Shown here: positions 1-39,628 of the stretch, piece by piece
Position numbering within the stretch: the first letter of the stretch is position 1
Layout of the letters: every line of letters starts with the position of its first letter
Assembly (NCBI GenBank): GCA_016200645.1
Contig: JACQEJ010000178.1
Span: 1-39,628 of the forward strand
Origin: Deltaproteobacteria bacterium
GTDB lineage: Bacteria; Desulfobacterota; GWC2-55-46; UBA9637
Direction: 5' to 3'
DNA length: 39,628 nt
Program-made: the position numbers and the translations under genes
Notes under the pieces: generated by a model
The model's input: only the letters and a program-made list of their open reading frames with translations
What the model was told of the DNA's origin: nothing
Databases searched by the model: none

Positions 1-1271
1 CCATTGAAATCCACAAAAATCTTCAGGAGCGGCGAAAAACAGATATCGGTTTTTATAACCTTCCGTATGACGAAAAACTGCTTAAAGATGTTTTATCGCT
101 CTCAAAAGAATTGGCCGGCGGTTTTGACACCCTTGTTGTGCTCGGCATAGGCGGCTCGTCGCTGGGGGCAAGGGCGATATTCAATGCCCTGCGCCATCCG
201 TATCATAACATTTTGCCGAGGGAAAAGAGGAAAGGTCTCAAAATCTTCTTTTGTGACAACATAGACCCGGACAGCTTCAAATCTCTTCTGGATACCGTCA
301 ATCTCAAAAAAGCCATATTTAATGTCATTACAAAGTCAGGCGAGACAGCAGAGACAGTGGCGCAGTTCATGGTTATAAACAGCCTGCTTCAAAAAAAGCT
401 CGGCAAAAAATACAGAGGGCATATTGTTATAACCACTGACCCGTCAAAGGGCGGCTTGAGAAAAATCGCAAATCAAGAGGGCTTTAGAACCCTTCCTGTT
501 CCTCAGAATGTCGGCGGCAGGTATTCTGTTTTTTCGGCAGTCGGCCTTTTCCCATCCGCAATGGCAGACGTGGATATAAAAAAACTCCTTGCAGGCGCAA
601 GAGACATGGATGGGATATGCAGCGCAGGAGATATATGGAAAAATCCTGCGTATATGTCGGCATCCCTGCAATATCTTGCGTATCAGAAGGGCAAAAATAT
701 CTCAGTAATTATGCCTTATTCCAATGCGCTCAAAGATTTTGCCGAGTGGTATATCCAGTTGTGGGCAGAGAGCCTGGGCAAGAAGATGAGCGGACCAACG
801 GCTATCAAAGCAATCGGCACGACAGACCAGCACAGCCAGCTTCAGCTTTACATGGAAGGGCCTTATGACAAGATTATCACCTTCATAGAGGTTAAGAGGC
901 GCAAAGACAAGATGCCTATACCGAAGATGTTTAAGGGAATTGAAGATATTGGTTATCTCGGCGGCCATACAATGGAGGGATTATTCAAGGCTGAAGAATT
1001 GGCAACCCGGCTCGCCCTGACAAAAAACCGGAGGATGAACTATACGATTGCCATTCCTGAAATAAACCCGTTTACAATAGGCCAGATTCTCTTGTTCTTT
1101 GAAGTCCAGACCGCATTTGCCGGCGGCTTGTTTGAAGTAAATCCATTTGACCAGCCCGGTGTGGAAGAGGGAAAAAGACTTGCTTACGGGATTATGGGCA
1201 AGAAAGGGTATGAGGATAAGAAAGCAGAGGTTCAAAACCGACCGCAGGGCAATGCGAGGTATGTCATATAA
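1..1271 (+). CDS. pgi: Glucose-6-phosphate isomerase, 5' end outside window
   Basis: Interconverts glucose-6-phosphate and fructose-6-phosphate in the cytoplasm (glycolysis/gluconeogenesis). The reading frame is open from base 3, so the N-terminus lies before the window; about 423 codons are visible. A TTG at 111 is internal and not the start. Family landmarks appear in order: GIGGSSLGARA, the sugar-phosphate-binding KSGETAET, VPQNVGGRYSVFSAVG (PGI signature) and DQHSQLQLYMEGP. The C-terminal region with NPFDQPGVEEGK is intact, and the frame closes with TAA at 1269. It is followed directly by a palindromic spacer with a T-run that probably ends transcription. No link to the nitrogen genes downstream is evident. 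Confidence 0.96.
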   Translation, partial: IEIHKNLQERRKTDIGFYNLPYDEKLLKDVLSLSKELAGGFDTLVVLGIGGSSLGARAIFNALRHPYHNILPREKRKGLKIFFCDNIDPDSFKSLLDTVNLKKAIFNVITKSGETAETVAQFMVINSLLQKKLGKKYRGHIVITTDPSKGGLRKIANQEGFRTLPVPQNVGGRYSVFSAVGLFPSAMADVDIKKLLAGARDMDGICSAGDIWKNPAYMSASLQYLAYQKGKNISVIMPYSNALKDFAEWYIQLWAESLGKKMSGPTAIKAIGTTDQHSQLQLYMEGPYDKIITFIEVKRRKDKMPIPKMFKGIEDIGYLGGHTMEGLFKAEELATRLALTKNRRMNYTIAIPEINPFTIGQILLFFEVQTAFAGGLFEVNPFDQPGVEEGKRLAYGIMGKKGYEDKKAEVQNRPQGNARYVI

Positions 1272-1359
1272 TAATACTCTAATCTCTATAACAGATGCCT
1301 TTAGTGCCCAATGCCTAAATTTCATGCACCTCTGCCGAATATACAATCACAAAAAATAG

Positions 1360-1436
1360 AGGCTATAGGCAATGGGTAAGAGGCTATAGGTAAAAATCCT
1401 ATAGCCCATCGCCTATTGCCTATAGCCTGCTTTTTT
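1360..1436. repeat. Palindromic degenerate-word spacer (word ~GGCTATAG), probable terminator
   Basis: The left arm (1360-1390) carries repeated AGGCTATAGG words and the right arm (1398-1428) carries the reverse complement; 26 of 31 positions pair. A T-run at 1431-1436 follows the right arm, so it can act as an intrinsic terminator after pgi. It belongs to the private-word spacer family also seen at 2056, 3959, 4401, 5883, 11904, 19357 and 34285. Confidence 0.8.
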
Positions 1437-1451
1437 GGCACTATAATTGCT
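1436..1451 (+). promoter_or_regulatory. Sigma-54 (RpoN) promoter of the ANTAR regulator gene
   Basis: TGGCAC at 1436-1441, a five-base spacer, then TTGCT at 1447-1451. The GG and GC dinucleotides are separated by exactly ten bases, as in the RpoN -24/-12 consensus. Predicted transcription start is near 1462, only a few bases before the first ATG (1465) and about 15 bases before the second (1477). RpoN control fits a nitrogen-responsive regulator. Confidence 0.8.
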
Positions 1452-1464
1452 ATTATAAAATTAC

Positions 1465-2055
1465 ATGCAGCATTACATGCCAAAGAGAAAAATAATCATC
1501 ATAGATGATAATACTGACCAACGGTTTGTGTTAAAGGGGTTTTTGACCGACATCGGCTGCGAGGTGATTGGCGAGGGGAAGAGCGGTCTTGAGGCGCTGG
1601 AGCTTATGCAAAAACTCTCTCCGGATGTAATCCTCATGGATATTAAGATGCCGGGCATGGACGGCATTGAGGCTGTGACCGCTATAAATCAATTGAAACC
1701 TGTCCCTATCATAGCCTTTACCGGCAGGCAGGATGCGGAAACCATCAAGCGGGTTGTGGATGCAGGGGTTATGGCATATCTGGTAAAACCGGTAAGAGAA
1801 GAAGAGCTCCTGCCCACCATCGAGCTCGCCATATCAAGATTCAATGAATTCCAGGCCTTAAGCAGGGAAAATCTGGATTTAAAGGAAACCATAGCGGCGC
1901 GAAAGATAATAGAGAGGGCAAAGGGGCTTTTGATGGAAAAGGAAGGGCTGTCAGAGCGAGAGGCGTTTTCCCGCATTCAAAAATTGAGCATGGACAGGAG
2001 AAGGACCATGAAAGAGATTGCGGAGATACTCATTACAGCGCTGGAAGGGAAATAG
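1465..2055 (+). CDS. REC-ANTAR response regulator, RNA-binding antiterminator
   Basis: Two-domain regulator of EutV/NasR-like type. Residues 8-125 form a receiver: acidic pair D14-D15, probable phospho-acceptor D59 in LMDIKMPG, and conserved K108 in LVKPV. After a coiled linker, residues about 138-193 form an ANTAR domain (ERAKGLLMEKEGLSEREAF, then the helix with MDRRRTMKEIAEIL). ANTAR domains bind twin hairpins and prevent formation of an overlapping terminator. Two such leaders occur downstream, at 3054 and 5965, giving likely targets in cis. No histidine kinase partner is in the window. ATG 1465 or 1477 may be the start; neither has a good Shine-Dalgarno sequence, and the sigma-54 start near 1462 would leave almost no leader for 1465. 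Confidence 0.93.
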   Translation: MQHYMPKRKIIIIDDNTDQRFVLKGFLTDIGCEVIGEGKSGLEALELMQKLSPDVILMDIKMPGMDGIEAVTAINQLKPVPIIAFTGRQDAETIKRVVDAGVMAYLVKPVREEELLPTIELAISRFNEFQALSRENLDLKETIAARKIIERAKGLLMEKEGLSEREAFSRIQKLSMDRRRTMKEIAEILITALEGK

Positions 2056-2139
2056 CTATTAGCTCTTGGCTCATAGTTCATAGTAACTACAATAACTGTT
2101 TAGTTTTTACTATCAGCTATCAGCCATGAGCTATGAGCT
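2056..2139. repeat. Palindromic degenerate-word spacer (word ~AGCTATGA)
   Basis: The left half has AGCTATTAGCTC and GGCTCATAGTTCATAG; the right half (2108-2139) has TATCAGCTATCAGCC and ATGAGCTATGAGCT, largely the reverse complement. It fills the entire gap between the ANTAR gene stop and the ribosome-binding site of the next gene. Confidence 0.75.
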
Positions 2140-2157
2140 AACAATGAGGAGACAACG

Positions 2158-2880
2158 ATGTCGCGAGTTCTTGTGCTTCAGCATGTAGAAAGCGAGGGGT
2201 TGGGAATCATAGCAAAATCCCTCAGGCAAAAAAGGGTTGCGGCGGATTTTATAAAGATCTTCAGGGACGAAAGGATACCGAGGCGCATCAATGGTTACGA
2301 CGGTCTTATTGTCCTCGGCGGGCCAATGGGCGTATATGAAGAAGATATTCATCCATTTATAAAGCATGAGATAGCGCTGATAAAAAATGCCTTGAAAAAT
2401 GATATGCCGATACTCGGCATCTGCCTCGGCGCCCAGCTTCTTGCAAAGGCCGCAGGCGCAGATGTTTATAAGGGGAAGAAAAAAGAGATCGGCTGGTATA
2501 CGGTAACATTAACCGATGAAGGGAAAAGGGATACACTCTTTATCGGGCTGCCCGATGAATTTGCCGTATTTCAATGGCATGGAGACACATTTGATTTGGG
2601 GACAGATTTAAAATCTGTCCCCAGTAAATGCCTTGCATCTTCAGAACTCTTCCCTCATCAGATAATCAGGGTCGGCAAAAAGGCCTATGGACTGCAGTTT
2701 CACATTGAAGTGACCGGAGAGATGATAAAGCAATGGATAGATGTGAATGACAAGGAGCTTGCCGGGGTTAAATCGTATATCAATCCCGAAGAGATTTTGG
2801 AAATTACACCGGATTGCATCAAAACAATCCATAGATACGGCACAGCGGTCTTTAACAGATTTTTTGGGTTGATTGCCTAA
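2158..2880 (+). CDS. Class I glutamine amidotransferase (GuaA-N-like)
   Basis: Stand-alone glutaminase-type domain of 240 residues, similar to GMP synthase-like amidotransferases; it hydrolyses glutamine to supply ammonia, acceptor unknown. The nucleophile elbow GICLGAQLLA puts the catalytic Cys at residue 89; His182 and Glu184 in LQFHIEVT complete the triad. The oxyanion loop is LGGPMGVYE. RBS GAGGAG lies 7 bases before ATG 2158. Residues about 147-157 (GTDLKSVPS) look like extra sequence relative to the usual HGDTF..LASS spacing and are encoded by a near-perfect palindrome. Position between the ANTAR regulator and the PII/AmtB genes fits a role in nitrogen metabolism, but that is inference. 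Confidence 0.9.
   Translation: MSRVLVLQHVESEGLGIIAKSLRQKRVAADFIKIFRDERIPRRINGYDGLIVLGGPMGVYEEDIHPFIKHEIALIKNALKNDMPILGICLGAQLLAKAAGADVYKGKKKEIGWYTVTLTDEGKRDTLFIGLPDEFAVFQWHGDTFDLGTDLKSVPSKCLASSELFPHQIIRVGKKAYGLQFHIEVTGEMIKQWIDVNDKELAGVKSYINPEEILEITPDCIKTIHRYGTAVFNRFFGLIA
2598..2622. repeat. Translated palindromic repeat inside the amidotransferase gene
   Basis: Perfect 12-base arms (GGGGACAGATTT and its reverse complement) flank one central base. In frame it encodes the peptide LGTDLKSVP. From memory, GGGGACAG...CTGTCCCC palindromes are dispersed in many Nitrospirota and Desulfobacterota genomes, often near IS200/REP-type transposase genes. Here the insertion keeps the frame and sits in a surface loop near the active-site cleft. 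Confidence 0.8.
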
Positions 2881-2925
2881 TCGCTGAATAGATAGGCATT
2901 GATGGTTAAAACTTGGGCAGATTTT

Positions 2926-2996
2926 AAAGGGCTTGTAGTTGTCCAATTTATTGAGCGAATTAAAAATGCCGATGAATCGGCAAACTACAAGGCTTT
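2926..2996. repeat. Inverted-repeat element downstream of the amidotransferase gene
   Basis: Outer arms AAAGGGCTTGTAGTT (2926-2940) and AACTACAAGGCTTT (2983-2996) pair with one extra base. A perfect inner hairpin, GCCGAT/ATCGGC, lies at 2968-2981. This MITE-like element occupies most of the space between the amidotransferase gene and the sigma-54 promoter at 3025. Confidence 0.6.
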
Positions 2997-3024
2997 AGCC
3001 TTGAAAATATCGGGTTAAAGAATT

Positions 3025-3040
3025 TGGCATAAGAGTTGCA
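3025..3040 (+). promoter_or_regulatory. Sigma-54 promoter of the OMP-glnB-amtB unit
   Basis: TGGCAT at 3025-3030 and TTGCA at 3036-3040 again place GG and GC ten bases apart. The predicted start near 3051 falls three bases before the first ANTAR hairpin, so the whole two-hairpin leader would be at the very 5' end of the transcript. Confidence 0.78.
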
Positions 3041-3053
3041 AATGTTAAAACTT

Positions 3054-3137
3054 AAGGATACAAAGATGTGTCCTTGTGATTTTAGAATAAGGCAAAGGCG
3101 CCTTTCCCCTGAAAAAGGGATGGTGCCTTTATTTTTT
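3054..3137 (+). promoter_or_regulatory. ANTAR-responsive two-hairpin leader with terminator (copy 1)
   Basis: P1 pairs AAGGATAC (3054-3061) with GTGTCCTT (3068-3075), eight pairs including one U-G, around hexaloop AAAGAT. P2 pairs AAGGC (3089-3093) with GCCTT (3100-3104) around hexaloop AAAGGC. Both loops have A at position 1 and G at position 4, the hallmark of ANTAR targets. The P2 loop and 3' strand (from 3094) also form the 5' arm of a terminator whose 3' arm GGTGCCTTT (3122-3130) is followed by ATTTTTT. P2 and the terminator are therefore mutually exclusive. Confidence 0.85.
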
Positions 3138-3164
3138 AAAAAACACACAAGGAGGAGCAGGAAA

Positions 3165-3956
3165 ATGAAAAAAGTAACAGCAGCGCTGGCAATTGCAACA
3201 GCAATTCTATTTGCAGGAGGATGGAATACGGCAATGGCAACGCCGTCCACCACTTACTGGACGCCTGGAACATCAGACATCCAGCCATACGGGGTATGGC
3301 ATCTCGGTATAGACAATTATTTTACAATAACGACAAAGGCAGGGGAGACTGGCAGCCTTCCGACAGATGTGGGGATTACGGTCGGCGTGCTTCCGTATGA
3401 AAAGATTCAACTGGAGGTCGGCATAGACTTGCTTGAACCAACTACCGAGCCGTCAGAGCCTGTGTATTTTAATGCAAAACTCGGAACCCCGGAAAATGCC
3501 CTTTTTGAAGGCTCGCCTGCCTTAAATATCGGGGTATTCAATGTCGGAACCAAGAGGGACGGCGCCGGGAGGACAGACCAGGACATTATGCACGTGATGA
3601 TCGGGAAGACGCTTCCCATGAACCTGGGCCGTCTCCATGTGGGCGGATATACAGGGAATGACAAGATCCTCGTAGATAAGGACGGCAAGAAGGATAACTC
3701 GGGAGTTATGATCGGCTATGACAAGGGCTTTCTGCCGGCCAAGGATGACAAAGGTGAATACAATAAATGGATATTTGCCGCTGACTATGCCAGCGGGAAA
3801 AACACCATAGGCGGCGGCGGGTTCGGCATGTATTACTTCTTCACAAGGGATATAAGCCTGCTTACCGGACCTGTCTGGTTTAATGAACCTGCGGTGGTAG
3901 CAGGCAATGGCAATATCAAATGGGTCTGGACAACACAACTGGATATAAATTTCTAA
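3165..3956 (+). CDS. Secreted, probably outer-membrane protein under nitrogen control
   Basis: A 263-residue protein starting at ATG 3165 (RBS GGAGGAG at 3151); a longer frame upstream would run through the leader RNA and is rejected. A signal peptide (MKKVTAALAIATAILFAGG, cleavage likely after TAMA) is followed by alternating short hydrophobic and aromatic segments and a terminal LDINF, typical of a small beta-barrel ending in Phe. I do not recognise a specific family. It is the first gene after the sigma-54 promoter and ANTAR leader and precedes glnB-amtB, suggesting outer-membrane passage of a nitrogen compound, but no substrate can be read from the sequence. Confidence 0.75.
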   Translation: MKKVTAALAIATAILFAGGWNTAMATPSTTYWTPGTSDIQPYGVWHLGIDNYFTITTKAGETGSLPTDVGITVGVLPYEKIQLEVGIDLLEPTTEPSEPVYFNAKLGTPENALFEGSPALNIGVFNVGTKRDGAGRTDQDIMHVMIGKTLPMNLGRLHVGGYTGNDKILVDKDGKKDNSGVMIGYDKGFLPAKDDKGEYNKWIFAADYASGKNTIGGGGFGMYYFFTRDISLLTGPVWFNEPAVVAGNGNIKWVWTTQLDINF

Positions 3957-3958
3957 AG

Positions 3959-4396
<438 letters not shown>

Positions 4397-4400
4397 ATAC

Positions 4401-4474
4401 AGTTCATGGCTCATTGCTCATAGTTCATAGCAAAAACTAACAGCTATCAGCTATGAGCTATCAACTATGAGCTA
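4401..4474. repeat. Palindromic degenerate-word spacer (word ~AGCTATGA)
   Basis: The left half has GTTCATGGCTCATTGCTC and ATAGTTCATAG; the right half has CAGCTATCAGCTATGAGC and TATCAACTATGAGCT. It occupies the gap between glnB and the amtB RBS (AAGGAGGG). The word is close to that at 2056 but the order of repeats differs. Confidence 0.75.
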
Positions 4475-4493
4475 AAAACAAGGAGGGACAACG

Positions 4494-5879
4494 ATGTTCA
4501 GAAAAATCTTAGTAGCAATAATATTCTTATCGTATCTCGTTATGCCGATAGCGGTTATGGCAGAAGAGGCTCAAGCTCCTGCTGGTCAGCCTGCGGCAGC
4601 AGCAGCGCCTGCGCCTGCGGCGGCCCCGGCTCCGCCGCCGAAGATTGACTCGGGCGACACCGCGTGGGTGCTTACCTCAACCGCGCTCGTGCTCCTCATG
4701 ACGGCGCCGGGCCTTGCGCTTTTCTACGGCGGCATGGTGAGGAAAAAGAATGTGCTCGGGACGATTATGCAAAGCTTCATCATCCTCTGCGTCATCAGCG
4801 TGCAATGGGTATTATGGGGATATTCCCTTGCATTCGGGCCCGACAAAGGCGGCATCATCGGCGGCCTTGAATGGCTGGGTCTAAACGGCGTGGGGCTTGA
4901 TCCCAATCCCGATTATGCGGCGACAATTCCGCATCAGGTATTCATGGCATTCCAGATGATGTTCGCGGTAATTACACCGGCGCTCATCACCGGCGCATTC
5001 GCCGAGAGGATGAAATTCTCCACATTCCTTGTCTTTACCGTTCTCTGGGCGACTTTTGTGTATGACCCGATTGCCCATTGGGTGTGGGGCCTTTCCGGAG
5101 GCAAAGGCTGGTTGAATAACCTCGGCGCATTGGACTTTGCAGGCGGCACGGTTGTTCACATATCATCCGGCGTATCCGCCCTTGCAGCGGCCATTGTTCT
5201 GGGAAGGCGCAAAGGATATATGACCGACATTATGGCGCCGCATAATCTCCCCATGACCGTTCTCGGCGCAGCGCTCCTCTGGTTCGGATGGTTCGGCTTC
5301 AATGCAGGAAGCGCATTGACAGCAGGCGCATTGGCAACATCCGCCTTTGTTGTGACAAATACGGCAACAGCAGCGGCAGCGCTCGCATGGATGTTTGCAG
5401 AGTGGATACAGAGGGGAAAACCAACGGTGCTGGGCGCAGCGTCAGGCGCGGTTGCAGGGCTTGTGGCCATTACGCCTGCATCAGGATTTGTCGGACCCAT
5501 GGCATCCATTGTCATAGGCGTGGGAGCGGGCGTGATATGCTACATGGCTGCAAGCCTCCTAAAGCCCCTTCTTGGCTATGACGATTCCCTTGACGCATTC
5601 GGCGTTCACGGCATCGGCGGAACCTGGGGCGCAATAGCAACAGGTCTTTTTGCCACAACCGCAATAAACCCGGCAGGGGCAAACGGCCTTTTCTTCGGCA
5701 ATCCAGGACAGGTGGGAAAACAGTTTATAGCGGTTCTGGCAAGCTGGGTATGGGCGTTTGTGATTACCTTTATCCTGCTCAAGGTTCTTGACTGGACAAT
5801 GGGTCTTAGGGTTTCGCAGGACGAAGAGGTGGAAGGTCTTGACCTGACACAGCATGGAGAGAGCGGGTACAGTTCATAA
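4494..5879 (+). CDS. amtB: Ammonium transporter Amt/AmtB
   Basis: Inner-membrane ammonium channel of 461 residues. An N-terminal signal peptide (residues 1-23) is followed by an Ala/Pro-rich linker (about 24-50) and then the 11-helix Amt core starting at [15 protein letters not shown]. Family hallmarks are [10 protein letters not shown], the conserved Asp in ALDFAGG, and the twin pore histidines in GTVVHISSG and [12 protein letters not shown]. The C-terminal tail [22 protein letters not shown] contains the regulatory helix that contacts PII. It is likely co-transcribed with glnB from 3025. RBS AAGGAGGG precedes ATG 4494. Confidence 0.96.
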
Positions 5880-5882
5880 AAA

Positions 5883-5958
5883 CAGCCTACCAGTCTAATA
5901 GTCTACAAGCCTAAAAGTTTAAAACTTGTAGACTAACGACCTGTAGACTTTTAGGCTG
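5883..5958. repeat. Palindromic degenerate-word spacer (word ~AGTCTA / TAGACT)
   Basis: The left arm has CAGCCTACCAGTCTAATAG, TCTACAAGCC and TAAAAGTTTA; the right arm has ACTTGTAGACTAACGACC and TGTAGACTTTTAGGCTG, closing back on the initial CAGCCT. It sits between amtB and the second ANTAR leader; no sigma-54 motif is visible here. Confidence 0.75.
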
Positions 5959-5964
5959 TATTTT

Positions 5965-6036
5965 AAGATACATCGCAGTATCTTTATATAATAGGCAAAG
6001 GCGCCTTGGGTTTACAAAAACTCAAGGCGCCTTTTT
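5965..6036 (+). promoter_or_regulatory. ANTAR-responsive two-hairpin leader with terminator (copy 2)
   Basis: P1 is a perfect seven-pair stem, AAGATAC/GTATCTT (5965-5971 with 5978-5984), around hexaloop ATCGCA. P2 pairs AGGC (5993-5996) with GCCT (6003-6006) around hexaloop AAAGGC. Both loops carry A1 and G4. The P2 loop begins the terminator 5' arm (5997-6010), which pairs over 14 positions with 6021-6034 and is followed by T-rich sequence. The layout and the P2 loop are the same as in the copy at 3054. It controls nirB. Confidence 0.87.
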
Positions 6037-6058
6037 ATTTTTGGAGGAGGGTAATCTC

Positions 6059-8449
6059 ATGAATACAAAAAAGAGGCTTGTCGTTATAGGCAACGGCATG
6101 GCCGGGGTCGCCTGCGTTGAGGAGATAGTCAGGCTTGACCCGCATAGATACGAGATAACCATCTTCGGAAAAGAGAGGCATCCGAATTATAACAGGGTCT
6201 TGCTCTCACATGTTCTTGCAGGCGAGATGGGTCTCAAGGATATAACCCTGCATCCCTTTGACTGGTATAAGGAGAAGGATATACACCTCAATACGGCATG
6301 CAAGGTAGTGGAATTAAACAGGGGGAGACGTGTTGTTATCACAGAGGATGGTCGGGAGACGCCATACGATAGGCTCATCCTTGCAACAGGTTCCATCCCT
6401 ATCATGCCGCCCATACATGGCATTGATAAGGAGGGTGTCCTTGCCTTCAGGAACATAGAGGATTGCGAAAGGATACAGGAGGCATCCGGCAGGCTTAAGA
6501 GAGCTGTGGTCATTGGCGGCGGCCTCCTGGGGCTTGAGGCAGCGTACGGGATGTCAAGGCTCGGCATGGATGTGACAGTGCTCCATCTTATGGATAGGCT
6601 TATGGAGCGGCAGATAGATGAGGCCTCATCAAACATTTTGAAGGAAGATTTAGAGAGCCGCGGCATAAAGATACTCCTTAATAAGGAGACAGCGGAGATA
6701 CTGGGTGATGAGAAAGTCAGCGGCATACGATTTAAAGACGGCGGGACACTCGGCTGCGACATCGTTGTGGTGGCAATCGGCATTCGGCCTAATAAAGAGC
6801 TTGCAGCATCTTCCGGCCTCTACTGCGAAAAGGGGATTGTGGTGAGCGATACCTTGCAGACCTATGATTCTGCAATATATGCAGTGGGCGAATGTATTCA
6901 GAACAGGGGAAAAACCTTTGGCCTCATTGCGCCTATATTTGAACAGGCGCGTGTCCTTGCCAATCACCTGGCAGGTGATTGTCGTCTTGTATTCAAGGAC
7001 CAGCCTGTGTCAGCCAGGCTCAAGATACCTGATATAGAGCTCTACTCGGCAGGGGCTGTATCTGAAGGGGATGATATAGACACGATAGAGTATATAGACA
7101 GGAAGGCGAAGGTCTATAAGAGGCTCTTTCTCAGGGATAACCGGATACAGGGCATTGTCATGTATGGCGACACACGGGATAGCCAACGGCTCTTTCAGCA
7201 TCTCGTAGATGACAGCGATATATCAGAAAGGCGGAATGCGATCCTCTTTGGCGCAGCCCCAGGACCCTCTGCTGATGCGCTGTCCGGCGATGCGATTATA
7301 TGCAGGTGTAATGGCATAACCAAGGGTGTGATAGTGGATGCCATAGAGAAGAAGGGGCTCTTCACAAGAGAGGATGTGAAACGGGAGACAAAGGCATCAA
7401 GCTCATGCGGAGGGTGCGCAGCCCTCGTGGATCAGATATTGGAGTCGGTGCTGGGTTCAAGTTTTCAGGGGATGGCAAAAGGCATATGTGAATGCACGAA
7501 ATATACACGGGAGGATGTGATTAAGAATATACGGGAGAAGAGACTCCTTTCCGTGAGCGAGGTCATGGAGACCATGGGTTGGGAGACCGTGGGGTGCGAG
7601 CAGTGCAGGCCTGCGCTGAATTACTATGTGTCTATGGTGTGGCCGAAGGAGTATAAGGAAGACGCCACATCGCGGGTTGTAAATGAGAGGGTGCACGCAA
7701 ATATTCAGAAGGATGGGGCATTTTCTGTGGTTCCGAGGATGTACGGCGGTGTTACAAACCCCTATGAACTTAAGAGAATAGCTGATGTGGCTATAAAATA
7801 TAATGTGCCTCTTGTAAAGGTTACCGGGGGACAGAGAATTGACCTCCTCGGTATCACGAGGGAAACCCTGCCAAAGGTCTGGAGGGATCTGGACATGCCT
7901 TCCGGCTTTGCCTACGGAAAGGCGGTGCGAACTGTAAAGACATGCGTTGGCTCGGTCTTTTGCAGATACGGGGTGCAGGATTCTCTGAACATGGGCATAG
8001 CCCTTGAGAAGAATTTCGAAGGGATATGGACGCCTGCAAAGCTAAAGATGGGCGTAAGCGGATGTCCGCGCAATTGCGCTGAGGCGACGATCAAGGATGT
8101 AGGCATCGTGGGGATTACCGGCGGCTGGGATATATTTATTGGCGGATGCGGCGGCATTGATCTCAGGGCGGCTGACCGTCTTTGCGCCGCCAAATCCTCT
8201 GAAGAGGTTGAGGATATTGTAGGGGCATTCCTCCAGCTTTACAGGGAAGATGCAAATTATGGAGAGAGGACATCAAGGTGGGTAGTGCGCACAGGCCTTG
8301 AAGCAATCAGGAAGGCTGTGGTTGAAGATGTGGATACAAGGAGAGGGCTTTGCGCACGGTTTGAACATGCCTTAAACATTGGCGCTGATCCGTGGAAGGA
8401 GAGGATTAAAAGGACAGAGGAGGGTATGGGAGAAGGGCTGCTGCAATGA
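6059..8449 (+). CDS. nirB: Assimilatory NAD(P)H-type nitrite reductase, NirB-like
   Basis: Reduces nitrite to ammonia with siroheme. The 796-residue cytoplasmic protein starts at ATG 6059 behind GGAGGAGGG (6043-6051); the TTG at 6041 is part of the RBS region. Order of domains: FAD-binding Rossmann (GNGMAGVACVEEI), NAD-binding Rossmann (VIGGGLLGLEAAYG, about residue 150), a BFD-like [2Fe-2S] domain (CRCNG at about 415 with SSCGGC), a second Cys-rich segment (CECTKYT... GCEQC), nitrite/sulfite reductase half-domain, then siroheme/[4Fe-4S] ligands TCVGSVFC (629) and SGCPRNC (669). No NirD gene follows; the small subunit is missing here. It overlaps the nitrate reductase gene by ATGA. Confidence 0.93.
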   Translation: MNTKKRLVVIGNGMAGVACVEEIVRLDPHRYEITIFGKERHPNYNRVLLSHVLAGEMGLKDITLHPFDWYKEKDIHLNTACKVVELNRGRRVVITEDGRETPYDRLILATGSIPIMPPIHGIDKEGVLAFRNIEDCERIQEASGRLKRAVVIGGGLLGLEAAYGMSRLGMDVTVLHLMDRLMERQIDEASSNILKEDLESRGIKILLNKETAEILGDEKVSGIRFKDGGTLGCDIVVVAIGIRPNKELAASSGLYCEKGIVVSDTLQTYDSAIYAVGECIQNRGKTFGLIAPIFEQARVLANHLAGDCRLVFKDQPVSARLKIPDIELYSAGAVSEGDDIDTIEYIDRKAKVYKRLFLRDNRIQGIVMYGDTRDSQRLFQHLVDDSDISERRNAILFGAAPGPSADALSGDAIICRCNGITKGVIVDAIEKKGLFTREDVKRETKASSSCGGCAALVDQILESVLGSSFQGMAKGICECTKYTREDVIKNIREKRLLSVSEVMETMGWETVGCEQCRPALNYYVSMVWPKEYKEDATSRVVNERVHANIQKDGAFSVVPRMYGGVTNPYELKRIADVAIKYNVPLVKVTGGQRIDLLGITRETLPKVWRDLDMPSGFAYGKAVRTVKTCVGSVFCRYGVQDSLNMGIALEKNFEGIWTPAKLKMGVSGCPRNCAEATIKDVGIVGITGGWDIFIGGCGGIDLRAADRLCAAKSSEEVEDIVGAFLQLYREDANYGERTSRWVVRTGLEAIRKAVVEDVDTRRGLCARFEHALNIGADPWKERIKRTEEGMGEGLLQ

Positions 8450-10722
8450 AGACATTAGATTTTGCTGCAGAAGCAGCGCAGTCAAATAATACAGCAGCAG
8501 CCCCTGTGGACAGATGGGTAAGGTCTGTTTGCAGGTTCTGCGGTTCAGGGTGCGGCCTCTATGCGGGGGTATTTGGGGCAGGGGTTGTATCTGTAGCGGG
8601 CGATAAGGAAAACTGGAATAAGGGTTCGCTTTGCATAAAGGGGGAGTCTCTTCCCTTCATCCTCTCTCTTCCTACAAGGATGCAGTATCCACTGTTCAGG
8701 AGAAATGACACATTCCACCGCATATCATGGGAAGAGGCTATGGAGATAATGGCGGAGAGATTTGCCGATTCTATTAAACAGCACGGCGCAAACTCAGTAG
8801 CATTTTACGGATCAGGACAGTCATATACAGAGGAATCCTATGTCATAAACAAACTCTTTAAGGGAGGGCTCGGCACAAATACCATTGACGGCAACCCAAG
8901 ACTCTGCATGTCCTCTGCAGCGGCAGGGTATATTACAAGCTTTGGAAAAGACGAACCCATGGGCACATATGATGATATTAATCATGCGGACTGTTTCTTC
9001 ATAATAGGGTCTAATATGGCCGAATGTCATCCTGTGCTCTACGGCATGATAGCAGAGAGGAAGGCAGGCAATAGCAGCGACATAAAGGTTATTGTGGCAG
9101 ATCCGCGGAGGACTGCCACAACGAGTATCGCAGACCTTCACTTAAGCCTCATTCCCGGTTCCGATGCCCTCATCCTCAATGCTATGGCCAATGTGATTGT
9201 AAAGGAGCGGCTCTATAATCAGGCCTTTATAACACGACACACGGTCTTTAAGAGGCTTGCAAGTGACGGCAGGGTTGAAACAACCGGATGGGATGACTAT
9301 GTCCGATTTCTTGATGAGTATACGCCGGAGACGGCAGCAAAGGGTTCAGGGTGTTTGAAGGAAGATATTATCAAGGCAGCGCGGTGGTTTGCAGAGTCAA
9401 AGGCCGCTATGAGTCTATGGACTATGGGGCTGAATCAGAGGACAAGCGGCACAGGCCTCAATAATCTTGTGCATAACCTCCACCTCCTTACCGGCCATAT
9501 AGCAAGGCCGGGGGCAACACCCTTTTCCCTCTCAGGCCAGCCCAATGCCTGCGGCGGTGTGAGGGACGCGGGTCTTCTTAGCCACCTCCTCCCCTTTGGA
9601 AGATCTATGACAAAGGAAGAGGATAGAAGGGATATGGAGCGGTTCTGGAATGTGCCGGCCGGCAGAATCGATCCGAAACCGGGGCCTGCTGCCCTTGATA
9701 TCTTCAGGATGTTTACAGGCGGCGCGATAAAGTGCCTCTGGGTGGTCTGCACAAATCCATGGCAGAGCCTTCCCAGCCTCTCGTCATACAAGAAGGGTAA
9801 AGGGACATTCCTTGTGGTATCAGAGGCATTTCATCCCACAAAGACATCGGAGATAGCCGACCTCGTGCTGCCTTCTGCGCTCTGGGTTGAGAAGGACGGC
9901 ACCTTTGGCAATTCAGACAGGAGATACCAATATCTGGAAAGGGCTGTGGAGCCGATAGGGGAGGCAAGGCCGGATATGGATGTGATGATAGAGTTTAGCC
10001 GCAAGCTGCTTCATCTCATCGGACAAGGGGATGAGGCAGAAAGGCTCTTTAGCTACAAAAACTCACAAGAGGTGTGGGATGAGATAAGAGAGTGCTCAAA
10101 AGGAACGGTCTATGATTTCAGCGGCATGACACGGGAGAGGCTGAAACAAAGCGGCATCCAGTGGCCGTGCCCCTCGGAAGACCACCCCGGCGCCCCGCGT
10201 AGATATACGGCATGGTTTGCTGCAAAGTATGGCGATCCCATGGTCGGGGATTTTGACCCTCATGCCATGAATACCTACTTCTACGGCGCCAACAATGATG
10301 ATCGCCGCGGCAGGGCAAGCATCTGGTTAAGGCCTTGGGCGCCGCCTTATGAACAGCCTGATAAAGAATATCCCTTTGTGCTCACTACAGGAAGAGTCCT
10401 TGAACACTGGCACACAGGCGCTATGACCCTGGGTATCCATGAGCTCAGGCGCAGGGCGCCTGCCGCATACATAGAAATCAATCCAAAGGATGCGGCAAGG
10501 CTGGGCATACGGAGCGGCAACAGGGTGAAGGTATCCTCCAGGAGGGGCTCTCTTGTTATTGAGGCAAAGGTTGCGGATGTGCCGAGGGATGGGGTTGTCT
10601 TCGTGCCTATGCACTATCCTGATAAACTCATCAATACCCTTACCACCGATGCATGCGACCCAATCTCAAAAGAGCCTGAATTTAAGATATGCGCAGTAAA
10701 GATAGAGAAGACGTTCTCGTGA
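8446..10722 (+). CDS. nasA: Assimilatory nitrate reductase catalytic subunit, NasA/NarB-like
   Basis: Molybdopterin oxidoreductase of 758 residues reducing nitrate to nitrite. The N-terminal [4Fe-4S] ligands are C29, C32, C36 and C63 (CRFCGSGC... SLCIKG). The probable Mo-ligating Cys154 lies in NPRLCMSSAA, as in Nas/Nap enzymes. Middle FdhF-type domains follow, and a C-terminal molydopterin dinucleotide-binding domain begins near YPFVLTTGRVLEHWHTGAM. There is no Tat signal, so it is cytoplasmic and assimilatory. It lacks the C-terminal BFD [2Fe-2S] extension of some NasA proteins and no NasB gene is nearby, so the electron donor (ferredoxin?) is unknown. Translation is coupled to nirB by a 4-base overlap. 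Confidence 0.9.
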   Translation: MKTLDFAAEAAQSNNTAAAPVDRWVRSVCRFCGSGCGLYAGVFGAGVVSVAGDKENWNKGSLCIKGESLPFILSLPTRMQYPLFRRNDTFHRISWEEAMEIMAERFADSIKQHGANSVAFYGSGQSYTEESYVINKLFKGGLGTNTIDGNPRLCMSSAAAGYITSFGKDEPMGTYDDINHADCFFIIGSNMAECHPVLYGMIAERKAGNSSDIKVIVADPRRTATTSIADLHLSLIPGSDALILNAMANVIVKERLYNQAFITRHTVFKRLASDGRVETTGWDDYVRFLDEYTPETAAKGSGCLKEDIIKAARWFAESKAAMSLWTMGLNQRTSGTGLNNLVHNLHLLTGHIARPGATPFSLSGQPNACGGVRDAGLLSHLLPFGRSMTKEEDRRDMERFWNVPAGRIDPKPGPAALDIFRMFTGGAIKCLWVVCTNPWQSLPSLSSYKKGKGTFLVVSEAFHPTKTSEIADLVLPSALWVEKDGTFGNSDRRYQYLERAVEPIGEARPDMDVMIEFSRKLLHLIGQGDEAERLFSYKNSQEVWDEIRECSKGTVYDFSGMTRERLKQSGIQWPCPSEDHPGAPRRYTAWFAAKYGDPMVGDFDPHAMNTYFYGANNDDRRGRASIWLRPWAPPYEQPDKEYPFVLTTGRVLEHWHTGAMTLGIHELRRRAPAAYIEINPKDAARLGIRSGNRVKVSSRRGSLVIEAKVADVPRDGVVFVPMHYPDKLINTLTTDACDPISKEPEFKICAVKIEKTFS

Positions 10723-11015
10723 AATATGTTCAAGAGGTTATGGAAATAACGGCTGCCTTTCTCCAGCGCTACCGGGAAGATGCGCGGTACAGCGAAAGAA
10801 CATTTAAATGGATAAAGCGGGTCGGGTTTGATGGCATTAAGAAGGCTGTTGTAGATGATATTGACAACAGAAAAAGACTGTGCGCAAGGCTGGAAGCTGC
10901 GCTCAGTGTAACTAAAGACCCATGGAAGGAAAGGATTAACGTCCTGGCAGAAAAGATCTGTTGCTCAGGACAAGGGGCAGGAGTCACTCCTCCATCCGCT
11001 CAACCCTTGCTATAA
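10719..11015 (+). CDS. Small stand-alone homologue of the NirB C-terminal tail
   Basis: A 98-residue protein if started at GTG 10719, which overlaps the nasA stop as GTGA, the same coupling style as nirB/nasA; ATG 10689 is an alternative. Its body matches the last ~70 residues of the NirB in this window: FLQRYREDARYSERTFKWIK versus FLQLYREDANYGERTSRWVV, KKAVVDDIDNRKRLCARLE versus RKAVVEDVDTRRGLCARFE, then DPWKER in both. It has no cofactor motifs. It could be a remnant of a duplicated NirB or a retained subunit-like piece; intact frame and coupling favour retention. The 3' end overlaps the convergent globin-PsiE gene by 32 bases. Confidence 0.75.
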   Translation: MKYVQEVMEITAAFLQRYREDARYSERTFKWIKRVGFDGIKKAVVDDIDNRKRLCARLEAALSVTKDPWKERINVLAEKICCSGQGAGVTPPSAQPLL

Positions 11016-11889
11016 GCCAGTAGATTACACCCAGCACGGCAATTGCGCCTATGAGTATAAGAGATAACTGGTATTCCAGCGCTTCTGCCTTGAGTGTTGC
11101 TACAAGCAGTTTTCTTATTACAGCCACCAACGCAACGCTTATGAAGACCTTTACAGCAAACTTGCCGCCCTTGAGGTGTTTGACTTCCGTGTCCATAAGC
11201 TCTATGACAACCCACATCATCAAGAGCGAGCCGAGTGTGCCGAGAAGTCCTTTTTCAAGGTCGCCGGAGAAGATGTGCGACACATCATATGCAAAGAGGC
11301 CCATCACCATTATGCCCATGATTACAAGACCCATTACAAGTATGAGATTCAGACCGTATGCAAATCTGTTGGCAAACTGTATGAGATACGACTCAACCTT
11401 TTCTGACAGGAAATAGGTCTTTATCTCCTCCTCTATAAATGAGCTGGTTATGACATCAAGGTTTATATCTATGATTTTATCAACGGATTTTGCCAAATAT
11501 CTGCATTCGTTAATGTCTGTGCAGAACTCTTTTTCAAGAATCCTCAAACAGTATTGCCTTACAAAATGCATGGCGGCATTGACATAATGGGCAGGAAGGT
11601 TGATTTTTACATGCGTATAGCCTATGCGCTCAATATCTCTTAAGTATTGAGTGGTGTATTCGCCTGAAAAGAGATCCATAAACCATTGCTTGAGCCCGTC
11701 CTGATGCCTCCTGATAATCTCTTCATCTTTAAGAAATTTCGGCGTATCTTCAAAAGTTTTTATGTAGTGATAAAACTCCATAGGGAACTCATTCTTATAT
11801 TTTTCCATAACGGGTTTGAGTTGTTTCAAATTGGCTGCATCCCCTGTTGTAAAATTATAATGAGCCTTTATTTTTTCAATGGGTTCCAT
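10984..11889 (-). CDS. Globin-domain membrane protein with PsiE-like C-terminus
   Basis: A 301-residue fusion. Residues 1-160 resemble the sensor globin of globin-coupled sensors/protoglobins, with probable proximal haem ligand His93 in IGYTHVKINLPAHYVNAAM. Residues about 175-295 form four hydrophobic segments similar to the phosphate-starvation-inducible PsiE family (ELMDTEVKHLKGGKFAVKV between segments). This suggests a haem-based O2 or NO sensor tethered to the inner membrane; the output is unknown. The start ATG at 11889 has GGAG upstream. It is last in the order lptG-ndk-globin on the minus strand and converges on the nitrate/nitrite reductase genes, making nitrogen oxides a tempting ligand, by inference only. 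Confidence 0.82.
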   Translation of the reverse strand: MEPIEKIKAHYNFTTGDAANLKQLKPVMEKYKNEFPMEFYHYIKTFEDTPKFLKDEEIIRRHQDGLKQWFMDLFSGEYTTQYLRDIERIGYTHVKINLPAHYVNAAMHFVRQYCLRILEKEFCTDINECRYLAKSVDKIIDINLDVITSSFIEEEIKTYFLSEKVESYLIQFANRFAYGLNLILVMGLVIMGIMVMGLFAYDVSHIFSGDLEKGLLGTLGSLLMMWVVIELMDTEVKHLKGGKFAVKVFISVALVAVIRKLLVATLKAEALEYQLSLILIGAIAVLGVIYWLIARVERMEE

Positions 11890-11903
11890 CTGGTCTCCTT
11901 ATG

Positions 11904-11992
11904 AAAGAGTCAAAGTATCAGAGAGTCAAAGAGTCAAAGTTGGAAATTTAGTTTTTACTCTGATACTCTGACTCTATGACACTTTGACACAT
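11904..11992. repeat. Palindromic degenerate-word spacer (word ~GAGTCAAA)
   Basis: The left half reads as tandem AGAGTCAAAGTATCAG and AGAGTCAAAGAGTCAAAG; the right half as ACTCTGATACTCTGACTC and TATGACACTTTGACAC, the approximate reverse complement. It fills the gap between ndk and the globin-PsiE gene. Confidence 0.78.
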
Positions 11993-11995
11993 TTT

Positions 11996-12412
11996 TTATC
12001 TTACTATCTCAGTTGCGTTAAAGAAATAACCAATCTCAAATGCCGCTGTATCCGGAGCGTCTGAGCCGTGAACGATATTTGATTCAATGGAGTCTGCAAA
12101 GTCTTTTCTGATGGTTCCGGCCAGGGCATCCTTTGGATTTGTCGCGCCCATGATGTCCCGCACCTTTTTTATTGCGTCATTCCCTTCCAAAACCATCGGG
12201 ACAATGGGGCCTGAACACATGAATGCGGTAAGGCTGTCAAAAAACGGCCTTGCCTTATGAACTGCATAAAATCCCTCTGCCTGTTTCCTGGTGAGCTGCG
12301 TCATCTTCAGGGCAACCACCTTGAGGCCGGCCTTTTCAAACCTTTTTATTACCTCGCCGATCAGATTTTTATTTACCCCGTCCGGTTTAACAATGGATAA
12401 AGTTCTTTGCAT
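11996..12412 (-). CDS. ndk: Nucleoside diphosphate kinase
   Basis: Transfers the gamma-phosphate between NTPs and NDPs through a phospho-histidine. Full-length at 138 residues. It begins [13 protein letters not shown], the usual start motif, and the active-site signature NIVHGSDAP places catalytic His at 115. RBS GGGAGGAG lies just before the ATG. It lies 125 bases downstream of lptG; TTGAAA then TACCAT with a 17-base spacer within that gap (minus strand) is a weak possible promoter. Confidence 0.97.
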
Positions 12413-12537
12413 TCACTCCTCCCTCTAAGGTAATTTTTTTTATAACATTTTCTGCCGCCAACTTTGCAGCCTATTAAAAAGATATGGGTATGGTATTTGT
12501 TTTCTTGAGAAATTTCAACTCTAAACTGTTCATCGTA

Positions 12538-13620
12538 TCACGACGGGGTTTCTGACAGGGTTAATATCAGAATCCCGAAACCGGCGAAGACTATGTTGGT
12601 AAGCCATGCTGCCAGAAACGGCGGAATAATGCCGTTATATCCAAGCGTAGTAGTAATCGCAAAGACAACCCAGTAGCTGAAACCGATGATGATGCTTAAA
12701 CCCACGCCGACAGCTATGCCGCCATGCCTGCCGCTCTTTAACGCAAACGGCATTCCCATCATAACCATAATCATGCTTACGAAAGGAAATGAGAGCTTTG
12801 CATGCAAATCCACCATGTATCGCGTGGCCTCATACCCTTCTCGCTTCAGTTTTTGCACATACCTCAAAAGCTCTCTGAAACTCATCTCATCCGCAAGCCT
12901 CTCGACATTTTTAAGGTCATCGGGTTTTTCTGCAAGGGGTATTACGTTTTCCTTAATCCTTGCTTCATCAACAAGCCTCCCTTGCTGAAAGCTTGACACT
13001 ATGCTTTCCGTAGCAATCCATCGTCCATGCATCCAGTTTACTTCCCTGGCATCCACCCTTTTGACGATATTAAAATCATTGTCCAGGGTATAGATGGTCA
13101 AGCCTTTTAAAACCCCTTTTTGCGGGTCAATATAATTTATGCTGTAGATGTCCCTGTTATCCCTGAACCATAAGCTGTCCCGCGCGAATTGAGTCTTTTC
13201 ATTTGTCCCTTCTATGATCTGCTGGACAGCTATCACCTTTTGATTGGCAGACGGTATAACGGACTCATTCAGGATAAAATTAAATCCGCTGATAACCGCT
13301 GCGCTCGCAAAGAAAGGGAGCGCGAATCTCGCGATATGAATTCCCTGCGCCATTGCAGCAATGACCTCATTGTATTTGGCAAAAATACCGAGAGACAGCA
13401 GGGTGGCCATAAGAACGGCAACAGGGCTTATCTGGTAAAAGATAAAAGGCGCTTTGTAGAGAAAAAATCTAAGGCCGTCGCCAAAAGGTATATGATGCTC
13501 TATCAGCTTGCCCATGTTCTCAACAACATCTATGATAAGATAAAGTGAGATAGAGGCGGTGAGCACCAAGATAAAGATTTTAATAAATTCTCCGAAGATA
13601 TATCGGGTAAGTATTCTCAT
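12538..13620 (-). CDS. lptG: LPS export permease LptG-like (YjgP/YjgQ family)
   Basis: A 360-residue inner-membrane component of the LptB2FG transporter that extracts lipopolysaccharide for transport to the cell surface. Three N-terminal transmembrane helices (ILTRYIFGEFIKIFILVLTA onward), a periplasmic jellyroll-like region (about 125-260), then three C-terminal helices (LSFPFVSMIMVMMGMPFAL onward). The assignment as LptG rather than LptF rests on its being downstream of the second family member at 17554; both are in the same orientation with a glycolipid cassette between them. Confidence 0.88.
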   Translation of the reverse strand: MRILTRYIFGEFIKIFILVLTASISLYLIIDVVENMGKLIEHHIPFGDGLRFFLYKAPFIFYQISPVAVLMATLLSLGIFAKYNEVIAAMAQGIHIARFALPFFASAAVISGFNFILNESVIPSANQKVIAVQQIIEGTNEKTQFARDSLWFRDNRDIYSINYIDPQKGVLKGLTIYTLDNDFNIVKRVDAREVNWMHGRWIATESIVSSFQQGRLVDEARIKENVIPLAEKPDDLKNVERLADEMSFRELLRYVQKLKREGYEATRYMVDLHAKLSFPFVSMIMVMMGMPFALKSGRHGGIAVGVGLSIIIGFSYWVVFAITTTLGYNGIIPPFLAAWLTNIVFAGFGILILTLSETPS

Positions 13621-13716
13621 AATTGATTCCCCGCATTGAGCGGCAGTCGCTGTTCTTGGTTAATCAATACGAACGCCGTAATAATTTTTACATAAGTTGA
13701 AAAAGACATTTCTCAT

Positions 13717-13866
13717 AGTTCACGCTCAAAAATGTCTCAGATGCAAGGCGCCGAGGAGCGAGCAGCGGAGCATACGCTTTTAGGTATGTGAGCAGCGCAG
13801 CGACGAAGTCAACGCGCGGGGCACCCATTGCGGAGCAATGGGTCGGAGCATTTTTCAGCGTGAACT
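13717..13866. mobile_element. MITE-like 150-bp element
   Basis: Terminal inverted repeats begin AGTTCACGCT (13717) and end AGCGTGAACT (13866); the arms pair over about 18 of 19 bases including AAAAATG/CATTTTT. Inside is a hairpin, CACCCATTGC/GCAATGGGT, within a 29-base stretch (13818-13846) that recurs exactly at 19196-19224. No coding capacity. It lies between lptG and the glycosyltransferase stop codon. Confidence 0.7.
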
Positions 13867-13868
13867 AA

Positions 13869-15374
13869 TCAGAATGTTTCAATATCCGCTGCTATGCCTT
13901 TGTAACCATAACACTTATAAAGATAAAACTCCCACCGGATGCCGTTTTTTGACCTTATCAGGAGACGGCCTGCCGGTTCAACCCTGCTGAAGAGCGCCTC
14001 CGCCTCTTTTGACATCGGACCTGCGTCAACGAACACCGCATCTTTTCCTTTCACGGCATAAAAATCATTCCAGAAATCATACTGGCTGCGACGTCGCTGC
14101 GCCGGAATCTCATAAACCTCCGGCCTGTCCTTCACATAAAAGGCAAGCTCCGCAGCCAGGCCGTAATCCCTTGCTGCGACAAAGCTGCCGGAGGACATGG
14201 TAGACAGAACATCTGACACCTCATTGCCGAGATCCTTCCATCCATACAGCCTGCCCGCAGGATCTTTATCGGGCGGCAGGTTTATGCCGATTTTATCCAG
14301 AAGCGCAGGATAGTGCGCAATGGCTGAAATAAACAGACCAAGGGCTACTGTTACGGCAAAGGAGACTGCGATAAGAAATCTTCTTATGGATGAGCCATGT
14401 TTATATTTCTCAGCCACTACATAAACAGCGCTCACTATGCCGGCAATATAACCCGATGCAGGCCAATTCGCCTCTGTCCTCCCCCCGATGCTTAAGAACG
14501 CTATAAAAAGCATAATCGGGGCAGAGAGCGAAAAGAGGAAAAGATGCTTATCATCGTGAAGCCTTATGCCACGGTAACCGCTTACCCCTACCCCGTAAAC
14601 AACCGCCAGAAATAACAGCGGGGTAAGAACCCCTGCCTGGCCGCCGAGATATTCCAGCAGGGTAATCGTAAATGAATGAGCCCCTGTCATGAGGCCGGCC
14701 GCATGCCTGAACATGACAAGATTATGCGTCAGATTCCACAGAAAGACCGGGCTTGCCGCTAAAAACTCTATGCATAGCGCAAGGTAAGGCTCTTTGCATC
14801 TCAACCATTTTCTCTGGCCTGAAGAAAGAAGGATAAAAAGGAAAACCTCTGCGGTAAAAATTATAAACATGTGATGGGACAAAACTCCAAGCCCCAGACT
14901 TAAGCCGATGAGATACCACCACCACGGCTTCTCCTCCCGTATCAGCCGCCATAAGGAAAAAGCAGTTAGGGACATAAAAAACACCTGTGGGGAATAGTAG
15001 GTCATGATGATGCCGCCTGTCATGCCGATAGGGGTAAGATGAAATAAAAGGACAACGATAAATCCAAGCATACTTGACAGGGTGATCTCGGCAGCCAGCC
15101 GATACAGAACGACAGCGGTCATGGCGGCAAGGACAGGGGCCCCGAGCCTTACGGAAAATTCCGATACGGGAAGGATGCGGGTAAAAAACCGGATAATCCA
15201 CGCAACCATCGGCCCCATATCATAATAACTGAGGGCAGGATGTCTTGACCAATCCCAGAAATACGCCTCATCCGGCGCCAGATTATAATTCGTTGTGGCG
15301 ATATACATGACCCTGAATATGAAAAAGGCGGCAATGGTGATGTATGTTAAATACGCGTATGTCCTCTCGTTCAT
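13869..15374 (-). CDS. PMT/ArnT-like membrane glycosyltransferase
   Basis: A 501-residue polytopic membrane protein of the dolichyl-phosphate-mannose/ArnT superfamily (PMT_2-like), which moves sugars from polyprenyl-phosphate donors to lipid or protein acceptors at the periplasmic face. First helix about residues 8-27, then the conserved acidic pair D35-E36 in APDEAYFWDWSR and the YYDMGPMVAW loop. Around ten further hydrophobic segments and a soluble C-terminal domain follow. The start is ATG 15374, overlapping the deacetylase stop as ATGA with RBS GGGAGA; a longer frame to 15479 runs back into that gene. It probably modifies lipid A or a hopanoid-like lipid together with its neighbours. Confidence 0.86.
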   Translation of the reverse strand: MNERTYAYLTYITIAAFFIFRVMYIATTNYNLAPDEAYFWDWSRHPALSYYDMGPMVAWIIRFFTRILPVSEFSVRLGAPVLAAMTAVVLYRLAAEITLSSMLGFIVVLLFHLTPIGMTGGIIMTYYSPQVFFMSLTAFSLWRLIREEKPWWWYLIGLSLGLGVLSHHMFIIFTAEVFLFILLSSGQRKWLRCKEPYLALCIEFLAASPVFLWNLTHNLVMFRHAAGLMTGAHSFTITLLEYLGGQAGVLTPLLFLAVVYGVGVSGYRGIRLHDDKHLFLFSLSAPIMLFIAFLSIGGRTEANWPASGYIAGIVSAVYVVAEKYKHGSSIRRFLIAVSFAVTVALGLFISAIAHYPALLDKIGINLPPDKDPAGRLYGWKDLGNEVSDVLSTMSSGSFVAARDYGLAAELAFYVKDRPEVYEIPAQRRRSQYDFWNDFYAVKGKDAVFVDAGPMSKEAEALFSRVEPAGRLLIRSKNGIRWEFYLYKCYGYKGIAADIETF

Positions 15375-16174
15375 GCTATCTCCCTGAAATTTGTCAGGCG
15401 TATGCCGTTTCTCTTTAAAGATTCTTTTACCGCCGCGGATGTCAGACCCCACAGCTCCGCCTCCCATAAATATCCCCAATCATACCTGCGGCTGGCGTCA
15501 TAACCTGGATGCACCATCAATTCTGTTATCCCTTGCTTCAGATTGGGTAAGATGGCAAGAAGCGCTGCCTCATTGACACTTCCCCTCTGCTCAAAGCCTG
15601 CAAAATGATCGGTTGAGCGAAGCCTCCGAGTTGTCAGTTTTCTCTTTAGTAAAAGAGCCAGGGTATTCATGCCGAGACTTTCCATGCTGCGGAGCTTTGA
15701 GCGAGGCGCACGAATCCATTTTATTTTAAATTGAGCCGCAATATCCAAAATAATGGTTTTTACCGATGGGAAAAGGTGCAGGTGCTGATGGCTGTCTATA
15801 TGACTTATATGGACCCCTGCGTCCCTTAAGATGCTTATCTGCTCATATAATTCCTTTTTTAACGCATTTTTATCAAATCTGCCGGAAACAAGCCGTGGTA
15901 TTATGTCTCTGTAGTTTTTTAAAAACAGACCGTTATCATCTACGAGACCGTCAATATGCCCTGAGACAGGTTTTTCACCGCCGACAAAGGTAAGATGTAT
16001 GCCGGCATCAATACCCGAATCCTTTAACACACCCGCGCTCGCATGAAAATAACCGCCATTCACCGCAACAGATGTGGCTGTGACAATGCCCCCCTGGTAT
16101 GCCCTGATGATGCCATGAGTTATTTCTTCACAGAGGCCGAAGTCATCGGCATTTACAATAAGAAATCTGGTCAT
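15371..16174 (-). CDS. YdjC/ChbG-family carbohydrate deacetylase, HpnK-like
   Basis: A 267-residue cytoplasmic deacetylase-fold protein. Motifs in order: VNADDFGLCEEIT (metal-binding Asp pair at 11-12), GIHLTFVGGEKP, HIDSHQHLHLFP (metal histidines, about 120-131) and LMVHPGYD. It resembles the protein called HpnK in hopanoid clusters as well as ChbG-type N-acetyl sugar deacetylases. It shares 4-base overlaps with the GT2 gene before it and the PMT gene after it, so it is translated as part of one operon. Removal of an N-acetyl group from a GT2-added sugar on a lipid carrier is a reasonable inference. Confidence 0.88.
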   Translation of the reverse strand: MTRFLIVNADDFGLCEEITHGIIRAYQGGIVTATSVAVNGGYFHASAGVLKDSGIDAGIHLTFVGGEKPVSGHIDGLVDDNGLFLKNYRDIIPRLVSGRFDKNALKKELYEQISILRDAGVHISHIDSHQHLHLFPSVKTIILDIAAQFKIKWIRAPRSKLRSMESLGMNTLALLLKRKLTTRRLRSTDHFAGFEQRGSVNEAALLAILPNLKQGITELMVHPGYDASRRYDWGYLWEAELWGLTSAAVKESLKRNGIRLTNFREIA

Positions 16175-16908
16175 CTCCGTTTTACCACAGGTTGAATGGA
16201 GTTTATCTCCCGACGTAGCGTGATAAGCTCTTTCAAAATTTTTATGATGACATTGGAACTCGAGAGGGTTGAAACGCCGCGGGTGCGGGGAAAATAATTG
16301 GTTCCGAACTGGATAATCTTGAAGCCGTATTTATTAGCCTTGCAAAGCAATTCCGCATCTATAAAACTCCCTTCTGATTTAAGCCTCACATGATTGAATA
16401 CCTCTCTCCTGACAAGTTTAAAGGCAAAATTGACATCCTTTACCCTCAAACCAAAAAATATGCTTACCAATGTATTGTAAATATATGAATAGATGAGCCT
16501 GCGAATCCCCTCCCCTGTCCTGTCAAACCTGAAGGCGGAGACAACATCCGCCTCATAGTAACGCATAAATCTATATGCCTTTTGAAGCTCCATCATATCA
16601 AAAGGGAGGTCAGCGTCGGAATACAGGATTACATCCATCTTTGCATTATAAAACCCTGTCTTTAAAGAGCCTCCAAGTCCCCTGTTTTTATCATGATGAA
16701 TAACCCGTATGCGGCGGTCTTTTGCCGCAAGTTCATCTGCAATTTGAGCGGTGGCATCTGCTGAAGCGTCATTCACGAGTAAAATCTCGTAATCCCCGAT
16801 TTCTCCATCTTTCATCATACGGTCTCCCGCCTCTTTTGCCGCCTCAACCGCCCTTTTTATATAAGCCTCTTCATTATACATGGGGTAAAAGATTGTAATG
16901 TTATCCAT
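16171..16908 (-). CDS. GT2-family glycosyltransferase (polyprenyl-phosphate sugar synthase-like)
   Basis: A 245-residue GT-A fold enzyme. It starts FYPMYNEEAYIKRA, with VNDASADAT (nucleotide-sugar binding), HDKNRGLGGSLKTG and the metal-binding DxD in YSDADLPF, as in DPM1-like enzymes that load sugar onto polyprenyl phosphate. No C-terminal transmembrane pair is seen. RBS GGGAGG precedes ATG 16908. It overlaps the methyltransferase gene by 8 bases and the deacetylase gene by 4. The donor-lipid product would suit the PMT-type transferase two genes later. Confidence 0.9.
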   Translation of the reverse strand: MDNITIFYPMYNEEAYIKRAVEAAKEAGDRMMKDGEIGDYEILLVNDASADATAQIADELAAKDRRIRVIHHDKNRGLGGSLKTGFYNAKMDVILYSDADLPFDMMELQKAYRFMRYYEADVVSAFRFDRTGEGIRRLIYSYIYNTLVSIFFGLRVKDVNFAFKLVRREVFNHVRLKSEGSFIDAELLCKANKYGFKIIQFGTNYFPRTRGVSTLSSSNVIIKILKELITLRREINSIQPVVKRR

Positions 16909-17557
16909 GAAAAACCTCCCGTGGTTTTCTGCCGATAATCAGGGTATGGGGATGAAATATACTCCCCATCTTGATAATCTCCGTCTGCATGTTGTTTGCG
17001 CAAAGCTCTCCGGATATATCCTCTTTGCTCATAAAATATAAGCCGTCGCCCTTTGTTATCTTCATTACCTTCACGGAAAAGAACTCCTGAAGGTATGAAA
17101 ATGAAAATCTCAACCGGGCTTCTGTATCCATCTCTTTTATCAGGAAAACACCCGATGGCCTTAATAATCGTGAGGCGATATGTATAAGCTCTTTCTGTTT
17201 CTCCGGAGGCATGAGATACAGGACATCAAAGAGAATGATGCAGTCAAATCCGGCTTTTTCCGCATAAAGTCTCTTCGCCTCCGCAAGGACATCCCCTGCA
17301 ATAAAGCGATGATGCGGATATTTTTCTTTCAGGGTCTCTATTCTCGTAACATTTATATCAATCCCCGTAACCTTGCAATTATTTTTTTTCGCGCTCATGA
17401 AGTCTATAAGAATTCCGTAGCCGCAGCCCAGGTCCAGAATATCCGCATCGCCGGGAATATATTTCAAGACTTGTTTAAACGGGGCTGTCGTGTTCCTGAT
17501 AATATAATAGAGATATTTTAAAAGATTTGATTCCCTTCTTGCATTAAGCGGTTTCAA
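16901..17557 (-). CDS. Class I SAM-dependent methyltransferase
   Basis: A 218-residue Rossmann-fold methyltransferase. Motif I is ADILDLGCGYGI (about residue 40), motif II acidic end TGIDIN, then AGDVL and CIILFDVLYLMP. Substrate unknown. The start is TTG 17557 with GGAG upstream, overlapping the lptF stop codon (AGTTGA). Position within the lptF-to-lptG glycolipid cassette suggests a lipid or sugar substrate. Confidence 0.88.
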   Translation of the reverse strand: MKPLNARRESNLLKYLYYIIRNTTAPFKQVLKYIPGDADILDLGCGYGILIDFMSAKKNNCKVTGIDINVTRIETLKEKYPHHRFIAGDVLAEAKRLYAEKAGFDCIILFDVLYLMPPEKQKELIHIASRLLRPSGVFLIKEMDTEARLRFSFSYLQEFFSVKVMKITKGDGLYFMSKEDISGELCANNMQTEIIKMGSIFHPHTLIIGRKPREVFHG

Positions 17558-18744
17558 CTCTTTCTCCCGGACAGCATATCTTTAAGGCGCGAAGCCAGCA
17601 TATCCTTTTTTTCCTGCAACCATGACAGCGTCTTTATCGGGGAATCCTTGCTGGCCTTATAAAATATGAAGATGCCTGCCGCGCCCATCAGGATATTCGG
17701 CCCCCATACCGCAAGCAGCGGATGGATTATCCCCTTTTTCCCAAGCGATTCAAAAACGGTGGACAGCATATAATAAAAAAGCACAACCCCCAGACCGATG
17801 GTAAAGCTGGTAAACTTAGTGGTTCTTACCTTCTGTACCCCCAGGGGAATGCCGAGGAAACCGAAGACAAAAACAGAGGCAGGCAAGGCGAATCTTGCAT
17901 AGAGGTCTATGATATAGGACGGCGCAGGGTCCCGGCCTTCTTTCTTTATAGCATCTATCCTTTTTTTCAGCTCATTGATAGTCAATTCGTAGTTGGTTTT
18001 TGAGGCATCCGGGTCATCTGTTTTGCCTTGTTTTAAGCTTAAGTTTAAATCATAGGTATTGAATGTAATTACCTTATAAAGCCCGTTTCCCTCAGCCCTG
18101 TGGATTGTGCCGTTAAAGAGGCTTAAGCCCAGCTTCATACTGCGCGGCTCAGATGAAATAATACCCTTCTTTGCCGCTATTATGTAGTTATCCTTTTCAT
18201 CTCTGTGGTCGGAAATAAAGACACCCTCCAATTCATTCGTTTCAGGTTTTATACGGTCTGCATACAATATCAATCCATCAAATACATCATTAAATGCCTT
18301 TTCCTTTAAACCGAGAGAGGCCTTTGTCTTTGCTATATCATAGAGAAGTCGTTTGGATGATATATTCCCCCACGGGAAGGCATAGAGCGTAAGAAAAGTT
18401 GATATCAGATACGCCAGCAGCGCCATCCATGCAACAGGTAAACTTATCCTTGCTATGCTCAGACCCGATGCCTTCATCGCCGTTATTTCATTGTCGCTGG
18501 AGAGCCTGTTGTATACAATCAGAACCGCTATAAGGAACGACATGGGAATGATGTATATGAGAAAGGACGGCATAATAAATACAATAAATTTTAAAATAAG
18601 AAACGGTCCTATCCCGTAGTTGACCATCAATTCCACAAGCTTTAAAACCCTGCTCAAGAGAGATACGACTGCAAAGATAGCCACACTGAGCGCAAAAGGG
18701 CCGGCTATCTCTTTGAATATGTAAAAATTGATAATCCTTGGCAT
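17554..18744 (-). CDS. lptF: LPS export permease LptF-like (YjgP/YjgQ family)
   Basis: A 396-residue inner-membrane protein of the LptF/LptG family. N-terminal helices begin NFYIFKEIAGPFALSVAIFA, a periplasmic domain spans about 130-280, and C-terminal helices begin FALPASVFVFGFLGIPLGVQ; a charged cytoplasmic tail follows. It is first in the minus-strand operon that runs through the methyltransferase, GT2, deacetylase and PMT genes to lptG. Upstream of the ATG there is only a weak AGG Shine-Dalgarno sequence. Confidence 0.88.
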   Translation of the reverse strand: MPRIINFYIFKEIAGPFALSVAIFAVVSLLSRVLKLVELMVNYGIGPFLILKFIVFIMPSFLIYIIPMSFLIAVLIVYNRLSSDNEITAMKASGLSIARISLPVAWMALLAYLISTFLTLYAFPWGNISSKRLLYDIAKTKASLGLKEKAFNDVFDGLILYADRIKPETNELEGVFISDHRDEKDNYIIAAKKGIISSEPRSMKLGLSLFNGTIHRAEGNGLYKVITFNTYDLNLSLKQGKTDDPDASKTNYELTINELKKRIDAIKKEGRDPAPSYIIDLYARFALPASVFVFGFLGIPLGVQKVRTTKFTSFTIGLGVVLFYYMLSTVFESLGKKGIIHPLLAVWGPNILMGAAGIFIFYKASKDSPIKTLSWLQEKKDMLASRLKDMLSGRKS

Positions 18745-18887
18745 AGATTTGGAAAAAACCTATTTCCCGCCTTACAGCCTTTAGGCTGCATAACCGGTCA
18801 AAGGCCGGATTCGGCAGATATTGTATAATAAAGCATACTCCTGTTCAACTTAAGATTTTAAGATTGCCCATCTTGATTTGCCGGAAA

Positions 18888-18994
18888 TTTACCCCGTTAC
18901 TTGAATGCCCTGCGGTCTTGCCGCAGGGTTGACTAAAGCAGTTGTCCACACTTGCCGCAGGGTCTAATTCCCTGCGGTCAAGCAACGGGGTTTA
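18888..18994. repeat. TTTACCCC-type composite inverted repeat (copy A)
   Basis: Within the 308-base gap 18745-19052, outer arms TTTACCCCGTTACTTGA (18888-18904) and TCAAGCAACGGGGTTTA (18978-18994) pair at 14 of 17 positions. Inside, an 8-mer occurs four times in alternating orientation: CCCTGCGG/CCGCAGGG with loop TCTTG (18908-18928) and CCGCAGGG/CCCTGCGG with loop TCTAATT (18955-18977). The rest of the gap shows small hairpins (CAGCCT/AGGCTG near 18775) and no gene. Confidence 0.7.
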
Positions 18995-19052
18995 CAGGAG
19001 TGGCCGGAGGTGCGGCGCTTTCATGAACAATGAATGTGAGGACTGCAAAATC

Positions 19053-19128
19053 TGGTGGCGGTGCGTGGACTCGAACCACGGACAGAGGGCTTATGAGACC
19101 CTTGCTCTGCCGCCTGAGCTACACCGCC
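19053..19128 (-). tRNA. tRNA-Met (anticodon CAT)
   Basis: Complete 76-base cloverleaf on the minus strand with encoded CCA. The acceptor stem is GGCGGTG/CACCGCC with discriminator A; the D arm is GCTC...GAGC; the anticodon stem-loop is AGGGT-CTCATAA-GCCCT giving CAT; the T arm is CGTGG-TTCGAGT-CCACG. The paired G1-C72 argues against an initiator tRNA, so it is elongator Met, or less likely an Ile tRNA with lysidine. Confidence 0.93.
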
Positions 19129-19162
19129 ATACATTGACCCAAAAAATGCAGTTGCATTTTTT

Positions 19163-19313
19163 GGCAAACGCAATCTTTGGCCAAATACTGCGTCCGGGGC
19201 ACCCATTGCGGAGCAATGGGTCGGGCTGTCCAAATACTCACATACTTAAGACAGTATGCTCCGTTTTGTCCAACCAGCTTTTCCTTGTCTTTGGCTCAAA
19301 TCTTGCGTTTGCC
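19163..19313. mobile_element. MITE-like 151-bp element sharing a core with 13717-13866
   Basis: The ends GGCAAACGCAATC (19163) and GCGTTTGCC (19313) begin an imperfect inverted repeat of about 24 bases that also includes GGCCAAA/TTTGGCTC. The interior carries the same 29-base core hairpin as the element at 13717 (here 19196-19224) although the terminal repeats differ. Flanking short palindromes (AAAAAATGCA/TGCATTTTTT at 19141; CCCGAAAAAT/ATTTTTCGGG at 19313-19345) frame it. Confidence 0.6.
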
Positions 19314-19356
19314 CCGAAAAATAAAAACCAAATGCATTTTTCGGGTTGACTTGTTA

Positions 19357-19443
19357 TTGAAAACTGCAAAATGAAAATTGCAACATGTGACTGTATAGGA
19401 TTTTGTAAAATTTTTCAATTTTCAATTTCCAATCTGCAATTTG
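19357..19443. repeat. Palindromic degenerate-word spacer (word ~AAAATTG / CAATTTT)
   Basis: The left half has GAAAACTGCAAAATGAAAAT and TGCAACATG; the right half has TTTTTCAATTTTCAATTTCC and AATCTGCAATTTG, its approximate reverse complement. It abuts the 3' end of the FG-GAP repeat gene (stop at 19447). Confidence 0.7.
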
Positions 19444-19446
19444 TTT

Positions 19447-21066
19447 TTACCTTCCCTTCAACTTGTAAGCCATAATATAACTTTTCCCTCTCCCGCCATC
19501 CATAACAATCGCCATCACCAGTTCCTTCTGGCCGTCATTGTCTATATCATTTACCACATAATCTGCGATATAGCCATTAATCTTTTTTGTCTTCCAGTTT
19601 TCTTCCAAACTGTTTCCTTCCCAGGTCAGGTCTATGATTTCACCCTTATCATAGGAGTTGACCACTTTGAAGTAACGACCCAGGATACCAGGGTCATTTC
19701 TGCTGATTACGATCTCCCCCAATCCGTCGCCGTCCAGATCAGCATAAACAATCCTTGATTTTATATCCATAAAATCGCTGGCTTCATGGGTGGCTGATGA
19801 TGTTCCAAGCTCCAGACGATTCAGGCTTCCACCATAAAATTCTCCGCTCTTCCATATCTCTTTCCACGAACCGTCCTTATCTTTCTTGTATACATGCAGA
19901 TAATCCCGTTCATCAAGGGCAATAATATCCGTTGTTCCATTTTTATCCAAGTCCGCTATTGCAAAGTTGTACACATTCACGCCCATGGGTATATCAGCAA
20001 GGGCAACCTCCCGCAGCTTTCCGTCTTTCCATGCAAGTTCCTGCACAGCGCCAAAGAATCCAGTGACATCGCTGTATCTTTGCCCCATGAGTACGGGACC
20101 AGTCCCGGGATCGTTCACTGCCTTCATAAACCATTTCAAATCAGATGCGATAATTTTGAATTCCCCATTTTGATATTCCATCACATACGAATTCAATCTG
20201 TCATTTATCATTCTTGTAATATATATTTCCGGTATGCCATTATGATTGATGTCGGCAATTGATACGCTGTAATTCTTAACAGAGACATCGCCTTTAAACT
20301 CCTTCACTATTTCCAGCGTCTGCCCATTCAGCCGATAGATAAAGAGGTTGTGGTTGTCCAGCATGACTATTTCATTTTTCCCATCGCCATCAACATCTGC
20401 GATGTCAATATATTTTATGGCGGTATCAAATTGAGGGCTTTTCCAGATACCCTTTGCACGAGTTTTTTCTGCAATGATAAAATCATCGTCTTTGAGAGTT
20501 TCTGCTGCCTTTTCCCTTGTTACAAATTTGCCTGTATACTCAGAAGATGCAACGGGCGCGGTTGGCTCCGCAGTTATCCTCTCCGCATCCAATATCTTTG
20601 CCTTTGTATCTTTAGCCATCTCATCAATCATTGAAACGAGATTCTCCATCCCCTTGCCTTGTGCGGCAAAGGAGTTTGGCGAAACCACCTTTTTCACCGC
20701 TACAGTCCTGGCATCGATGCTTACACTGTTTGCAATGACCGTAATGCTTCCGTAAATAACATAATCCGCATGAACTTCCCTGCCTATGTTTTTAGCGATC
20801 TCCTCTGTTATCCCTTCCGAGCCATATTGGGACAAAGCTGATTTCATAGAAGATTCTTTAACAATCTCAACGGAAGGCTCAGCGCCAATCCTTGAGGCAA
20901 GCATATCGTTTACAGCGCCCTGGAGATATTTAAGACCTTCCTCTGCATTGACCTTCCACGGAAGGATGACAACCCTGATGAACGCGGATTGCGGAAGGGG
21001 GAATGCGGAATTAACAATGCCAATGGATAATATAGCGATTACAGAAATTAAAAAAATTTTTCTCAC
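19447..21066 (-). CDS. Secreted protein with CsgG-like N-domain and FG-GAP/VCBS repeats
   Basis: A 539-residue exported protein starting at GTG 21066 with RBS AAGGAG. A signal peptide (FLISVIAILSIGIVNSAF) is followed by a domain (about 25-150) resembling CsgG/TolB-N-type proteins: VVILPWKVNAEEGL, DMLASRIG and DYVIYGSITV. Then comes a probable beta-propeller with calcium-binding-like FG-GAP/VCBS repeats: ADVDGDGKNEIV, ADINHNGIPEIY, ADLDKNGTTDII, ADLDGDGLGEIV and NDIDNDGQKELV. The N-domain is related in pattern to three proteins in the cytochrome cluster (28138, 28808, 32137). Function unknown; probably periplasmic or surface-facing. Confidence 0.8.
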   Translation of the reverse strand: MRKIFLISVIAILSIGIVNSAFPLPQSAFIRVVILPWKVNAEEGLKYLQGAVNDMLASRIGAEPSVEIVKESSMKSALSQYGSEGITEEIAKNIGREVHADYVIYGSITVIANSVSIDARTVAVKKVVSPNSFAAQGKGMENLVSMIDEMAKDTKAKILDAERITAEPTAPVASSEYTGKFVTREKAAETLKDDDFIIAEKTRAKGIWKSPQFDTAIKYIDIADVDGDGKNEIVMLDNHNLFIYRLNGQTLEIVKEFKGDVSVKNYSVSIADINHNGIPEIYITRMINDRLNSYVMEYQNGEFKIIASDLKWFMKAVNDPGTGPVLMGQRYSDVTGFFGAVQELAWKDGKLREVALADIPMGVNVYNFAIADLDKNGTTDIIALDERDYLHVYKKDKDGSWKEIWKSGEFYGGSLNRLELGTSSATHEASDFMDIKSRIVYADLDGDGLGEIVISRNDPGILGRYFKVVNSYDKGEIIDLTWEGNSLEENWKTKKINGYIADYVVNDIDNDGQKELVMAIVMDGGRGKSYIMAYKLKGR

Positions 21067-21076
21067 GAAAGCTCCT

Positions 21077-21134
21077 TAAACTGTGAACTATGAACTGTAA
21101 ACTGTAAACTGTTTCTAACTTTCTACTTTCTACA
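21077..21134. repeat. Degenerate-word spacer (word ~AACTGTAA), mostly direct repeats
   Basis: Tandem words AACTGTGAAC, TATGAACTGTAAACTGT and AAACTG are followed by TTCTACTTTCTAC. Unlike other copies, the reverse-complement half is hard to see. It separates argS from the FG-GAP gene. Confidence 0.55.
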
Positions 21135-21140
21135 TTTCAT

Positions 21141-22817
21141 TCACATCTCCTCAGGCGCTGAAACGCCTAAAAGTTTAAGTCCATTGTGAATAACTATCCT
21201 CACAGCCTCGCATAAATACAATCTTGCATTGGTTAGCTCTTTATCTTCCGTTACCACCCTGTTCCTGTTATAGTAGGAATGAAACAGACCTGCCAGCTCC
21301 TGCAGATAGAATGTTATCCTGTGCGGCTCCGTGGCGGCAGCGCTCCCCCTCACCACATCAGGAAAAGAGGCAAGTTTTTTTATTATATCCAATGCCTCTT
21401 TCAGGCTCAAGCATAAAAAAGGTTTCGAGTTGCAAGATTCAAGATTCAAGTTAAGACTTGCAACTTGCAACTTGCAACTTGAAACTGTCTTTGCATGTTT
21501 TATGATGCTGCATATCCGCGCATGGGCATACTGCACATAAAACACGGGATTTTCCGGGGCCTGCTTTTTTGCAAGCTCCAGATCAAACTCAAGATGAGCG
21601 TCGGACTTTCTCATCAAAAAGAAAAATCTGCACGCATCCGCGCCCACCTCATCCAACACCTCGCGCAGGGTTATATATTCCCCGGCTCTCTTGGACATGG
21701 TGACCGGCTGGCCGCCCCTGGAAAGAGATACCATCTGCACCAGTAAAATCTTGAGCGATTCCCTGTCATGTCCCAGAGCCTGCACCACGGATTTTATCCT
21801 CGGTATATAGCCGTGATGGTCTGCGCCCCAGATGTTGATGAGGGTGTCAAAGCCTCTCTCATACTTGTCGTGGTGATAGGCGATATCCGAAGCAAAGTAT
21901 GTGGGCTCACCGTTTTCTCTTACAACTACTCTGTCCTTGTCATCGCCAAAGACTGTGGATTTAAACCAGAGGGCGCCGCTGTCTTCATATATAAATCCCT
22001 TGCCTTTCAATTCTTGTATAAGTTTCTGCACCTTGCCGCTGTCAAATAACGATTTTTCGCTGAACCAGCTGTCGAAATTTACATGAAAATCCGACAAGTC
22101 TTTTTTTATCCATTCAAGAATGGTTTGCAGGGCAAATCTGCCGATTTCTTCTTTGCTTTCTTCAACCCCTTTTTTTGCAAGACCTCTATAAACCGCAGCC
22201 AGTTTTGATATATATTCGCCCTTGTAATGGTCTGCTCCAAACTCAACCTTTTCGCCTGCCTCTTCCTTAATTCTAAGTAAAATAGATTCTGCCAGATTTT
22301 TCACCTGCGCGCCCGCGTCATTGACATAAAATTCCGTGGCAACATCGTAACCCGCTGTTTTCAGGAGCCTTGCGAGCGCATCACCAAATGCCGCGCCTCT
22401 GCCGTGGCCGATGTGCAGAGGACCGGTAGGATTGGCGCTGACAAATTCCACCTGAATCTTTTTGCCTGCGCCAATATCCGATGAACCGAATTTTTCCCCC
22501 GAGACATGTATCTCTTTCAAAAAACCAAGCCAATAATCATCTTCCATAAATATATTGATAAATCCCGGCCCTGCCACTTCAACCTTTTTTATATTTTCCG
22601 ATTGCCTCATCTCCTTTGCTATCAGTTCAGCAATCTGCCGCGGCGGCTTGCCTTCCTTGCCGGCCAACAGCATGGCCGCATTTGTAGCAAAATCGCCGAA
22701 CTCATCCTTCTTTGGTTTTTCAATAATAATATCCGGGAGTGCTTCTGCTTTTATGGCTCCGTTTTTTTTGCATTCCTGAATAGCCTTTTTTATAATGTCC
22801 GCTGCTGTCGCAATCAT
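21141..22817 (-). CDS. argS: Arginyl-tRNA synthetase
   Basis: Class I aminoacyl-tRNA synthetase, 558 residues from ATG 22817, which has GGAG eight bases upstream; ATG 22832 overlaps the flanking repeat and is less likely. The N-terminal Arg-S domain is followed by SANPTGPLHIGHGRG (HIGH motif), NDAGAQ and the degenerate KMSK region TMSKRAGEYITLRE, and a C-terminal DALR anticodon-binding domain (YAHARICSIIKHAK, FPDVV, LFHSYYNR). Within the DALR domain, residues SCKLQVASLNLNLESCNS are encoded by a degenerate tandem-word repeat (21427-21485) that keeps the frame. Confidence 0.95.
   Translation of the reverse strand: MIATAADIIKKAIQECKKNGAIKAEALPDIIIEKPKKDEFGDFATNAAMLLAGKEGKPPRQIAELIAKEMRQSENIKKVEVAGPGFINIFMEDDYWLGFLKEIHVSGEKFGSSDIGAGKKIQVEFVSANPTGPLHIGHGRGAAFGDALARLLKTAGYDVATEFYVNDAGAQVKNLAESILLRIKEEAGEKVEFGADHYKGEYISKLAAVYRGLAKKGVEESKEEIGRFALQTILEWIKKDLSDFHVNFDSWFSEKSLFDSGKVQKLIQELKGKGFIYEDSGALWFKSTVFGDDKDRVVVRENGEPTYFASDIAYHHDKYERGFDTLINIWGADHHGYIPRIKSVVQALGHDRESLKILLVQMVSLSRGGQPVTMSKRAGEYITLREVLDEVGADACRFFFLMRKSDAHLEFDLELAKKQAPENPVFYVQYAHARICSIIKHAKTVSSCKLQVASLNLNLESCNSKPFLCLSLKEALDIIKKLASFPDVVRGSAAATEPHRITFYLQELAGLFHSYYNRNRVVTEDKELTNARLYLCEAVRIVIHNGLKLLGVSAPEEM
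21427..21485. repeat. In-frame degenerate-word repeat inside argS
   Basis: The plus strand reads GTTGCAAGATTCAAGATTCA and AGTTAAGACTTGCAACTTGC, then AACTTGCAACTTGAAAC: words TTGCAAG/ATTCAAG facing CTTGCAA/CTTGAA. This is the same design as the intergenic spacers, placed in a loop between helices of the anticodon-binding domain. Confidence 0.75.
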
Positions 22818-22831
22818 TATTGATATCTCCA

Positions 22832-22943
22832 TTTACCCCCACACCTTGTTGGGAATGCCATGCGCTCTTGGCGCATGGTTACTTCTTTTCTTCCTTGCCC
22901 CACACCAAAATTTTTGGTGTGGGGGTCAAGGTGTGGGGGTTTA
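22832..22943. repeat. TTTACCCC-type composite inverted repeat (copy B)
   Basis: Outer arms TTTACCCCCACACCTTG (22832-22848) and CAAGGTGTGGGGGTTTA (22927-22943) pair at 15 of 17 positions. The inner hairpin CCATGCGC/GCGCATGG has loop TCTTG (22858-22878), the same loop and flanking AATGCC as in copy A but a different, still fully paired stem. A second palindrome (22898-22924) repeats CCCCACACC. A further partial copy, CCCCACACTTTGGTGGGAAT, lies at 22977-22996. Confidence 0.7.
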
Positions 22944-23205
22944 CCCGAAAAATGCAATTGAGTATATAAAAAAATCCCCACACTTTGGTGGGAATACTAT
23001 ACAAAATTAAAGAGGCAAGAAGCAAGAAAATCCATGTTCCCAGCTTCTTACGACTTATATTTGGAAATTAGGTGAAGAAGTTGTTGAAAATGAAGCTGCG
23101 GACATGCGGACAGGACAACACGATATATAAAAATTCTAAATTTGTATATTCGAAAAAGAATACCTGTGGTATTATATCTGGACCCGAGTTCAACAATATG
23201 CAACC
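22944..23205. other. Remaining argS-ccsA divergent spacer
   Basis: AT-rich, with the partial repeat at 22977-22996 and no convincing gene. A minus-strand open frame at 23048-23314 has no RBS or recognisable domain and overlaps the cytochrome assembly gene. No promoter with good spacing was found; TATTAT at 23171-23176 is a possible -10 for the plus strand. Confidence 0.5.
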
Positions 23206-24009
23206 ATGAGTGATATAGAAACAATTTTACTCTCCATAACCCTTGCAATAGGTATAATCCTTTCAGGACTCCTCTTTTTCTGCAAGGATGCGACGAGGAA
23301 ATTCTATCTTTCAATTGCCTCGGCTATTCTCCTCGTTGAAGGCGCCTATATAGGCATCAGATGGTTTGATACAGGCCATCCGCCTATGTTCGGAACCTTT
23401 GAAGCCACACTCACGGCATCGTGGATACTCATTCTGCTTTCAGTTTTCATTGACAGAAAGGAGAGATTTGCGGGGTTTATCATCCCCTTTGCCCTGCTTA
23501 CGCTCTTATATGGTTTAAAATTTGACAGAAGCGGCAAACCGCTCATTATATCTGAGCAGAGCTACTGGGTCTATTTTCATGCCCTCTTTGCGTGGATAGC
23601 GTATGGCTTTTATACATTTTCTTTTGCAGGGGCAGCGCTATCAATTATTCAGAAGAAACCGGCATCGGATAGTCAGAGAGAGGCTCTGGATGAATTTATC
23701 TATAGAATGCTTTTGAACGGTTTCCTGGCCCAAACCATCATGTTTGTCCTTGGCTCATATTATTCCATACGCTTGCACGGCAGCTGGTGGGTATGGGATC
23801 CGGTTGAATATCTTTTTGTGGTTTCCTGGTGTCTTTATGCGCTGCCCATACATGGAAGGATATTATACGGCTGGGGGGCAAAGAGGGTTGCGTGGTTGAC
23901 TGTGTTGGCAATGGCCGGGACGATGCTTCTCTACTGGGGCCTTATATATTTCCCTTTCGCAACCTATCACATCTTTGACACAGACATTAAGAGCCATTAT
24001 CCAAGTTAG
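23206..24009 (+). CDS. ccsA: Cytochrome c assembly protein, CcsA/CcmC superfamily
   Basis: A 267-residue polytopic inner-membrane haem-handling protein with about eight transmembrane helices. The signature tryptophan-rich periplasmic motif is GSWWVWDPVEYLFVVSW (WWD domain), flanked by conserved His candidates in WVYFHALFAW and LPIHGRILYG. CcsA-type proteins, with a ResB/CcsB partner not seen here, attach haem to CXXCH motifs of exported apocytochromes. This fits the cytochrome genes that follow on the same strand. The start ATG 23206 lacks a clear Shine-Dalgarno sequence. Confidence 0.88.
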   Translation: MSDIETILLSITLAIGIILSGLLFFCKDATRKFYLSIASAILLVEGAYIGIRWFDTGHPPMFGTFEATLTASWILILLSVFIDRKERFAGFIIPFALLTLLYGLKFDRSGKPLIISEQSYWVYFHALFAWIAYGFYTFSFAGAALSIIQKKPASDSQREALDEFIYRMLLNGFLAQTIMFVLGSYYSIRLHGSWWVWDPVEYLFVVSWCLYALPIHGRILYGWGAKRVAWLTVLAMAGTMLLYWGLIYFPFATYHIFDTDIKSHYPS

Positions 24010-24054
24010 ATGCAAGTTAAGACTAAAAACCTCCGCATTTGTCCTAAATTCCTC

Positions 24055-24084
24055 TTGACATTGACAATAAAAATTTGCTAATTT
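24055..24084 (+). promoter_or_regulatory. Sigma-70-type promoter of the cytochrome cluster
   Basis: TTGACA (24055-24060), 18-base spacer, TAATTT (24079-24084); a second TTGACA immediately follows the first. Predicted start near 24091, ten bases before the structured leader. Confidence 0.6.
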
Positions 24085-24100
24085 TACAGCTAAATAGACT

Positions 24101-24222
24101 GTCAACTGCTGACGAGGGTAGTTGACTTTAAGGTAACGGCTGCCTTAAATTGTAGAGTAAGCAATTGACCTTGCTAACGCAATCATAATACATTATTGCC
24201 CTACGGTTTAAGGTTTTTTTTT
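24101..24222 (+). promoter_or_regulatory. Structured attenuator leader of unknown class
   Basis: Hairpin 1 pairs GTCAACTGCT (24101-24110) with GGTAGTTGAC (24117-24126), ten pairs with two U-G, loop GACGAG. Hairpin 2 follows with no gap: TTTAAGGTA (24127-24135) with TGCCTTAAA (24141-24149), loop ACGGC. Competing with hairpin 2 is a 13-pair stem of CCTTAAATTGTAG (24143-24155) with CTACGGTTTAAGG (24201-24213), enclosing two small hairpins (AGCAA/TTGCT and GCAATCAT/ATTATTGC) and followed by nine T (24214-24222), an intrinsic terminator. The mutually exclusive arms indicate a riboswitch-like or protein-controlled attenuator. I could not match it to a known class. Confidence 0.68.
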
Positions 24223-24311
24223 AAGCAAGAGAAAAATTCTGCTTATGTCTTACACTTTATAAAATGCATAGAAACCAAAGCTATAATTAAACTATCGTTT
24301 AAGAGGCTTGC

Positions 24312-25739
24312 ATGACCTGTATTAAAAGGCCCATTTTTCTTTTTATTGCCCTCTTTTCTTTAATATTTATTTCCTGCGAAAAGCTGTTGGTTGAACCCTC
24401 TTTACCTCCCTCTAGTAGTACTTCCAGGTTGCTCCTTTATATGCATTCAACTTCTTTTACCCCCCCGGATATAACCTTTGTCATATCCGATATTAAGCTT
24501 CAGGCCGAAGATGACAGGTGGATAAACCTGGCCGATGGCCCGATAGATATAAGCGCTGCTGCATTGGTTGACAGGCAGATACTCTTAAAGGAGGCGGCTG
24601 TAACCCCCGGGTTGTATAAGGGCATAAAACTTACCATCTCCACTGCATATATGATGGGGAGAAGCGGCAATGTAAATTTTGCGCTTCCACAACCCGGCGG
24701 AGAGGTTGCGTTAAAGTCAAATATCAGTCTGAAGCCAAGAGACAGTTTTGTAGCATGTCTTGCATGGAACCCGGAAAAATCTCTTGAAAAAGGATATCTG
24801 TTTCAACCTTCCATAGAAGTAGAGCCTCAGATACCTTCGGCGAGAGAACTGCTTTTATTCATATCAAACAGTGCATCAAACTACATATCTGTCATAGACA
24901 GAAGCCTCGAAAGGGTTATTGGCGCCGTGACCGTTGGCGACAGGCCAATGGGTATGGTATTGAATGCCACAAAGGACAGACTGTATGTTGTAAACTCCGG
25001 CTCAAGAACCATCTCTATCATAGATACAACACAATTTTTTGTGCTGGATACAATCCAGCTTACGGCGGGAATAGAACCGACCGATATAGCGATTATACCT
25101 GATGATAAAAATTCAATCGAAGGCAAGCTCTATATCACAAACCGTCTTTCGAACGATGTTACTGTGGTGAGCACGACAACAAAGCGCGTGGTAACTACCA
25201 TCGCTGTTGGAACTTATCCTTCTGCCATTGCGGCTGACACGGTGAGAAAAGAGATTTATGTAACCAATAAATTATCCAACAACATGAGCATAATAAGCGC
25301 CATGGACAATTCGCTGGTTGCCAATATTGCCGTGGATAACAGACCGATGGGTATTGTGGTGGGCAAGGATAAGCTCTATGTATTTAACGAAGGCTCTAAC
25401 AGGATATCTGTCATATCCCCCTCGTTAAGAAAGGTGGTGTCAACCATCTCTGTGGAAGGGCCGCCCAGAAGAGGAATGCAGGGATTCTCCGACCAGCTCT
25501 TTGTTGTAAATACAGCCGCTGATACCCTCACATTTTTAAACGCCCAGGATGTTGCTACAAGGACTATTCCAGTGGGGAATAAACCGATAGGTCTTGCAGG
25601 CGATGAAAAAAGGAATCGCCTTTATATAACAAATCTTGGGGATAATACAGTTTCTCTCATTGACCCTATAGGGGAAAGAAAATTGAAAGAGCTCTTTGTG
25701 GGAAGGAGTCCATACGGAGCGCTCTTGCTGGAAAGGTGA
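24312..25739 (+). CDS. Lipoprotein with YVTN-type beta-propeller
   Basis: A 475-residue lipoprotein (lipobox LIFISC, Cys22). Residues about 35-175 resemble a DUF4382-like beta-sandwich (LLLYMHSTSFTPPDITFVIS, GPIDISAAAL, GLYKGIKLTIS). Residues about 185-475 hold seven or so YVTN/NHL-like propeller blades: NYISVIDRSLERVIGAVTVG, RTISIIDTTQFFVL, KLYITNRLSNDVTVVSTTTK, KEIYVTNKLSNNMSIISAMD. RBS AAGAGG. It is the first gene after the attenuator. Role unknown; propellers of this kind are common at cell surfaces and next to extracellular cytochromes. Confidence 0.85.
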   Translation: MTCIKRPIFLFIALFSLIFISCEKLLVEPSLPPSSSTSRLLLYMHSTSFTPPDITFVISDIKLQAEDDRWINLADGPIDISAAALVDRQILLKEAAVTPGLYKGIKLTISTAYMMGRSGNVNFALPQPGGEVALKSNISLKPRDSFVACLAWNPEKSLEKGYLFQPSIEVEPQIPSARELLLFISNSASNYISVIDRSLERVIGAVTVGDRPMGMVLNATKDRLYVVNSGSRTISIIDTTQFFVLDTIQLTAGIEPTDIAIIPDDKNSIEGKLYITNRLSNDVTVVSTTTKRVVTTIAVGTYPSAIAADTVRKEIYVTNKLSNNMSIISAMDNSLVANIAVDNRPMGIVVGKDKLYVFNEGSNRISVISPSLRKVVSTISVEGPPRRGMQGFSDQLFVVNTAADTLTFLNAQDVATRTIPVGNKPIGLAGDEKRNRLYITNLGDNTVSLIDPIGERKLKELFVGRSPYGALLLER

Positions 25740-25766
25740 TATACAGCCCGTTAGACACGGTATGCT

Positions 25767-25880
25767 TTTACCCCGTTACACCCGAAACGCATCAGCCTTA
25801 AGGCCGGGGAGGAATGCTGTTTAATATAAAAAAGTCCTCAGAGAAGCCACGCCCTAAACGGAGAGGCGTAACGGGGTTTA
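25767..25880. repeat. TTTACCCC-type composite inverted repeat (copy C)
   Basis: Outer arms TTTACCCCGTTACACC (25767-25782) and GGCGTAACGGGGTTTA (25865-25880) pair at 13 of 16 positions. The interior has GCCTTAAGGC and CACGCC/GGCGTAA-type pairing. It covers the start region of the next open frame, so it is either 5' UTR or encodes an N-terminal extension. Confidence 0.65.
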
Positions 25881-25885
25881 CCCAT

Positions 25886-28054
25886 ATGTTTTTGTTGAGT
25901 CATAAGGACGGAAGTATTACATTTTACTATACAGGAAAAAGGTCTAACGGCAGAATGAGGCTCTTGCTCCTCCTGCTGGCAGTAGTATTTATGAGTGTAA
26001 TAAGACCGGATAATGCCGTGGCGGCAGTCTACGGAAGGGCGGATATGAGTTACCAGAAGACAACCTCAACGACAGCGGGCCAGACTGCAGAGAGTTCAAG
26101 TCTCAGCCAGGGTTACTCATTAGGCTTTAATCATGCGCTGACCTCTGCTATAACTATTGCAGGCGATGTACGGTGGTCAATGTATGATACAGGCACGAAG
26201 CAAACGGAAGATGTATACCCCGTATTTTATCTTACCTATACGCCGCCATCAATGTACTATCTCTCCTTTAGCTATAACAGGAATGAATATATACCCCCTG
26301 GGGGCGACCGGATTGCGATTTCTAATATGAATGCGTCTTTTGCCCTTCCGCTGGAGAAGTGGCCTTCTCTTGCGCTTTCTTATAACCTTTCGACAACCAG
26401 CGATTATCTTTACCCTCATAAGATAGATACTGAGACTGAAAACAAGAACTTAAATACAAATTATAATATTATTTTTCTCGAAACCTCAGCAAACTTGAAT
26501 TATTCATATTCAGATCCCGTCACCAAGGATAATGTTGCCAAAACGAAATCCGAGACCCCATCCCACCAAGTATCAGCAAATCTTTCCAGGCCGTTCTGGG
26601 ACCAGAGGATACAGACAGGCGTCAATATCGGCTACAATCAGGCAGAAAATATCAATGAAAGCCTTGGCGCACCTGTCCAGTTTGAGCAAAAGATCACAGC
26701 GTCGGATGGTCTGTATCTTATAACCGCAACGCCTGCTATCGGCGCTCTTGCCAGCACGCCTGCATTGATAGACAATAATACCGGAGCTTCCGCTGGAATA
26801 GACCTGAACGGCATTAACAGAAATATAGGGCTCAGATTTGCAACGGCGGAATCGGTGCATAAGATAAATCTCTACATAAGCACATCAGATCCGAATATTG
26901 CTACTTATGTTAACAATTCTCCTACTTACTTTGGCTGGCAGTTATATATTAGCAGCGATGGGACAAACTGGACATTGTTTGGAACTCCGACAGCATCTTA
27001 TGATGCGGCATACAGCAGAATTGTCTTTACCTTTACAGAGACGAGCGCCCTTTATTTTAAGGTTGTGAACACCCTATTCCCTGCCGGCGCACTGACAATC
27101 AATGTGACTGAGATTGAGGCCATCGGTTTTTTCAATTCAACGCCAACAGTGAAATTGACCTCTGTTACAAAAAGAGACTTCGGCGGACTCAATATTTCAT
27201 TCGCGCCTATTACACGGCTGAGCATGAATTATAATATTAACTACGATCATTCCACCCGTGATGTTAGCCGTTTTGAAACAACCGGTGTAAACCAGGGGGG
27301 CGGTCTGAGCTTGATTGTGGTGCCTGAGTACCTTAACTTAACTACTAATTATACCACATCTACTACAAAATCAAGCAGGGAGACAACGACCGGCCAAACC
27401 TCTGCGCTAGAAGCCGGGACTAACAGCTATGCGCTATCGCTTTCGACAACACCTCTTCCAACATTGAACGCAAGCCTGAATTATGGTTACAATGAATCTT
27501 TAACAGATGGCGATGTCTCCTCCACAAGTAATTCCACGAGCGGCAATATATTCATGAGGCTTTACAAAGGCGTTAATCTCGGTCTTACAAGCACATTAAG
27601 CGCATCAAAAGATCTGAAGGCAAATTCAACAACTGACGCTGCAAGTCATAGCGCAAACTTAAATCTCGTTCCCTGGAGGCCTCTCACTATAGTGGTAAAT
27701 GGGGGCATATCCGACAGCGCTACGCAGCAGGCAGGGGCAGAGACACATTCTTCCGGTAAAACGCTCAACGCAAACCTTTCGTATACGCCAACAAGAAGCC
27801 TGTACCTTGCGGCTTCATTCACTATAGAACCCACGAGCTCGCAGAGCTACAGCGCCACATGGCTTCCGACCAGAAATACTCAAGTAAGCGCACGATATGG
27901 CAGTGCAGGAAATGCCACAAATATGGGCGGGGATTTCAGCTGGACGCCTATTTACAGGCTCGTGCTGCACATAGGCTATACCGGCACCCAAACGGATAAT
28001 ATGACCCATGACCACAGCGAAGCTATCTTTGCCAGCGCGTCCTTGAATTTATAA
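25886..28054 (+). CDS. Large outer-membrane beta-barrel with inserted discoidin-like domain
   Basis: About 722 residues from ATG 25886; ATG 25814 would run through the repeat (copy C) and ATG 25955 is also possible. A signal peptide (MRLLLLLLAVVFMSVI, cleavage after AVAA) precedes many alternating amphipathic strands (LSQGYSLGFNHALTSAITIA, YYLSFSYNRNEY, LNLVPWRPLTIVVNGGIS), ending in ASASLNL. At roughly 26810-27130 a discoidin/F5-8C-like insert is visible (IGLRFATAESVHKINLYIS, GWQLYISSDGTNWTLFG, LYFKVVN). No haem motif. In a cluster rich in multihaem lipoproteins it is the best candidate for the porin of a porin-cytochrome conduit; that role is inferred. Confidence 0.82.
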   Translation: MFLLSHKDGSITFYYTGKRSNGRMRLLLLLLAVVFMSVIRPDNAVAAVYGRADMSYQKTTSTTAGQTAESSSLSQGYSLGFNHALTSAITIAGDVRWSMYDTGTKQTEDVYPVFYLTYTPPSMYYLSFSYNRNEYIPPGGDRIAISNMNASFALPLEKWPSLALSYNLSTTSDYLYPHKIDTETENKNLNTNYNIIFLETSANLNYSYSDPVTKDNVAKTKSETPSHQVSANLSRPFWDQRIQTGVNIGYNQAENINESLGAPVQFEQKITASDGLYLITATPAIGALASTPALIDNNTGASAGIDLNGINRNIGLRFATAESVHKINLYISTSDPNIATYVNNSPTYFGWQLYISSDGTNWTLFGTPTASYDAAYSRIVFTFTETSALYFKVVNTLFPAGALTINVTEIEAIGFFNSTPTVKLTSVTKRDFGGLNISFAPITRLSMNYNINYDHSTRDVSRFETTGVNQGGGLSLIVVPEYLNLTTNYTTSTTKSSRETTTGQTSALEAGTNSYALSLSTTPLPTLNASLNYGYNESLTDGDVSSTSNSTSGNIFMRLYKGVNLGLTSTLSASKDLKANSTTDAASHSANLNLVPWRPLTIVVNGGISDSATQQAGAETHSSGKTLNANLSYTPTRSLYLAASFTIEPTSSQSYSATWLPTRNTQVSARYGSAGNATNMGGDFSWTPIYRLVLHIGYTGTQTDNMTHDHSEAIFASASLNL

Positions 28055-28137
28055 CGAGTGAAGCCTGTTTGAGATGGGGAAAAGGGCAGGGCGCGCAATA
28101 ATGAGACCATAAAAAATCTTGCATAAAAGGGGGAATA

Positions 28138-28734
28138 ATGTATAATAATATCGTGAACATAAGAACTATAGTTTTATTTTTCCTTATCATTATCATTGTT
28201 GGCGGAGGTTGCAGTGGCTCGACGATAAAATATGTTAATCCGACAGCCAATTTTTCATATATAAAAAAGGTGGCTGTGCTGCCATTCAATAATCTTAGCG
28301 ACGATAGATACGCCGGAGAGAGGGTAAGAAACGCCTTTATTGTAGACCTGATGTCCCGAGGTGTATTTGAAGTGGTGGAGCAGGGTGAGGTTACAAAAGT
28401 GCTTGGCGTAATATTCAGAGAGGCTGGCGTCGAAGAAGGGAAGGTTGTGCCGGTTGATAAGGATTCGCTTAAGTTGATAGGGGAAAAATTGGGAGTGCAG
28501 GCCGTAATACTGGGGAGTGTGGATGAGTATTCTGGCGCCGCTTATGGAGGCGGCAGCGCTACTGTGTCAATTTCCGTCAGGATGCTTGATACCGGCTCAG
28601 GCATAATCCTCTGGCAGGCAAAGAGCGCCGAGAGCAGCAGAAGTGTTTGGAGAAAGTTGATTGGCATAGAGGAAATAGACAGAGACGAATTGACAAAAAA
28701 GGCCGTTAAGGATGTGCTGGATACATTATTGTAA
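28138..28734 (+). CDS. CsgG/GNA1162-like lipoprotein (1 of 3 in the cluster)
   Basis: A 198-residue lipoprotein (lipobox IVGGGC, Cys25) with an alpha/beta domain of CsgG/GNA1162/TolB-N type: KKVAVLPFNNLSDDRYAGER, FIVDLMSRGVFEVVEQGE, LKLIGEKLGVQAVILGSVDE, SISVRMLDTGSGIILWQAKS. Such lipoproteins act at the outer membrane; CsgG itself is the curli export pore, but this protein is shorter than CsgG and lacks an obvious barrel-forming insert. RBS GGGGG before ATG 28138. Confidence 0.83.
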   Translation: MYNNIVNIRTIVLFFLIIIIVGGGCSGSTIKYVNPTANFSYIKKVAVLPFNNLSDDRYAGERVRNAFIVDLMSRGVFEVVEQGEVTKVLGVIFREAGVEEGKVVPVDKDSLKLIGEKLGVQAVILGSVDEYSGAAYGGGSATVSISVRMLDTGSGIILWQAKSAESSRSVWRKLIGIEEIDRDELTKKAVKDVLDTLL

Positions 28735-28807
28735 TTGTTATGTTGCAGCAGAAGGGGAACTCCTATATAATTCCTGAGTGTAGCTCTAAACATTAGCAGG
28801 AGGGCAT

Positions 28808-30388
28808 ATGGGCAAAAAGAGATATGAAAAGATAACAGTATATAGAAGCTGCAAAGCGAGAGCTCGGACGCTTCTCTTCCGTGTTTCGTATATTCTCTTT
28901 TTCAGCCTCGGTATTGCCTCTGCTGCTATGGCTGCCAGCGGTAATAGTTTTGGAACTATAAGCCAGCCGGTTATTTTAAAAAATATTGCCATACTGCCAT
29001 TTGAAAATCTTAGCGACAATCCTGCTGCTACAAAGATACTCGGTGAGTTCATAAAAAGAGAATTAAGGGGGAAAGGCTGGGTGTTTATAACGAAGGATGA
29101 CGCGGTAGAAGAATTTCTTGCGAAGAGAAGGATTCGTTATACAGGGGGGGTGACGCGATTGGTTGCGAGGGAGATGGGAAAGGTTCTTGGGGTTGATGCT
29201 GTGTTGGTTGGTTCCATCAATCAGTTTTATGCGGCCAATAAGGGCAAAATAGATGTGGGGGTGACTGCCAGGCTGGTCAGCACGATTGACGGCAGCATCA
29301 TATGGGCTGACAGCCTGTCTTATACGGAGAGTGATTTTGTAGGTCTGCTTGGTTTAGGCCTGATAACATCTGTTGATAACTTGAGCTCAAGGGTCGCAAA
29401 GGATCTTGTAAGGGGAATAGCCGATCAATTTTTCATAAAAAAAGAGGTCGGCTTAAGTCCATTTGAGGTAGAAAAGGCAGAGGCGTATCCCTCTGCGGCA
29501 AAGGGGGGAACGAGGATAGAATTGAGGGTAAAGATGCTGCCTATTACAGAAGAACCGAAAGAGGTAAAAGCAATAATTGCCGGCAATAAAATCGGCCTTG
29601 TCAGAGGGGAGGACGGTGAATATGAAGGCTCTGTAACCGCGCCGGCTGATGAGGGTGTATATCCGGTAGATGTGGTGGCAATGGATCAGACCATGTCGCC
29701 ATTCCCGTTCGGCGCTGTTGCTGAGATAGTTATTGATAGTACGCCGCCGAAGGTTAGCTTAACGGTCAGCAAGAAGGCCTTTGCTCCTCAGAGAAAAGGT
29801 TATATACTATTCACGCCAAAGCTCTTGAGTTTCGATGAAATTGATGAGTGGTCAATCGAAATTTTTAACAAGGAAGGAAAGGGGATAAGGGGTGATAAAG
29901 GATATGGCAAACTACCCAAAGGGCTAATCTGGAGAGGTGAGACAGATAAATTGGTTCAGGCATCGGACGGAGAGTATACCTACAAGTTCGTGGTGAAGGA
30001 TGCGGCAGGGAATGAAACAGTCTTAACTGACAGCATAAGGGTGAAAAACAACCCGCCGGTACTAAAGGTTGATGTGGATAAGATAGAAGATAACCTCCTG
30101 TTTACCTTTGGTTATGATCAGGATGAAAATATACGCTCATGGGAGCTGGATATCATGGATAAAGGAGGCAAACCTGTAAAGACAATTGAAGGGAGAGGTG
30201 AGCTGCCGCCGAAATTGGAATATCCTATAAAAGCAGATTTTGATATAAGCGCTATGGCATTTTCAATTACTGCCACTGATGACGCAGACAATTCTGTCAC
30301 CGTAACCAAATCCATACAACCTATCCTTTCTAAAAAGACCCCGTTCGCAAAGGCGAATGCAAAAGGGCAGGTGGATGAGGATTTTTAA
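28808..30388 (+). CDS. CsgG-like domain protein with Ig-like repeats (2 of 3)
   Basis: A 526-residue exported protein; signal peptide near residues 20-42 ending AAMAA. Residues about 55-215 are CsgG/GNA1162-like (LKNIAILPFENLSDNPAATK, MGKVLGVDAVLVGSINQFYA, ARLVSTIDGSIIWADSLSY). Three Ig-like/FlgD-like beta domains follow (SPFEVEKAEAYPSAAKGGTR onward; DSTPPKVSLTVSKKAF; NNPPVLKVDVDKIEDN), with the recurring GxGxLPxxLxW pattern (GYGKLPKGLIW, GRGELPPKLEY). RBS GGAGGG. It ends two bases before the next ATG, so the genes are translationally close. It may form a periplasmic scaffold; function unproven. Confidence 0.8.
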   Translation: MGKKRYEKITVYRSCKARARTLLFRVSYILFFSLGIASAAMAASGNSFGTISQPVILKNIAILPFENLSDNPAATKILGEFIKRELRGKGWVFITKDDAVEEFLAKRRIRYTGGVTRLVAREMGKVLGVDAVLVGSINQFYAANKGKIDVGVTARLVSTIDGSIIWADSLSYTESDFVGLLGLGLITSVDNLSSRVAKDLVRGIADQFFIKKEVGLSPFEVEKAEAYPSAAKGGTRIELRVKMLPITEEPKEVKAIIAGNKIGLVRGEDGEYEGSVTAPADEGVYPVDVVAMDQTMSPFPFGAVAEIVIDSTPPKVSLTVSKKAFAPQRKGYILFTPKLLSFDEIDEWSIEIFNKEGKGIRGDKGYGKLPKGLIWRGETDKLVQASDGEYTYKFVVKDAAGNETVLTDSIRVKNNPPVLKVDVDKIEDNLLFTFGYDQDENIRSWELDIMDKGGKPVKTIEGRGELPPKLEYPIKADFDISAMAFSITATDDADNSVTVTKSIQPILSKKTPFAKANAKGQVDEDF

Positions 30389-30390
30389 CT

Positions 30391-31545
30391 ATGGGAAAGC
30401 ATACCCTTCCCATGTTTTTTCTTGCTCTGGGGGTGATTGTTTTTCTGGGGTTATTTTTTGCAATTTCAGGGCATATTTCCTGGAGTAAAAATGGCGATTG
30501 CAGGGACTGTCATTCCGGGGCAAAGGCCAAAGAATTGGGATTGGATGATGTGTATGCAAAGGTTGCATCGCTCAAATACAAGCATTCTGTTGTGGAAGAT
30601 GAGAAATGTGAGCAGTGCCATATATTGAAGGGGTTTAAGACGGGAAGGACATGGGAATTAGCCTCGTCTGAACTTCAGAGAGAGCAGATATTTTTTTTAA
30701 AAAGCCTCTTATGGGATAGAAAATACAGTGTGGATCTGAAGATAAAGGATGGCGCAGGGAAAGAGGTGTTGGTTACCAATGTTCAGGTCAAACCATCGCA
30801 AATTTCCAATATAGTTGATAACGACCTGAAAGAACCTCTGATAAAAGATGTATTCATAGAAGGGATAAGGCAGGCGGTATTCCTTGAGGCAACGATTGGA
30901 TGGGAAACCGACAAGCCGTCTAATTCAATAGTAGAGTATGGGCTGACCCCTCAATACGGTGAAATATCGGTATCTGAGAAGATATTTGCAAACGGCCACA
31001 GGATAACCATAGCAGGATTAAAGCCCAAAAAACTCTATCACTATCGTGTAAAATCCAGAGACATATTCGGCAATACAGGGGTGTCTCCTGATTTTGTGCT
31101 TGATACATCCGCACAGGTCGGCAGCAGGGGAAACGATGCGGAGATAGATACAATGCGGCCTCAGATAAAAAAGGTCGCTTTTTTTAAGACTCATGGGACA
31201 CAGGATATTTTTCTTAAACTTTCAAGCGATAAGCCTGTCAAGGCGTATTTAACAATCAATGAGCCTGCCGAGATTGACAAGCATGGTTTCGGTCTTGTTC
31301 CTGCAAGAGTTTCCAGGATAGATGCATGTGTAAAGTGTCATGCTCAGGGCATATCCCATCCCGTTGGCATAAGAAGCAATGGGCCAAAGACAAAAATTCC
31401 TGCGGAACTTCCAACCATTGAAGGCGGTGTGATTACCTGCGTTACCTGTCACTATCCTCACGGCGGGAACAAAAAATATTTTGCCAGATTGGATTTTGAA
31501 AGAGACCTCTGTCTGGCATGCCATACAACCGGCTCTTTTTTATAG
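30391..31545 (+). CDS. Pentahaem cytochrome c with fibronectin-like domain
   Basis: A 384-residue cytochrome with an N-terminal hydrophobic anchor or signal (FFLALGVIVFLGLFFAISG). Five CXXCH motifs: CRDCH and CEQCH near residues 36-72, and CVKCH, CVTCH, CLACH in the C-terminal quarter. Between them, residues about 150-240 look like a purple-acid-phosphatase-type fibronectin III domain (ATIGWETDKPSNSIVEYGLT, HRITIAGLKPKKLYHYRVKS). The haem pairs separated by a beta-sandwich suggest an electron relay in the periplasm or at the outer membrane. Confidence 0.88.
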   Translation: MGKHTLPMFFLALGVIVFLGLFFAISGHISWSKNGDCRDCHSGAKAKELGLDDVYAKVASLKYKHSVVEDEKCEQCHILKGFKTGRTWELASSELQREQIFFLKSLLWDRKYSVDLKIKDGAGKEVLVTNVQVKPSQISNIVDNDLKEPLIKDVFIEGIRQAVFLEATIGWETDKPSNSIVEYGLTPQYGEISVSEKIFANGHRITIAGLKPKKLYHYRVKSRDIFGNTGVSPDFVLDTSAQVGSRGNDAEIDTMRPQIKKVAFFKTHGTQDIFLKLSSDKPVKAYLTINEPAEIDKHGFGLVPARVSRIDACVKCHAQGISHPVGIRSNGPKTKIPAELPTIEGGVITCVTCHYPHGGNKKYFARLDFERDLCLACHTTGSFL

Positions 31546-31585
31546 GAGAATTTAAATTTTGCATTTTCTTTCAGAGGAGGCAAGG

Positions 31586-32140
31586 ATGAAAAATAGAAGA
31601 AGCATTATAAACTACTCCATAAAGAAGGAGATGCAGTATAGATTGTTGCTCAAGGTAATGTTCATTGCCTTTATAGCCACTGGTTTGGCCGGCGCATTCT
31701 TCTACTTCTACAGCAATCAAGAGGTAGGACAGTCATTCAGACAATTCCATATAACGGCAAGAAGCTTTCTCGATTTTCTCTTGCCCGCTGTTATCATTGC
31801 GCTTTTGATCGGTATTGTTGCATCCTTTGGCATAGCCATTTTCTTCCCCCATTCAATAGCCGGACCCCTTCACAGGATAGAGAGGAATATCAGGGAAAGG
31901 GTCGGGGAGGGAGACCTTTCTGTGCGCTTTTCAGTCCGGAAAGGCGATGAGGTCAAAGAGCTTGCAGACGCATTGAATATTATGGTTGAAAAACTGAGAC
32001 TCAAGATAGGGAAGGTAAAGTCAGTGTCTGAAGAGATGTCAATACACGTTCCCAATATCAATAAAAATGATGAGGCTTTTAAAAGGCTGTCGGAGCTTAC
32101 CAAAAAGTTAGAAGAGGCTGTTAAAGAAATCAGATTATGA
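31586..32140 (+). CDS. Two-TM HAMP-domain protein without output domain
   Basis: A 184-residue inner-membrane protein; ATG 31586 follows GAGGAGG, preferred over the upstream TTG. Two transmembrane helices (LLKVMFIAFIATGLAGAFFY and LLPAVIIALLIGIVASFGIA) flank a short periplasmic loop of about 25 residues. A HAMP domain follows (SIAGPLHRIERNIRERVGEG, DEVKELADALNIMVEKLR), then a short coiled coil. There is no kinase, cyclase or methyl-accepting domain, so signalling output would need a partner. It lies within the cytochrome operon and overlaps the next gene by ATGA. Confidence 0.82.
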   Translation: MKNRRSIINYSIKKEMQYRLLLKVMFIAFIATGLAGAFFYFYSNQEVGQSFRQFHITARSFLDFLLPAVIIALLIGIVASFGIAIFFPHSIAGPLHRIERNIRERVGEGDLSVRFSVRKGDEVKELADALNIMVEKLRLKIGKVKSVSEEMSIHVPNINKNDEAFKRLSELTKKLEEAVKEIRL

Positions 32141-32733
32141 GAAGGCATGAAGGGTCGGGGTTAAGGTCAAGGTCAAGATTCACGGGTAAGGGTTTATCCT
32201 TATCCTTAGTCTTGCCCTTGCTTTTCATGGCATGTTGCGCAATTTCGCCTAAACCGCTTCCCCCCGATGCTGCGAAACAGATAAAAAAAGTGGCGGTTTT
32301 GCCGTTTTACAACCTTACGGGACAGAAAGATGCCGGTAAGATTGTTGCCGACATATTTGTCACTGAGATGTTTAAGAGCGCCAGGTTTCGTGTGGAGGAG
32401 CCCGGCAACATAGCCCAGTTTATGATTCAGGAACGGATGGATACCGTAGGCGAGATAGAGATAGAAAAATTAAAGATCCTCGGCAGACGGCTTGACGTAG
32501 ATGAAGTTCTGACAGGGACAGTAGAGGAGTTTGATGACGGCATATCATCAGGAGTGCCGATTGTTTCCATAACAGCCAGGATGATTGACTCAAACAGCGG
32601 CCGTCTTATCTGGTCCGCTCAAAATAAGAAGAGAGGAGACGATTATATCATTGTCCTTGACCTTGGCGAGGTGAGGTCAGTAACTACTCTCACCCAGAAG
32701 GTCGTCAGGGAGATGATAGAGGCGATAAAATAA
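32137..32733 (+). CDS. CsgG/GNA1162-like lipoprotein (3 of 3)
   Basis: A 198-residue lipoprotein; lipobox near LLFMACC (Cys33 or Cys34). The domain is similar to the first copy: KKVAVLPFYNLTGQKDAGKI, FVTEMFKSARFRVEEPGNIA, LKILGRRLDVDEVLTGTVEE, SITARMIDSNSGRLIWSAQN. The signal-peptide hydrophobic core GLSLSLVLPLLF and the Arg-rich region before it are encoded by a degenerate-word repeat (32150-32222), so the export signal itself appears built from repeat DNA. It overlaps the HAMP gene (ATGA) and the PpiC gene (TAATG). Confidence 0.82.
   Translation: MRRHEGSGLRSRSRFTGKGLSLSLVLPLLFMACCAISPKPLPPDAAKQIKKVAVLPFYNLTGQKDAGKIVADIFVTEMFKSARFRVEEPGNIAQFMIQERMDTVGEIEIEKLKILGRRLDVDEVLTGTVEEFDDGISSGVPIVSITARMIDSNSGRLIWSAQNKKRGDDYIIVLDLGEVRSVTTLTQKVVREMIEAIK
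32150..32222. repeat. In-frame degenerate-word repeat encoding a signal peptide core
   Basis: The left part has GGTTAAGGTCAAGGTCAAG; the right part has TTATCCTTATCCTTAGTC and TTGCCCTTGC, an approximate reverse complement. It is translated as the N-terminus of the CsgG-like lipoprotein. Confidence 0.65.
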
Positions 32734-34265
32734 TGATACAAAAGTCAGACATCAGAAGTCAAAAACGAAGAGATAAAAGATTAAGAAACGGGATTTTTTT
32801 TATCTTGTTTCTCATTGCAGCGGTGGCTGCTTCACCACAGGATTCTTCAGGATTCTGGCCTTTCACCTCTAAGAAACAAGAGCCATACATTGCCAGAGTT
32901 GGCGATGCGGTTATTACAACAGAGGAATTTTTAGGTGAGATAAATAAACTCCACATGAGCAACCGGGCCGGCAAGGCCATTGCTGAGCAAAAGTCATTTG
33001 CAGTGCCGGATTATGGCAAATTTCTAAGTGAGCTCATCGATAATAAACTAATGGCGCTGGAAGCCAGAAACCTCGGTCTTGATAAAGAGGCGGATTTTAT
33101 AATGACCATGGACAACTACACTTTGAACCTTTGCCTTGAGAAGCTCCGTCAGGATGAGATAGTGAGCAAAGTTAAGGTGGAGGATAAGGAGATAGAGGAT
33201 TATTATCAGGAGCAATTACAGAAGAAAGAAGAAGAAAAGAAAAACCCCCCGGAGCAAACTGCTAAAGAGAAAAATGATAAAGGAAAGAGCGACGATCAGA
33301 AAGAGGCAAAGAAAGAGGATAGTTCTTCCGAAAAAAAGGAAGAGCCAAAGAAGATGGCGCCAGGAGACAGGGAGGCAATACGCAACGGGCTGTTTAATAT
33401 AAAGTCGCAGGCAAGGGAAAAAGAATACTTTGCCGAGGTTCGGAAAAAGGCAAAGGTAAAGATAGCCAATGAGGTTTTAAGCGCATTGTCCAGCGATAAA
33501 ACCGAATTTTTTGGCAAGGTTGTTGCTGAGGTAAACGGCGAGCCGGTATACGGCTTAGATGTGGTAAGTGAGTTAAGGGCTTCAAAGACACAGGATGAGG
33601 AGGCAAAGAAGAAGGTATTGGATAAACTCATCCTGTACAAGATTCTTGACCAGGAGGCAATGAACAGAGGTTGCGAGCAAGATGAGGGGGTGAAGGAAAA
33701 GATAAGGAAATATAGAGAAGATCAGCTTATCGACCAGTTCAAGAGAAAGGCAATTCTCCCTGCCATAAAGGTTGACGAGAGAGAGATTTTAGAATATTAT
33801 AATGCAAATCGGGAAAAATATATGGAGCCGGATAAGGTAAAATTGAGAATGATCCATGTTATGAATGAAGATGAAGCAAGGGATATAATTGATGACCTTA
33901 AAAAGGGCGGTGATTTTTCATATATTGCGAGAGGGCAATCCATTGACCCTTCAAAAGAAAAGGGTGGAGATATTGGATGGGTGCAGATAAACCAGCTCTC
34001 TGATGCTATAAACAATGCTATTCAGGGAGCAAAGGAAGGAGACATACTGGGGCCGTTTCAATTACAGGCTGGCTATGCAATTCTGGAAGTTCGCGGCATT
34101 GAAAAAGGTGTCTCTATACCTTTGGAAAAGGTGAAAGGCGAGATCGATACGATGATAGGCAGAGAAAAGTTTAAAACCGCATCAGACGAATATATTAAAC
34201 GGCTGAGAGAGACCGTGACGATAGAGATAAACAAGAAAGAGCTTGACCGGATACAGGGCAGATAG
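32733..34265 (+). CDS. SurA/PrsA-like periplasmic PpiC peptidyl-prolyl isomerase
   Basis: A 510-residue exported foldase. A signal peptide (NGIFFILFLIAAVAAS) is followed by SurA_N-like helices (VGDAVITTEEFLGEINKLHM) and a highly charged Lys/Glu-rich stretch at about 155-210 that is probably disordered. A second SurA_N-like segment (VVAEVNGEPVYGLDVVSELR) precedes a parvulin/PpiC domain at about 368-460 (LRMIHVMNEDEARDIIDDLK, GGDIGWVQINQL, GPFQLQAGYAILEV). PpiC chaperones help outer-membrane and exported proteins fold; genes of this type are known neighbours of extracellular cytochrome genes in Geobacter (from memory). It starts in the stop codon of the previous gene. Confidence 0.9.
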   Translation: MIQKSDIRSQKRRDKRLRNGIFFILFLIAAVAASPQDSSGFWPFTSKKQEPYIARVGDAVITTEEFLGEINKLHMSNRAGKAIAEQKSFAVPDYGKFLSELIDNKLMALEARNLGLDKEADFIMTMDNYTLNLCLEKLRQDEIVSKVKVEDKEIEDYYQEQLQKKEEEKKNPPEQTAKEKNDKGKSDDQKEAKKEDSSSEKKEEPKKMAPGDREAIRNGLFNIKSQAREKEYFAEVRKKAKVKIANEVLSALSSDKTEFFGKVVAEVNGEPVYGLDVVSELRASKTQDEEAKKKVLDKLILYKILDQEAMNRGCEQDEGVKEKIRKYREDQLIDQFKRKAILPAIKVDEREILEYYNANREKYMEPDKVKLRMIHVMNEDEARDIIDDLKKGGDFSYIARGQSIDPSKEKGGDIGWVQINQLSDAINNAIQGAKEGDILGPFQLQAGYAILEVRGIEKGVSIPLEKVKGEIDTMIGREKFKTASDEYIKRLRETVTIEINKKELDRIQGR

Positions 34266-34352
34266 CGGCATTCGCAGAATGCCGAATTGCAAATTGAAAA
34301 ATGGAAAGTGGAAAATTAAAATTTACAATTTAAAATTTAAAATTTTCAATTG
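34266..34352. repeat. Hairpin plus degenerate-word spacer (word ~AAAATTTA)
   Basis: A perfect hairpin, CGGCATTC-GCA-GAATGCCG (34266-34284), directly follows the isomerase stop. The spacer then has GCAAATTGAAAAATGG and GTGGAAAATTAAAATT, facing TAAAATTTAAAATTTTCAAT. The hairpin lacks a T-run and may act as a processing or stability element between the foldase and cytochrome genes. Confidence 0.65.
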
Positions 34353-34364
34353 GAGCGAAGCACA

Positions 34365-36311
34365 ATGAGATTGAAATCCATTCGTTTTTTGCCGTTTATA
34401 ATCCTTATGGCAGTCCTCATACTGTCCGGTTGTATTGGTCCCAGAATAGTGAGAAAATCATGCTCAGACTGTCACCAGAAGGAAGTTTTAAAATACAAAG
34501 AAGGAAAACTCCACCAGCCTCTTGCTGATAACAACTGTGAAGGTTGTCATATACCACACGGTCTTATCGGCGCCCTCAAACTGAAAGAAAGAGACGCCAG
34601 GCTCTGCTATCAATGCCATGAAAAAGATAGGGCGAGACTGGAAAAGACATCTCTGCATACGCCGCTAAAGCAAGGCGTTTGCCTTAAATGCCATAATCCG
34701 CATTCCTCAAAAGTAAAAGGGCTTGCAAGGGTTCAGGGGAACGACCTTTGCTACCTTTGCCATGCAAAAGAGCCTTTTACAAAAAAGACAGTCCATAAGG
34801 CAGTTACTAACGGCTGTGATAATTGCCACAATCCGCATTCGTCAGAACATGGCAACAATCTGCTGGATAAGGGGAATAAGTTATGCGAAAGGTGCCATGA
34901 TGCAAACGCATCAAAATTTGTAAACGCCCATTTTCGTTATAAAGTGGCGGGCACAGACTGTCTGTCATGCCACACCCCGCATTCCTCATCTTCTGACAAA
35001 TTGGTAAGGGAATACAGCCATGCCCCTTTCAGCCAGCGAAAATGTGATGACTGTCATAACCCCGCTGATTCAAAAGAGCCGTTAAAAACAAAACTAACTG
35101 CCGATAAACTTTGCTACAGCTGTCATACATCCCTGGAAAACGGCTTTAAAAAGCTCCATGTCCATTCCCCTGTTCTTAAAGGGAACTGCACAGCCTGTCA
35201 CAATCCGCATGTATCAGACCAAAAGAATGAGCTTTTGACAGCAGAAAAACCGCTCTGCTACGGCTGTCATAAGGATGTAGAAAAAAGGCATGCAAAGAAA
35301 TTTATCCATACAGCGATAGCCAAAGGAAACTGTTCCGGCTGCCACGACCCGCATGCCTCTGATAATAAAGATATGCTGAAGGCGGTTGGCGCGGAGCTCT
35401 GTTATCTTTGTCATAAGAAGGATGACTTTGCGAAACCGGTAGTCCATGCCCCTGTTGCTCAAAATAATTGTTTGTCGTGTCATGACGCCCATGCATCGGA
35501 TAATGCCTTTGAACTGGTTTCACCCACCGGAGAGCTCTGTTACAGCTGCCACGGTCGCGAAAAAAAGAAATTTGATAAGGTGACAAAACATCCAAAGGTG
35601 AAAGCGGGAGAATGCACCGCATGCCACAACCCGCACTCCAGCGAGTTCAATAAACTTCTTTTGGTAAAGGAAGAAGATTTATGCTTTAAATGCCATTCCA
35701 ACCTCTTGAGGGAGATAGAGGGTGTGGGAGAACACCCTGTTTTTAAACAAGGCAAATGTCTTCGTTGCCACGATGCCCATGCCAGCAACAATACACGGCA
35801 ATTGCTGGAAGAAGGCGCAGGGCTTTGTTATAGCTGTCATAAGGATACAAAGGTCGGCCTCCAGATCGCAAAATATCCTCATAAACCGATGGTTGAAGAA
35901 AAATGCATGGCCTGCCACAGGCCCCATGGCAGTAAGATAAAAGGCCTTTTACCCCGGCCGCTCAAAAGCCTCTGCCTTTCCTGTCATTCAGATTTTGAGA
36001 AAGGATTGAAGGAAAAGGATATTGTTATCCATAAGCCTGTTGCAGACGGTGATTGCCAGAAATGTCATTCTCCCCACTATGCAAATGAGAGAGGAATCCT
36101 GATAGCCAGCGGCGACACACTTTGTAATGCCTGCCATGCAAATCAGGATGATGCAAAATTTGTGAAGGCGCACGGAAATATCTCCACAAAAGGCGCAGAT
36201 TGTCTTGGCTGTCATGAGCCTCATGCAGCAAAAGATAAAAGACTTTTACACAAAGTAATGCATGCCCCGTTTGAAAAAGAGGAGTGCGGCAGGTGTCATA
36301 AAAGACCCTGA
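34365..36311 (+). CDS. 26-haem doubled-CXXCH cytochrome c lipoprotein
   Basis: A 648-residue lipoprotein (lipobox LILSGC, Cys23) from ATG 34365 with GGAG upstream. I count 26 CXXCH motifs and none degenerate, one haem per ~24 residues. They come in pairs typical of the doubled-CXXCH family, each repeat of about 40-45 residues reading like C-x-x-C-H-NPHSS...LL...LCYxCH followed by K..H.P...G. There is essentially no non-haem domain. Probably an outer-membrane-attached electron conductor or wire. It is paralogous to the next gene. Haem insertion would depend on the cytochrome c maturation system (CcsA-like gene at 23206). Confidence 0.93.
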   Translation: MRLKSIRFLPFIILMAVLILSGCIGPRIVRKSCSDCHQKEVLKYKEGKLHQPLADNNCEGCHIPHGLIGALKLKERDARLCYQCHEKDRARLEKTSLHTPLKQGVCLKCHNPHSSKVKGLARVQGNDLCYLCHAKEPFTKKTVHKAVTNGCDNCHNPHSSEHGNNLLDKGNKLCERCHDANASKFVNAHFRYKVAGTDCLSCHTPHSSSSDKLVREYSHAPFSQRKCDDCHNPADSKEPLKTKLTADKLCYSCHTSLENGFKKLHVHSPVLKGNCTACHNPHVSDQKNELLTAEKPLCYGCHKDVEKRHAKKFIHTAIAKGNCSGCHDPHASDNKDMLKAVGAELCYLCHKKDDFAKPVVHAPVAQNNCLSCHDAHASDNAFELVSPTGELCYSCHGREKKKFDKVTKHPKVKAGECTACHNPHSSEFNKLLLVKEEDLCFKCHSNLLREIEGVGEHPVFKQGKCLRCHDAHASNNTRQLLEEGAGLCYSCHKDTKVGLQIAKYPHKPMVEEKCMACHRPHGSKIKGLLPRPLKSLCLSCHSDFEKGLKEKDIVIHKPVADGDCQKCHSPHYANERGILIASGDTLCNACHANQDDAKFVKAHGNISTKGADCLGCHEPHAAKDKRLLHKVMHAPFEKEECGRCHKRP

Positions 36312-36383
36312 GGAATTGAGGAGTAAGGTTAAGAGTTGCCTTGCATGAGCATTGTTGAGAAGTAAAATAAGGAGCAATAAAAA

Positions 36384-37613
36384 ATGAAGCTCTTAAAATA
36401 TCTGACAGGGTTTTTAATCTATACGGTCATTTTTATTGGTTTTCATCCGGAGATAATCCATGCGAAGGATGTGAAAGATACCCAAAGCCTTTGCTACGAA
36501 TGCCACGCAAAAAGGGTGGAGGAATTAACTAAAAAGGCCATTGTCCATCAACCCGTTAAAGACGGCAAATGCACAGGGTGCCACAACCCTCACGCATCAA
36601 AGCATTCCGGTCTTTTAGCATATACGGGGAGCGCCCTTTGTTATAATTGTCACGATCAGAAAAAAGGGTTTGCCGGTATCATTGTGCACAAGCCGGTTGC
36701 CGAAGGGAACTGCCTTGTATGCCATGATGCCCATTCATCAGACAGAAAGGGATTGTTGAAAAAGACAGAGGCAGAAGGGTGTTTTTCATGCCATGCAAAA
36801 GAGGGTATTATAGCCAAAAAGAATGTCCACCCTGAAGTGAAAAGGGGGAGATGCACAGCATGCCATAATCCGCACTCATCTGATCGGGAAGGTTTGCTCA
36901 TCAGGGATAGAAAGAGCCTTTGCGCTGGCTGTCATTCCGGGGCCGACGCGGCATTTGTAAAAGCGCACTTTGGCTATAAGGTTGGCGGCACTGATTGTCT
37001 CGGCTGTCATAGTCCGCACTCCTCAGATAGAAAGGGATTAATGAAGGCATCATTGCACAAGCCTTTTGCAGAGAATAAATGCACTGCTTGCCATCCTGTC
37101 GGCGCTTCAACCGTTATAAAAAACAACAGTGGTTTATGCACGGAATGTCACAAGGCCTCTCTAGCAGGGTTTGACAAAATAAATAGCCACCTCATTGCGG
37201 CCGCGACGGATAATTTCTGTATCTCATGCCATAATCCTCATGCATCTGATGAAAAAAATCTTCTGAAGGATAAAGAGGCAAGGGTTTGCTATGGATGTCA
37301 CAACGATACCAAGGAATATGTGGCTAGGAGTAATCATAAACATCCAAGGCTTGAAACCTGCTCAGACTGCCACACATCCCACGGCTCAAATAATCAGTTC
37401 TTTCTTACAAAGGGGAGCGATACTTGTGCGATGGAAAATTGTCATGCAGCCCAGGGAAGATTTACGCATCCGATTGGGGAAAAGATAATAGACCCTCGCT
37501 CCAAGACCCCTATGAATTGCAGTACATGCCACAATCCTATGGGCTCCCCTGAAAGCGCCATATTGAGATTTGAAAAGGACAGGGAATTATGTATACAATG
37601 TCATCAGGTATAG
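36384..37613 (+). CDS. 16-motif doubled-CXXCH cytochrome c
   Basis: A 409-residue secreted cytochrome; signal peptide MKLLKYLTGFLIYTVIFIGF with cleavage probably after IIHA. It has 15 CXXCH motifs plus one CX4CH (CAMENCH, 37425-37445). The repeat pattern matches the preceding gene, including VKAHFGYKVGGTDCLGCHSP versus VNAHFRYKVAGTDCLSCHTP, so the two arose by duplication. No lipobox: periplasmic or released. RBS AAGGAG at 36369. A soluble multihaem partner of the lipidated 26-haem protein is the simplest reading. Confidence 0.93.
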   Translation: MKLLKYLTGFLIYTVIFIGFHPEIIHAKDVKDTQSLCYECHAKRVEELTKKAIVHQPVKDGKCTGCHNPHASKHSGLLAYTGSALCYNCHDQKKGFAGIIVHKPVAEGNCLVCHDAHSSDRKGLLKKTEAEGCFSCHAKEGIIAKKNVHPEVKRGRCTACHNPHSSDREGLLIRDRKSLCAGCHSGADAAFVKAHFGYKVGGTDCLGCHSPHSSDRKGLMKASLHKPFAENKCTACHPVGASTVIKNNSGLCTECHKASLAGFDKINSHLIAAATDNFCISCHNPHASDEKNLLKDKEARVCYGCHNDTKEYVARSNHKHPRLETCSDCHTSHGSNNQFFLTKGSDTCAMENCHAAQGRFTHPIGEKIIDPRSKTPMNCSTCHNPMGSPESAILRFEKDRELCIQCHQV

Positions 37614-37625
37614 AGGGTTAACATT

Positions 37626-38639
37626 ATGAGAAATATCGTGAAACTCGGAAGCGAAAAGAGAGAACTTCAGAGGCAGGCTGAAGGCTTAAGGCCGAAGAAA
37701 GACAGAAGAAAAAGAAATCTGCCGGCTTTCAGCCTTAAGCCTTCAGTTTTGCCGCTTATTTTATTCTGTATTCTGTTTTTTGCTGTCGTATCCTTTGCAG
37801 AGGAAAAGGGTGGAATTAAAACTGTTGCCGTTATAGCCGGAGATGAGAGTATGGGCAGGCTTAAACAGCCATCCGGTTTATTTTTTGATGAGATAAAGAA
37901 AAGACTTTATGTGGCGGATAGCGGCAATGGCAGGCTTATTTCTTTTGATTCAGACTTTAAATACCTGGCAGAATTGACCAACGACACTATAGCGCTTCCT
38001 ACCAGTTTGGTAAAGGATAAAGAGGGCCACTTTTTTGTACTTGATAGCGGAAAGGGGGATATAGTATTTATCGACCTTGAGAAAAAGTTGGTCAAATCAT
38101 TTCCTCTTTCCGGCGTGCCTTCCGCTCATGAACAATTTGTTCCCGGCAGAATGGCGATAGATCAAGATAACAGGCTGTATATTATAGACAAGCTCAATAA
38201 AAGAATTATTGTTGCGGAGCCAACAGGGGTCTTTGTAAGGGAAATTACGGTAAAAGATAAAGGCTTTTCTGGATTTATAGATGTCAGGGTGGATGACAAT
38301 GGTGAGATATATGCGCTCGATACAATAGGCGGACAGGTATATGTATTTGATGAAAAAGGGAATGTTATTTCTCGGTTCGGTGGCAGAGATAATAAGAATA
38401 ATTTTCGCTTTCCTATAAGTCTGGCTGTGGATAAAAACGGTCTCATATATGTAGTGGATCAGCATGCCGGGAAAATTCTGGTTTTTGATAGGAAAGGGGT
38501 TTTTCAATATGCCATATCAAGGCCGGGTGTGAAAGAAGGGGAGCTTGCAGACCCCTCTTATATATTCATAGATAAGGAAGGGAGGATATATACCATAGAC
38601 AGCAATAGGATACAGGTGTTTCAAGAGGAAAAGAGATGA
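37626..38639 (+). CDS. Exported NHL-repeat beta-propeller protein
   Basis: A 337-residue protein. The signal hydrophobic core is LPLILFCILFFAVVSFA. Six NHL-type blades follow, for example LKQPSGLFFDEIKKRLYVAD, RMAIDQDNRLYIIDKLNKRI, VRVDDNGEIYALDTIGGQVY and SLAVDKNGLIYVVDQHAGKI. The first ~45 residues before the hydrophobic core are unusually long and basic, and are encoded by a degenerate-word inverted repeat (37678-37746). NHL proteins neighbour extracellular cytochrome genes in Geobacter (from memory) and may help secretion or assembly. It overlaps the next gene by ATGA. Confidence 0.88.
   Translation: MRNIVKLGSEKRELQRQAEGLRPKKDRRKRNLPAFSLKPSVLPLILFCILFFAVVSFAEEKGGIKTVAVIAGDESMGRLKQPSGLFFDEIKKRLYVADSGNGRLISFDSDFKYLAELTNDTIALPTSLVKDKEGHFFVLDSGKGDIVFIDLEKKLVKSFPLSGVPSAHEQFVPGRMAIDQDNRLYIIDKLNKRIIVAEPTGVFVREITVKDKGFSGFIDVRVDDNGEIYALDTIGGQVYVFDEKGNVISRFGGRDNKNNFRFPISLAVDKNGLIYVVDQHAGKILVFDRKGVFQYAISRPGVKEGELADPSYIFIDKEGRIYTIDSNRIQVFQEEKR
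37678..37746. repeat. In-frame degenerate inverted repeat before the NHL signal core
   Basis: The left arm starts CTGAAGGCTTAAGGCCGAAG (37678) and the right arm ends CAGCCTTAAGCCTTCAG (37746); 28-base arms pair at about 22 positions. It is translated as part of the long n-region of the NHL protein's signal peptide. Confidence 0.72.
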
Positions 38640-39340
38640 GGCAATTTTTTTATGTCTGCATTGCTCTCTCAGCGATGATAATTTTTGTTGGCGGCTGCAC
38701 AAAAAATATTAAGGAAGCAAGCGAGAGTCCAGGATTAGATACCATACCGTTTTATCCCAAGAATTCCTCTGCCTTTGACACCAAGGCGGCCCTCAAGGCC
38801 CTTGAAGAGGAAAAAAAAGCAGAAGAGCAGAGAAAGGCGGGATTTGTTGAAGAGATAAAGCAAAGGGTTGAACAAAGCGCCCCTGATTTAAGGATAGACC
38901 CTTGGATTCCGCCTGCTGTTCGTAAGCCGGAAGAGCTTCCTAAAGCCCTCAGAGGGTTTCCAAAGGATGCATACGGCTACCCTGATTGGGTTGCTGCTGT
39001 AAGGGAAGGGATTATAAAGCCCAGAGGCTCTCTTGCAGAAGGGGTTGAAGAGGCGCAGGGGGGGGCTGTTTTTGATGAGGATATCCTGTTTGAGATAAAT
39101 GACAGATTGATGGCTAATGTCCTCTTCCCGCACAGCATACATAACTATTGGTTGTCCTGCAAAAACTGCCATCCCTCCATATTCATAGATAAAAAGGGGG
39201 CGAATAAATTTACCATGTACGATATCTGGAACGGGAAGTACTGCGGCAGATGCCATGGGAAGGTGGCATTCCAGCCAAAAGGGTTTGAAAATTGCCAGAG
39301 GTGCCATAAGGTCAAGAAGAAAACCATGGGTATAAAATAG
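38636..39340 (+). CDS. Trihaem cytochrome c lipoprotein
   Basis: A 234-residue lipoprotein (lipobox FVGGC, Cys21). A charged helical linker (LKALEEEKKAEEQRKAGF) and a Pro-rich segment precede a C-terminal three-haem cytochrome c3-like domain: HSIHNYWLSCKNCHPSIF, KYCGRCHGKVAFQP, NCQRCHKVKK. The pattern FPHSIHNYWLSCKNCHP resembles the three-haem domain family found beside extracellular cytochromes. Last gene of the cluster in the window; no terminator is obvious before the repeat at 39380. Confidence 0.9.
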   Translation: MRQFFYVCIALSAMIIFVGGCTKNIKEASESPGLDTIPFYPKNSSAFDTKAALKALEEEKKAEEQRKAGFVEEIKQRVEQSAPDLRIDPWIPPAVRKPEELPKALRGFPKDAYGYPDWVAAVREGIIKPRGSLAEGVEEAQGGAVFDEDILFEINDRLMANVLFPHSIHNYWLSCKNCHPSIFIDKKGANKFTMYDIWNGKYCGRCHGKVAFQPKGFENCQRCHKVKKKTMGIK

Positions 39341-39379
39341 ACACAAGAGGGAAGCATCCAAAATTTCGGCCTAATATTT

Positions 39380-39596
39380 GGAGGCTCATATTGAAATTTT
39401 GCAGGACAAAACCATTCCCACAGCGCAGATAGCGCGGCAGTGTGGATCGAAATTTCCCTGAGCCAAGACCCCAATGAATGTGCTGCAACAAAGCCTCTGG
39501 AAATCTGCCTTGCAGAGCAAAATACGAAGGCGCTGGGGTCGGGGAAAGAAGCGCTGCAAAATTTGTTTTGTCCTGAAAAATTTCAATATGAGCCTC
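39380..39596. mobile_element. MITE-like 217-bp element
   Basis: Long terminal inverted repeats: the left end begins GAGGCTCATATTGAAATTTT (39380) and the right end closes with CAATATGAGCCTC (39596); arms pair over about 33 bases with one mismatch. Both arms include GGACAAAAC or its reverse complement. No coding capacity. The window's last 32 bases start another similar segment. No gene lies in 39341-39628. Confidence 0.72.
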
Positions 39597-39628
39597 TGCC
39601 GCGCGCAGATTTTTTGGCTTCATTTCAG

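Follow-up and report, generated by a model that had tools for sequence, protein, structure and literature searches.

A tandem-hairpin leader attenuator ahead of an electron-transfer gene cluster, probably a variant of ANTAR-type attenuation

The window, which is the whole stretch of 39,628 nucleotides analysed here, carries a structured RNA leader between a cytochrome c assembly gene (23206-24009) and the gene of a YVTN beta-propeller lipoprotein. The lipoprotein gene heads a cluster of outer-membrane barrel and multiheme cytochrome genes that extends to about position 39340. The barrel is named from its composition and position and returns no Pfam match, and the window's own target is neither an OmcS nor an OmcE gene. 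The features discussed below are the following.

1465-2055, forward strand: canonical ANTAR response regulator (motif SMDRRRTM), assigned by Pfam Response_reg and ANTAR and by EutV alignment
24055-24084, forward strand: leader promoter, TTGACA (24055-24060), 18 bases, TAATTT (24079-24084), assigned from the sequence
24101-24126, forward strand: P1, the first hairpin, assigned by folding and by covariation of P1 in relatives
24127-24149, forward strand: P2, the antiterminator hairpin, assigned by folding and family alignments
24142-24155, forward strand: terminator 5' arm, overlapping the P2 3' arm, assigned by folding
24201-24214, forward strand: terminator 3' arm, with the T run at 24214-24222, assigned by folding
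24312-25739, forward strand: YVTN beta-propeller lipoprotein, the first controlled gene, assigned from ORFs, protein families and orthologues in relatives

Folding resolves the leader into two abutting hairpins and a branched terminator with nine T, as the initial annotation had described it from the letters. P1, GUCAACUGCU[GACGAG]GGUAGUUGAC, comprises 10 bp (-13.2 kcal/mol) and exposes a six-base loop, GACGAG (24111-24116), closed by a U-G pair and with its fourth base, G4, at 24114. P2, UUUAAGGU[AACGGCU]GCCUUAAA (-7.3 kcal/mol), abuts P1; its loop AACGGCU (24135-24141), also closed by U-G and with G4 at 24138, has seven bases, or five if A24135 and U24141 pair. The branched terminator spans 24142-24214, where GCCUUAAAUUGUAG (24142-24155) pairs with CUACGGUUUAAGG-U (24201-24214); its stem contains 14 pairs, one more than first counted, encloses two inner hairpins (-23.2 kcal/mol in total) and is followed by T9 at 24214-24222. 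Since CCUUAAA belongs to P2 as well as to the terminator, the two are mutually exclusive, as had been proposed, and in folds of the growing chain both hairpins persist up to the completion of the terminator 3' arm near 24214, when the structure flips. The whole leader folds at -37.6 kcal/mol, where dinucleotide shuffles average -24.1 +/- 3.4 (z -3.9; 0/200 equal it), and R3, a covariance model built from 16 related leaders that exclude the window and include two other leaders of its own genome, independently matches 24104-24148 (42.7 bits, E 2.6e-10; next-best match in the window, E 0.08), so that the structure lies far beyond chance. The promoter, with an expected transcription start at ~24091, is assigned from its spacing and from the matching layout of related leaders, which present TTGACA and TAAT.T in equivalent places; a simple promoter scan misses it because its -10 is weak. 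As the promoter begins only after the cytochrome c assembly gene has ended, the terminator is the leader's and not that of the upstream gene. The stretch 24101-24222 is thereby confirmed as a leader attenuator. Of note, a long promoter sequence, CTTGACA..AAAWTAAAATYTGTTAAT, is common to seven leaders (G000:C189, G000:C90, G001:C30, G012:C21, G044:C112, G049:C157 and G054:C195), and its A/T spacer, itself conserved, is a possible target of a DNA-binding regulator.

The element is a member of a recurring RNA family that has no entry in Rfam. A cmscan of positions 23800-24500 with the whole Rfam library, at E up to 10, reports no guanidine-II, GEMM or other riboswitch match, and scans of a set of family members at permissive cut-offs report nothing but matches far below the curated scores; without a match to a known class, the attenuator keeps its initial status as unassigned. 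A BLASTN-type search with the leader DNA finds only itself, and near-exact copies of GAGGTGATGATGCCTC in relatives comprise true leaders together with coding matches, e.g. in pilB-like genes. A loose tandem-tip pattern, run on 395 genomes, was swamped by chance matches in GC-rich genomes, and a hexaloop scan over one third of the window's own genome yields one family member. The combined hairpin and terminator pattern matches in 15 of 63 genomes of the window's class, with none in the reversed control; multiheme cytochromes are among the downstream genes, several of the matched leaders carry an upstream twin hairpin with an identical tip, and the pooled hairpins covary (0.45 versus 0.17 shuffled). 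A two-hairpin covariance model with six seeds (R1) was run on 62 class genomes. Covariation supports the pairing: 0.43 versus 0.17 shuffled (0/500) for a 24-hit alignment, and 0.40 versus 0.15 for the 16 leaders without the window. Both hairpins, as aligned, covary across the family. The window's own genome holds three strong members (C189, C90 and the window, the last with an R3 E-value of 1.3e-8 over the whole genome) and a weak one, C198; the window is a seed of R1 and of a further model, R2, and its scores with these two are therefore circular. The R2 search of the phylum gives one strong match outside the class, in genome G155; the other out-of-class R2 matches examined appear to be chance. 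Family members space their hairpins 20-32 bases from tip to tip. Most have a terminator, and several are without a clear one, which counts against an ANTAR interpretation.

Two other accounts, ribosome-linked attenuation via a short leader ORF and a plain terminator or small RNA with no regulatory function, are in our view very improbable. Some single-hairpin leaders do read GAGGUGAUGAUGCC, resembling a Shine-Dalgarno sequence with a start codon; however, the frames are not conserved, the one in the window would end after two codons (CTG CCT TAA), and leader-peptide control is set aside for the lack of conservation. Against these accounts, the P1 tip is repeated on differing, covarying stems, a promoter separates the terminator from the upstream gene, and the layout recurs behind different upstream genes.

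At E<=0.02, R1 gives 12 non-seed matches within the class of the window; 11 of these lie ahead of a gene encoding four or more CXXCH motifs, mostly a homologue of OmcS or OmcE, the exception being G015:C14. For comparison, among 354 ORFs of 200 aa or more sampled from own-genome DNA, 2 are multiheme. This figure refers to the fixed threshold (a 15/17 set was chosen by eye), beyond which R1 matches are mixed with chance. The own-genome members C189, C90 and C198 each precede multiheme cytochromes. When the hexaheme proteins are combined into a profile, it matches the OmcS filament entries 6ef8/6nef (9.8e-22), the single sequence as query giving no match at all, and the tetraheme proteins match 7tfs (1.4e-23), which we take to be the OmcE filament. 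TPR and NHL-repeat genes recur alongside these cytochrome genes. These findings support a role of the element family in controlling electron-transfer cytochromes. GEMM (c-di-GMP-I / cGAMP) riboswitches occur ahead of cytochrome genes in other bacteria and are likewise leader RNAs in front of electron-transfer cytochromes; the element differs in its unrelated architecture, and the absence of GEMM features noted initially agrees with the absence of any GEMM match at E up to 10. The layout varies at three loci of the family. In G011:C233 (L229/L072, ~6036-6108), an OmcS-type gene is preceded by three hairpins in a row that share their tip: GTT[GATGAT]GAC, GGGT[GATGGC]GCCT and CGGGAT[GATGGA]GTCCCG. 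In G006:C45:50621-50807 (L256), two complete elements 140 bases apart, each with a promoter-like sequence, stand ahead of one OmcS-type gene. In G155:C222:5662-5764 (L262/L328), the element is without a terminator and the GCCTC arm of P2 could pair with the Shine-Dalgarno sequence GAGGAGG of an OmcE-type gene, which suggests translational control there.

Orthologues of the YVTN lipoprotein occur in about 20 relatives, and a scan of genome contigs with the lipoprotein as query finds two loci. Many orthologous leaders contain a hairpin GAGGU[6]GCCUC in which the 3' arm doubles as the beginning of an intrinsic terminator; some have the P2-type hairpin alone, which speaks against ANTAR control. 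Two congeners (L010 and L011) have no such attenuator ahead of the gene, which therefore is readily gained or lost. The initial annotation held that lack of conservation of the alternative pairing in relatives would refute a switch; such a lack is found locally, in these two, and the family is conserved elsewhere in the class. Single-hairpin attenuators with the same tip also stand ahead of a gene that by eye resembles a PocR/GAF-like sensor (L060/L076, G004:C93) and of PpiC/SurA-like peptidyl-prolyl isomerase genes (L077 and L079, G003:C61 and G007:C97). A further one, GGGT[GATGAA]GCCC with a terminator, lies at ~613 of the L071 locus (G023:C6), 0.9 kb upstream of the first.

Several features of the leader are those of ANTAR targets. 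The published architecture consists of tandem hairpins, the second of which overlaps the terminator, and in the eut system neither of the two is dispensable (PMC3369931). For the loop, the published rule requires a hexaloop with A1 and G4. In the EutV-RNA structure, G4 makes the sole base-specific contact while A1 is uncontacted, and the minimal target has been redefined as a single hexaloop (PMC8934654). The leader has P1 and P2 in tandem, with the GCCUUAAA arm common to P2 and the terminator. G occupies position 4 in all 20 P1 hexaloops and all 21 P2 loops aligned, a count partly ascertained since the seeds were chosen by G4, and A occupies position 2 equally throughout (20/20 and 21/21). 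The P1 loop has six bases in 20 of 21 members, with U, C, G and A at its third position in 11, 7, 1 and 1 of the 20 loops, and a U-G pair closes all P1 and most P2 loops. Position 1 of the P1 loop is G in 19 of 20, contrary to the rule and to an ANTAR assignment; A1 is present in 5 of the 21 P2 loops, the window's included. The P2 loop has six bases in 11 members and seven in 10, among them the window, the larger size being a further point against. In these alignments, the family keeps G4 but not A1, and the statement that its loops break the ANTAR rule holds for the A1 half only. Compared with the ANTAR leaders EutV-eutP, NasR-nasF and AmiR-amiE (PMC3369931, PMC8934654), the element shares two tandem hairpins, loops with G4 (six-base in P1), a P2 arm in common with an intrinsic terminator, and an ANTAR response regulator in the genome. 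It differs in its loop (G1-A2-Y3-G4-R5-N6, closed by U-G, versus A1..G4), in a P2 loop that often has seven bases, in leaders that may be single-hairpin, in its targets, which are nanowire-type and other multiheme cytochromes, and in a linked ANTAR subtype without the equivalent of EutV Met172.

The same loops could be read as those of a ligand riboswitch: the two AYGR loops would dock in the manner of guanidine-II, with P2 favoured over the terminator by a bound metabolite or second messenger. We regard this explanation as unlikely. AYGR loops in tandem hairpins, their fairly constant tip-to-tip spacing and Y-G loop pairs that could kiss are all in its favor, and guanidine-II (mini-ykkC) has two hairpins with ACGR or similar loops. 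The resemblance noted initially does not survive the family alignment: the loop ends are unable to pair in 8 of 20 P1 loops, losing the tetraloop geometry, and the loop C is mostly U, sometimes G or A. The family keeps neither the Watson-Crick closing pair nor the invariant C of guanidine-II, it is without guanidine-related genes, and no Rfam riboswitch matches at permissive cut-offs. Single-hairpin leaders occur, and a riboswitch would leave the linkage to an ANTAR subtype, described below, unexplained. It is similarly improbable that the element represents a new RNA class directly sensing a redox- or respiration-related small molecule and jointly controlling OmcS-/OmcE-type nanowire cytochromes, the nearby ANTAR genes being an accident of gene order.

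Every one of the 62 class genomes searched encodes ANTAR domains, the window's own genome two of them, and the 14 controls encode none; as the domain is universal in the class, its presence alone cannot discriminate there. Two types are apparent, a canonical one with the motif SM[DN]xR and one with SQxENKK, which, aligned by eye, differs at the residues matching EutV Met172, Asn173 and Arg175. The SQxENKK type lies 0.6 kb from the element in G005, 1.6 kb in G006, 1.7 kb in G010 and, outside the class, 3.9 kb in G155. This linkage is confined to four genomes, of which two belong to a single family, a small number that counts against ANTAR control. The G155 congeners G121 and G182 return no ANTAR match, and none of the other out-of-class ANTARs examined is of the SQxENKK subtype. 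In the window's own genome, the SQxENKK gene (G000:C84) neighbours a TPR gene like those of the cytochrome clusters, and it has no adjacent element, again a point against.

The canonical protein of the window (1465-2055) is the other candidate. It shares the contig with the element and retains the equivalents of EutV Met172 and Arg175. However, it is grouped with P-II, amtB and nitrite/nitrate reductase genes, the site of canonical A1/G4 leaders, and the type found near the element in the four genomes is SQxENKK. We judge that it serves the nitrogen cluster and not the cytochrome leader, and its action on the latter in place of the SQxENKK paralogue is quite improbable. Near amtB, class genomes holding the element also have dual hairpins of the canonical A1/G4 kind, complete with terminators. 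Two such leaders with overlapping terminators lie in the window itself: AAGATAC[ATCGCA]GTATCTT with AGGC[AAAGGC]GCCT at 5965-6036, preceding a nirB-like gene at 6041 and a molybdopterin oxidoreductase, and AAGGATAC[AAAGAT]GTGTCCTT with AAGGC[AAAGGC]GCCTT at 3053-3137, preceding an unassigned gene near 3167. In the DNA examined, a dual hairpin with a terminator occurs with A1/G4 in 8 cases and with A2/G4 in 10, two cases being common to both, versus 0-5 for each of the other eight combinations, counts that serve only as a consistency check and not as a statistic because that DNA was partly selected.

The leader is best read, with a probability of about three in four, as a transcription attenuator of the ANTAR type that uses a variant loop code and whose regulator is most likely of the SQxENKK subtype. 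Since A1 is largely missing from the loops and binding is something we infer, it is described as working like an ANTAR target and not as a confirmed member. The initial proposal of a new switch for electron-transfer genes stands insofar as the family precedes cytochromes; the step to a new kind of switch is unsupported, because G4, the six-base size of the P1 loop, tandem layout, the overlap of P2 with the terminator, and the presence and linkage of ANTAR genes fit the known mechanism. By default, the polymerase would make P1 and P2, the longer terminator would displace P2 through the common GCCUUAAA arm, and transcription would stop at T9. An active, presumably phosphorylated, dimeric ANTAR response regulator, most likely the SQxENKK protein of G000:C84, would bind the U-G-closed loops, P1 then P2, read the exposed G4 and hold P2 until the polymerase has passed, which would allow expression of the electron-transfer cluster. 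OmcS-/OmcE-type genes that carry the same leader element would be turned on by the same signal.

The element thus probably extends ANTAR-type attenuation, in a new form, to the control of extracellular electron transfer. A literature search, with subscription journals and preprints mostly outside its scope, found no paper joining ANTAR with OmcS or with multiheme cytochromes. The finding bears on when bacteria build extracellular cytochrome filaments: a single RNA code, U[GAYGRN]G, together with a single regulator subtype, is indicated for OmcS-/OmcE-type genes across many uncultured relatives. A further suggestion is that two ANTAR paralogues in one cell may read two loop codes, A1/G4 at nitrogen genes and G1A2/G4 at cytochromes, which, if true, would widen the rule for finding ANTAR targets.
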